This document shows positions 1 through 44,440 of a stretch of DNA of 44,440 nt, piece after piece. The DNA comes from an uncultured bacterium (GTDB lineage: Bacteria > Cyanobacteriota > Vampirovibrionia > Gastranaerophilales > Gastranaerophilaceae). Numbering within the stretch: the first letter of the stretch is position 1; the number at the start of each line of letters is the position of its first letter. The stretch is taken from positions 1-44,440 of the forward strand of contig CACXDL010000022.1 in NCBI GenBank assembly GCA_902766395.1, written 5' to 3'. The notes below the pieces were generated by a model. That model saw only the letters and a list, made by a program, of their open reading frames with translations. It did not search any database and had not been told where the DNA came from. A program made the translations under genes and the position numbers.

Positions 1-35
1 AAATATCTATCTCAAAGAAATAAATATTTATAGTA

Positions 36-69
36 GACCGCTTTCTTTGGGCGGTCAAAGAAAGCGGTC
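36..69. repeat. 14-bp perfect inverted repeat
   Basis: GACCGCTTTCTTTG (36-49) and its exact reverse complement (56-69) are separated by six bases. This would form a strong hairpin in DNA or RNA. No T-run follows it on the plus strand, so it is not an obvious terminator. It is the first of several hairpins in the gene-free left end of the window. Confidence 0.8.
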
Positions 70-128
70 AGAAAGAAACCCGCAGCCAGATGTTCCATTC
101 GCTAATAAATTGTAACTTTCGACCCAAA

Positions 129-344
129 GCGGAACAACTCACTACGTTCAAACAAGTTCCGCTATTGTCATTGTCTCAAGTAACATTTATTGCTCATTTC
201 ACAAAGGCTGAAAAATAATTTAAGGAGTTAAGAATCAATTTTTCAGGTGCGCGGCGTTGTCCTTAGCCGCGCTTATAGATTTTTGTCCTGAAAGGACAAA
301 AACACATATTACTGCGTAAGCAGTCTCATAGTGCGAAGCACTAT
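129..344. other. Non-coding stretch with successive short hairpins
   Basis: Positions 1-455 have no convincing gene. Between 129 and 344 there are five further perfect inverted repeats: GCGGAAC/GTTCCGC (129-135/156-162), GCGCGGC/GCCGCGC (249-255/266-272), TTTTTGTCCT/AGGACAAAAA (280-289/293-302), ACTGC/GCAGT (311-315/320-324) and ATAGTGC/GCACTAT (328-334/338-344). AAAAACAC (298-305) can also pair with GTGTTTTT (355-362), closing around the last two. What it does is unknown; a structured RNA, a REP/MITE-type repeat or a decayed mobile element are all possible. Confidence 0.5.
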
Positions 345-369
345 CGTATTTAGAGTGTTTTTCTTTTCG

Positions 370-412
370 GTTCACTTTTCTTTTTTCGTCGATATAAAAA
401 AGAAAAGTGAAC
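370..412. repeat. 17-bp perfect inverted repeat
   Basis: GTTCACTTTTCTTTTTT (370-386) pairs perfectly with 396-412 across a nine-base loop. It lies just downstream of the WYL regulator gene, which reads toward it on the minus strand. It could therefore stop that transcript, although its runs are internal to the stem rather than after it. It may equally belong to the hairpin-rich element to its left. Confidence 0.65.
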
Positions 413-455
413 AAAGAAAAATTATTATTTTTCAACTACATTCCTATAACAAATA

Positions 456-1424
456 TTATGGATCTTGGGAGGATATACATTCATAAAGATAATTTTTGTA
501 CTCTTTTTGTAATGATTTTGGGGCTAAAATCTTACACCCCTTGCCCCATTTGAATATATGCCAGATAATTTCTTTATCTCCACTGGCTTTGAATGTAACT
601 GTTAATGATCCGTCTTGCTCTTGTTTTAATTTCTGGGTTGGGTGAAATCTGTATTGACTTGCTTCTGATACTAATTCTTTTGAAAAGGATAATTTTACAT
701 TTAAAATTTTGCCATGGTATACTCCGAACGAAAGATTTGTGTATTTCTCTAAATTAAAGTCGCCTCTGTCAAAATTTTGTTGCGTTATTTCTAATTTTTC
801 AAATTTGTGCAAAAGATAGTTGTAAATTTCTTTACCTTTTGATTTTTCTTTTGCTATAAGGTATATTTTTTCGCCGTATACAAGTCCTAGCGGTTCTAAT
901 ATTCTTTTCTTATTATGGTAAATTCCGGAAATAATTTTAGAATTTTGTATTGCTTCTCTTATTGTTATCAAGATATCTGTATTTATTTTATATTGTGGCA
1001 TTTGCCTTATTGCATAGCCCTCTGTCTGCATATACAATTCAATATTTTCTTCAATAGATGATTTATTTTTCTTGTTTAGCGTTTTAATTTTTTCAATTGT
1101 TGTCTGGAGTTCTTGTTTTAGTTCTTTATTTGAAGTTCTTCTTTGGTATTGCTCAATATTTGCAATTTCTTTTGGGGTAAAGGTTACAAATTGGCTGAGT
1201 GAATAATTTATAAACCCCCAGTGTTTGTGTTTATCATCAGATTCAATTTCATCAATCTGTGGGAATATACAAGTCAAACTATCACGCATTCTTTCGGCAG
1301 TTCTGCGTGAAACATTGTACCTTTGCATAATATCAGATATTGTAATTCCTTGGGCTTTTGATGACATAAATATTGCTAAATCTAATATATCTGAAACTCT
1401 TGAATATCTTGGTTTTTCTTCCAT
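456..1424 (-). CDS. WYL-domain helix-turn-helix transcriptional regulator
   Basis: A 322-residue DNA-binding regulator. Residues about 24-46 (SDIMQRYNVSRRTAERMRDSL) form a DeoR/HTH_11-like helix-turn-helix. The central-to-C-terminal part has the WYL fold signature around EPLGLVYGEKIYLIA, the segment where family members usually carry W-Y-L; here it reads K-I-Y-L. WYL regulators typically sense nucleic acid or small ligands and often control phage-defence or DNA-repair genes (CapW, BrxR, PafBC). An AAGGA ribosome site precedes the ATG. The gene is divergent from a small membrane protein and the two DNA methyltransferases beyond it, so it may control them; that is inferred from position only. 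The ligand and operator are unknown. Confidence 0.88.
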   Translation of the reverse strand: MEEKPRYSRVSDILDLAIFMSSKAQGITISDIMQRYNVSRRTAERMRDSLTCIFPQIDEIESDDKHKHWGFINYSLSQFVTFTPKEIANIEQYQRRTSNKELKQELQTTIEKIKTLNKKNKSSIEENIELYMQTEGYAIRQMPQYKINTDILITIREAIQNSKIISGIYHNKKRILEPLGLVYGEKIYLIAKEKSKGKEIYNYLLHKFEKLEITQQNFDRGDFNLEKYTNLSFGVYHGKILNVKLSFSKELVSEASQYRFHPTQKLKQEQDGSLTVTFKASGDKEIIWHIFKWGKGCKILAPKSLQKEYKNYLYECISSQDP

Positions 1425-1455
1425 TTTTGTTTTCCTTATTTTATACGTCCGAATG

Positions 1456-1469
1456 TGACGAATATGTCA
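1456..1469. promoter_or_regulatory. Possible operator half-sites (TGAC-N6-GTCA)
   Basis: TGAC and GTCA face each other across six bases in the 95-bp divergent region between the WYL regulator and the plus-strand genes. The site is short and could occur by chance. Its position suits an autoregulatory operator. Confidence 0.22.
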
Positions 1470-1519
1470 TGTAATATTTAATCATAAACAAAACAAACTA
1501 AAAGTAAAGGAGAAAAATT

Positions 1520-1801
1520 ATGAAAAATTTATTATATTTTATTACTATAATTTTTAATGCGTTAGGAGGCATTTGCAGTTTTTCACTTTTCTTTTTCGGA
1601 ATTTCATTTTGCATAAATTATTTACCATTAATCATTTTAAGTCTTTTAGTTTTTGTATCCTCATTTACGATAACAATAATGGAATATCAAAAGAACAAAA
1701 GACCTTGTTATATCAAAACACATTATCATCAACCACAAACAGCAATAGATGATTACGAAAAATATTTTAAAGCACAAAAATACGATTTTATAATCTACTA
1801 A
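1520..1801 (+). CDS. Small membrane protein, unknown function
   Basis: A 93-residue protein preceded by a good ribosome site (AAAGGAG, seven bases before ATG). Two hydrophobic segments (about residues 4-30 and 33-55) form a membrane hairpin. They are followed by a polar C-terminal tail rich in Tyr, His and Lys. I do not recognise the family. It is the first gene read away from the WYL regulator and is followed at once by a strong terminator, so it is probably its own transcript. Small two-helix membrane proteins beside regulators and methyltransferases are sometimes toxins or defence effectors, but nothing in the sequence proves that here. Confidence 0.65.
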   Translation: MKNLLYFITIIFNALGGICSFSLFFFGISFCINYLPLIILSLLVFVSSFTITIMEYQKNKRPCYIKTHYHQPQTAIDDYEKYFKAQKYDFIIY

Positions 1802-1819
1802 TAATTATTCCTTCCACTT

Positions 1820-1852
1820 GAAGAAAACCCTATCCGTTTTCTTCTTTTTTTT
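1820..1852 (+). terminator. Rho-independent terminator
   Basis: GAAGAAAAC (1820-1828) pairs perfectly with GTTTTCTTC (1836-1844) and is followed by eight T residues. It ends the small membrane-protein transcript and separates it from the methyltransferase pair. Confidence 0.85.
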
Positions 1853-1880
1853 GCTAGAATGTTTTAAAGGGGCTTAAATA

Positions 1881-3155
1881 ATGAATTTTGTAGAGAGCAA
1901 AAATAGTAAGAATAACGAAATTTTAAAAAAAGAAAAAGAGCTTCCGAGATTAGGGATGCATTCTTTTCACAGGTATTATGGAAAATTAATTCCTGCTATA
2001 CCTTCGGTTTTTATAAAAGAATTTACCAAAGAAGGAGATTTGATATTTGATCCGTTTTCCGGTTCAGGAACGACCGCTGTTGAAGCACTTGCCCACAATA
2101 GAAATTTTGTAGGTTTTGAAATAAACCCTTTGTCAAGACAAATTGCATATATTAAAACAAGAAAATTAAATCCAGAGATTTTGGCAGAATATAATAACAA
2201 AATCATAAATCTTATTGAAACAAAAAATTATGAAGTAAACGAAAACGATTTACCTTATTTGTTAAACCGAGATCACTGGTTTAAAGATTTTGTTCAACAT
2301 GATTTAATCGTATTGAAAAAAGCTATCGACGACTTTTTTAGTAAAGAAAAATGCAGCAGCGATTATAAATTATTTTATTATATGGTTATTTCTGCCATAT
2401 TAAAAAATGTCAGTAATGCAGACACTCGCCATGTTTTCCCGGGAATAAGCAAAAGAATGAGAGCGTTAGAGGCTGCGGGAAAAATTCATATTGATGTTTT
2501 TGCATCTTTTAAACGAGCAATAAAAAAACGAGCGCAAGATTATGCAATATATGAAAATATTTGTGCAGATGCAAACTTAATTTTAGCTGATAGTACAAAT
2601 GCAGATATTGATGATTTAAAAGGCAGGGTTGATTTAATTGTTACAAATCCCCCTTACATATCATCTGTAAGATATATTGAAACTCTAAAACTTGAAATGT
2701 ATTGGATGAAATATATTACAAACACCAAAGAATACTCTGAATTAGCGCATAAAATGCTCGGCAATGATAAATTGTCCAAACAAGAATATCAAGAATTAGA
2801 ATATACAAATTACTCAGAAATTAATGAAATAATTGATACAATGAAAAATATTGATATGAAAAGTGCAAAAATTATCGGAGAATTTTTCAACCAAATTGAA
2901 AAAGTTATAGAGAAAATGTCTTTGGTCCTGAAAAGTGGTGCCAGGGCAGTTATAAAGATATCTGACAGTAAAATAAAAAAAATGAAAATAGAAACAGGAC
3001 GTTTGATGACTTTGATATCAGAAAATTATGGGTTTAAGCTTGAAGATGTTTTCTTAGATGAAATAAACAATAACAGTCGTTCCTTGACAACTGCAAGAAA
3101 TACTTATAGTGATATTATTACTCATGATTATATAATTATCTGGGAGAAAGAATAG
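1881..3155 (+). CDS. DNA methyltransferase (N6-adenine/N4-cytosine type)
   Basis: A 424-residue S-adenosylmethionine-dependent DNA amino-methyltransferase. The SAM-binding motif I, DPFSGSGTT, is at residues 57-65. The catalytic motif IV, NPPY, is at 256-259. About 190 residues lie between them, a spacing that would fit a target-recognition region inserted between I and IV. The N-terminal HSFHRYYGKLIPAIP region resembles the conserved start of this family, where the YYGK part often acts as motif X. It is followed with a one-base overlap by a second methyltransferase, so the two are probably translated together. No restriction endonuclease is recognisable in the window. The recognition sequence cannot be read from the protein. 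Confidence 0.85.
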   Translation: MNFVESKNSKNNEILKKEKELPRLGMHSFHRYYGKLIPAIPSVFIKEFTKEGDLIFDPFSGSGTTAVEALAHNRNFVGFEINPLSRQIAYIKTRKLNPEILAEYNNKIINLIETKNYEVNENDLPYLLNRDHWFKDFVQHDLIVLKKAIDDFFSKEKCSSDYKLFYYMVISAILKNVSNADTRHVFPGISKRMRALEAAGKIHIDVFASFKRAIKKRAQDYAIYENICADANLILADSTNADIDDLKGRVDLIVTNPPYISSVRYIETLKLEMYWMKYITNTKEYSELAHKMLGNDKLSKQEYQELEYTNYSEINEIIDTMKNIDMKSAKIIGEFFNQIEKVIEKMSLVLKSGARAVIKISDSKIKKMKIETGRLMTLISENYGFKLEDVFLDEINNNSRSLTTARNTYSDIITHDYIIIWEKE

Positions 3156-4186
3156 TGAACAAGCTTTCAACAATTCGTTATATGGGTAATAAAGCAAATT
3201 TATTGGATGAAATAATACCGGCAATACAAAAAATTACTCCTAAAGATGGTATTGTGCTTGATATTATGGCCGGTTCAAATTCGGTCAGTTACGCCCTAAA
3301 AGAATTTTTTACTGTTTATACAAATGATATTCAACAGTATAGCTATATAATCAGTAAAGCTGTTATTGAAAACCAAACAGAAACAATTTCATCCCAAAAA
3401 GCAAAGGAAGAACTTGAAAATTATATTAAAAAAAACAGAAAAGAAAAGAGATATAACTTTTTTGAAAAAACATATTCTGATACGTATTTTTCTAAAGAAC
3501 AGTGTATAGATATTGATTCAATTCGTTTTGCTATTGAAAATACAAAAAATGAATACAGAAAAAATTTATATTTGTTTGCGCTAATGGATGCTATGTGTAA
3601 AGTCCAATCTACCCCGGGCCATTTTGCCCAATTTATGCCAAAAGAGCACAAAAGGATTATACCTTTACAGCAGATGGATTTATTCAAAATTTTTCTGGAA
3701 AAATGCAATGATTATTCAAAGATTTGTTTTACGGATAAAAAAAATAAATCTTTTTGTATGGATTATAAAGAACTTATCAAAAAAAACGAAATAGAAAATG
3801 TTGATACTATATATTTAGATTCCCCTTATTCTCAGGAACAATACTCAAGGTTTTATCATGTCTTGGAGACCGTATGTAAATATGATTCTCCAAAAGTCAA
3901 TTATAAAGCAAAATATCGGGATGGGAGATTCCAAAGTGACTTTTGTTATAAGGGTAAGGTAAAACAAGAATTTGAAAATATTATTTCATATTGTTCAAAT
4001 AACAAAAAAAATTTGGTAATAAGTTATTCTGATCATTCGCTGTTTCCGGTTTCTGAATTGGAGATTTTGTGTAAATCATATTTTAAAAATGTTCATTCTA
4101 AATACATAAATTACAAACATTCTACTCAGGGTAAGGGTAGTAATGCTTTACATGAAGTTGTTGTTTCGTGCTCAAATATTGCATAA
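3155..4186 (+). CDS. D12-class DNA adenine methyltransferase
   Basis: A 343-residue Dam/D12-family enzyme that would methylate adenine N6. Motif X (YMGNK, residues 9-13), motif I (DIMAGSNSVSYAL, 36-48) and motif IV (DSPY, 222-225, a variant of DPPY) appear in the order X-I-IV usual for this class. The start is GTG inside TAGTG: the stop of the upstream methyltransferase and this start share one base, so translation is probably coupled. Two adjacent methyltransferases often serve the two strands of an asymmetric restriction site, but the expected nuclease is absent here. The pair may be an orphan modification system or a partial restriction-modification locus. Confidence 0.85.
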   Translation: MNKLSTIRYMGNKANLLDEIIPAIQKITPKDGIVLDIMAGSNSVSYALKEFFTVYTNDIQQYSYIISKAVIENQTETISSQKAKEELENYIKKNRKEKRYNFFEKTYSDTYFSKEQCIDIDSIRFAIENTKNEYRKNLYLFALMDAMCKVQSTPGHFAQFMPKEHKRIIPLQQMDLFKIFLEKCNDYSKICFTDKKNKSFCMDYKELIKKNEIENVDTIYLDSPYSQEQYSRFYHVLETVCKYDSPKVNYKAKYRDGRFQSDFCYKGKVKQEFENIISYCSNNKKNLVISYSDHSLFPVSELEILCKSYFKNVHSKYINYKHSTQGKGSNALHEVVVSCSNIA

Positions 4187-4206
4187 AGTTTTTAAATAAA
4201 TTATAT

Positions 4207-4235
4207 TTTACATAATTTCGCAAATATGCTATATA
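4207..4235 (+). promoter_or_regulatory. Candidate sigma-70-type promoter for the GT8 gene
   Basis: TTTACA (4207-4212) and TATATA (4230-4235) are 17 bases apart, upstream of the glycosyltransferase start at 4268. The match is reasonable, but the region is very AT-rich. Confidence 0.4.
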
Positions 4236-4267
4236 TGAGATAATAAGTAAAAAAAAGGCAATAAGAG

Positions 4268-5275
4268 ATGCTAGAGAGTTCAAAAAATTATAAATCAGTA
4301 ATTTTAATTATATTGACTGTATTATTAATGATAGTTTCTATTGTTATTGCAATTAAGCAGTATAAAAAATATTATAATTTGGCTCATCCTAATAAAACTA
4401 TAAATATCGTTTTTAATACGGATGCATCTTATACAGAGTATACAAAAGTTGTAATAAAATCAGCGATAAAAACAAAAAATAAGGACTCTATTTACAATAT
4501 AAATGTTCTCTGTGTTGATTTATCTAAAAGCAAAATGGAAGAATTTAAAGCATTGGCAAGCAAGAAATTGAATGTATTTATTAATACTATCCCTTTAGAA
4601 TTAAAAACTCTTTCAAATGTTGGTAATTATAAAATGGATCATTATGTTACCAGAGCAGATTTATTCAAATTTTTTATGCCGGATATTTTTCCAAAACTTG
4701 ATAAAATTCTCTATATAGACAGTGACACTATAATATTAAAAGATTTATCCGATTTGTATAATACTGATATATCAAAAAATTATATTGGTGCTGTTATGCG
4801 TTATGATTACGATTTAGAATGGAAAAAATTGTCAAATGGTACTTGGGATCTGAGGAAAACATATACATACAATTGTGGTGTAATTTTATTTAATTTGAAA
4901 AAATGGCGAAAGGATCATATAAAAGAGAAATTAATTGAAGCAAAAAATAATGATAAAATAAATGATTTAATGACTCAAAGGAGCTTTAATGAGGTTATTC
5001 CTTTAAATAAGATTAAAAAGTTATCGCCAATATATAATACTTATGGAAGAATGACAGAAAGGGATTTTGAAGTAAAGAATTTCAAACTTTTATATAAACC
5101 GTACTGTAATCACATAAATTCTGCAGATGATTTGTTTAAACAAGCGGTTATTATACACTGGGCAGGTCATAAGAAGCCATGGTCTTATAAAGATGTAAAT
5201 TATGCCGACAAGTGGTGGTATTTTGCCAAAATGATAAATCCAAATTGGGAGCCTGAACCTGATAAAACACATTAA
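4268..5275 (+). CDS. Membrane-anchored family 8 glycosyltransferase
   Basis: A 335-residue protein with one N-terminal transmembrane helix (residues 11-29) and a GT8 (LgtC/glycogenin-like) catalytic domain. INIVFNTDASY begins the nucleotide-sugar fold and the metal-binding DxD is YIDSDTII (D151, D153). The C-terminal HWAGHKKPW matches the conserved His-Gly-Lys-Pro-Trp block of GT8 enzymes. It should transfer a hexose from a UDP-sugar onto lipopolysaccharide or another surface glycan. An N-terminal anchor is unusual, since LgtC-type enzymes normally associate by a C-terminal tail. It stands alone between the methyltransferases and a convergent MFS gene. Donor and acceptor are unknown. Confidence 0.85.
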   Translation: MLESSKNYKSVILIILTVLLMIVSIVIAIKQYKKYYNLAHPNKTINIVFNTDASYTEYTKVVIKSAIKTKNKDSIYNINVLCVDLSKSKMEEFKALASKKLNVFINTIPLELKTLSNVGNYKMDHYVTRADLFKFFMPDIFPKLDKILYIDSDTIILKDLSDLYNTDISKNYIGAVMRYDYDLEWKKLSNGTWDLRKTYTYNCGVILFNLKKWRKDHIKEKLIEAKNNDKINDLMTQRSFNEVIPLNKIKKLSPIYNTYGRMTERDFEVKNFKLLYKPYCNHINSADDLFKQAVIIHWAGHKKPWSYKDVNYADKWWYFAKMINPNWEPEPDKTH

Positions 5276-5381
5276 AACTTTGCAACATTTTTGGTAAGTG
5301 GAATTAATATTTAGATTTTATTGCGAATTTGCAAAAAAGTAACGTTCAAAAACATATGCAGATATGTCAAAGTCTAAAAAT

Positions 5382-6599
5382 TTATTGAACGGATTGTTTA
5401 ATCCTTTTTATATTTGGGAATAGCATAATTGTGGAAATAAAGCCAAATATAATTAATGAACCATCGAATCCTTGTGCATCGTATAAAAATTTGAAGATAA
5501 GAAGTAAGAAAAATGATGCAAAATCTTCAAAGAATGTATTTGCAGAGGATGTTGCAGCTCTTCTGTAATCATATGTTATTTCATGTATTTTTGAAACATT
5601 ATAAATATTAAATATTACAAATAAATGAATTGCAAAACATATTATAATTAAAAATCCTGTAGTTAAAATGTAATTTTTAATGTCGTATCCAAGCAGTAAT
5701 AGCACAAATGATAATAAAACTGCAATATATTCGATAATAATAATTTTAGTGCCGTATATTTTTTGTGTGAAATTTTTTGCCAAAAATCCACCAAGTCCTC
5801 TTAGTATTTGGTTTATAAAGTTTATTACTCCAAATAATATAACCGGAGCCGCAGATATTTTTAATAAAGGTTGGAAATTCCATACAAAAATACTTGTTAA
5901 ACCTGTTAACATTGCGGCGTAGTATACATAGTAATTGACTCTTGTGTCTTTAATTATAGCTTTTATACTTTTACTTATAATTTTGAGATAATATCTTGAT
6001 TTAATATGTATTTTGTGAGGTGTTATAGTTTTTAAATCCGGAAGTAAGAATAAGCTTGCTGTTGCAATGATTTGAGTTGCCAACTCCAATAATAATATTG
6101 TTTTGAATCCGTAATATTTATATAAAATTACTCCAATAAAGCAACTTACAGCAGAGCCTAAAGAATTGTAAAATGATAATCTGCCATATCTTTTAATTAT
6201 ATCTTTATTTTTGTTTTGAGTTTCTAAATATTCATAAATATAACTATCTACATTACCTCTGTAGAATGCTTTAAATAGTCCATAGAGTATTTCTCCGGCT
6301 AAAACTATCCAAAATCCGCTAAAATTAATCCATAAAATTACTCTCAACATAAAAAGTAAGTACGAAAAAATAATTACAAATTTTTTAGGAAAAATATCTC
6401 CTACAACTCCCATTGATATTTTTGCTATTAGACAGGTTGCATTATAAATACTCTGACACAAGATAAACTGAGAAAAATTTAAACCGTTATGCAAGTAAAA
6501 TAAAAATGAAATTGGCATAACAAATCTTTGGTACTGAAAAAATGTTGCAAAATTCAATATTGCAAGAGGATTTATTTTAAATTTTGAAAATATAGTCAT
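5382..6599 (-). CDS. Major facilitator superfamily transporter
   Basis: A 405-residue protein with about 12 hydrophobic helices. Between helices 2 and 3 the loop GVVGDIFPKK resembles the MFS signature G-x-x-x-D-(R/K)-x-G-R-K. A second charged loop, RYGRLSFYNSLGSAVS, follows helix 4, as in drug and sugar exporters. The substrate cannot be told. The ribosome site is weak. It is convergent with the GT8 gene and shares no operon with the hydrogenase cluster beyond it. Confidence 0.8.
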   Translation of the reverse strand: MTIFSKFKINPLAILNFATFFQYQRFVMPISFLFYLHNGLNFSQFILCQSIYNATCLIAKISMGVVGDIFPKKFVIIFSYLLFMLRVILWINFSGFWIVLAGEILYGLFKAFYRGNVDSYIYEYLETQNKNKDIIKRYGRLSFYNSLGSAVSCFIGVILYKYYGFKTILLLELATQIIATASLFLLPDLKTITPHKIHIKSRYYLKIISKSIKAIIKDTRVNYYVYYAAMLTGLTSIFVWNFQPLLKISAAPVILFGVINFINQILRGLGGFLAKNFTQKIYGTKIIIIEYIAVLLSFVLLLLGYDIKNYILTTGFLIIICFAIHLFVIFNIYNVSKIHEITYDYRRAATSSANTFFEDFASFFLLLIFKFLYDAQGFDGSLIIFGFISTIMLFPNIKRIKQSVQ

Positions 6600-6734
6600 T
6601 AAAAGTATTTTCTCAAAGTGTTTATTATATATTGATTAGAACAAAAAATATATAAGTAGTCAAATTAATTATAGTTGGTTTAAGCGATAAAAACTCACAA
6701 TAGTACTTCTGCTAAAAAATTTTAGAAATAAAGG

Positions 6735-8201
6735 TTATTGAATAATTTCTTTTATTTCCGGACTATTTTCAACATATCCGCTAAGTTGTTTTAATGCCTG
6801 ACGATATGAATTAATTGTGTTCGATCCGCCCAAACATCCCCCAGGACATGCCATAACTTCTATTAAATTTCCAAGTTCACATTTACCATTTTTAGCAAAT
6901 TTTTTCAAATCTCTTATTGCTTGTTTATCTAATCCATTAATAACGTGTGCTTTTGCTTTTTTATTTTCATCTAACAGAGAATTAACAGCATCTGCAACTC
7001 CACCGGTAACTGCAAAATTTCTGGCTTGAGCAGAGGATTCTTTTTTAAATTCAGATTTTTCGCAATTTGCAACCTGAATGTTTCTTGCAACAAACCATGC
7101 CCCAAGTTCTTCAAAACTAAGAACAAAATCAATATTAGGATTTTGCATAGCTTCTCTGCGTTTTGCAACGCATGGGCTAAAGAATACTGTTAAAGCATCC
7201 GGCTGTTCCTTTTTTACCAATTCGGCAGTGTAATATGCCGGAGTTTTGGTATCAGAACGGAAAGGCTTGATTTCCGGAATATGTTTTTCAACAAGCTCAT
7301 TGTAAGCAGCGCAACAAGATGTTGTCATAAATTCTTCCCCTTTTTCCATTCTTTCTTCAAATTCTGCGGCTTCATTTTTAGTTGTAATATCAGCGCCAAG
7401 TGCAACTTCAACAACATCACAGAATCCTATATCCAAAATAGCCTGTTTTAATTGTGCCGGTGTACAAGGTAATTGCCCCATTATGGCAGGAGCAAGCATT
7501 GCAATAACTTTTTTGCCATTTTTAATATTTTTAATTATATCTATAATCTGACTTTTTTTATGAACTGCTCCAAATGGGCAAGCACTTACACATTTCCCGC
7601 AAGAGATGCATTTCTCGTGATCTATTTTTGTTAAGCCATCCTCATCTTTCGCAATTGCTCCAACAGGACAAGCATTTTCACAAGGTACAATAATTTTTGT
7701 AATAGCTTGGAAAGGGCACACTTGCGCGCATAAGCCACAACTTTTACATTTTGTTTGATCAATGCGGGATTTGCCGTTTTCAACTTTTATTGCTCCGAAT
7801 TTACAGGCTGATTCACAAGGTCTTGCAACGCAGCCTTGGCACAGATCTGTTACGTGTATTCTTGCCGGAACACATTCATTGCAGGCTGTTTGCAAAAGAG
7901 TAAGCGGATGTTCTTCCGGTTTTTCTCTTTTTGTGGATTTTTTTGCTGTCGAAGATAAATCTTCGTAATCAGGAACTTCCTCAATATCAAAACCCAAACC
8001 TGCAATTACTCTGTCTCTTAGTATTGCACGTTCTTTATGTATACAGCATCTGTATGGGACTTCACTTCCTTTTGGACGCATTTCAAAAGGTATCATTCTG
8101 ACTTCTTCTTCAAAATTATCACCTAAATATGCTCTAATTATTCTCGCTAAAATTTCGCGTTTTATGTGAGAAGTTTGTTTATTTGGGGTATTAATTGCCA
8201 T
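6735..8201 (-). CDS. [FeFe]-hydrogenase, catalytic type (group B-like)
   Basis: A 488-residue enzyme that would interconvert protons and H2. Three H-cluster motifs are present: TSCCAAY (294-300, with C296 as proton-shuttle position and C297 as ligand), SPCVAK (342-347, C344) and MACPGGC (450-456, C452 and C456). The N-terminal half carries Cys clusters between residues 107 and 209 for several [4Fe-4S] centres (including CKSCGLCAQVCP and CISCGKCVSACP). L1 lacks the usual Pro-x-Trp, as in the poorly studied group B enzymes. It lies downstream of a sensory hydrogenase and phosphatase but behind a terminator, with its own -10 box. It is probably a fermentative ferredoxin-linked hydrogenase. HydEFG maturases are not in the window. 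Confidence 0.87.
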   Translation of the reverse strand: MAINTPNKQTSHIKREILARIIRAYLGDNFEEEVRMIPFEMRPKGSEVPYRCCIHKERAILRDRVIAGLGFDIEEVPDYEDLSSTAKKSTKREKPEEHPLTLLQTACNECVPARIHVTDLCQGCVARPCESACKFGAIKVENGKSRIDQTKCKSCGLCAQVCPFQAITKIIVPCENACPVGAIAKDEDGLTKIDHEKCISCGKCVSACPFGAVHKKSQIIDIIKNIKNGKKVIAMLAPAIMGQLPCTPAQLKQAILDIGFCDVVEVALGADITTKNEAAEFEERMEKGEEFMTTSCCAAYNELVEKHIPEIKPFRSDTKTPAYYTAELVKKEQPDALTVFFSPCVAKRREAMQNPNIDFVLSFEELGAWFVARNIQVANCEKSEFKKESSAQARNFAVTGGVADAVNSLLDENKKAKAHVINGLDKQAIRDLKKFAKNGKCELGNLIEVMACPGGCLGGSNTINSYRQALKQLSGYVENSPEIKEIIQ

Positions 8202-8236
8202 AATTATTTTCCTTTTTCTATTCCTAATTTAATTTG

Positions 8237-8242
8237 ATTATA
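8237..8242 (-). promoter_or_regulatory. Consensus -10 box for the hydrogenase gene
   Basis: Read on the minus strand this is TATAAT, about 35 bases before the hydrogenase ATG and just past the terminator of the preceding gene. No good -35 is visible (TTTATT at the right distance). It suggests the hydrogenase can be transcribed separately from the sensory genes. Confidence 0.45.
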
Positions 8243-8262
8243 TCATAAAATTTTTAAACAAT

Positions 8263-8289
8263 AAAAAGCCAGGTTTTACCCTGACTTTT
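8263..8289 (-). terminator. Probable terminator after the ferredoxin gene
   Basis: On the minus strand AAAAGTCAGG and CCTGGCTTTT form a ten-base stem with one mismatch and a T-rich tail. It follows the 85-residue ferredoxin gene and precedes the hydrogenase gene, so the cluster may be split into two transcripts. Confidence 0.6.
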
Positions 8290-8304
8290 ATTTATATCTG
8301 TATC

Positions 8305-8562
8305 TTAAGCTTTCAATTCTTTATCAATTGCTGCAAGAACTTTTTCAACGGTAGCTTCTTTTATTACTTCATCATTAACTTTTACATAAGGGGCTTTTGA
8401 AAATTCCCAATCTATAGAACATAATCCAAGACATGGTGAACCTGCAACTTCAACATCTTCGCCATATTTCTTAGGTACAAGATCTAACAATTCCTGTAAA
8501 TTTGATGAACCCATAACAAAACAAGTTGTTCCTAAACATACTTTGACATTAACTTTAGCCAT
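8305..8562 (-). CDS. Thioredoxin-like [2Fe-2S] ferredoxin
   Basis: An 85-residue protein with the NuoE/HydC-type ligand set C9, C14, C44 and C48 (C-x4-C ... C-x3-C), which binds one [2Fe-2S] cluster in a thioredoxin fold. It should pass electrons between the neighbouring hydrogenases and a soluble partner, or take part in the redox-sensing branch. It starts nine bases after the phosphatase gene ends and belongs to the same operon. A similar 78-residue ferredoxin starts the operon. Confidence 0.85.
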   Translation of the reverse strand: MAKVNVKVCLGTTCFVMGSSNLQELLDLVPKKYGEDVEVAGSPCLGLCSIDWEFSKAPYVKVNDEVIKEATVEKVLAAIDKELKA

Positions 8563-8571
8563 TTTGAACTC

Positions 8572-9735
8572 CTACATATACTGTACACTAACTTTTTTAA
8601 AATATTTATCCTGTAAAATCGATTTCATACGTTTGATAATATTTTTTCTGATTTCGATTTCTATAGGTAATGCCGGATTGTAATGCGCCTGATTGAGTTT
8701 TGCTCCAACCATGAAGTATATACAATCGCTATCCAATAAAAATTTTACCAACTTTCCGGCTGCATTGTCAATATCCCATTGCCCGTTTTCCAGATATTCA
8801 AGTGTCTGTGTAAGTGTTAAAATTCCTTCTGTCACAAGGTCAACACCTTCCATATAAGAGCAGGACGGGAGTTTGCCGATGCTAATTGTTTTATCCATAG
8901 TGATTGGAATATTTAATTCTCTTGAAATTAAATTTGCAGTTGTTCCTCCTGCAATTGCTTTTTTCCCCTTAAATTCTAAAAATTCTCTTGCATATTCTGC
9001 ATCATTTTTTTGTAAAAACGGAGGTCCTGTAAATACCAGTGATTTACGTGGTTCACGGCAATACAGTACAAGAGCGGACATATCATCTTTAGGATTTCTG
9101 TCGGTTTCAATGTTTCTTGCTTGTCTTACAATATATTCTGACAAATCAGAGCTGGAAATTTCCGGTTCTTCTTTTAATTTTGCTAACACCAAATCAATTA
9201 ATCCGTCTCTTCGCAAACCTAATTTTAATTTCGGATTGCCAAGTCCGCATTGAGTTATACCATCAGAGCAAAAGATTAATCTGTCCCCTAAATCCAATTT
9301 AATTTTGTAACTTTTCATGCAGCGATTTTTGTGTGTTTTTGAAGGTATAGAATCGTAGTTTGGCTTCATAACCTCGCCGTTTCGTATCCATAAGAAATCA
9401 GGATTACCTTCTTCTACAACTTTCGCATGTCCTTCGTCATTTATATCAATAATAGAAAAAGTTGAATAACTGATTTTTCTCACCTGACATACAGGAAGTG
9501 AGTTCATGACGATTTCAGCCGCATCCTTTATAGGTATTTGATCCCCTTCGACAAATCTCAACAGCATTGTTGCAGTCATACAGGATAATATATTTGCTTT
9601 AATGCCAGAACCTAAACCGTCAGACAGAACTGCGATAAGTCTTGCTTCATCCGGATATCTTTTTGAGACAAAATAATCCCCGAATGCATTTTGGTTGTAC
9701 TTTTTGGTTTGATGACAATCTATGTCAATAAACAT
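8572..9735 (-). CDS. SpoIIE-type PP2C serine/threonine phosphatase
   Basis: A 387-residue protein phosphatase. The metal-binding motifs of the PP2C/SpoIIE fold are visible: LSDGLGSG near residue 38, FCSDGIT near 155 and DRNPKDDMSALVL near 216. A further domain of about 150 residues follows (from FTGPPFLQKND), which I do not recognise; it has a GGTTANLI segment. The ATG overlaps the stop of the PAS-hydrogenase gene by one base (TAATG), so the two are translationally coupled. This pairing is the hallmark of phosphatase-linked sensory [FeFe]-hydrogenases: the hydrogenase would sense H2 or redox state and the phosphatase relay the signal. It does not imply sporulation. Confidence 0.87.
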   Translation of the reverse strand: MFIDIDCHQTKKYNQNAFGDYFVSKRYPDEARLIAVLSDGLGSGIKANILSCMTATMLLRFVEGDQIPIKDAAEIVMNSLPVCQVRKISYSTFSIIDINDEGHAKVVEEGNPDFLWIRNGEVMKPNYDSIPSKTHKNRCMKSYKIKLDLGDRLIFCSDGITQCGLGNPKLKLGLRRDGLIDLVLAKLKEEPEISSSDLSEYIVRQARNIETDRNPKDDMSALVLYCREPRKSLVFTGPPFLQKNDAEYAREFLEFKGKKAIAGGTTANLISRELNIPITMDKTISIGKLPSCSYMEGVDLVTEGILTLTQTLEYLENGQWDIDNAAGKLVKFLLDSDCIYFMVGAKLNQAHYNPALPIEIEIRKNIIKRMKSILQDKYFKKVSVQYM

Positions 9736-11456
9736 TACTGTTTATCCTCCTTATCATCATAGTCATTCGCAATAGAATTTAGCAATGTTTCTGTTTCAAC
9801 CATGTGTTCACCTAAAAGACACGCAATTTCTTGTACGATGGAAATATTTTTGGATATAACTTCTCTTGCTTTTTCCGAAATTCTTTCCCGTGTTGTTTCT
9901 GTTTGAGTTACATCTGTTATTATTGCTCCGACAATTTCATTTTCTTCAATTGTAAATGCATTAATATCGTATAATTTGTCTTTAATCGCGTAATGTTCTT
10001 TGTGCAGGTCTTTTCCTGTTTTTAAAATCGTTGCGAAAATATCTGAAAAGTCTACAATTCTATCAATTGAGGCTCCTGTCATTCCATCCGGTCTTGATTT
10101 GAAAATATCATACATATCTCCGGTAAACATTTTCATAAAACTGTCATTTGCTTCCAGTATATTCATATTATTGTCTACCATAACAATAGCAGACGGCATA
10201 CAGCGAAGCATTGCTGCGGCTTTTCGCATGGCAATTTTTCTCATATAAGATACGCACATTGAAGTTTCTGCAACTCCGTCGAGTAGTGCAACTGCTAATT
10301 CTCTGCATGAGGAATAACCGCAGCCTCCACAGTTGAGTTCATCTTCTTCTGTGTGTTTACCTATTTTTTTCAATGCCTGTTTTATTTCTTCAAGAGAATA
10401 TTTAGATTCAGAAATAGTAATAGGAGAATAGTCGCATTCAACGACAGTTGTTGCCTGTTGAGGTATTTTATCCCTAACTTTTACTTTATACATAACATCT
10501 GATATAGAACTTATACTTGCTTTTTTAGAAGCAATACAAGGTCCTGTAATACAACCCGATTCACATGCCAGTGCTTCAACAAAAACAGGTACTTCTAATT
10601 TTTCCGGTTCAAGGTTTTCTAAAGCTTTCTCAAATGCGGCAATTGTACAAATTTCCATCAATTGAACTTCCGGTTTAACGCCTATTTTTTTTATTGTTTC
10701 ATTCATACCGCCGTTTATTGGGTATAAAGTTCCTTCATGAGCGCTGCAGGGAACAAATTCAAATGTTGTTTCTTTTTTTATTTCGGAAATATCTCCAATT
10801 TCATCTGCTATCCAGATTTTTAATTCTTCAAAAGTAATAGATGCATCAATTAGCCCATCATTTTCATCTGCTTCATTTTTCTTTCCTATGCATGGCCCAA
10901 TAAAAACAACAGCAATATCCTCTCCATATTTGTCTTTCAGCATTCGGGCATGGGTTTTTGCAGGGGATCCGATAGGGGTAATATATTTAGCAAATTCGGG
11001 TTTATAAAGCCTGATATATTCGACAATTACAGGGCAAGCACTCGAAATGAGCAACCCCTTATCCATATTATTAAGGACTTCAGCATCATGAATAGAAACT
11101 TCTTGTGCGCCAAGAGCCGTTTCAGAAACATCTTTGAACCCTAATCTTTTTAAAATCGCTATCATTTTTTGAGCGGAATTTTCAAAAGTTGCTCTCCAAG
11201 ATGGGGCCAATGATACGTAAATATCTTTTTTTGCAATCAAAAGATTTTTGACTTTTTCAATATCTGTTCTGACGCATTTTGCATTTGTCGGGCATACTTT
11301 AACGCAGGTTCCGCAAGAAATACATTTTTCCGGAATTACTGATGCGTGGTCATTTTCTATTTTAATTGCCTTAACAGGGCAATGCCTGACGCATTTGTAG
11401 CAGTCTTTACATTCATTAGTCAGTGTATAAACCGGATGCTGTTTTTCGTTATCCAT
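9735..11456 (-). CDS. Sensory [FeFe]-hydrogenase with PAS domain (HydS/HfsB-like)
   Basis: A 573-residue multidomain protein. Two [4Fe-4S] ferredoxin motifs lie at residues 16-61. The H-cluster domain (about 75-330) has motifs SACP (139-142), GPCIGKK (187-193) and ALACESGC (295-302). A further Fe-S domain, CGGCGYSSC (376-384) plus C401, is followed by a PAS domain (about 413-520) and a short helical tail. In the first motif Ala140 stands where catalytic hydrogenases have the proton-shuttling Cys, a substitution known from slow, sensory HydS enzymes. It should report H2 or redox state through the PAS domain to the coupled PP2C phosphatase. Similar operons occur in fermentative Clostridia and Thermoanaerobacter. 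Confidence 0.87.
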   Translation of the reverse strand: MDNEKQHPVYTLTNECKDCYKCVRHCPVKAIKIENDHASVIPEKCISCGTCVKVCPTNAKCVRTDIEKVKNLLIAKKDIYVSLAPSWRATFENSAQKMIAILKRLGFKDVSETALGAQEVSIHDAEVLNNMDKGLLISSACPVIVEYIRLYKPEFAKYITPIGSPAKTHARMLKDKYGEDIAVVFIGPCIGKKNEADENDGLIDASITFEELKIWIADEIGDISEIKKETTFEFVPCSAHEGTLYPINGGMNETIKKIGVKPEVQLMEICTIAAFEKALENLEPEKLEVPVFVEALACESGCITGPCIASKKASISSISDVMYKVKVRDKIPQQATTVVECDYSPITISESKYSLEEIKQALKKIGKHTEEDELNCGGCGYSSCRELAVALLDGVAETSMCVSYMRKIAMRKAAAMLRCMPSAIVMVDNNMNILEANDSFMKMFTGDMYDIFKSRPDGMTGASIDRIVDFSDIFATILKTGKDLHKEHYAIKDKLYDINAFTIEENEIVGAIITDVTQTETTRERISEKAREVISKNISIVQEIACLLGEHMVETETLLNSIANDYDDKEDKQ

Positions 11457-11521
11457 ATTTCTTAACCCCTGTATAAATAATAAACTCTATATATTTCTTT
11501 AATAAAACCGAAAATTTATTG

Positions 11522-11758
11522 CTATTGTAATTCTTCAAGGATTTTTTGCAACTTTTCTTCAGTAACCTCATCAAAATTTTTGCCATCAATAAATATATGC
11601 GGTCCGCTTTCACAAAGATTTTGACAATGTGCCCCTATTAAGTCTATTTCTGCATCTAAATTATTATTTTTAATGTAGTTTTCTACATATTCCAGATTAT
11701 TCATGTTGCCTCTTGCAAAGCATGAGCTACCCATACAAACTTTTATTTCGTGTTTCAT
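11522..11758 (-). CDS. Thioredoxin-like [2Fe-2S] ferredoxin (operon leader)
   Basis: A 78-residue NuoE/HydC-like protein with C8, C13, C45 and C49 as [2Fe-2S] ligands. It is the first gene of the sensory hydrogenase operon and is followed after 65 bases by the PAS hydrogenase. It probably hands electrons to or from that enzyme. A minus-strand TATAAT at 11787-11792 lies about 30 bases upstream and is a likely -10 box for the whole operon. An AGAGGAAGAT ribosome site precedes the ATG. Confidence 0.83.
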   Translation of the reverse strand: MKHEIKVCMGSSCFARGNMNNLEYVENYIKNNNLDAEIDLIGAHCQNLCESGPHIFIDGKNFDEVTEEKLQKILEELQ

Positions 11759-11827
11759 ATCTTCCTCTTTTGCTTAATTCTATTTTATTATAGATAATTT
11801 TATAAGGCAAGCAGAAATATCGTGTAA

Positions 11828-14506
<2,679 letters not shown>

Positions 14507-14530
14507 GACAAGACAATAATGTTATAAAAA

Positions 14531-14562
14531 AGAGAGGTATTGATAAATATCTCTCTTTTTTT
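14531..14562 (+). terminator. Terminator of gyrB
   Basis: AGAGAGGTAT (14531-14540) pairs with ATATCTCTCT (14547-14556), with one G-T wobble, followed by a run of seven T residues. It lies 25 bases after the gyrB stop. Confidence 0.85.
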
Positions 14563-14570
14563 ATTAAATA

Positions 14571-14915
14571 AAGTAGTCCGTAAGCCGCGTTCTGTTTTAG
14601 ATAATCATCTGTCTGGTATTAGAATTACTTCTAATCTCTAGCGATCTTTTCTCAAAGTTGGCGAACAACCTTTATAACCTTTGAACTCGATCTTGCATCC
14701 GACATGGGTTTACCTAGCCAAAACCTTCCGATTTTGCTGGTGAAGCTCTTAACTCACCGTTGCACCATCGCCTGTGATATTAAAATCCATCGGCAGTCTT
14801 CATTTCTGTGGCACTATCCGCCGGTTCACACCGCCCGGAGTTTCTCCGGATGTCTGTTCTGGGATGCGCGGACTTTCCTCACTTTAAATCTTAAAGCGCG
14901 ATTATCCGACTACTT
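14571..14915 (-). ncRNA. rnpB: RNase P RNA (bacterial type A)
   Basis: The RNA subunit of RNase P, which trims tRNA 5' ends. On the minus strand it contains the universally conserved GAGGAAAGTCCGCGC near the 5' end and ACAGAACGCGGCTTACGG near the 3' end. The P1 stem is visible: AAGTAGTC at the 5' end (14915-14908) pairs with GACTACTT at the 3' end (14578-14571). The length of about 345 nt is usual for type A. It begins three bases after the stop of a prepilin-like gene on the same strand, and no convincing promoter is visible between them. It may be transcribed from inside that gene or processed from a joint transcript. Confidence 0.95.
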
Positions 14916-14917
14916 TA

Positions 14918-15850
14918 TTAATCAGAATTAGGGTATGTTCTGTATGTGCCGCTTGTTAATTGATTTTTTGCAGTATATTCGTCATATACAGATTGTTCTA
15001 TCTGATTTATGCTTGTGTAATTTTTTCCTGTATCTTCATTAATTTTTTGTAATAAATTATCTTGAGCTTCTGATTCAATATCTTTGATGTTAAAACTTTC
15101 ACCGGTTCTTGCGGCAATTGTACCTTCAGAATCCGTAGTTAAACCTTTTAAATCTTTTCCAACTTTGACTGCACTTCTTGCCCAACCATCAAGGATTGTC
15201 AGCTTACCGTCTGTTGATAATGCAACTGCAAATTGATCAAAATTTCTGGCGGTTCCTTCACAAGCACTTGTCATAACAGATTGACCGCAGTTAGGCGTAT
15301 TCCCATCTCCGTTAACGTCAACCTCAATTATTGCAAATAAGTCTGTAATAGCTCTTAAATCGTTATATTTATTTTTAATTACACTTCCACCATAACCACT
15401 AAATGGGTATATATACCATTTCATACCATCTTTTGTTTCAAAATTTGTAATTTTCAAGACTTGAGATGAAGATGTAGTTGAGCCTTCTTTCAAATCTATT
15501 TTGTCAGCAAATAATGTTGCAAATTTTGCGACTGCATCTTCGCTGTTAATATATTGTCTTGTGTCATTACTGCCACCCCATTTTAAGCAATTTGCATAGC
15601 CATAACCATCATCAAAGCCAACTCTTCTGTCTGCTCCTGCAGATTGTGTTTTGTCAGGATAGCATCCTTCATCATTTATCAAGTCACTTACAACTGTTTG
15701 AATGCTGTAGTATGCCCTTTTAGCCATTAATACGCTTTGATCAGGTATTAAATTAAAAATTATTGGAACTAAAATAGCAACAATTATTCCTATAACTCCC
15801 AAAGCAATAAGTAATTCTGTTAAGGTAAAGCCCTTTTTCTGATTTTTCAT
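14918..15850 (-). CDS. Type IV pilin/pseudopilin-like protein
   Basis: A 310-residue prepilin-like protein. The leader MKNQKKG is followed by FTLTELLIALGVIGIIVAILVP, with cleavage expected after Gly7 and Glu at +5 of the mature chain, as prepilin peptidase requires. The long hydrophobic helix then leads into a globular domain with several Cys and Gly-rich loops. The start is the ATG at 15850, six bases after GGAG, rather than a TTG two codons upstream. It is larger than the 180-residue pilins at 26.6-28.3 kb and likely a minor pilin or a type II secretion-like pseudopilin. Its stop lies just upstream of rnpB. Confidence 0.85.
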   Translation of the reverse strand: MKNQKKGFTLTELLIALGVIGIIVAILVPIIFNLIPDQSVLMAKRAYYSIQTVVSDLINDEGCYPDKTQSAGADRRVGFDDGYGYANCLKWGGSNDTRQYINSEDAVAKFATLFADKIDLKEGSTTSSSQVLKITNFETKDGMKWYIYPFSGYGGSVIKNKYNDLRAITDLFAIIEVDVNGDGNTPNCGQSVMTSACEGTARNFDQFAVALSTDGKLTILDGWARSAVKVGKDLKGLTTDSEGTIAARTGESFNIKDIESEAQDNLLQKINEDTGKNYTSINQIEQSVYDEYTAKNQLTSGTYRTYPNSD

Positions 15851-16117
15851 TTCCAACTCCTATTATTATAATCTTCGTTTAATTTTTTGTTCAATATTTA
15901 TCATTTTAACATGTATTGTTCTTATTTACAATATAATATGGTATAATATATGTGCGAATGGTTTTTATCATGAGAATGTAAATATTTATTTACATTGTAG
16001 CAAAATAGTTTATTTAGACGAGTTAATAACTTGTCATATATTTTATAATATGTGAGAGAAAGTATATAAACACGTATATTTGGGAGTAAAACCCTAAATA
16101 AGCAGAAGGTAGTATAT

Positions 16118-16495
16118 ATGGTCGATAACAGATCTGCCGGATATTTCGGTATCGGTGGAGCATTTAATTTTAAAAGCGGAGATATTTCAGGTACGGCAGC
16201 CAAATTGTCAGACGATAAAATGGGTCAGGGCGGAGAGTATTTTGCTCAACAACAATCTGAAGAAGATATGCCACAACCTCAACAGAATAAATATATGGAT
16301 CAGAGTGCTGTTTTGCGTGCAACATTAAACTCTCTTGCAATGATGAATGTAGCAAATGTTATCAACTCAAATAAAAGAAAACCGGATTTAAGAGAAGAAG
16401 AAGAAAAAGTTGCAAAAGATTTGGATGAATTACTAAAAATAAAAAATATACAAAACCCATTTTATAAAGAAGACGAAGAAAAAAATAATAAATAA
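16118..16495 (+). CDS. Hypothetical protein with N-terminal FNFKSGD motif
   Basis: A 125-residue protein that I do not recognise. The N-terminal region is Gly-rich (YFGIGGAFNFKSGD). Next comes a Gln/Glu-rich stretch, then a helical segment (ATLNSLAMMNVANVI, weakly hydrophobic). The C terminus is strongly charged (EEEEKVAKDLDELLKIKN). It has no signal peptide or clear membrane helix. An AGAAGGTAG ribosome site precedes the ATG. It is read toward the tmRNA gene 80 bases downstream. The FNFKSGD segment resembles short ISFKS/LSFRS motifs near the start of two other proteins in this window. Confidence 0.65.
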   Translation: MVDNRSAGYFGIGGAFNFKSGDISGTAAKLSDDKMGQGGEYFAQQQSEEDMPQPQQNKYMDQSAVLRATLNSLAMMNVANVINSNKRKPDLREEEEKVAKDLDELLKIKNIQNPFYKEDEEKNNK

Positions 16496-16573
16496 GGCTT
16501 GAAAAACATAAAATTGCCTGTTAAAATTATCTTATAGAACATTTACAATTTTTGATATCACATAAATATACAT

Positions 16574-16972
16574 GGGGACGTTTTGGATTAGACAGGACGT
16601 TTCGGTGAGGGTATGCAGCGTGTCGGAGAGCTGTTCTCCGTTATCAACGGGCAATTAAATTAAATGCTAACGATGTAATTGAAGCTGATTTTTCAAGAGC
16701 AGTTGCAAAAGCTGCCTAAGTCAGTGCTTAGCTACTTATAAAGCCCAGCTTGCCGGTTTTATAGGTCCATTATGCAAGCGGCAATACGTTGATGCAAAGT
16801 AGGCGTACCAAGATTACTTTGCAAGGTTTAGAGTTTCCTTTAAATAAAACCTAGGATTAATTCGTATGGTTTAGACTTTTCCCTGAATTAATTGAGCAAA
16901 AAATAGTCTACGCATGTAGAAGTATATTTTCATCCGTTTTGGACAGGGGTTCGACTCCCCTCGTCTCCACCA
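16574..16972 (+). ncRNA. ssrA: Transfer-messenger RNA (tmRNA)
   Basis: One-piece tmRNA of about 399 nt that rescues stalled ribosomes and tags their products. The 5' GGGGACG (16574-16580) pairs with CGTCTCC near the 3' end to form the tRNA-like acceptor stem. The T arm GGACAGGGGTTCGACTCCCC is clear, and CCA is encoded at 16970-16972. The tag reading frame starts at GCT (16666) and ends at TAA (16717-16719), encoding ANDVIEADFSRAVAKAA. A TTTACA at 16542-16547 could be its -35 box. A degraded repeat of the 3' end lies about 100 bases downstream. Confidence 0.97.
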
Positions 16973-17057
16973 ATAAATTTTAATCATTCTTAAAGAGTCT
17001 CACCCCAAGGGGTTCTTACCTCTCGAAAAACGATACTTAATCGTTTTTCTCGGCAGA

Positions 17058-17073
17058 GTCCTCGCCTCCACCA
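17058..17073 (+). repeat. Degraded direct repeat of the tmRNA 3' end
   Basis: GTCCTCGCCTCCACCA matches the last 16 bases of tmRNA (16957-16972, CCCCTCGTCTCCACCA) at 13 positions. Integrases that use tmRNA as an attachment site leave such 3'-end duplications. The 85 bases in between hold two hairpins (ACCCC/GGGGT around 17002-17013 and GAAAAACGAT/ATCGTTTTTC around 17024-17048) and no gene. I read it as a possible att-site relic. Confidence 0.45.
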
Positions 17074-17109
17074 AAATACAGAACAGGCTTGTCTTGTTCT
17101 GTATTTTGG
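17071..17109. repeat. 15-bp perfect inverted repeat
   Basis: CCAAAATACAGAACA (17071-17085) is the exact reverse complement of 17095-17109 across a nine-base loop. The right arm runs into the pilin remnant and the left arm touches the degraded tmRNA end. It marks a junction and could have arisen by an inverted duplication when the pilin gene was truncated. It is also able to act as a hairpin stopping tmRNA transcription, although no T-run follows. Confidence 0.7.
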
Positions 17110-17500
17110 TATGATGAGTATGGTGGAGAACACGGATTTGGGTTCGAGCGTGGATCGAGTGGAGGCCAAATATTTGCCGGTGATTATAAATATGTTGAAG
17201 GATATGGTAGTTATGGATATGGTACATTCGTTGATATGGGTTCGGTTTGTGCATCTTTAAAAACAGGTGCATCCGTTTGTATCTCTCCAGCTTCTTCATG
17301 GGGGGCATATTACTGTTGATACAAACGGTAAACAACAACCTAATGCGGCAGGTCGTGATTTATTTAAATTTAATTATTATAATAGTGGTCATGTTGGTGT
17401 TTATGATGCCGGCGCCTACCGAAGTAGTGTTTATTGCAGTGGTTACGGCGAAACCTGCTTGGATAAATTAATATCTGATGGATGGGAAATGAACTATTAA
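17089..17500 (+). pseudogene. Truncated, frameshifted pilin-like gene remnant
   Basis: Two overlapping frames together encode the C-terminal part of a prepilin of the type found intact at 26.6-28.3 kb. Frame one carries VCASLKTGASVCISPASSWG. Frame two continues as GHITVDTNGKQQPNAAGRDL and ends ...LISDGWEMNY, matching the (K)TKAGA.VC...G.LDVNG.KGPN..GRD pattern of the intact genes. The frames join at a run of six G (17300-17305); removing one G restores a single frame. The prepilin leader and N-terminal helix are missing, because the reading frame begins in the right arm of the 17071-17109 inverted repeat. The gene is therefore both 5'-truncated and frameshifted, although a homopolymer sequencing error could explain the frameshift alone. 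Confidence 0.72.
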
Positions 17501-17522
17501 TATTTATAGTTACAATATTAGC

Positions 17523-17560
17523 AAAAACAGTATTCCTTACAGCAGGAATACTGTTTTTTT
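17523..17560. terminator. Bidirectional terminator
   Basis: AAAAACAGTATTCC (17523-17536) pairs perfectly with 17545-17558, followed by a T-run. With A-rich and T-rich flanks it can serve both the pilin remnant and the convergent flavoprotein gene. Confidence 0.85.
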
Positions 17561-17586
17561 TATATTATATAAAATAACTTTAGTTG

Positions 17587-18252
17587 TTATTTGTATTCAC
17601 AAATCTTTTTCCCCAGATTGTATGCTTTTTGCATATCAATAGGAAATTGTTTTTGTTGAACTTCTTTTTTGTGATTTTCATCAAATAAATCACAATTATA
17701 TTTTGAAAAATCTGCGAATTGACAGGTATCATATGAATATAGCGCTTCTGCATAACCCATTATATGATTCAGGCTGTTTACGTTCTCTCCCAAAATTGTA
17801 TCGTAATTTATATCTTTAGCCATTTGCTCCGGACAATTCATTGTAAAAATTACCCCTGTTGGAATAGTTTTATCAAGTCTTCTTTTAAGACCTCCGTTTT
17901 CTTTATCTACAAGATATGTATGATTAGCAAACATTAATCTTTCTATAAAACTTCTGAAAACTCCTGTAGGATATGAAAAATATACAGGGGTTCCGATTAT
18001 AATACCATCAGAGTTTATACATTTTTCTAATATCGGTTTAATTTCATCAGGAATTGCACAAACGCCGTTAGTTTTTGAATCTTTTCTCTGGCAGGCAAAA
18101 CAACTCATACAACCTTTAAAATTATAATCATACAAATTATAATATTCGGCATTTGCTCCACTTTCCTGCGCTCCTTTTTGAGCCTCTTTAAGCAATTTTG
18201 CCGTATTAAAATTTTTTCTCGGACTTGCATTTAAAATAATAATATTTTTCAT
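17587..18252 (-). CDS. Flavodoxin-family NAD(P)H oxidoreductase / iron-sulfur flavoprotein
   Basis: A 221-residue FMN-binding protein of the NADPH-dependent FMN reductase/flavodoxin superfamily. The N-terminal LNASPRKNFNTAKLL is the FMN-phosphate loop after the first strand. GTPVYFSYPTGVFRSFIERL is the second flavin-contacting region. A compact Cys set (C48, C51, C54, C65) resembles the [4Fe-4S] site of iron-sulfur flavoproteins, so it may carry electrons from ferredoxin. An AAGGAG ribosome site precedes the ATG. It is a single gene without operon partners; its substrate is unknown. Confidence 0.82.
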   Translation of the reverse strand: MKNIIILNASPRKNFNTAKLLKEAQKGAQESGANAEYYNLYDYNFKGCMSCFACQRKDSKTNGVCAIPDEIKPILEKCINSDGIIIGTPVYFSYPTGVFRSFIERLMFANHTYLVDKENGGLKRRLDKTIPTGVIFTMNCPEQMAKDINYDTILGENVNSLNHIMGYAEALYSYDTCQFADFSKYNCDLFDENHKKEVQQKQFPIDMQKAYNLGKKICEYK

Positions 18253-18324
18253 AATAACTCCTTTATAATTTTATAGATATTATAGTACATTAAATATACA
18301 TAAAAATAAATTATAAAGAATTTA

Positions 18325-21117
18325 TTATTGAATAATTTCAGGTTTTAAAACTTTTAAATCGACAAAAACTTTTGCATATTTTTCCATCGGCCCATTTTCT
18401 TTAAGCCAGCTATGGTTTGCATTGTATGAATTTTCGAGGACTTTTGCAAATTTATTTTTATCGTTAAATAGTGCGTATGCTTTGTCTAGTGCATCTGCAA
18501 ATGCTTTTTTGTTAAATTCTATTGCTTCTTCGTAGTTTTCGTATTTATGATGAAATTCAGAGAATATGGCATTAAATCCGTCTTTTAAGCCGTCAGTTAA
18601 TCCTCCGACTTTGTTAACCAAAGGAATAGATCCGCTAAATGCAGCGATTTCTTTATGTACCAAGCCGCAAGGTTCAAACCAGCTTGACATTACCGTAAAA
18701 TCAGACATCAATTTGCAGCCGTCATATCTTCCCGCTTCGCTGAATAATCTTGCAAAAACTATTCTGTCTGCTGCTTTTTGACCGAATTTATATGCGATAC
18801 GTTTTTTAACATCAAGTAGTGCATCTATATATACATTATCTCCGACTCCTTGAGCATAAAATAACGGCAAATTCTCCTCATTGCTATGTCGTGTTAAAAA
18901 TTCTTCAATAGACTTAGCAAAGATATCAAGTCCTTTTTGGTCTGCAATTCTTCCTGCGGTTGATACAACCATTGTATTCATGTTTACACCGTCAAGATTT
19001 GTCATTTCAGGTAATTCAATATTCATAGGATTTCCGTTACCGGATTTTGCTTGATTGAGATCAGAAATAACCTTTCTAAGATATACATCTTTGTTGTGTT
19101 TATGCCAGTGCAACAGGTTTTCTCCCTTTTTATAAACTCTTATGGATCCTAATTTTAAACCCAATGCAGATTCTATTTTCCGTGCACTTTCTTCTGTAAG
19201 TATATTGTTGACTCTGTCGCAGCCGTTTGTTATAGGTTTATAACCGACACTTTCAGGAACTACAAGCTTATCGTCAGCACCGCTTTGTCTTGCAATATAT
19301 TTTACATGTTCCACATCTCCAAATTCATGGTATCTTCCTCTCATTCTGAAAATATCATGGTTATTACCACCAAAACCACTGTGAGAGGCCATTTCTTTTC
19401 CATAACCTTCAGAAACCGGAGTTATAACATCTGAGTATGCCGCTGCCATTGTTTGCGGGTTAAGGTTTGTGCCGTGGAATAATCCGTTAAGAGAATCTGA
19501 ATTTAATCCTGCATTTTGTGGCATCCACGCATTTTTAGTAATCATTTCTGCGTGTTCTCCAAACATAACATTTAATAATTTTGGTTGAGAATGCCAAACA
19601 TCTCCGGCAAGTCCCGCGTTGTGCATAATTGTTAAAATTGGTGTCTGGTAAATTTTCTGAGCAACTTTTGGATCCATACCAAAATGTTTTTTTACAATTG
19701 GTAATAATCTCATCATTGCACTAATTCCGCCTGTTTGCCAATCGTTCCCGATTATAAGGTCTGCTCGCAGGTGCTCTTTTGAACTTTCATGATTTCTTAT
19801 TAGATTTTCATAGAAAAATTTATCAAAATATATAAATCTTTCGGTTTCCCCAGCTTCGTGTGTTGCGTTATTGTATATGTTCTTGTTTGTGCCTTCAAAT
19901 AAAGGACCATCCATTCTGAATTTGTCATTTTTGTAAAATACTGTATCAAATTTAATTAGTGCGGTTGGTTTCCGGTATTTTTCAGACGAAGGATCGTATT
20001 TAACGGTAAGGCTTCCGGAATTGATTTCAAAAGGTTCTTTTTTAGAAATTGCATGTTTAATTTTTTCTGATAATTTTTGTTCAAGTTTTGGAAGTAATAA
20101 GTCTAAATCAACTATTTGCTCATTATTCCTTGCCATAAAAACTTCAACTACCTGATCGGATTTCCCTTTTTCTGTATATATTGGCAGCCTCATTTCATCT
20201 ATTTTTTCCAGTTTTGCTAAAGGTTTTTTCGATGCTGAACTTATATATTCATATTCCTTTTCACCTTTTCTGACAATAGAATAATACACATCATTTTGCA
20301 CTTGCCCAAGGTACATAGGTGTATCGACAATGAGCCTTGTTTTTTGTTTAGAATTTACTATTGCTCCGAGGTTTGCGACAACTTCACGCGGAACAACAGA
20401 CATACCTCCGGTACTTGAAAATCCTTTAAATTCAGAAGTTGGAACTCTAATCATAATTTCATCTTTTGGGGTAATTTTGCTTCGGTCTATGATTCCGAAA
20501 ATTCTTTTTGTTGCCTCACTTCTCAAATCTCTTTCTATATCTTGGGTGTATTTTCCGTATCCGTTCATTACGGATGCGACACGTAATTCAATTCCATTTA
20601 CATTTACGGGTTTTAAAATTATGGATTCCATTCCGTCAGATTGTACGGATGATGTAATTTGTTGAATTCTTGAAGAAAGCTCCTCTTTTACTCCGTTAAT
20701 TTGTCCGTCCTGCCATTTGCCAAGATCTTTTATTTGTTTATCTTTATCTGATAGAGAATTCTCAAACTTCTGAATAAGTTCTTCGGATTTTTGTTGTAAA
20801 TTATCTGCGCCATTTCTTAATTCTTCAGAAAGCCTTGTTACTGCAGAATTTGCGTTTTCCAGTTCGGATGTTAAATTTTTAACAACTTTATTAAGTTTTC
20901 CGTTTTTTATTGCAATCGCACCGGTTACACCGAGGGATGTCAAAGCTAACGCAGAAGATACATACATAAGTGTTTTGTCCGGGGCAGAATTATTTTTTTG
21001 TGATGTTTCCGGTGCTTGTTTATTTACCTGTGCAGGCATTGTATTTGTGCTGCGAAATTTATCCAATAAATTTGTAGAGTCTTCGCTCTTAAAAGAAATT
21101 TTCTGTATTGTCGCCAT
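18325..21117 (-). CDS. Glycogen/starch synthase-like glycosyltransferase with membrane anchor and coiled coil
   Basis: A 930-residue protein; the start is the ATG preceded by AGGGG, eight codons inside the longest frame. Residues 51-70 form a transmembrane helix. Residues about 75-160 are a heptad-rich, Lys/Glu/Gln-rich coiled coil. From about 170 to the end is a GT5 synthase: STGGMSVVP replaces the ADP-glucose-binding K-x-GG loop, and the C-terminal domain has TAGRIADQKGLDIF and WFEPCGLVHKEIAAFSGSIPL plus KVGGLTDGL. Bacterial GlgA is about 480 residues and soluble, so the anchor, coiled coil and catalytic-domain insertions are unusual. The Lys of the KTGGL loop is Ser, so activity is unproven. 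The N-terminal ISFKSED resembles other proteins here. Confidence 0.8.
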   Translation of the reverse strand: MATIQKISFKSEDSTNLLDKFRSTNTMPAQVNKQAPETSQKNNSAPDKTLMYVSSALALTSLGVTGAIAIKNGKLNKVVKNLTSELENANSAVTRLSEELRNGADNLQQKSEELIQKFENSLSDKDKQIKDLGKWQDGQINGVKEELSSRIQQITSSVQSDGMESIILKPVNVNGIELRVASVMNGYGKYTQDIERDLRSEATKRIFGIIDRSKITPKDEIMIRVPTSEFKGFSSTGGMSVVPREVVANLGAIVNSKQKTRLIVDTPMYLGQVQNDVYYSIVRKGEKEYEYISSASKKPLAKLEKIDEMRLPIYTEKGKSDQVVEVFMARNNEQIVDLDLLLPKLEQKLSEKIKHAISKKEPFEINSGSLTVKYDPSSEKYRKPTALIKFDTVFYKNDKFRMDGPLFEGTNKNIYNNATHEAGETERFIYFDKFFYENLIRNHESSKEHLRADLIIGNDWQTGGISAMMRLLPIVKKHFGMDPKVAQKIYQTPILTIMHNAGLAGDVWHSQPKLLNVMFGEHAEMITKNAWMPQNAGLNSDSLNGLFHGTNLNPQTMAAAYSDVITPVSEGYGKEMASHSGFGGNNHDIFRMRGRYHEFGDVEHVKYIARQSGADDKLVVPESVGYKPITNGCDRVNNILTEESARKIESALGLKLGSIRVYKKGENLLHWHKHNKDVYLRKVISDLNQAKSGNGNPMNIELPEMTNLDGVNMNTMVVSTAGRIADQKGLDIFAKSIEEFLTRHSNEENLPLFYAQGVGDNVYIDALLDVKKRIAYKFGQKAADRIVFARLFSEAGRYDGCKLMSDFTVMSSWFEPCGLVHKEIAAFSGSIPLVNKVGGLTDGLKDGFNAIFSEFHHKYENYEEAIEFNKKAFADALDKAYALFNDKNKFAKVLENSYNANHSWLKENGPMEKYAKVFVDLKVLKPEIIQ

Positions 21118-21248
21118 ATTCACCCCTATCAAACACAACAACGTATATAAATCTGTTTTTTGCTATTTTATAAACAATTTGTTACAAATAAAAGACCTCA
21201 TGCAGACGATTGTATTATATTACTTTTTTATTTTTTTGCAACAATTTT

Positions 21249-21278
21249 TTGATATGAATTTTATTTTTTTGTTATTCT
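21249..21278 (+). promoter_or_regulatory. Candidate promoter with start codon at the transcription start
   Basis: TTGATA (21249-21254) and TATTCT (21273-21278) are 18 bases apart. The ATG at 21285 is six bases beyond the -10, where transcription would begin. There is no ribosome site. A leaderless mRNA is likely. Confidence 0.45.
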
Positions 21279-21284
21279 TAATTT

Positions 21285-22727
21285 ATGGCAATTACAGTGT
21301 ATGCGTTAACAGATTCTCATCAGGAATGTCGGAATTTATGTACATTACTTAGCGGTATAAAGGAAGATTATATATCAGCAAAGCCGTTTATAGTTCTTGA
21401 TTGTGGGGATTTGTTTAAAGGGATTTATAAAAGAGATTTATCTGTAGATTCTTATATTAGTTTCAAAGAACAGCTTCCGCAGGCTCAAATCTTTATAACT
21501 ATTGGGAATAATGATTTTGGGTTTAATGACGAAAGTTTTTTATTTTATAAATCTGCACTTAAAGATATGAGTGATGCAGGAATAAATTTTGTATGTGCAA
21601 ATATAAAAGATATTAAAACAGGTGAATATTCTGATATTGTTCCAAGGTACAAAATTGTAAAAATTGAAAACCGAAGAGTTTTAATTACCGGCTTTTGTTT
21701 AAATACTTCTGTTGTCAATAGATTTGGTTATGAATTTGAAGATGCCAAAAAATCCTTATTAAATTTGTCCGATATTGTAAAAGAAGAATACGACAATCTT
21801 ATAATTTTAAATCATCATTGGTATCCAAACAGTAAGCAGTTAAAGGATTTTGCAGCAGAGCATGGGATAAAAATCGACTTGATTATAGGCGGGCATGAAC
21901 ATTCGCCTATAAAACCGGATTTTAAAAACAATATTTATTACCCGCTTGCTTTTGCAAGAACTCTTTATAAAATGAATATTGATTCTAAAATTTCGGATGT
22001 GAAAGAGTATTCTCTTGATAATTTTAAGATATCTTCTGAATATGATAAGTTTTTAGCTGAATATGAAGAAAAAGTTGAATTATACAAACCATTTGCCAAA
22101 AGAGTTTTGAATCTTTATAAGTGGTACTCTGAGCCCTGTGCTTTGGGGACATTCATATCAGACAATATGAAAAGAGTTGCAGGTACGGATATTGCATTTC
22201 ATTCTACAGGGTTTACAATGTTTCCATTGAAAACAGATGATAGCGATGTAATAACAAATTATGATTTTGAAAAAGTTATCTGTGCTTCAACTCCTATAGT
22301 AAGAATGAATTTATCTGTAAGTCAGTTAAAAGAAGTTTTTTCTAATGCAACAGTGAACAGGATGTATAAAAATTCCGGTAATGCGCGATTTGTTCAATGC
22401 TCCGGAAATATAAAGCTAACCGGAAAAGGTAATATAGAAGATAAAACATATAAAATTATTCAAATAGAAATTAATGGAGTAGAATTGCTTGATGAAAATG
22501 GAGAACCAAAGGATTCCGAAAAGAAATATTCTTGTGCGGTAGATGATTTTATTTCTAAAGGCGAACAAGGTTTTTTCGTATTAAAAAATGTTCCAAGAAT
22601 TGTAGTGAAAGATAAAAACGGTTCTCCTGTTCAAATAAATAAATTGCTAAAAGAATCCCTATTGTTAGCAGAAAAAGAGTATAAATCAAAATCGGAATAT
22701 CAGTCCTTTGAACTTATTGATTTGTAA
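21285..22727 (+). CDS. 5'-nucleotidase/metallophosphoesterase, UshA-like, without signal peptide
   Basis: A 480-residue two-domain phosphoesterase. The calcineurin-like domain has the dinuclear metal ligands in TDSHQ (near residue 9), DCGDLF (near 45), GNND (near 74) and GGHEH (near 203). The C-terminal 5'-nucleotidase domain follows (LGTFISDNMKRVAGTDIAFHSTGF, and GNARFVQCSGNI). UshA-type enzymes release phosphate from nucleotides and UDP-sugars and are normally exported. This one begins MAITVYALTDSH with no signal peptide, so it should work in the cytoplasm. It precedes ndk, with which a role in nucleotide recycling would fit. No ribosome site is visible. Confidence 0.82.
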   Translation: MAITVYALTDSHQECRNLCTLLSGIKEDYISAKPFIVLDCGDLFKGIYKRDLSVDSYISFKEQLPQAQIFITIGNNDFGFNDESFLFYKSALKDMSDAGINFVCANIKDIKTGEYSDIVPRYKIVKIENRRVLITGFCLNTSVVNRFGYEFEDAKKSLLNLSDIVKEEYDNLIILNHHWYPNSKQLKDFAAEHGIKIDLIIGGHEHSPIKPDFKNNIYYPLAFARTLYKMNIDSKISDVKEYSLDNFKISSEYDKFLAEYEEKVELYKPFAKRVLNLYKWYSEPCALGTFISDNMKRVAGTDIAFHSTGFTMFPLKTDDSDVITNYDFEKVICASTPIVRMNLSVSQLKEVFSNATVNRMYKNSGNARFVQCSGNIKLTGKGNIEDKTYKIIQIEINGVELLDENGEPKDSEKKYSCAVDDFISKGEQGFFVLKNVPRIVVKDKNGSPVQINKLLKESLLLAEKEYKSKSEYQSFELIDL

Positions 22728-22754
22728 AATTTAAAATTTTTTGGTAGAATAGGG

Positions 22755-22760
22755 TATAAT
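22755..22760 (+). promoter_or_regulatory. Consensus -10 box for ndk
   Basis: TATAAT lies 31 bases before the ndk ATG, with GAGGAG between. It overlaps the first of two possible in-frame starts, which supports the downstream ATG at 22786. No clear -35 is visible. Confidence 0.45.
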
Positions 22761-22785
22761 TATGAGTTTAAAGAGGAGAAATATT

Positions 22786-23259
22786 ATGCGTGCGGAAGAA
22801 AGAACATTTGTCGCAATTAAGCCGGACGGGGTTCAAAGAGGGTTAATCGGAGAAATAGTAAAAAGATTTGAACAAAAAGGTTACAAAGTAACAGCACTGA
22901 AAATGCTTCAGGTTACTGACGAGCAGGCAAAAGCTCATTATGCCGAGCATGAAGGAAAGCCTTTTTATCCAAGATTGATAAGATATATTCAAAGCGGTCC
23001 AATTGTAGCAATGGTTGTTGAAGGTTACAATGCGGTTGCAGGTGTAAGACATTTAATGGGTGCAACTGATCCTGATAAAGCTGAAGTTGGAACTATTCGT
23101 GCAGATTTTGCCGAAATTATGGAATACAATGTTGTTCATGGTTCTGATTCTGTTGAAAGCGCAGAAAGAGAAATCGGAATATATTTTAATGAAAATGAAA
23201 TTTTTGCAGACAGAAAATGCATGGCAGAGTTAGTCACAGAATATCTGGATGCTGATTAA
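22786..23259 (+). CDS. ndk: Nucleoside-diphosphate kinase
   Basis: A 157-residue enzyme that transfers phosphate between nucleoside di- and triphosphates. ERTFVAIKPDGVQRGLIGEI is the family start. The active-site histidine is in NVVHGSDSVESAEREI and the Lys in the AIKPDG loop binds phosphate. It is about eight residues longer than typical. The ATG at 22786 follows AGAGGAG by about seven bases and was preferred over an upstream ATG lying in the -10 box. It is followed after 30 bases by an unrelated membrane-protein gene. Confidence 0.97.
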   Translation: MRAEERTFVAIKPDGVQRGLIGEIVKRFEQKGYKVTALKMLQVTDEQAKAHYAEHEGKPFYPRLIRYIQSGPIVAMVVEGYNAVAGVRHLMGATDPDKAEVGTIRADFAEIMEYNVVHGSDSVESAEREIGIYFNENEIFADRKCMAELVTEYLDAD

Positions 23260-23289
23260 AGGTAGTATCATAATCGGAGTAATATTATT

Positions 23290-25059
23290 ATGAAAAAATT
23301 TACATTTGTAAAAGTATTGTTATTAGTGTCAGTGTTGGTATCTTTCTTTTGTTATTGGTATCTAAATCATACTGTAACTTTTATGTATGTTAATCCATAT
23401 ACTGAAACTGCCGGAATGAAAGATATTTCCAAAACTATATATGAATTAGATAAAATGTTAAATGGTGCTCGTCAAATAGCCAGTTCTGCCGGTTATAAGT
23501 TTGATTATGTCTATACAAATGGGTATGGAAGCGGTTTTTTGAAAAATAATCCAATACCAAATGATTTAGATTATGAAATCCTTATTGACCTTGGAACTTT
23601 TGATTATTCCGATGATAAAACAAAGGATGATATAGCTGATGAAATTGTTAGTAAAATGGATGCTTTTCAATATTCGTTAGTTACTTATATAGAGATGAAT
23701 GAGGATAAAAATTTTTATTCAATACATTCTGCTGTAGGTTGTTTAAATAGTTTAAATCAGAAACATAATAAGTTTAAAGAAGAAATATCCTCTTCGTTGG
23801 ATGATGCTATATCAAATAAGAAATATGTTAATCACTTGACAAAGATATCATCAAGAGATGGTACACTTCGCTATTATATGCCATATGTTCTCGAACCTGG
23901 CAAAATGCTATTAAAAGATTATCCTTTAATGATGTTTTATAGTGACATTATAAAATATAACGATAATATGTTAAAATATGAAAGAATTTTGTCTATAACA
24001 TTGAGTTTTTGTGCAAAAATCAGACATAAAGGCAAAATTTCCAATATTGAAATAAATTCAGAATTGGCATCTACCGGACCGTTGAATTTGGAATACAGGC
24101 TCTATGCTCCAAATGTATTTTTCCGTAGTTCAGCAATAAAGTATTTAAAGGATTTGTATTCATTAACTGATGGTGATAAATATGTTGAGCTATTGATGTA
24201 TTGTTTTGCGGATCATTTAAAAGTTGTTTATCCCGAAGATGCGTTTGAATTTAACCCTATTAAAATTTTTAAACGCACATTGCAATTAACAGATATGATT
24301 TATCCTGTACTTGAGCCTGAAGAAGCACAAGAAATATATGATTTTATCGGGGCAAATTTACAAAATAGAGATATACAGTTATTAAATGAGTATATAAATA
24401 TTGTAGATATTGTCGGACGTGTATTTAAATCCGGAAAATTATATGAGGATTTTTTGCGTGACGGAAAAATGAAAGTTCTGATTATTTCCTTGCGTGATGT
24501 TGTAAAAGAATTGAAAAGCCGTAATAATATTCCCGCAGAATATATGTCAATTCTCGAAGATTATGTAAAAACTGATATTGGTAAAATCCTCAGAATGAAG
24601 AATATAAAAGAAATTCAGGAAGAACAAAAATTTGTTCAAGACCGTAAGTTTAGGAAAATTATTACTCCTACTATTAGTAAGGCCGCATTGTCTGTGTCTT
24701 CTGATAGGAATAAAATGCAAAAAATAATTAATAGATTAAAGAATATTTATTTTGATTGCGGGTTTCATTACTTAAATCTTTATGTAAAAAATAAGGACAC
24801 TTTTATATTAGAAAAAAATGAATACACTTTGGGTATAAAGGATTTTCATGACTTTGCGCTTAAAAATGATCTTTCTACTGATATGAAATTTGAACTTGTT
24901 CCAAAAAGAAATATTCCTAGAGATTATACAATGTACAAGATTTGGGTAAGGTATAATACAACACCGGAGCAAGACAAGTATTATGCTAACTTGAAAAAAG
25001 TTCTTTTGAAGAATAAACAAAAATTTAAGATAAGAAAGAAAACTTACTTTGTAAATTAA
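23290..25059 (+). CDS. Membrane-anchored protein of unknown family, NTase-like signature
   Basis: A 589-residue protein that I cannot place in a named family. Residues 6-24 form one N-terminal membrane helix; the rest appears soluble, probably outside the membrane. Residues 78-101 (YTNGYGSGF ... NDLDYEILIDLG) contain G80-S81, ten residues, then D92-L93-D94-Y95, the spacing of the nucleotidyltransferase signature hG[GS]x(9-13)Dh[DE]h. A paralogue on the other strand at 28.6-30.4 kb keeps these residues and roughly the same length. Shared blocks continue to the C terminus (for example KRTLQLTDMIYPVL and NLQNRDIQLLNE). The two genes flank a flippase and three pilins. Catalysis is inferred from a short motif only. 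Confidence 0.75.
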   Translation: MKKFTFVKVLLLVSVLVSFFCYWYLNHTVTFMYVNPYTETAGMKDISKTIYELDKMLNGARQIASSAGYKFDYVYTNGYGSGFLKNNPIPNDLDYEILIDLGTFDYSDDKTKDDIADEIVSKMDAFQYSLVTYIEMNEDKNFYSIHSAVGCLNSLNQKHNKFKEEISSSLDDAISNKKYVNHLTKISSRDGTLRYYMPYVLEPGKMLLKDYPLMMFYSDIIKYNDNMLKYERILSITLSFCAKIRHKGKISNIEINSELASTGPLNLEYRLYAPNVFFRSSAIKYLKDLYSLTDGDKYVELLMYCFADHLKVVYPEDAFEFNPIKIFKRTLQLTDMIYPVLEPEEAQEIYDFIGANLQNRDIQLLNEYINIVDIVGRVFKSGKLYEDFLRDGKMKVLIISLRDVVKELKSRNNIPAEYMSILEDYVKTDIGKILRMKNIKEIQEEQKFVQDRKFRKIITPTISKAALSVSSDRNKMQKIINRLKNIYFDCGFHYLNLYVKNKDTFILEKNEYTLGIKDFHDFALKNDLSTDMKFELVPKRNIPRDYTMYKIWVRYNTTPEQDKYYANLKKVLLKNKQKFKIRKKTYFVN

Positions 25060-25064
25060 AATAT

Positions 25065-26507
25065 CTATGTTTTAAGTATATAATTTCTAAACAAATAGCA
25101 AATAAAATAATATATTGTGGCAAATAAAATAATTTTTGTTATATTTATTCCTGCACTCAGTACTGTTGTTTTGAATATAAATATAAAAGGTGCAATTATA
25201 ATAGCATACGTAAAAATTCCAATTAGTGAAATGATGACAATTGATTTGATAATGCTAAAATAATTTAAAAACTCGAAGTTTTCAATTTTAATAAAAGTAT
25301 TAAATATTAACAAAAATAATTCAGATATAAAAAATGCCAAACCTGCGCCAAACAATGAGAACCTTTGCATTAATATAATATTTGCTGCAACCAAAAGAGA
25401 TAAAGAACAAAGAGCAATAATCATTTCTATGTTGGTTTTGTTTTTCAAATGGAATTTGGTATTTACGAGTTTTATAAGTTCATGTATAAAAAGAGAAAAT
25501 GCAAACAGAGGTAATATAACGCTTCCGACAAGATATTCTTTAGGAAAAAATAAGCTTGTGATTTCTTTATGGAAGTATAAAAAAGTCATAACTATCGGCA
25601 ATATACAAACTGAATAAAGTTGTATAATACTTGTCCAGTACTTTTTAATAGGAATATTGTGTTCATATTTATGCACTAATTCCGGAAAACCCGCAAACAT
25701 AAAAACTGATGCAAAAGGCTGTAAAATATTATAGGTGAAAAGATGAAAGAATCCTATTATTGCAGTATATAAAAATATGGATTTATATTGAAAATATAGT
25801 TTTGAAAAATGCATAATTACCCAGTAGCATATATTTGTTATTACAAGAGGAGATGCGTATTGTATAATTTCTTTGGTAATCTTAATATCAAATTTAAATC
25901 TCGGCTTAATGTCAAAATCAATATAATTAAGTATATACATATCAATTATAAACATAGCTATATTCATAGAAATTAGTATTGAATTTGCATTTGGAACATG
26001 TTTAACTAATATCAAAAAAATCAATATATTTAAAATCTGATAAAATAAAATGCTAACGGTATATAAAAAACTTTTATCCTTTACTCTTAAATATTGAAAT
26101 AAAAGTTGTCTTATTCCGCTAGGTATAACCAAACATGCGGAAAGAATAATTGTTAAAAAATCTACTCCCAGATATAATTGCAGAAGATTTGAACAAGAGA
26201 AGTATATGAGCATAACAATTATTTGGGTAAATATAGAAAAGCTGAGAATGTTGGAATAAAAATCTTCAATTCTATTTTGTATGTTAAATTTTTCATGAAA
26301 TCTCAATATAGACTTTGTTATCCAGTCAGAAGATACTGTGCACATAATATTCAAAAATTGTATTGCGATAAAATAAATACTCATTTCCTTAACTTCTAAC
26401 AGATGTGCATAGAGTGGGACAATAATCAAAGTATTTATTCCAACAAGCAATTTTGATGGGATATAACTGGCTGTATGTTTAAGAATATGTATATGGTTTT
26501 TACTCAT
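25065..26507 (-). CDS. Oligosaccharide flippase (Wzx/MATE-like)
   Basis: A 480-residue protein with about 12-14 hydrophobic helices and few charged residues. The N terminus (HTASYIPSKLLVGINTLIIVPLYAHLL) matches the start of polysaccharide-biosynthesis flippases, which move undecaprenyl-linked oligosaccharides across the inner membrane. A TTGGAGA ribosome site precedes the ATG. It ends five bases from the stop of the convergent 589-residue gene. No O-antigen polymerase or sugar-nucleotide genes lie near it, so its glycan cannot be named. Confidence 0.82.
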   Translation of the reverse strand: MSKNHIHILKHTASYIPSKLLVGINTLIIVPLYAHLLEVKEMSIYFIAIQFLNIMCTVSSDWITKSILRFHEKFNIQNRIEDFYSNILSFSIFTQIIVMLIYFSCSNLLQLYLGVDFLTIILSACLVIPSGIRQLLFQYLRVKDKSFLYTVSILFYQILNILIFLILVKHVPNANSILISMNIAMFIIDMYILNYIDFDIKPRFKFDIKITKEIIQYASPLVITNICYWVIMHFSKLYFQYKSIFLYTAIIGFFHLFTYNILQPFASVFMFAGFPELVHKYEHNIPIKKYWTSIIQLYSVCILPIVMTFLYFHKEITSLFFPKEYLVGSVILPLFAFSLFIHELIKLVNTKFHLKNKTNIEMIIALCSLSLLVAANIILMQRFSLFGAGLAFFISELFLLIFNTFIKIENFEFLNYFSIIKSIVIISLIGIFTYAIIIAPFIFIFKTTVLSAGINITKIILFATIYYFICYLFRNYILKT

Positions 26508-26543
26508 ACTATCTCCAAGATGATTATACCACAGATGAAAATA

Positions 26544-26572
26544 TTGAAAAATTAGCTAAGATATGTTATAAT
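26544..26572 (+). promoter_or_regulatory. Promoter of the tandem pilin genes
   Basis: TTGAAA (26544-26549) and TATAAT (26567-26572) with a 17-base spacer closely match the sigma-70 consensus. A GGAGG ribosome site and the first pilin ATG follow. Confidence 0.75.
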
Positions 26573-26598
26573 AGTAATACACCAATTGGAGGATTATT

Positions 26599-27147
26599 AT
26601 GCAACATCAGAGAGGTTTTACTTTAGCAGAAGTTTTGATAACTATGGGTATAATAGGAGTCGTTGCGGCTTTGACTATTCCTTCTTTATCTACTGCATAT
26701 CAAAAAAGAGTTATGACTACACAGTTGCAAAAGGCTTATGCAGAAATATCTCAAGCCGCAGGAATGGTTGTCGCAGATGAGATGACTAACGATTTTCGCA
26801 CTTCTCGTGCAGTAAGAAATAATCGTTTTATAGATAAATATTTAACCGGTTCATATACATATATAAGCGGACCATATGAGTATGTCGATGGCGGCGGTGG
26901 TTTTTATCTTCAAAATGAACTTGGAGATAATTATCAATGCAAGCAAACAAAAGCCGGGGCGGTTTTTTGTATGGCAAATGGACAAAGTCACGGATTTCTC
27001 GATGTAAATGGCGCAAAAGGGCCAAATTCAATAGGAAGAGATGCTTTTTCTATTGGATTTAATAAATCAGGAAGTATAGATCCTGATTACAGTGTGTTTC
27101 TTAGAAGAATAGTAAAAGAGGATTGGGATTTAGATGCGGCTCATTAA
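26599..27147 (+). CDS. Pilin-like protein 1 of tandem set
   Basis: A 182-residue prepilin. The leader MQHQRG is followed by FTLAEVLITMGIIGVVAAL with Glu5 of the mature chain, so it should be cleaved and N-methylated by prepilin peptidase. The hydrophobic helix continues into TIPSLSTAYQKRVMTTQLQKAYAE, the amphipathic half of the pilin stalk. The globular C-terminal part has two Cys (CKQTKAGAVFC) and ends LRRIVKEDWDLDAAH. A strong promoter and GGAGG ribosome site sit upstream. It shares almost identical DNA with the next gene for about 140 bases at the 5' end, while their C-terminal halves differ. It may form a pilus, a secretion pseudopilus or a DNA-uptake fibre. Confidence 0.87.
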   Translation: MQHQRGFTLAEVLITMGIIGVVAALTIPSLSTAYQKRVMTTQLQKAYAEISQAAGMVVADEMTNDFRTSRAVRNNRFIDKYLTGSYTYISGPYEYVDGGGGFYLQNELGDNYQCKQTKAGAVFCMANGQSHGFLDVNGAKGPNSIGRDAFSIGFNKSGSIDPDYSVFLRRIVKEDWDLDAAH

Positions 27148-27170
27148 TAATAAAAAAGGATACAATTAAT

Positions 27171-27713
27171 ATGAAAAAAGGTTTTACTTTAGCAGAAGTT
27201 ATGATAACGATGGGTATAATTGGCGTTGTTGCGGCTTTGACTATTCCTTCTTTATCTACTGCATATCAAAAAAGAGTTATGACAACTCAACTGCAAAAAG
27301 CGTATGCTGAATTGTCCCAAGCTGGTGCGATGGCTTTAGCTGAAGAGAATGGAGATAATTTTCGAAATTCTCAAATATTGCGGGATGGTGATTTTATTCG
27401 CAGATATGTAAATAAAAGTGGGTCACATTCTTTTGCCTCCTCATACGAAACTGATTTGGATGGTAATGAGTCGTTTTCACATATGATGGATTATTGCTCA
27501 AATTGCAGTTGCGGCAAAACAAAAGCCGGTGCTTCTGTGTGTGTTGGCTCTAACGGAGATGGGTATCTTGATATAAACGGTACTAAGGGCCCTAATAAGG
27601 AGGGTGTAGATCTGTTTATGATAGGGTTCGGAAGAGATGGTGCCATTGGAGATTATGACCATTATCTGCGAAAAATAATTCGTGCAGATTGGGATATAGA
27701 TGTTGCCCGTTGA
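27171..27713 (+). CDS. Pilin-like protein 2 of tandem set
   Basis: A 180-residue prepilin starting MKKGFTLAEVMITMGIIG, with cleavage expected after Gly4. The start at 27171 was chosen because it gives a normal short leader and has AAAAAGGA upstream; a longer in-frame version would add 16 residues overlapping gene 1. The C-terminal domain carries a Cys cluster (CSNCSCGKTKAGASVC) and ends HYLRKIIRADWDIDVAR. It follows gene 1 by 23 bases, likely in one operon. Confidence 0.87.
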   Translation: MKKGFTLAEVMITMGIIGVVAALTIPSLSTAYQKRVMTTQLQKAYAELSQAGAMALAEENGDNFRNSQILRDGDFIRRYVNKSGSHSFASSYETDLDGNESFSHMMDYCSNCSCGKTKAGASVCVGSNGDGYLDINGTKGPNKEGVDLFMIGFGRDGAIGDYDHYLRKIIRADWDIDVAR

Positions 27714-27733
27714 CAATATGGGGGTAAAGCATT

Positions 27734-28285
27734 ATGAAAAAGGGTTTTACTTTAGCTGAGGTTTTGATAACAATAGGTGTTATTGGTGTTATTGCCATGC
27801 TAACAATGCCTGTACTGACAGATAATTATAAAAAACGAGTTTTGACAACTCAACTGCAAAAAGCTCACGCAGAATTATCGCAGGCCGGAACTACGGCTTT
27901 AGCAGCGGAAATGAGTGATGATTTTCGTAAATTAAAAGTTTTGAAAAACGGAACTTTTGTGGAAAAATTTGTAAAAGGTACCGGTTCTGTATCTTTTGCA
28001 AATTCATATGTTAGATATGATTGCCCTGATTGTGGCACTATTAATACATCTCAGCTTTTTAGAGGCTATAATTATTATTGTAAAAAATTGAGTATGGGGG
28101 CATCATTTTGTGTTAATAAAAATGGGGATGGGTTTTTAGATGTCAATAGTACAAAATTACCTAATATGCTTGGACGCGATATGTTCATGATAGGTTTTGG
28201 AAAAGATGGTACTATTGGTGATTATGATCACTATTTAAGGAGTGTAATTCGTGCAAATTGGGATCTTGATGCTTCTCATCGTTAA
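27734..28285 (+). CDS. Pilin-like protein 3 of tandem set
   Basis: A 183-residue prepilin starting MKKGFTLAEVLITIGVIGVIAML. The stalk segment is more diverged than in genes 1 and 2 (TMPVLTDNYKKRVLTTQLQK), but the C-terminal domain follows the same plan: CPDCGTINTSQL, GASFCVNKNGDGFLDVNS and a final HYLRSVIRANWDLDASHR. It lies 20 bases after gene 2. An intergenic region with palindromic repeats follows. Conserved C-terminal Cys pairs probably form disulfides, which suggests an exported structure. Confidence 0.87.
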   Translation: MKKGFTLAEVLITIGVIGVIAMLTMPVLTDNYKKRVLTTQLQKAHAELSQAGTTALAAEMSDDFRKLKVLKNGTFVEKFVKGTGSVSFANSYVRYDCPDCGTINTSQLFRGYNYYCKKLSMGASFCVNKNGDGFLDVNSTKLPNMLGRDMFMIGFGKDGTIGDYDHYLRSVIRANWDLDASHR

Positions 28286-28346
28286 ATAATAAAATAATGT
28301 AATTAAATAGAACTTATCACTAATATGCATTGAAAATCAGCTGTAT

Positions 28347-28517
28347 TGTCATTCTGAACTTGTTTTCAGCATCTTAAAAATTTAGATCCTGAAATAAATT
28401 CAGGATGACAATTGACAATAAATTTAGGATGACAGAAAAGAGTGTCATGTTGAACTTGTTTCAGAATTTATCAATTCAGTCAAAATAAATAGGCCCTGAA
28501 ACCAGTTTAGGGTGCCA
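28347..28517. repeat. REP-like palindromic repeats
   Basis: The 336-base gap between the third pilin and the next gene (28286-28621) contains two imperfect palindromes of the TGTCATyCTGAAC-loop-GATCCTGAA...GGATGACA type: 28347-28410 and 28443-28517. Elements of this shape are scattered through many bacterial genomes and are usually mobilised by RAYT-type transposases or are relics. A loose third half-copy (TTTAGGATGACA) lies near 28423-28434. No gene is seen in this stretch. Confidence 0.65.
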
Positions 28518-28621
28518 TTTCTCTCTATTTTTTGTGGTAACTTATATATAATTCCCTAAAATAAAACCTAAATAAAAAATGAAGAATATTATAGATATAT
28601 TTAGATACGGCCTAATTATAT

Positions 28622-30370
28622 TTATTTGAAAATAACAAATTTCAATTTGGTATTGAAGTTTACTTTATCGTCCAGCAAAGCTTTTTCAAAAATTTTATAT
28701 TCTGGAGTTTTTACTCCATATATTACGCTTGTGTTATATGAAATACCTTTGTCTGGTAATTTTTGAGCTTCTTTAGATGTGACAAATTTTATTTTATTAA
28801 TCATCTCTTCAGGAAAATAATTATCAGAGATAAAAGATTTTAGATCCGTAATATTTTTTGTAAAATCATCTTTTATTATTGCCATCTTATCTTTGTCATA
28901 CCATATAATTTTAACTTTATGGTAACCTGCTTTGTAGTATATATTGCTAAATAAATTTGCAAAATATTGAATTCTTGAGGTGTCAACAATCTTATTCATT
29001 TCTCCAACAATAGTTTCAACTAATTTTTCATTCTTTTGTTTAAAATCGGTCGAAGAGAATTCTATGTTTTCAGAAATTAAAATGTTATCTTCCAAATATT
29101 TATTCATTGCTTTTAATTCAGAAATTGTTTTAGCATTTATATTATTTCTTTTTATTAATTCATTTGTCAGGTTTTCTGCTGTCTGAATCATTGTTTTGAT
29201 TTTTAAAGAGTGTTTTAACATTGAAAACAGTGCAGTATTTTTAGTTATGTTTTCGAGATTTCCATAAATATTCATTATTTCATTAAGAATTTGTACATCT
29301 CTGTTATTAAGATTTTCAAAAACAAATCTTTGGGCGTCATTATATTCTTTATCACTTAGCAGAGGATGTATCATTTCAGCAGTTTGCATGATTCGTTTTA
29401 ATATTTTTACCGGTGATTTTTTCATGCTCGAGAGGTTTTCTATTTCGTTAAGGTGTCTTATGAATGATAATTTTCTTGCGTATATATAATCTTGATCATT
29501 ATTCAGCCAATTTACATTTTTTATATATTTCAATGAATATAAGTTGTTAAATACTGTAGAACCGAAGCATCTTCTGGATAATTGCATTTTTGTTCCCCAA
29601 TGAACTTCAGGAACAAATTCAACATTTTTAGTAGTTTTAGCTGTTTTAATTTTGGCATAAAACTCTGGCATAACTGAAAGCTCCCTTAGGTAATGGGGCA
29701 TTTTATTGTTATATTCGATTGTATCTGAATATAAAATAAGTTGTTTAGAATTTTGTATTAAAATCTCATCAGAGTTCATTAAGTATGGCATCATGACATT
29801 TGTTATATTCTCTTCATTTTCGGGAATTGCTGTCAATTTCAGATATCGTTTGTTCTGGAGTACATTATTTAGATAATTTTCAATATCTGATATATGTTTG
29901 TTTCTGTAATCTGTATTGTGCCTAAGCATATCTAATGGGTTCACAGTGGAATAAAATCCGTTTTCATTTTCAGAAAAAATATTATTTGTAAAATAAAAAT
30001 AAAACAGGTCAATTTTATCCACAATTTTGGTTGCAATTTCTTTTGTGTTTTTTCCGTTGTATTTATATGTTCCTAAATCTATTCCAATAGAGTAGTCTAA
30101 ATCGTTAGGTATAGGATTGTTTCTTAAAAAGCCGCTGCCGTAAGGATTTGAATATAAATATTTTATATATTTCCCGTCCAGAAGTAGTGAAAATTTTGTA
30201 CTGTTAAGAACATTATCAATGTGGTATAGTGTTTTGCCTATATATGGAAAACCTTTTGTTTCAATATATGGATTTGAATAAATAAATGTCATACATGAAG
30301 TTTTGCAAAAAGTATACATATAAAACGTAAGAATAATTAAAATTAATCCCCATAAAATTTTTTTAATCAT
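28622..30370 (-). CDS. Membrane-anchored protein, paralogue of the 23.3-25.1 kb gene
   Basis: A 582-residue paralogue of the 589-residue protein. One N-terminal helix (residues 4-21) is followed by MTFIYSNPYIETKG, matching TFMYVNPYTETAG in its twin. G78-S79, ten residues, then D90-L91-D92-Y93 repeats the nucleotidyltransferase-like spacing, in SNPYGSGFLRNNPIPNDLDY. Further shared blocks: YSDTIEYNNKM, KILKRIMQTAEMIHPLL and NLNNRDVQILNE. It has an AGAGGTGG ribosome site. The family is unrecognised and may be specific to this lineage. Two diverged copies within 7 kb suggest a shared role, perhaps with the flippase and pilins between them, but function cannot be stated. Confidence 0.75.
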   Translation of the reverse strand: MIKKILWGLILIILTFYMYTFCKTSCMTFIYSNPYIETKGFPYIGKTLYHIDNVLNSTKFSLLLDGKYIKYLYSNPYGSGFLRNNPIPNDLDYSIGIDLGTYKYNGKNTKEIATKIVDKIDLFYFYFTNNIFSENENGFYSTVNPLDMLRHNTDYRNKHISDIENYLNNVLQNKRYLKLTAIPENEENITNVMMPYLMNSDEILIQNSKQLILYSDTIEYNNKMPHYLRELSVMPEFYAKIKTAKTTKNVEFVPEVHWGTKMQLSRRCFGSTVFNNLYSLKYIKNVNWLNNDQDYIYARKLSFIRHLNEIENLSSMKKSPVKILKRIMQTAEMIHPLLSDKEYNDAQRFVFENLNNRDVQILNEIMNIYGNLENITKNTALFSMLKHSLKIKTMIQTAENLTNELIKRNNINAKTISELKAMNKYLEDNILISENIEFSSTDFKQKNEKLVETIVGEMNKIVDTSRIQYFANLFSNIYYKAGYHKVKIIWYDKDKMAIIKDDFTKNITDLKSFISDNYFPEEMINKIKFVTSKEAQKLPDKGISYNTSVIYGVKTPEYKIFEKALLDDKVNFNTKLKFVIFK

Positions 30371-30557
30371 TAACCACCTCTTATGTAAATCATATTGTTA
30401 CAATATAACTATTTACATTATAAATAAAATATTATAGAATATACTTGTAATGTATTTGTTGTTACAAAAATATTACAATATATTATAACATAATATCCGT
30501 ATATATAATGCAATATTAATTTCTAATAAATTTAGAATAAATATATAAATCAAATGT

Positions 30558-30644
30558 AGAGAGGTGTCCGAGTGGCTTAAGGTGCAATCTTGGAAAGGTT
30601 GTGTGGGAGCAATTTCACCAGGGGTTCGAATCCCCTCCTCTCTG
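30558..30644 (+). tRNA. tRNA-Ser (anticodon GGA)
   Basis: The acceptor arms AGAGAGG (30558-30564) and CCTCTCT (30637-30643) pair fully and G is the discriminator. The anticodon GGA is at 30592-30594 in loop TTGGAAA. The long variable arm and T arm (AGGGGTTCGAATCCCCT) fit tRNA-Ser. No CCA is encoded. A run of six T follows as terminator. Confidence 0.95.
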
Positions 30645-30652
30645 TTTTTTAA

Positions 30653-31630
30653 TTAATTATTGTAAAATTTTCTGATAATTATTGGGAATCCAAATGTCAG
30701 ATATGCTGCAACTGTAAACATTGCAATATATGTCAGATAATAATTGTGTGTACCTGCAAAAAAGAATTCCCCAACAGTTTTAAACAGTAAAATTAATATT
30801 ATAGTTCCGATAATTCCGATATTTATTCGAGCTTTTAAAGTACCGTTTTTAGGATTATACGGAGTTAAGTTTTTACAAGCTACTGCTCCATTGATCATTC
30901 CCATAATCCATCCAAAATACATTATGGAAGAGTATACCGCATGTTGAGGATTTGCTATTCTTTTTCCATTAAAATAATCGATGCGATATTCCTTTGTAAG
31001 GATATAATACAGAGAAATCAAGCATATAATATTAAATATTGCTAAAAAATACGCATATCTCTTTTTGTCTTGATCGCACCATTTAATCAGATAAAATCCT
31101 CCTATAACAAATGCAAAACAGCAAATTAAACTAGTCAATACATCCTGAGGAGTGTGTACGCCGACATAGTTTCTTGAAAATCCAATGAGTATAGTAAAAA
31201 ATACTAATAAAGAGGCTAACAGTTTACGTTTTCTGAGCAGCACAGCAAGTCCCACCCAAGTAGTTGTTGCCATTGCCGTATGTCCGCTTGGGAAAGAGTA
31301 TCCTCCGGACATCTTTAAAGCTGATTCTACAGGTTTAATCTTATCACTTAAAATCCACGGACGATATATACATCCGACCATTTTCAAAAATTTTGCGATG
31401 TATAATCCAAGTCCTTGAACCGTAAACAGGTAAAATCCGGCTTCAAAATCAATGCACCAATATATTATGCAAATAACAATTGTAGGAATTGCAAGTTCTC
31501 CAAAAGCAGTTATATGCAGGAAAAGGTTATCAAAAGCACCTCCGGTTGATAGCCTGATATTTTGTAAACATACAAGATAATCAATTTGTGGGTTTAACCA
31601 CCAATCTGCAGTCAGCCATTCGTTAATCAT
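30653..31630 (-). CDS. PAP2-family membrane phosphatase
   Basis: A 325-residue integral membrane phosphatase with the full type-2 phosphatidic acid phosphatase signature: K83-x6-R90-P91, PSGH at 114-117 and S152-R153-x5-H159-x3-D163. It removes phosphate from lipid substrates such as phosphatidic acid or undecaprenyl diphosphate. It has more hydrophobic helices after the active site than the compact 200-residue enzymes, so it may be a broader phospholipid phosphatase. An AGAGGA ribosome site precedes the ATG. It lies between two tRNA-Ser genes on the opposite strand. Confidence 0.88.
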   Translation of the reverse strand: MINEWLTADWWLNPQIDYLVCLQNIRLSTGGAFDNLFLHITAFGELAIPTIVICIIYWCIDFEAGFYLFTVQGLGLYIAKFLKMVGCIYRPWILSDKIKPVESALKMSGGYSFPSGHTAMATTTWVGLAVLLRKRKLLASLLVFFTILIGFSRNYVGVHTPQDVLTSLICCFAFVIGGFYLIKWCDQDKKRYAYFLAIFNIICLISLYYILTKEYRIDYFNGKRIANPQHAVYSSIMYFGWIMGMINGAVACKNLTPYNPKNGTLKARINIGIIGTIILILLFKTVGEFFFAGTHNYYLTYIAMFTVAAYLTFGFPIIIRKFYNN

Positions 31631-31724
31631 AAAGTCCTCTTCTGTTATTTATATTTTGTTATAATATTACAAAATTGGTTTTATAAAAATTGTAAAAAAA
31701 CAATTGTTGTAATAAAATGATAGA

Positions 31725-31811
31725 GGAGAGATGTCCGAGTGGTTTAAGGTGACGATCTCGAAAGTCGTTGTGGGGGCAACTTCACCAGGGGTTCAAATCC
31801 CCTTCTCTCCG
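31725..31811 (+). tRNA. tRNA-Ser (anticodon CGA)
   Basis: The acceptor arms GGAGAGA (31725-31731) and TCTCTCC (31804-31810) pair fully, with G as discriminator. The anticodon CGA is at 31759-31761. A long variable arm and T arm AGGGGTTCAAATCCCCT are present. No CCA is encoded; TTTTTT follows. Confidence 0.95.
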
Positions 31812-31824
31812 TTTTTTAATCTTG

Positions 31825-32514
31825 TTACTTGTCGTATTTTGAATAGTATTTAGATCCGGAAGTCAGACCATATCTGGATTCTGTTTTGTCACCCTTTGAA
31901 TGATATCTGGATGTTTTTTGTAACCCATATTTTGAGTCTTGTTTATATTGTGAGTTTGTTCCGTATTTTTTCTGGTTGTATTTAGAATCGTAATTTTTAG
32001 CTTTTGATAGTCCGTATTTAGACTTATCTTTATTTGCTTCATCTTCAGGGAGCCCATATTTAGTTTCTTCATTCTTAGAACCAAATTTTGAACCTTCCAT
32101 TAAACCATATTTGGTCTTTTCAGGGTTTGTTTTATCATGAAATTTTGAACTTTGTGGTAAGCCATATTTTGTAACTTCTTGATTTTTTGATTCGAATTTC
32201 GAGCCCTTTATTAAACCATATTTTGTCCTTGGGGTATGTTCCTCAGTTTTAATTTTTTCTGATTCTGTCAGAGGTTTTTCAGGTTGTGCATTTGGGGTTG
32301 GTTGAGGTTTTGTACTTATATTTTTTTCAGGTTCTTTATTTTGTGTAGTATCTTCGTCAGATGTTGTAATATCAGAAGAATTATTCAACATTTCTTCTTG
32401 CTTGTTAATCTGCGAAAAATCAACAGCAGGATATTCATCGTTTGCATTTGTAGGTATTGAGCCTATGCTACAGAATAGTATAAACAAAGAAAGTGATAAC
32501 AAAATATTTTTCAT
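31825..32514 (-). CDS. Secreted protein with KYGL tandem repeats
   Basis: A 229-residue protein with a signal peptide (residues 1 to about 24, MKNILLSLSLFILFCSIG...TNA) and a disordered, Thr/Pro/Glu-rich segment to residue 95. The C-terminal 130 residues contain eight copies of a unit starting K/R-Y-G-L/T at residues 98, 116, 135, 152, 166, 183, 195 and 213, spaced 12-19 apart. Many units continue ...GSKFxSK or SKYYSK. I do not recognise the family. The repeat is rich in Lys, Tyr and Ser and strongly basic, so it could bind acidic glycans or DNA or act as a cell-surface linker. The ribosome site is AGAGGAT. Confidence 0.75.
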   Translation of the reverse strand: MKNILLSLSLFILFCSIGSIPTNANDEYPAVDFSQINKQEEMLNNSSDITTSDEDTTQNKEPEKNISTKPQPTPNAQPEKPLTESEKIKTEEHTPRTKYGLIKGSKFESKNQEVTKYGLPQSSKFHDKTNPEKTKYGLMEGSKFGSKNEETKYGLPEDEANKDKSKYGLSKAKNYDSKYNQKKYGTNSQYKQDSKYGLQKTSRYHSKGDKTESRYGLTSGSKYYSKYDK

Positions 32515-32578
32515 CTATAAATCCTCTTTTTCCATATATATTACATTATAATACATTTTTGATAATTTTTAAATGCAT

Positions 32579-32608
32579 AAAAAAAAGACCTTGTAAATTA
32601 CCAAGGCC
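32579..32608 (-). terminator. Probable terminator of the TIGR02757 gene
   Basis: On the minus strand GGCCTTGG ... CAAGGTC is followed by eight T residues. The stem has one mismatch. It lies 120 bases beyond the stop of the 245-residue gene. A second AT-rich hairpin (CTTTATATA/TATATAAAG type) lies between them. Confidence 0.6.
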
Positions 32609-32729
32609 TATCCGTTTAAATAAGAAGAGAGAGCTTTATATATTTATATAAAGTCTTCTGAATACAAAAAATTGCTAAAATAATATCAGCATGTTTACAT
32701 TTCTTAATATTATTTTAAAATAATCGTAT

Positions 32730-33467
32730 TTATTGATTTACACCGTAACCAAAAATAGCAAAATCATATTTGATTGGATCTTGCGGGCAAAATTCCTTTA
32801 ATTGTTTTGTAAGTTCAATAACAGCTTTAAAATCATTTGCATTTCTTTCTAATAAGCCAATTTGTCTTGAGATCCTTCCTACATGGACATCAAGTGGGAT
32901 ATATAATTCAGAAGCCGGCATAAAATTCCAGATTCCCAAATCAACAGGGGGCTTTCTAATCATCCAGCGCAAGAACATACACATTCGTTTCATTGCGCCT
33001 CCATTGTGCGGATTTGGAATCATATGGTAAAATCCTTGTCCTGCATTTTGATTTGCTTTAGAGTAAAAATAATCAACTACGGTTTCAAACATTTTGTTTT
33101 GTTTATAGCCGTATGAAAATAAATCTTCAAGACCTTCAGATGTATTGTATAGTTCTTTCAGAATATTAAAAATGCATATAAAATCATTTGGTTTCCCAAA
33201 TCTATAATTAAAATCCCCTATCAATCCGGGTTCAAAATTTTTTATAAAGTTAAGAGGTTCATTTTGTGCAATATTTGTGAATAATGAATCAAGTTTTTTT
33301 ATAAATTGTTTGCGACTTCCATATGCCAGCAATGAAGATATAAAAGCCGCAATTTCTATATCTTTCTTGTTTGAAAATCTGTGTGGTATTTGTATGGGAT
33401 CATCCTTTATAAAATCCGGAGTCTCATATTTTATTACTAATTTATCTAAATCTGCAACAGTAATCAT
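32730..33467 (-). CDS. TIGR02757 (DUF2400) family protein
   Basis: A 245-residue soluble protein of the conserved but uncharacterised TIGR02757 family. Diagnostic blocks are FISSLLAYGSRKQFIKKL (near residue 42), GGAMKRMCMFLRWMIRK with VDLGIWNF (near 160-180), IPLDVHVGRISRQIGLL (near 190) and DPIKYDFAIFGYGVNQ at the end. Sequence patterns resemble helix-hairpin-helix DNA-glycosylase-like folds, but function is not established. The ATG has no ribosome site and lies six bases after a TATAAT, so the mRNA is probably leaderless. It is divergent from the DUF4127 gene across a 57-base gap. Confidence 0.85.
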   Translation of the reverse strand: MITVADLDKLVIKYETPDFIKDDPIQIPHRFSNKKDIEIAAFISSLLAYGSRKQFIKKLDSLFTNIAQNEPLNFIKNFEPGLIGDFNYRFGKPNDFICIFNILKELYNTSEGLEDLFSYGYKQNKMFETVVDYFYSKANQNAGQGFYHMIPNPHNGGAMKRMCMFLRWMIRKPPVDLGIWNFMPASELYIPLDVHVGRISRQIGLLERNANDFKAVIELTKQLKEFCPQDPIKYDFAIFGYGVNQ

Positions 33468-33473
33468 ACTTGT

Positions 33474-33479
33474 ATTATA
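33474..33479 (-). promoter_or_regulatory. -10 box immediately before the TIGR02757 start
   Basis: On the minus strand this is TATAAT, six bases before the ATG at 33467. Transcription would start at or next to the A of the ATG. The -35 is not clear. Confidence 0.45.
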
Positions 33480-33488
33480 GTATAAAAA

Positions 33489-33517
33489 TTGCCCATAGTT
33501 CTAAAAATGGATATAAT
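33489..33517 (+). promoter_or_regulatory. Promoter of the DUF4127 gene, leaderless geometry
   Basis: TTGCCC (33489-33494) and TATAAT (33512-33517) are exactly 17 bases apart. The ATG at 33525 is seven bases beyond the -10, at the expected transcription start, with no ribosome site. Confidence 0.6.
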
Positions 33518-33524
33518 CTTGATT

Positions 33525-34853
33525 ATGAAGATTGCATTTTTACCAATAGATAACAGACCTGTTTGTTACACAATGCCCAAGATTATTGCGGGTATCGATA
33601 GTGATATTGAATTTTATATTCCTGAACGCAAATTTTTAGGTGGTTTAACTAAAACCGCTGACAAAAATGCTTTATTAGTTTGGTTGGAAAAATTACCAAA
33701 GGTTGATGCAATTGTTCTTTCCCTTGATACTTTGGTTTACGGCGGATTAATTCCGTCGCGCAGGGGAAGTGAAACATTAGGAGAATTAGAGGCTAAACTG
33801 GATAAAATAAAAGTAATATTAAAATCCAAAGAAGCCAAAATTTATGCTGTTTCCAGTATAATGCGTATTTCTAACAACAATTTTAATGAAGAGGAAAAAG
33901 ATTATTGGTCAGAATACGGGAAAAAAATATTTAAGTATTCTTACGAGTTACATAAAAATGGTGTTGCTGAAACTGATGTTCCAAAAGAAATAATAGAAGA
34001 TTATTTGTCAACAAGAAAGCGGAATTTTGAAATAAATAAAAGATATATAGAGTGGCAGAAGGAGGGAATTTTTGAAACTTTGGTTTTTTCAAAAGATGAT
34101 TGCGCCAGCTATGGTTTGAACGTACAAGAGGCAGAAGAACTCCAAAAACTTGGAGGTTTTACAAAAACTGGTGCTGATGAGATTCCTTTGAGTTTATTAT
34201 CAAGGGCAATAGATAAAAAGTTAAAAATTTGTCCGATTTATACTGAACCAACTTGTACAGATCTCATTTCAAATTATGAGGATGTTTCAATTTCAAAATC
34301 TGTTAATGGCCAAATTGAGCTTGCAGGTTGTGAGGTTTCAAATTATGAAGAAGCAGATTTGATATTGTATGTGAATAATTTTAAAGTTAATCAGGGTGAA
34401 ATTGTAATGAAGCAGACCACGGAGGCATTCTGTGGTGATTTTAAATTTCCGCAAAAGCCTTTTATGATTGCGGATGTTCGTTTTGCAAATGGTGCAGATA
34501 ACAATTTTGTAAATTCTATGTTTAAGAATGAATTAAATAATGATATATTTTATGGTTATAGTGCGTGGAATACTTCTGCAAATACTCTGGGGAGTTTGAT
34601 TTGCGGAGCAAAATTTAAATTTTGTGCTAAAAAATTTAACAAGTTAAATTTTGATAAATTACAAATTACGCGATTTCTTGACGATTGGGGATATCAGGCA
34701 AATGTGAGGCAGCAACTTTCTTCCCCTGATTCGAAAATTTCAAAACTGATGGAACCTTATGAAGAAAAATTAGAAATATTTTTAAATAAGAAAATTGATG
34801 TAAGATATTCTTTCCCTTGGAACAGGCTTTTCGAGGTAGAAGTATGGGTATAG
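33525..34853 (+). CDS. DUF4127 family protein
   Basis: A 442-residue protein of unknown function. It starts MKIAFLPIDNRPVCYTMP, the family hallmark, and carries LSLDTLVYGGLIPSRRG (near residue 77), ADVRFANGADNNFVN (near 315) and YSAWNTSANTLGSLI (near 345). Members are usually near 500 residues, so this is slightly short. A TTG twelve codons upstream is also in frame, but it would place the start inside the -35 box. The stop overlaps the start of the MntP-like gene by ten bases, so the two are translationally linked. Confidence 0.85.
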   Translation: MKIAFLPIDNRPVCYTMPKIIAGIDSDIEFYIPERKFLGGLTKTADKNALLVWLEKLPKVDAIVLSLDTLVYGGLIPSRRGSETLGELEAKLDKIKVILKSKEAKIYAVSSIMRISNNNFNEEEKDYWSEYGKKIFKYSYELHKNGVAETDVPKEIIEDYLSTRKRNFEINKRYIEWQKEGIFETLVFSKDDCASYGLNVQEAEELQKLGGFTKTGADEIPLSLLSRAIDKKLKICPIYTEPTCTDLISNYEDVSISKSVNGQIELAGCEVSNYEEADLILYVNNFKVNQGEIVMKQTTEAFCGDFKFPQKPFMIADVRFANGADNNFVNSMFKNELNNDIFYGYSAWNTSANTLGSLICGAKFKFCAKKFNKLNFDKLQITRFLDDWGYQANVRQQLSSPDSKISKLMEPYEEKLEIFLNKKIDVRYSFPWNRLFEVEVWV

Positions 34854-35386
34854 TTGAAATTATTATGCTTGGGGTTGCTTTAGGAGTAGATTGTTTTGTA
34901 GTTTCTTTTTCTCAGGGGTTAATATTTAGAAATAACAGAAGAATAAATTCTATAAAATTAGCTTTTACTATGGGGCTTTTTCAGGGATTAATGCCTGTTA
35001 TCGGTTATCTTGCAACTCTAAAAGTGTATGATATATTATTGCCGTACAGTAAATTTATTGTTTGTTTCATCTTTTTAATTTTGGGTATAAATTTTATACT
35101 TGAAGCTTTTCGTGATGAAAATGGGGATAAAATTCAATGTATTGATTTAAAATGTCTTTTGGGTCTTGGGGTTGCAACAAGTGTTGATGCTTTGATTTCC
35201 GGTACAACTATAAAACTTACCGATACAAACCTTTTTATATCCTGTCTGGTGATAGGAATTTTATCTTTTGTAATGTCTGAAGGTGGTTTTTGGCTTGGAA
35301 ATTTTATAAAAAAAATACAAACTCAAATATTGCAAATAACAGGTGGGATTATTCTGCTGATATTAGCTATAAAATCTTTAATTTAA
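34844..35386 (+). CDS. MntP-like manganese efflux pump
   Basis: A 180-residue membrane protein with six helices. The family repeats GVALGVDCFVVSFSQGL (near residue 11) and GVATSVDALISGTTIKL (near 105) each place an Asp in the membrane, as in MntP/YtaF, which export Mn2+. The start at 34844 has GAGG upstream; an earlier in-frame ATG would lie inside the DUF4127 gene without a ribosome site. The start overlaps the DUF4127 stop by ten bases. Its stop overlaps the stop of the convergent ABC ATPase gene. No Mn-responsive riboswitch is seen upstream. Confidence 0.83.
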   Translation: MGIVEIIMLGVALGVDCFVVSFSQGLIFRNNRRINSIKLAFTMGLFQGLMPVIGYLATLKVYDILLPYSKFIVCFIFLILGINFILEAFRDENGDKIQCIDLKCLLGLGVATSVDALISGTTIKLTDTNLFISCLVIGILSFVMSEGGFWLGNFIKKIQTQILQITGGIILLILAIKSLI

Positions 35387-36339
35387 ATTGTATTAAGAAA
35401 ACAAGCACTGTAATGATTTTCAGAAATTTCTAAAAGAGGGGGAACTTTTTGAGTGCATCTTTCTGTACAAAAATCACAACGGGGATTGAATTTACATCCG
35501 CTGATATTTTGCATTAGTGTTGGGGGTTGCCCTTTAATGGTTGCCAACCGTGATATTTTATCTGATGGAACGGATTTTAGCAGGGCTTTTGAATAAGGGT
35601 GGTTTGGGTTGGCAAAAAATTCAGCTGAATCTGTTTGTTCGATAATTCTGCCTGCGTACATAACAGCAATTTTGTCTGAGTTTTCATTTACAAGAGCTAA
35701 ATCGTGTGTGATAAGTAAAATCGCAGCATTATTATCTTTTTTAATTTGGTTTAAAAGATTCATTATTTGAGCCTGAATAGTAACGTCCAGTGCTGTGGTT
35801 GGTTCATCAGCAATAATAATTTCAGCGTTACAGGCTAATGCCATTGCAATAATAGCTCTTTGCTTCATTCCTCCGGAAAATTCATGAGGGTAATTTTTTA
35901 ATCTATCCTTTGCTGACGGTATCTGAACTGCATCAAATGCTTCTTCTGCCTTTTTTAGTGCTTCTTTCCCATGAAGGTTCTGATGAATTTTTATAACTTC
36001 CAGCAATTGGTCTCCGAGTGTGTATAGAGGATTTAACGAAGTCATAGGATCCTGCGGAATTAGTGCAATTTTTCCTCCTCTGATGTTTTGCATTTCTTGT
36101 TGTGTTTTATCAAGCAGATTTTCATTGTTATAAATGATTTGTCCGCTTGTTATTTTTGCAGTTTTGGGTAAGAGGTTTAAAATGCTCATTGCGCTCATTG
36201 TTTTTCCGCAGCCGGATTCACCCACAAGTGCAAGAGTTTTGCCTGCTTCAAGGTCAAATGTAACGTCAAATAATGCCTGTTTAAATCCTTCTTCGGTATT
36301 AAAACCCAAATTCAGATTTTTTACGGATAAAATGCTCAT
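35383..36339 (-). CDS. OppD/DppD-type ABC transporter ATPase
   Basis: A 318-residue ATPase of peptide/nickel importers. It has Walker A GESGCGKT, Q-loop IPQDPMTSLNP, signature FSGGMKQR, Walker B IIIADEPTTALD and the H-loop His in LLITHDLAL. The C-terminal extension with a Cys-rich GCKFNPRC...C...C motif and PLLEISENHYSACF is typical of OppD/DppD. No permease or binding-protein genes are adjacent, so its partners must be elsewhere. The ATG lies nine bases after a TATAAT with no ribosome site. The stop overlaps that of the convergent MntP-like gene, with no terminator between. Confidence 0.9.
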   Translation of the reverse strand: MSILSVKNLNLGFNTEEGFKQALFDVTFDLEAGKTLALVGESGCGKTMSAMSILNLLPKTAKITSGQIIYNNENLLDKTQQEMQNIRGGKIALIPQDPMTSLNPLYTLGDQLLEVIKIHQNLHGKEALKKAEEAFDAVQIPSAKDRLKNYPHEFSGGMKQRAIIAMALACNAEIIIADEPTTALDVTIQAQIMNLLNQIKKDNNAAILLITHDLALVNENSDKIAVMYAGRIIEQTDSAEFFANPNHPYSKALLKSVPSDKISRLATIKGQPPTLMQNISGCKFNPRCDFCTERCTQKVPPLLEISENHYSACFLNTI

Positions 36340-36348
36340 AGTATACTG

Positions 36349-36377
36349 ATTATATATTTTTTTAATTTTTAAGTAAA
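36349..36377 (-). promoter_or_regulatory. Promoter of the OppD-like gene
   Basis: On the minus strand TTTACT (36372-36377) and TATAAT (36349-36354) are 17 bases apart, and the ATG lies nine bases beyond the -10. The leader would be three bases or fewer. Confidence 0.5.
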
Positions 36378-36489
36378 TAGGTAATAAAGATGAAACTGTT
36401 TCATATTAAAATAATATAAAGGTTTCCTATAAAATTCGGTTTTGTAATATAATAAAGTAAGTTATTGTTATGTAAGAGAGGATATTTTG

Positions 36490-37299
36490 ATGATAGATAA
36501 GACAGCTATAATTGATCCATCGGCTCAAATCGCAGAAGATGCCATAATAGGTCCTTACGTTGTTATAGGGAAAAATGTAAAAATAGGCAGCGGAACGAGA
36601 GTTATTTCAAATGCGCATATTGAATATGCTGAAATTGGCAAAAATTGCACAATTTCGCCTTTTGCGACTATTGGTTCAGAACCGCAAGATTTAGGTTATA
36701 AAGGAGAAGAAACAAAAGTTATTATAGGTGATGAAACCATTATTAAAGAAAATGTTACTATCCACAGAGCAGCTGCTTGCGGCGATTTTACAACAAGAAT
36801 AGGTAATAAATGTTTAATTATGGTCGGAGCACATGTTGCTCACAACTGCGTATTAGAAGATCAGGTTATTTTAGCAAATTTAGTAACACTTGGCGGACAT
36901 GTTCATGTTGAATTCGGAGCTTTTGTCGGCGGCATGAGCGTATTCCATCAAAATATAAGAATTGGTACTATGTCTATTGTTAGTGGATTTTCTGCTTCAA
37001 GACAAGATATTTTACCATATTCAAAAGGTGAAGGACGTCCTCCTGTACCAAGAACTATTAACGTAATTGCTCTTAAACGCAGAGGAGTCGATTTAGAAAC
37101 AAGAACACATCTTAATGAAGCATTTAAACTTTTAATTTCTGAAGATTATAATACTTCTCAGGCAATTGAAAAAATTCACGCTGAAATCCCAACAAATGAA
37201 TATATTGAAAAAATGATTGATTTTATTCAAACCTCTAAACGTGGTGTTTTATTAAAATCTCACAAATCCGGTCATCAATCATTAGAAAGTGAAGAATAA
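36490..37299 (+). CDS. lpxA: UDP-N-acetylglucosamine acyltransferase
   Basis: LpxA makes the first committed intermediate of lipid A by moving an R-3-hydroxyacyl chain from acyl carrier protein to UDP-GlcNAc. The 269-residue protein is a left-handed beta helix built of hexapeptide repeats (IDPSAQIAEDAIIGPYVVIG and others). The catalytic His is in IMVGAHVAHNC and the C-terminal helical part follows RGVD. E. coli LpxA has 262 residues. AGAGAGG precedes the ATG; a TTG directly before is ignored. TATAAT at 36448-36453 may be its -10. The usual partners lpxD, fabZ and lpxB are not adjacent. This gene indicates a lipopolysaccharide outer membrane. Confidence 0.93.
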   Translation: MIDKTAIIDPSAQIAEDAIIGPYVVIGKNVKIGSGTRVISNAHIEYAEIGKNCTISPFATIGSEPQDLGYKGEETKVIIGDETIIKENVTIHRAAACGDFTTRIGNKCLIMVGAHVAHNCVLEDQVILANLVTLGGHVHVEFGAFVGGMSVFHQNIRIGTMSIVSGFSASRQDILPYSKGEGRPPVPRTINVIALKRRGVDLETRTHLNEAFKLLISEDYNTSQAIEKIHAEIPTNEYIEKMIDFIQTSKRGVLLKSHKSGHQSLESEE

Positions 37300-37313
37300 G
37301 CAGAGTTTATAAC

Positions 37314-37345
37314 AAAAAAGAGGAACTTTTAAGTTCCTCTTTTTT
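37314..37345. terminator. Bidirectional terminator
   Basis: AAAAAAGAGGAACT (37314-37327) pairs with AGTTCCTCTTTTTT (37332-37345) across four bases. It serves lpxA and the convergent alcohol dehydrogenase gene. Confidence 0.88.
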
Positions 37346-37360
37346 GTGTTTTTGTATATT

Positions 37361-38560
37361 TTATAAAGATTCTTTATAAATATTTCTTACAAGTTCTTTT
37401 GAATTTCCGCTCGGACCTATATTAATCAAACCGTCAAGAGAAGGTGTTGTAAATGCTAAATCAGTCAATTTATCAACATCACTTTCACTAAAGCCTTCAT
37501 CTTTAAGTTTTTCAGGAACATCAACGGATTTTAACCAGTTATAAACATAATCTGATGCTTTTTGTGCTTCGTCAGGAGTTCCTTTAAGTTCCGGAGCAAT
37601 AGGTGCAAGTATATCAGCAAGTGTTGCCGCTTTATCCTTATAAATTGTTTTGATTACGGCAGGCAATAATATCGCAAGTCCTAACCCATGTGCAAGTTCA
37701 GGTTTTACAGCACTTAACGGATGTTCAAGAGCGTGAGTATAATGCAATAATCCGTTATCAAAACTTACACCGCCCATCATAGCAGCATAAGCCAAGAAAT
37801 ATCTTGCTTCCAAATCGTCAGGATTTGAAATTGCTTTTGGTAAATATCTTGCAACTAATTCTATTACTTGTTTTGCCAGTGAAATAGAATATGGAGAAGC
37901 AACCGCAGATGTTGCTGCTTCTACAACGTGATTAACAGCATCAATTGAAACATATCTCGTTTGCTTTGGAGATAATTTTGTCATCAATTGAGGATCATCT
38001 ATTGCATACATCGGGTAAATACAATCATAAGCGATTGCAGGTTTAAAATTCTTTTCTAAATTCGTAACAACAGCAAAACGGTTAGTTTCTGTTCCTGTAC
38101 CATGTGTAAGATTTATTGAAATAATAGGTGCTGCCTTGTCAGGAGCAAAACGAAATTCATATAAATCTTCTGCAGTTTTATCAGGATATTCAAGTAAAAT
38201 CGCAACTGATTTTCCTGCATCGGTTGGAGAACCGCCTCCAATTGCGATTACTGCTTTTGCTCCAAAATCTTTTGCCATTTTAACAGCATCATTAACATGA
38301 TGTGTATTAGGATTTGGTGTTACCTGATCGTAATTTATATATCCGATACCGTTATCTTTAAGAGCAGTTTCAACAACAGCCCATGCACCGGTTGCTTTAT
38401 ATGCATTTCTACCGGACATTACAATAACTTTATCATAGCCTTTTGATTTAATATCTTTTGCGATTTGATGAATTTTTTGTATTGCACCAACGCCAAAATA
38501 TACTGTCGTACGGGTTCTGATTTCTTTAACTTCGTGGATATTAATATCTTTTTCCCACAT
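37361..38560 (-). CDS. Iron-containing alcohol dehydrogenase
   Basis: A 399-residue NAD(P)H-dependent group III alcohol dehydrogenase that reduces aldehydes to alcohols, or runs in reverse. It has IAIGGGSPTDAGKSVA (NAD-binding loop, near residue 90), DAVNHVVEAATS (metal-binding region, near 200) and LLHYTHALEHPLSAVKPELAHGLGLAILL (further His ligands, near 265-280). The start at 38560 follows AAAGGAG; an upstream ATG in the same frame has none. It is a likely fermentation enzyme and, with the hydrogenases, part of NADH and ferredoxin disposal. It is short of the CoA-linked acetaldehyde dehydrogenase domain of AdhE. Confidence 0.92.
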   Translation of the reverse strand: MWEKDINIHEVKEIRTRTTVYFGVGAIQKIHQIAKDIKSKGYDKVIVMSGRNAYKATGAWAVVETALKDNGIGYINYDQVTPNPNTHHVNDAVKMAKDFGAKAVIAIGGGSPTDAGKSVAILLEYPDKTAEDLYEFRFAPDKAAPIISINLTHGTGTETNRFAVVTNLEKNFKPAIAYDCIYPMYAIDDPQLMTKLSPKQTRYVSIDAVNHVVEAATSAVASPYSISLAKQVIELVARYLPKAISNPDDLEARYFLAYAAMMGGVSFDNGLLHYTHALEHPLSAVKPELAHGLGLAILLPAVIKTIYKDKAATLADILAPIAPELKGTPDEAQKASDYVYNWLKSVDVPEKLKDEGFSESDVDKLTDLAFTTPSLDGLINIGPSGNSKELVRNIYKESL

Positions 38561-38621
38561 AGCTTCTCTCCTTTCATTTAAGAATAAACACAAATTCACT
38601 ATGATTATAGAATAAAAAAAA

Positions 38622-38650
38622 TTGTGTGCAAAAAAAAATATGTGTATAAT
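38622..38650 (+). promoter_or_regulatory. Promoter of the 273-residue hypothetical gene
   Basis: TTGTGT (38622-38627) and TATAAT (38645-38650) are 17 bases apart. The ATG at 38663 is only 12 bases beyond the -10, leaving about six leader bases, too few for a ribosome site. Confidence 0.5.
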
Positions 38651-38662
38651 TAATATGTTTAT

Positions 38663-39484
38663 ATGAAGATATATCCGCTACATACATACAAATATTGTAA
38701 TCTTTCATTTAGAAGTTCTGCGTCTGCGCCAACTCCGCAAGACAGAAAAACACCTGAGATTCCGGAATTTAAGCCTCGTTCGACTTCTCAGGAGTGGTTA
38801 AATAGAGGCATTATTGCCTTATGTGTCGGGTTTTGTGTAAATAATGAGCTCGGTAGAAGTGGATTTTGGATTCCAGATGATATAAAAAGACAGGAAAAAT
38901 TAAAAACAGAGTATTTTGAAGATGTTTCCAAGTTAAAGAATTCAGCTGCAAGAGGGCATCTTTACAGGTTTGGTGATATTGAAAATCCGGAAATTATTTC
39001 TGCTAACAAGATTTTTTATAAATTTAAGTTTAAGTTGGATAACGAAAATGAAATTGATCTTAAACTTTATTTAAATTCAAGAGAAGAAAATGTAATTCGA
39101 GGATTCTTGGGAAAAAATCGCCAAACAGGCATGAGTTTTAAGGCTTTTTTTGATGAAAAAAATCCGGAAAATTTCAAAATCGTTTTTAGGTCTCCCGATA
39201 GTAAATCCTTAATAATGGGTAGAAAATCTGATGGTTCCTTATATAAGATAGAAAATGGTAAAAAGGTAGTTATAAATCGTGAAAATGTAAAAAAATACGA
39301 GCAATATTTAAAGGATATTGATGCAGAAAATGATTTGTCATTTTTCTCTAATAAAAATGATTTGTGGCGAAAATTGCAAATTATTTTTACGATAATACTT
39401 TTGTTAAACGAAATGGCATACGAAAGTTTAAAGAAAAACTATATAAAGCAAAATCAAAAAGAAAAAGAAAAAGAAAATAAGTAA
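38663..39484 (+). CDS. Hypothetical membrane protein with LSFRS N-terminal motif
   Basis: A 273-residue protein of unknown family. The N terminus MKIYPLHTYKYCNLSFRSSA is followed by a Pro-rich linker and a hydrophobic segment (about residues 47-60, GIIALCVGFCV). A soluble domain with alternating short strands follows (about 75-225, for example IFYKFKFKLDNENEIDLKLYL). A second hydrophobic helix (about 235-252) and a Lys/Glu-rich tail end the protein. No signal peptide is obvious. The short LSFRS motif resembles ISFKS and FNFKS near the start of two other proteins here. Codon use matches neighbours. Confidence 0.68.
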   Translation: MKIYPLHTYKYCNLSFRSSASAPTPQDRKTPEIPEFKPRSTSQEWLNRGIIALCVGFCVNNELGRSGFWIPDDIKRQEKLKTEYFEDVSKLKNSAARGHLYRFGDIENPEIISANKIFYKFKFKLDNENEIDLKLYLNSREENVIRGFLGKNRQTGMSFKAFFDEKNPENFKIVFRSPDSKSLIMGRKSDGSLYKIENGKKVVINRENVKKYEQYLKDIDAENDLSFFSNKNDLWRKLQIIFTIILLLNEMAYESLKKNYIKQNQKEKEKENK

Positions 39485-39564
39485 TTATATGAACTTTGTA
39501 AAAAATAATTTTTAAGTGTTTAAATACCCTGATGTTTATAATATAATTTTGTCAGAGGTATACT

Positions 39565-40884
39565 TTGAAACATTCAAAACTGACATTGATGATATTTGCT
39601 GCTCTTTTGGCAGGTATAATTTTCGGACATTTTGCACCTGTATTGGCTGTAAAGATGAAAGTTTTTGCCGTAATCTTTTTGCGAATGGTTAAAATGATTA
39701 TTGCCCCTTTGCTTTTTGCAACTTTGGTAAAAGGTTTGGCAAGTCACGGGGATGTAAGAAAACTTGGTAAAATAGGTTTAAAAACTATTATATATTTTGA
39801 AATAGTTACAACTCTTGCTTTAATCATAGGTCTGGCTATGGGAAATATATTTAATCCTGGTCACGGTTTTGGTGCAATCAGCGCAAATCCCTCATTAATG
39901 AAAGAAGCCGGTTTAATGGCTGTTACAGCACCAAGTACTTCTGTTTCAGAGATGGTGTTTAATATTTTCCCAACAAGTATTGTTGAAGCAATGGCAGATG
40001 GGAATTTGCTGCAAATAGTTGTGTTTTCAATATTTTTTGCTATTGCAATATGTGCTGTTGGGGAAAAAGCAAAACCTGTTATGGCATTATTAGATTCTGT
40101 TTCTCAAATAATGTTTAAATTCACTGAGTATGTTATGTATTTTGCTCCATTGGGTATTTTCGGTGCAATAGCTGCTACGGTTGGCTTCAATGGTTTATCT
40201 GTATTGAAAAATTATGCAAAAATAATTTTTTCATTATACACAGCACTTGCAGTTTTTGTATTGCTGGTTTTATTTATCGCGTGTAAGTATGCAAGAATAT
40301 CTTTGAGAAATTTATTAAAAGTCATTCAGGAACCTGCAATATTGGCATTTACGACTGCGAGTTCAGAGGCGGCTTTTCCTAAGGCGATTGCTCTTATGGA
40401 AAGATTTGGTGTCCCTCAAAATATTGTGAGTTTTGTTATGCCGACAGGTTATACTTTTAATCTCGACGGGAGTACATTATACTTGGCAATGGCAGTTATT
40501 TTCTGCTCTCAAATTTGTGGAATAGATTTATCATTGAATCAGCAAATTGTTATGATGCTTGCCCTAATGTTAACGAGTAAGGGTATTGCCGGTGTTCCGA
40601 GAGTTTCTTTAATAGTTTTGGCAGGAACTTTGGCGAGTTTCAATATTCCGCTCGTTGGGGTTGCTATTCTGTTAGGTATTGATCAGATTTTAGATATGGG
40701 AAGAACTACAGTAAATTTGGTAGGGAATTGTGTTGCAACTGTCGTAATCGCAAGATGGGAAAATGCATTTGATTATGATAAAATGAATGCATTCATAAAA
40801 GAATTTGATGAAGAGGGTAAAAATATGTTAAAATTTTCAGGCCCTCAAAAGGTAGAAGTAATTGAAAAAATAGAGGATAAATAA
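39565..40884 (+). CDS. Dicarboxylate/amino acid:cation symporter (DAACS)
   Basis: A 439-residue member of the GltP/GltT/DctA family, which imports glutamate, aspartate or C4-dicarboxylates with Na+ or H+. The HP1 serine-rich loop is FTTASSEAAFPKAI (near residue 260). The unwound helix TM7 is MPTGYTFNLDGSTLYLAMAV (near 295). HP2 has SKGIAGVPRVSLIVLAGTL (near 335), and the last core helix has LGIDQILDMGRTTVNLVGNCVATVV. The start is TTG, with AGAGG six bases upstream. The stop is followed immediately by the ileS ATG, so the two form an operon. Confidence 0.92.
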   Translation: MKHSKLTLMIFAALLAGIIFGHFAPVLAVKMKVFAVIFLRMVKMIIAPLLFATLVKGLASHGDVRKLGKIGLKTIIYFEIVTTLALIIGLAMGNIFNPGHGFGAISANPSLMKEAGLMAVTAPSTSVSEMVFNIFPTSIVEAMADGNLLQIVVFSIFFAIAICAVGEKAKPVMALLDSVSQIMFKFTEYVMYFAPLGIFGAIAATVGFNGLSVLKNYAKIIFSLYTALAVFVLLVLFIACKYARISLRNLLKVIQEPAILAFTTASSEAAFPKAIALMERFGVPQNIVSFVMPTGYTFNLDGSTLYLAMAVIFCSQICGIDLSLNQQIVMMLALMLTSKGIAGVPRVSLIVLAGTLASFNIPLVGVAILLGIDQILDMGRTTVNLVGNCVATVVIARWENAFDYDKMNAFIKEFDEEGKNMLKFSGPQKVEVIEKIEDK

Positions 40885-43707
40885 ATGACTGAAACGACTC
40901 AAAAACAGTATAAAGATACATTAAATTTGCCCCAGACAACTTTATCAATGAGGGCAAATGCGACTCAAAGAGAACCGGAAATACAAAAATTTTGGGAAGA
41001 TAATAAGATTTATGAAAAATTAACTACCGGTCGTGACAAATCAAATTCTTTTGTTTTACATGACGGGCCTCCATATTTAAGTTCTGAAAAGATTCACGTG
41101 GGTACTGCTTTAAATAAAATATTGAAAGATATTATTATAAAATATAAAACAATGAACGGTTTTTATGCTCCATATGTTCCCGGTTATGATGCCCATGGCT
41201 TGCCTATTGAAAATGCCGTTGTAAAAACATTAAAAGGCGGCCGCCATTCTATAACAGAAGGGGAACTCAGAGCAAAATGCCGTGAATATGCCCTTAAGAG
41301 TTTGAAAGGACAGGAAAAAGCATTTAGAGGTTTAGGTGTTTTAGGGAATTGGGAAAATCCTTATTTGACTATTAAGCCCGAATATGAAGCTGAGCAGGTT
41401 CGTGTATTTGGCGAAATGTATAAAAAAGGTTATATTGAAAAAGGTTTAAAACCGGTATATTGGTGTGCTTCTTGCGAAACCGCATTAGCAGAAGCAGAAG
41501 TTGAATATGCCGATATTTCATCTAAATCAATATATGTCAGATTTGAATTTGACAAACCGTCTTATGAAAAAGTTCAAAATATTGTTGATTTGGGTGGCAG
41601 AAAAATATTTGCCATAATTTGGACAACTACCCCTTGGACAATCCCTTCAAACGTAGCTATATCAATGCACCCAAGATTTGAATATACAATTTTTGACTAC
41701 AAAGGTGATGCTTATGTTGTTGCAACCGACTTGCTAGGAGCATTTTTATCTGATGTCGGTTGGGAAGAAAATGATATCAAAATTCTTGGTACAGCAGTCG
41801 GACAGGACTTTGAATTATTAGAAGTTAAACACCCATTAATAGACAGAAACTCAAAAATAATTTTAGGGGAACACGTTACATTAGATGCCGGAACAGGTTT
41901 GGTTCACACCGCACCAGGGCATGGTTTGGAAGATTATGAAGTCGGATGCAAATACGGTATCGAAGTTCTTTCGCCTTTAGACAGCAAGGGCTGCTGGACT
42001 GAAGAAGGAAGAATTCCTGAATTGGTAGGAGTTCCTTATTATAAGGGTAATGACATGGTTATTGATATGCTTGAAAATTCCAAAGCATTAGTTTATCAAA
42101 ATGAAATAAGTCATTCATATCCTCATTGCTGGAGATGTAAACACCCGGTAATATATCGTGCAACTCCTCAATGGTTTGTAAAAGTTGATAAATTCAGACA
42201 ACAGGCTATGGATGCCATTCATAATGTAAAATGGATTCCTGCAAGCGGAGAAAGCCGTATCGGGAACATGGTTGCAGGTCGTACAGATTGGTGTATCTCT
42301 CGTCAAAGAGCGTGGGGAGTTCCAATTCCGATTTTCTATTGCGAAGATTGCGGTGAAGTTATTTGCAACGATGAGACAATTGAAAATGTTGCTAAAATGT
42401 TTGAAAAAGAAAGCTCTGATGCATGGGTAAACCATAGTGCAGAAGAACTTTTGCCGCAAGGATTTAAATGTCCTAAATGTGGTAAAACTCACTTCAAAAA
42501 AGAACGTGACATTATGGACGTTTGGTTTGATAGTGGAGTATCTTGGAAAGCAGTTGTTGAAAAACGTTCAGAAGAACTTGGTCATACACCAGTTGATTTA
42601 TACCTAGAAGGTTCTGACCAACACAGAGGTTGGTTCCAATCATCACTATTAACATCAATTGCAACGCAAGAAAAAGCACCTTATAAAGGTGTTCTAACTC
42701 ACGGTTTCGTATTTGGTGAAGATGGTAGAAAGATGTCTAAATCACTTGGTAACTACATTAGACCAGATGATATTATTAAAAACTATGGTGCAGATATTCT
42801 TAGATTATGGGCAGCATCTGTTGATTACAGAAACGATATAAAAATAGGTAACAATATTGTTGGTCAACTTGCTGAAATCTTTAAGAAAACTCGTAACACA
42901 GCAAGATTCTTGATGGGTAACATCTTTGATTTTAATCCACAAGAAGACTACGTATGCTACGATGATTTAAAACTTATTGATAAATTTGCACTACATAAAT
43001 TAAATAAACTTGTTGCAGAAGTAACTGAAGCATTTGAAAATTATGAATTTTATAAATATTTCCAATGTCTACAAAACTTTGCAGCAGTAGATTTAAGTTC
43101 TTTCTATCTTGATATTGTAAAAGATAGATTATACACAGCAGGCAAAAAATCATTATCAAGAAGAGCGTGTCAAACAGTATTGTATGAAACATTACAAACA
43201 CTTGTTAGAATACTTGCACCTGTAATGCCACACCAAGCAGAAGATATTTGGCAAAATATGCCAGATATGCACAAAAATGGTTTAATAAGTGTTCTTCTAA
43301 CAAATTGGCCAACAATCCACTCTACTTGGACTAACGAAGCACTTGAAAAAGACTTCTCTAAAATTTTAGAAACAAGAGAAGTTGTAACACGTGCGATTGA
43401 ACCACTTAGAGCAGAAAAGAAAGTTGGTAGTTCTCTTGAAGTTGCAGTATTTGTAAAATCTGAAAACAATTCAGATATACTAAAAGCAAACCAAGATGAT
43501 TTATGTGATATATTCATTACGTCTCAAGCATACATAACAGAAGAAAAACCTAACAATATTCTTAATGAATATTCAGAAGAAGGTTACACAGTTTGGGTAA
43601 CAAAAGCAGAAGGTGAAAAATGCGAAAGATGTTGGAAATATAGAAAACTTGGTGAACATCAAGGTTATGAAACAATATGTTCAGATTGCTACGATGCAAT
43701 TCAATAA
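40885..43707 (+). CDS. ileS: Isoleucine--tRNA ligase
   Basis: A 940-residue class I synthetase that charges tRNA-Ile. The KMSKS loop is DGRKMSKSLGN (616-620). The ATP-binding HIGH motif is altered: the usual H-x-G-H is HVGT (residues 71-74) in GPPYLSSEKIHVGTALNK, with Thr for the second His. The CP1 editing domain (about 180-400, TTPWTIPSN) and the C-terminal zinc ligands CERC...CSDC near residue 920 are present. The first 1.6 kb uses mixed Pro and Leu codons and the last 1.1 kb strongly favours CCA and CTN, a switch near 42,500. The ATG follows directly on the symporter stop. Confidence 0.95.
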   Translation: MTETTQKQYKDTLNLPQTTLSMRANATQREPEIQKFWEDNKIYEKLTTGRDKSNSFVLHDGPPYLSSEKIHVGTALNKILKDIIIKYKTMNGFYAPYVPGYDAHGLPIENAVVKTLKGGRHSITEGELRAKCREYALKSLKGQEKAFRGLGVLGNWENPYLTIKPEYEAEQVRVFGEMYKKGYIEKGLKPVYWCASCETALAEAEVEYADISSKSIYVRFEFDKPSYEKVQNIVDLGGRKIFAIIWTTTPWTIPSNVAISMHPRFEYTIFDYKGDAYVVATDLLGAFLSDVGWEENDIKILGTAVGQDFELLEVKHPLIDRNSKIILGEHVTLDAGTGLVHTAPGHGLEDYEVGCKYGIEVLSPLDSKGCWTEEGRIPELVGVPYYKGNDMVIDMLENSKALVYQNEISHSYPHCWRCKHPVIYRATPQWFVKVDKFRQQAMDAIHNVKWIPASGESRIGNMVAGRTDWCISRQRAWGVPIPIFYCEDCGEVICNDETIENVAKMFEKESSDAWVNHSAEELLPQGFKCPKCGKTHFKKERDIMDVWFDSGVSWKAVVEKRSEELGHTPVDLYLEGSDQHRGWFQSSLLTSIATQEKAPYKGVLTHGFVFGEDGRKMSKSLGNYIRPDDIIKNYGADILRLWAASVDYRNDIKIGNNIVGQLAEIFKKTRNTARFLMGNIFDFNPQEDYVCYDDLKLIDKFALHKLNKLVAEVTEAFENYEFYKYFQCLQNFAAVDLSSFYLDIVKDRLYTAGKKSLSRRACQTVLYETLQTLVRILAPVMPHQAEDIWQNMPDMHKNGLISVLLTNWPTIHSTWTNEALEKDFSKILETREVVTRAIEPLRAEKKVGSSLEVAVFVKSENNSDILKANQDDLCDIFITSQAYITEEKPNNILNEYSEEGYTVWVTKAEGEKCERCWKYRKLGEHQGYETICSDCYDAIQ

Positions 43708-43714
43708 AAATAAA

Positions 43715-43746
43715 AAAAAGGGTTGGTTACAATACCAACCCTTTTT
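43715..43746. terminator. Terminator of ileS
   Basis: AAAAAGGGTTGG (43715-43726) pairs with CCAACCCTTTTT (43735-43746). It can end ileS and the convergent lipoprotein gene. Confidence 0.88.
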
Positions 43747-43763
43747 ATCAACCAATTTAATTT

Positions 43764-44255
43764 TTATTTAACACTTTTAGGATTTACTACACCATAATAA
43801 TTTACAGGTACAAAATATTTTGTTTCTGATTTATTGGTGTACACTTTATTTTGCATAACACCAGCCATCTCTGATGAAATATATCTAGGCTCAACAACAT
43901 CTTCCATACGCAATCTATACCCCATCTTACCATCATATCTCATACCAAAACTATAAACTGGTCTTGTATCAACAACAACGTTATAATTTGTACTTCTTGC
44001 ATTTTTATCCAGATAATCTACTAATTCTTTTTTATCATTTAATAATTTATTAGAGATTTCTAAAGTATCTGTTTTAATTCTATCTGCGAATGTAGTATCA
44101 ACATCATTTAATGATGATTTTGTAAAAGAATCCACACGTTCAATAATTGGATATTTTGAAGCATCAGAAATTCTATGAATAGGTTCACGCTTGCAAGATG
44201 ATGTTGATAAAGCGACAGTACCCGCCATAACCTTTGTTAATAAACTTTTATTCAT
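43764..44255 (-). CDS. Putative lipoprotein, unknown function
   Basis: A 163-residue protein with an N-terminal export signal ending VALSTSSC, a weak lipobox with Cys21 as lipid site. After it come a Ser/Asp-rich region and a C-terminal domain with conserved aromatic patterns (RPVYSFGMRYDGKMGYRLRM). The last 24 residues, MQNKVYTNKSETKYFVP.., repeat in the partial gene to the right. AGAGGG lies ten bases before the ATG. Codon use fits the 3' part of ileS rather than the rest of the window. I do not recognise the family. Confidence 0.65.
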   Translation of the reverse strand: MNKSLLTKVMAGTVALSTSSCKREPIHRISDASKYPIIERVDSFTKSSLNDVDTTFADRIKTDTLEISNKLLNDKKELVDYLDKNARSTNYNVVVDTRPVYSFGMRYDGKMGYRLRMEDVVEPRYISSEMAGVMQNKVYTNKSETKYFVPVNYYGVVNPKSVK

Positions 44256-44278
44256 TATAATACCCTCTACAAATTTAT

Positions 44279-44440
44279 TTATTTTTTCTTATAATACTCA
44301 ATTGGAACAAAATATTTATTTTCTATTTTATTTGTAAAAACTTTATTCTGCATTGTACAAATAACAGAATCTTTTGGAATTTCTGATTGCACAGTATCTC
44401 CATTTTTCCAAAGATTAGTAAAATCAGAAACACTCAAAAC
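44279..44440 (-). CDS. Partial paralogue of the lipoprotein gene (5' end outside window)
   Basis: The C-terminal 53 residues of a gene that begins beyond the right edge. Its end, MQNKVFTNKIENKYFVPIEY, closely matches the end of the adjacent 163-residue protein, so the two are tandem paralogues. The stop codon lies 23 bases upstream of the next gene's ATG. The start cannot be seen. Confidence 0.7.
   Translation of the reverse strand, partial: VLSVSDFTNLWKNGDTVQSEIPKDSVICTMQNKVFTNKIENKYFVPIEYYKKK

Follow-up and report, generated by a model that had tools for sequence, protein, structure and literature searches.

Two genes in a 44,440-nucleotide stretch of DNA from an uncultured bacterium of the Gastranaerophilaceae (the whole stretch analysed, hereafter the window) encode the paralogous proteins NTL-A and NTL-B, and our findings strongly support their placement in a new, previously unnamed family of the nucleotidyltransferase (NTase) superfamily, to which they add an unannotated member family. 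Equally strong is the support for the pairing of NTL genes with one clade of MOP flippases, usually tail to tail. The cassette points to a hitherto unrecognised mode of bacterial surface decoration and opens a way into the study of how the Gastranaerophilaceae, gut bacteria that are related to cyanobacteria and for the most part uncultured, modify their surface.

The two genes and the spread of the family

The original prediction described two paralogues on opposite strands about 7 kb apart, and this arrangement stands: both ORFs are intact, their start codons lie about 7 kb and their facing ends 3.6 kb apart, and the proteins share 31% identity. The features of the cassette are as follows.

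23290..25059, + strand: NTL-A, membrane-anchored protein with predicted NTase fold; 589 aa, ATG start, intact ORF
23296..23367, + strand: NTL-A N-terminal transmembrane helix, residues 3-26, predicted N-in by the positive-inside rule (model and charge)
23527..23571, + strand: NTL-A GS-x10-D-L-D signature, G80-D94 (47-sequence alignment)
24049..24051, + strand: NTL-A candidate third carboxylate, E254 (E in 36/47, D in 1/47; alignment and model)
24256..24297, + strand: NTL-A conserved basic helix P-x-K-x2-K-R-x2-Q, residues 323-336 (alignment and model)
25065..26507, - strand: FLIP, dedicated MOP-superfamily flippase, convergent with NTL-A (Pfam PF13440, co-occurrence)
26599..27147, + strand: pilin-like protein 1, with N-methyl motif and C-terminus ...EDWDLDAAH
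27171..27713, + strand: pilin-like protein 2, C-terminus ...ADWDIDVAR
27734..28285, + strand: pilin-like protein 3, C-terminus ...ANWDLDASHR
28622..30370, - strand: NTL-B, paralogue of NTL-A; 582 aa, ATG start, intact ORF
30095..30139, - strand: NTL-B GS-x10-D-L-D signature, G78-D92
29618..29620, - strand: NTL-B candidate third carboxylate, E251

For pilin-like protein 2 the ORF list gives a TTG start at 27123, and the pilin-type start at 27171 is likelier. NTL-A and NTL-B are the sole family members found in the source genome assembly (completeness about 93%).

Neither protein scored above cut-off with any Pfam or NCBIfam model, and no meaningful match was obtained in PADLOC, PHROGs or PDB sequences; the earlier remark that the chains match no familiar family is thus borne out by these searches, which returned no named family. 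Profile searches of PDB sequences, including those of Mg662, gave no NTase match at E <= 10. The LicD model, describing proteins whose motif spacing presumably differs from that of NTL, matched neither NTL-A nor NTL-B and does not appear among the matches listed for 21 members. For the CD-NTase defence models there was no PADLOC match, and no conserved effector gene was seen beside NTL.

While a single-sequence scan of genome contigs detected zero relatives, an alignment used as query against GTDB genome contigs detected 47 loci. Relatives occur in 24 of 386 genomes of the phylum and in 44 of 383 genomes of the order, and were found in the Gastranaerophilaceae only (gut Melainabacteria), the family to which the window itself belongs. 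Because just 3 of the 46 genomes of the window's own genus carry NTL, the distribution is patchy; the survey of copies across the lineage proposed with the original prediction therefore reveals a family that is present, scattered and confined to the Gastranaerophilaceae among the genomes searched. A phage origin was considered and rejected, no NTL relative having been found in viral contigs. One locus (L053, CAMZGT010000002.1) is titled uncultured Acinetobacter sp., yet shows synteny of the Gastranaerophilales type and is probably a mislabelled MAG.

In the family tree the window's A copy groups with L039 and L040 with full support, and its B copy lies on a long branch of unsure placement. A separate divergent clade (L075-L078, L080-L082 and L084) occurs in one genomic context, after the c14 gene. 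Most of its members lack the third acid, the adjoining flippase gene is often missing, split or full of stops (G431), and the clade possibly represents a decaying or repurposed cassette.

Signature motif, predicted fold and membrane topology

The signature reads GSGFLKNNPIPNDLD in NTL-A (G80-D94) and GSGFLRNNPIPNDLD in NTL-B (G78-D92), in keeping with the original prediction of G-S, ten residues and D-L-D near residues 80-95, and it is preceded, as had also been proposed, by an N-terminal membrane helix (the hydrophobic helix of residues 3-26 in the NTL-A model). Across the 47-sequence family alignment (NTL-A numbering), G80, S81 and D92 are kept in every sequence and D94 in 46. Conservation of this order rules out a chance motif and is the opposite of the unconserved motif that would have refuted the original prediction. 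The most conserved block of the family, YGSGF-x3-N-x4-D-h-D, contains the NTase signature hG[GS]-x(9-13)-Dh[DE]h, and of the 16 columns that are invariant over the full length of the protein, 7 fall within Y79-D92. The third carboxylate for which a search had been suggested was found in E254, on a predicted strand (249-259): column 254 holds E in 36 sequences and D in one (37/47 acidic), the remaining 10, most of them from the divergent clade, have S, T or N there, and both NTL-A and NTL-B retain the acid. Further invariant residues (P323, K328, Q332), together with K325 and R329 (46/47 each), all lie on one predicted helix; this putative phosphate-binding helix (323-336) is possibly where a phosphate group would be held. 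Substitutions are in excess at third codon positions in several pairs, two divergent-clade members among them (for L057 vs L064, changes at positions 1, 2 and 3 are 0.09, 0.05 and 0.28), which indicates that NTL proteins are under purifying selection.

An AlphaFold2 model of NTL-A built from the alignment reached a pLDDT of 91.1 and a pTM of 0.89. When the whole model was compared by VIA-align, the top match was 4xul, the Mg662 NTase with GTP (Z 13.1, rmsd 4.4, 275 residues, model residues 41-486), with two further Mg662 structures, 4ams and 4amq, at Z 11.4 and 11.3; most other high-ranking rows cover the helical stretch 353-471 alone. Foldseek found no strong match in the PDB, none having E < 0.06, and the search of BFVD pointed to two giant-virus proteins (E 3e-4 and 5e-4, probability 1.00), one of them annotated as a nucleotidyl transferase. 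The catalytic domain alone (residues 34-350, pLDDT 89.7) gave a list of NTase-fold proteins, each at a modest Z below 8 (5.8-6.9): OAS2 (6.9), cGAS (6.7), Mg662 (6.7), FAM46 (6.6) and Tam41 (5.8), besides poly(A) polymerases, Pol mu, Pol beta, CD-NTases and TUTases. FKRP and LicD structures are absent among the matches listed, both for the whole model and for the domain alone. As a separate observation, the C-terminal alpha/beta domain of NTL-A (residues 473-589; 24706-25056) is well predicted in the model.

Despite the modest Z values, the assignment is convincing because the list is consistent and because the motif and the third acid are in place. An NTase core fold is thus strongly supported by the predicted structure, as opposed to the unrelated fold that would have spoken against the original prediction, and its reading of a membrane-anchored NTase-like family gains support, with the catalytic activity itself putative.

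All 47 members have one hydrophobic segment near the N-terminus, with more positive charge on its N-terminal side, and in none of them is there a second segment of similar hydrophobicity, which points to a single transmembrane helix. By the positive-inside rule this N-in charge pattern places the catalytic domain outside the cytoplasm; we therefore predict, with charge as the one basis, that the domain faces the periplasm.

Pairing with a flippase clade and the adjoining pilin genes

The flippase and pilin genes had been mentioned earlier as context only, and turn out to be a conserved association. FLIP itself matches Pfam PF13440 (23.9 bits vs a cut-off of 23), and PF01943 is matched by 15 of 20 relatives. 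The clade to which it belongs is separated by a score gap from background flippases (at least 310 bits vs at most 271). Among the 383 genomes of the order, 41 carry both NTL and this flippase clade, 3 NTL alone, 1 the flippase alone and 338 neither (Fisher p 2e-50, a test that ignores shared ancestry). The sole NTL-negative genome of the 42 with the flippase has it at a contig end, and the three genomes with NTL only are G099, G433 (in which NTL is broken) and G477 (in which NTL lies near a contig end). In three more (G243, G584, G594) both genes are present but apart. Convergent pairs number 34 in the loci and occur in about ten different flanking contexts, and in 30 of them the facing ends overlap by no more than 32 bp or are separated by no more than 11 bp.

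A comparison with the corresponding site in another genome (G033, L111) was also made. There, the metallophosphatase and NDK genes of the left flank directly adjoin a 94%-identical homologue of the window gene at 36487-37299, and about 13 kb with the cassette (window 23290-36480) are absent, suggesting that the stretch around the cassette is variable.

A pilin-like gene comes next after the flippase in 24 of the 34 convergent pairs; in another context pilin-like genes precede NTL, and beside some pairs there are none (context c16, and c38 downstream). The window's genome has 16 matches to the pilin N-methyl model, three of them in the NTL cassette, and five to PF00437 (ATPases of the T4P/T2SS type), which makes pilus-type assembly plausible; a Wzy_C-type ligase/polymerase is encoded as well.

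Cassette pilins mostly end in W/F-x-M/F-D-Y, the strict motif being found in 44 of 59, compared with none among 11 other pilins or among the 773 other proteins that the loci encode. The window's own three pilins end in a looser W-D-[LI]-D followed by a few residues. We considered W-x-M-D-Y as an NTL-specific recognition signal and rejected it, since an order-wide scan found the same ending on pilins of NTL-negative genomes. One genome (G578) has 28 matches to the pattern, and a reversed control pattern is nearly absent. In genus g18 the median number of matches is 4 in NTL-positive genomes vs 1 in the others (p = 0.012, uncorrected for shared ancestry). In our view the ending characterises a wider pilin subfamily and does not prove an NTL recognition signal.

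A proposed reaction and its nearest precedents

NTPs, the classical donors of NTases, are not expected in the periplasm, and a donor therefore has to be assumed if NTL works there; its predicted location raises the question of what an NTase-fold enzyme would use instead. NTase-fold enzymes transfer phospho-groups from phospho-anhydride donors (PMC11646218), and on the periplasmic side a flipped lipid-diphosphate-linked sugar would be the obvious phospho-anhydride. The strict pairing with one flippase clade fits such a supply of donor, and its near-perfect co-occurrence with NTL makes the supply model directly testable. We tentatively propose, at somewhat less than even confidence, that NTL is a periplasm-facing NTase-fold transferase that uses a flippase-delivered lipid-diphosphate-linked donor to modify pilins or a surface glycan. 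NTL-A and NTL-B would be anchored in the inner membrane with their catalytic domain in the periplasm, and the dedicated MOP flippase would carry the lipid-diphosphate-linked donor to the outer leaflet. Catalysis would involve the two acids of D-h-D and E254, probably with a divalent metal, and would move a phospho-group or sugar-phosphate from the donor to an acceptor hydroxyl outside the cytoplasm, the acceptor most plausibly being the pilin-like proteins of neighbouring genes, or a surface glycan. That NTL is catalytically active, that its donor is lipid-linked and that pilins or a glycan act as acceptor are all inferences, as is the exact reaction. To our knowledge, neither a lipid-diphosphate-linked donor nor an extracytoplasmic location is known for NTase-fold enzymes in bacteria, and searching the literature for earlier examples of bacterial NTase-fold proteins in the periplasm brought up nothing relevant. 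The most specific version of the proposal, in which such a bacterial enzyme outside the cytoplasm transfers glycosyl-phosphate from the flipped donor to type IV pilin-like proteins, we consider quite unlikely.

The partnership with the flippase clade would support a cytoplasmic domain equally well. NTL might then decorate a lipid-linked precursor before its export, say by adding a phospho-group taken from an NTP or a CDP-activated donor, and NTP-type donors are available in the cytoplasm. LicD1 and LicD2 with TacF set the example, LicD adding phosphocholine from CDP-choline and the MOP flippase TacF checking for phosphocholine (PMC13385700). Keeping in mind that the N-in charge and the single helix of all 47 members put the domain outside, and that LicD is missing from the Pfam matches listed, we regard this alternative as somewhat unlikely.

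Loss of the third acid in 10 of 47 members, mostly from the divergent clade with its often missing, split or broken flippase genes, speaks for a reading of NTL as an inactive or non-transferase NTase fold. It would bind a phosphorylated ligand and serve the flippase or the pilus as receptor, scaffold or regulator, much as MAB21-type NTase-fold proteins can bind nucleotide without being known to transfer it; MAB21L1, for one, binds CTP with no activity detected (PMC4897736). The full triad of the remaining 37 members, NTL-A and NTL-B included, and the invariance of G-S and the first D, a stronger conservation than a pure scaffold needs, make a non-transferase role decidedly unlikely. It is very improbable that the pair merely sits within an unrelated surface polysaccharide locus, with pilins as bystanders and NTL as a conventional nucleotide-using enzyme of the second-messenger or defence (CD-NTase) type: cGAS, OAS and CD-NTase structures are indeed among the structural matches, but the PADLOC result, the lack of a conserved effector gene alongside, the N-terminal anchor with its N-in charge and the consistent pairing with a MOP flippase all argue against it. 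That a different fold shares GS-x10-DLD by coincidence is scarcely credible, for although Foldseek E-values against the PDB are weak, the domain-only matches listed are NTase-fold proteins and the motif position, third acid and order of elements all agree with an NTase.

Returning to the preferred reading of a periplasm-facing transferase, we compared NTL with the systems closest to it. Mg662 (4xul, 4ams, 4amq) is the best whole-model match (Z 11.3-13.1); the alignment spans 264-275 residues and takes in the helical region that follows the core, but identity is 10-13%, and Mg662 is viral and NTL bacterial. Unlike Mg662, NTL adds an N-terminal transmembrane helix and a C-terminal alpha/beta domain that lies largely outside the aligned range. 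With NTases of the OAS/cGAS/CD-NTase and poly(A) polymerase-like types the core aligns over 115-193 residues at Z of about 6-7, with no sequence similarity detected. These enzymes polymerise or cyclise nucleotides, and we know of none that is paired with a flippase.

Another group is formed by LicD, itself an NTase (PMC11666461), FKRP and Mnn4, which have the NTase fold and carry out phospho-transfer onto glycans (PMC6965139, PMC5681524, PMC13385700). LicD is paired with TacF, its dedicated MOP flippase, in the case of pneumococcal teichoic acid, but there the enzyme acts on the cytoplasmic side (PMC13385700). For the transfer of phospho-groups by an NTase fold within a lumen, precedents exist in FKRP, which acts in the Golgi (PMC6965139, PMC11646218), and in LicD-domain Mnn4 proteins, which have an N-terminal transmembrane segment (PMC5681524). 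Finally, the CDP-DAG synthase Tam41 (7ecd) is a membrane-associated NTase-fold enzyme that matches the NTL domain weakly (Z 5.8) and keeps just one of the three acids (PMC11646218); NTL, by contrast, has a mostly complete triad and a transmembrane anchor.
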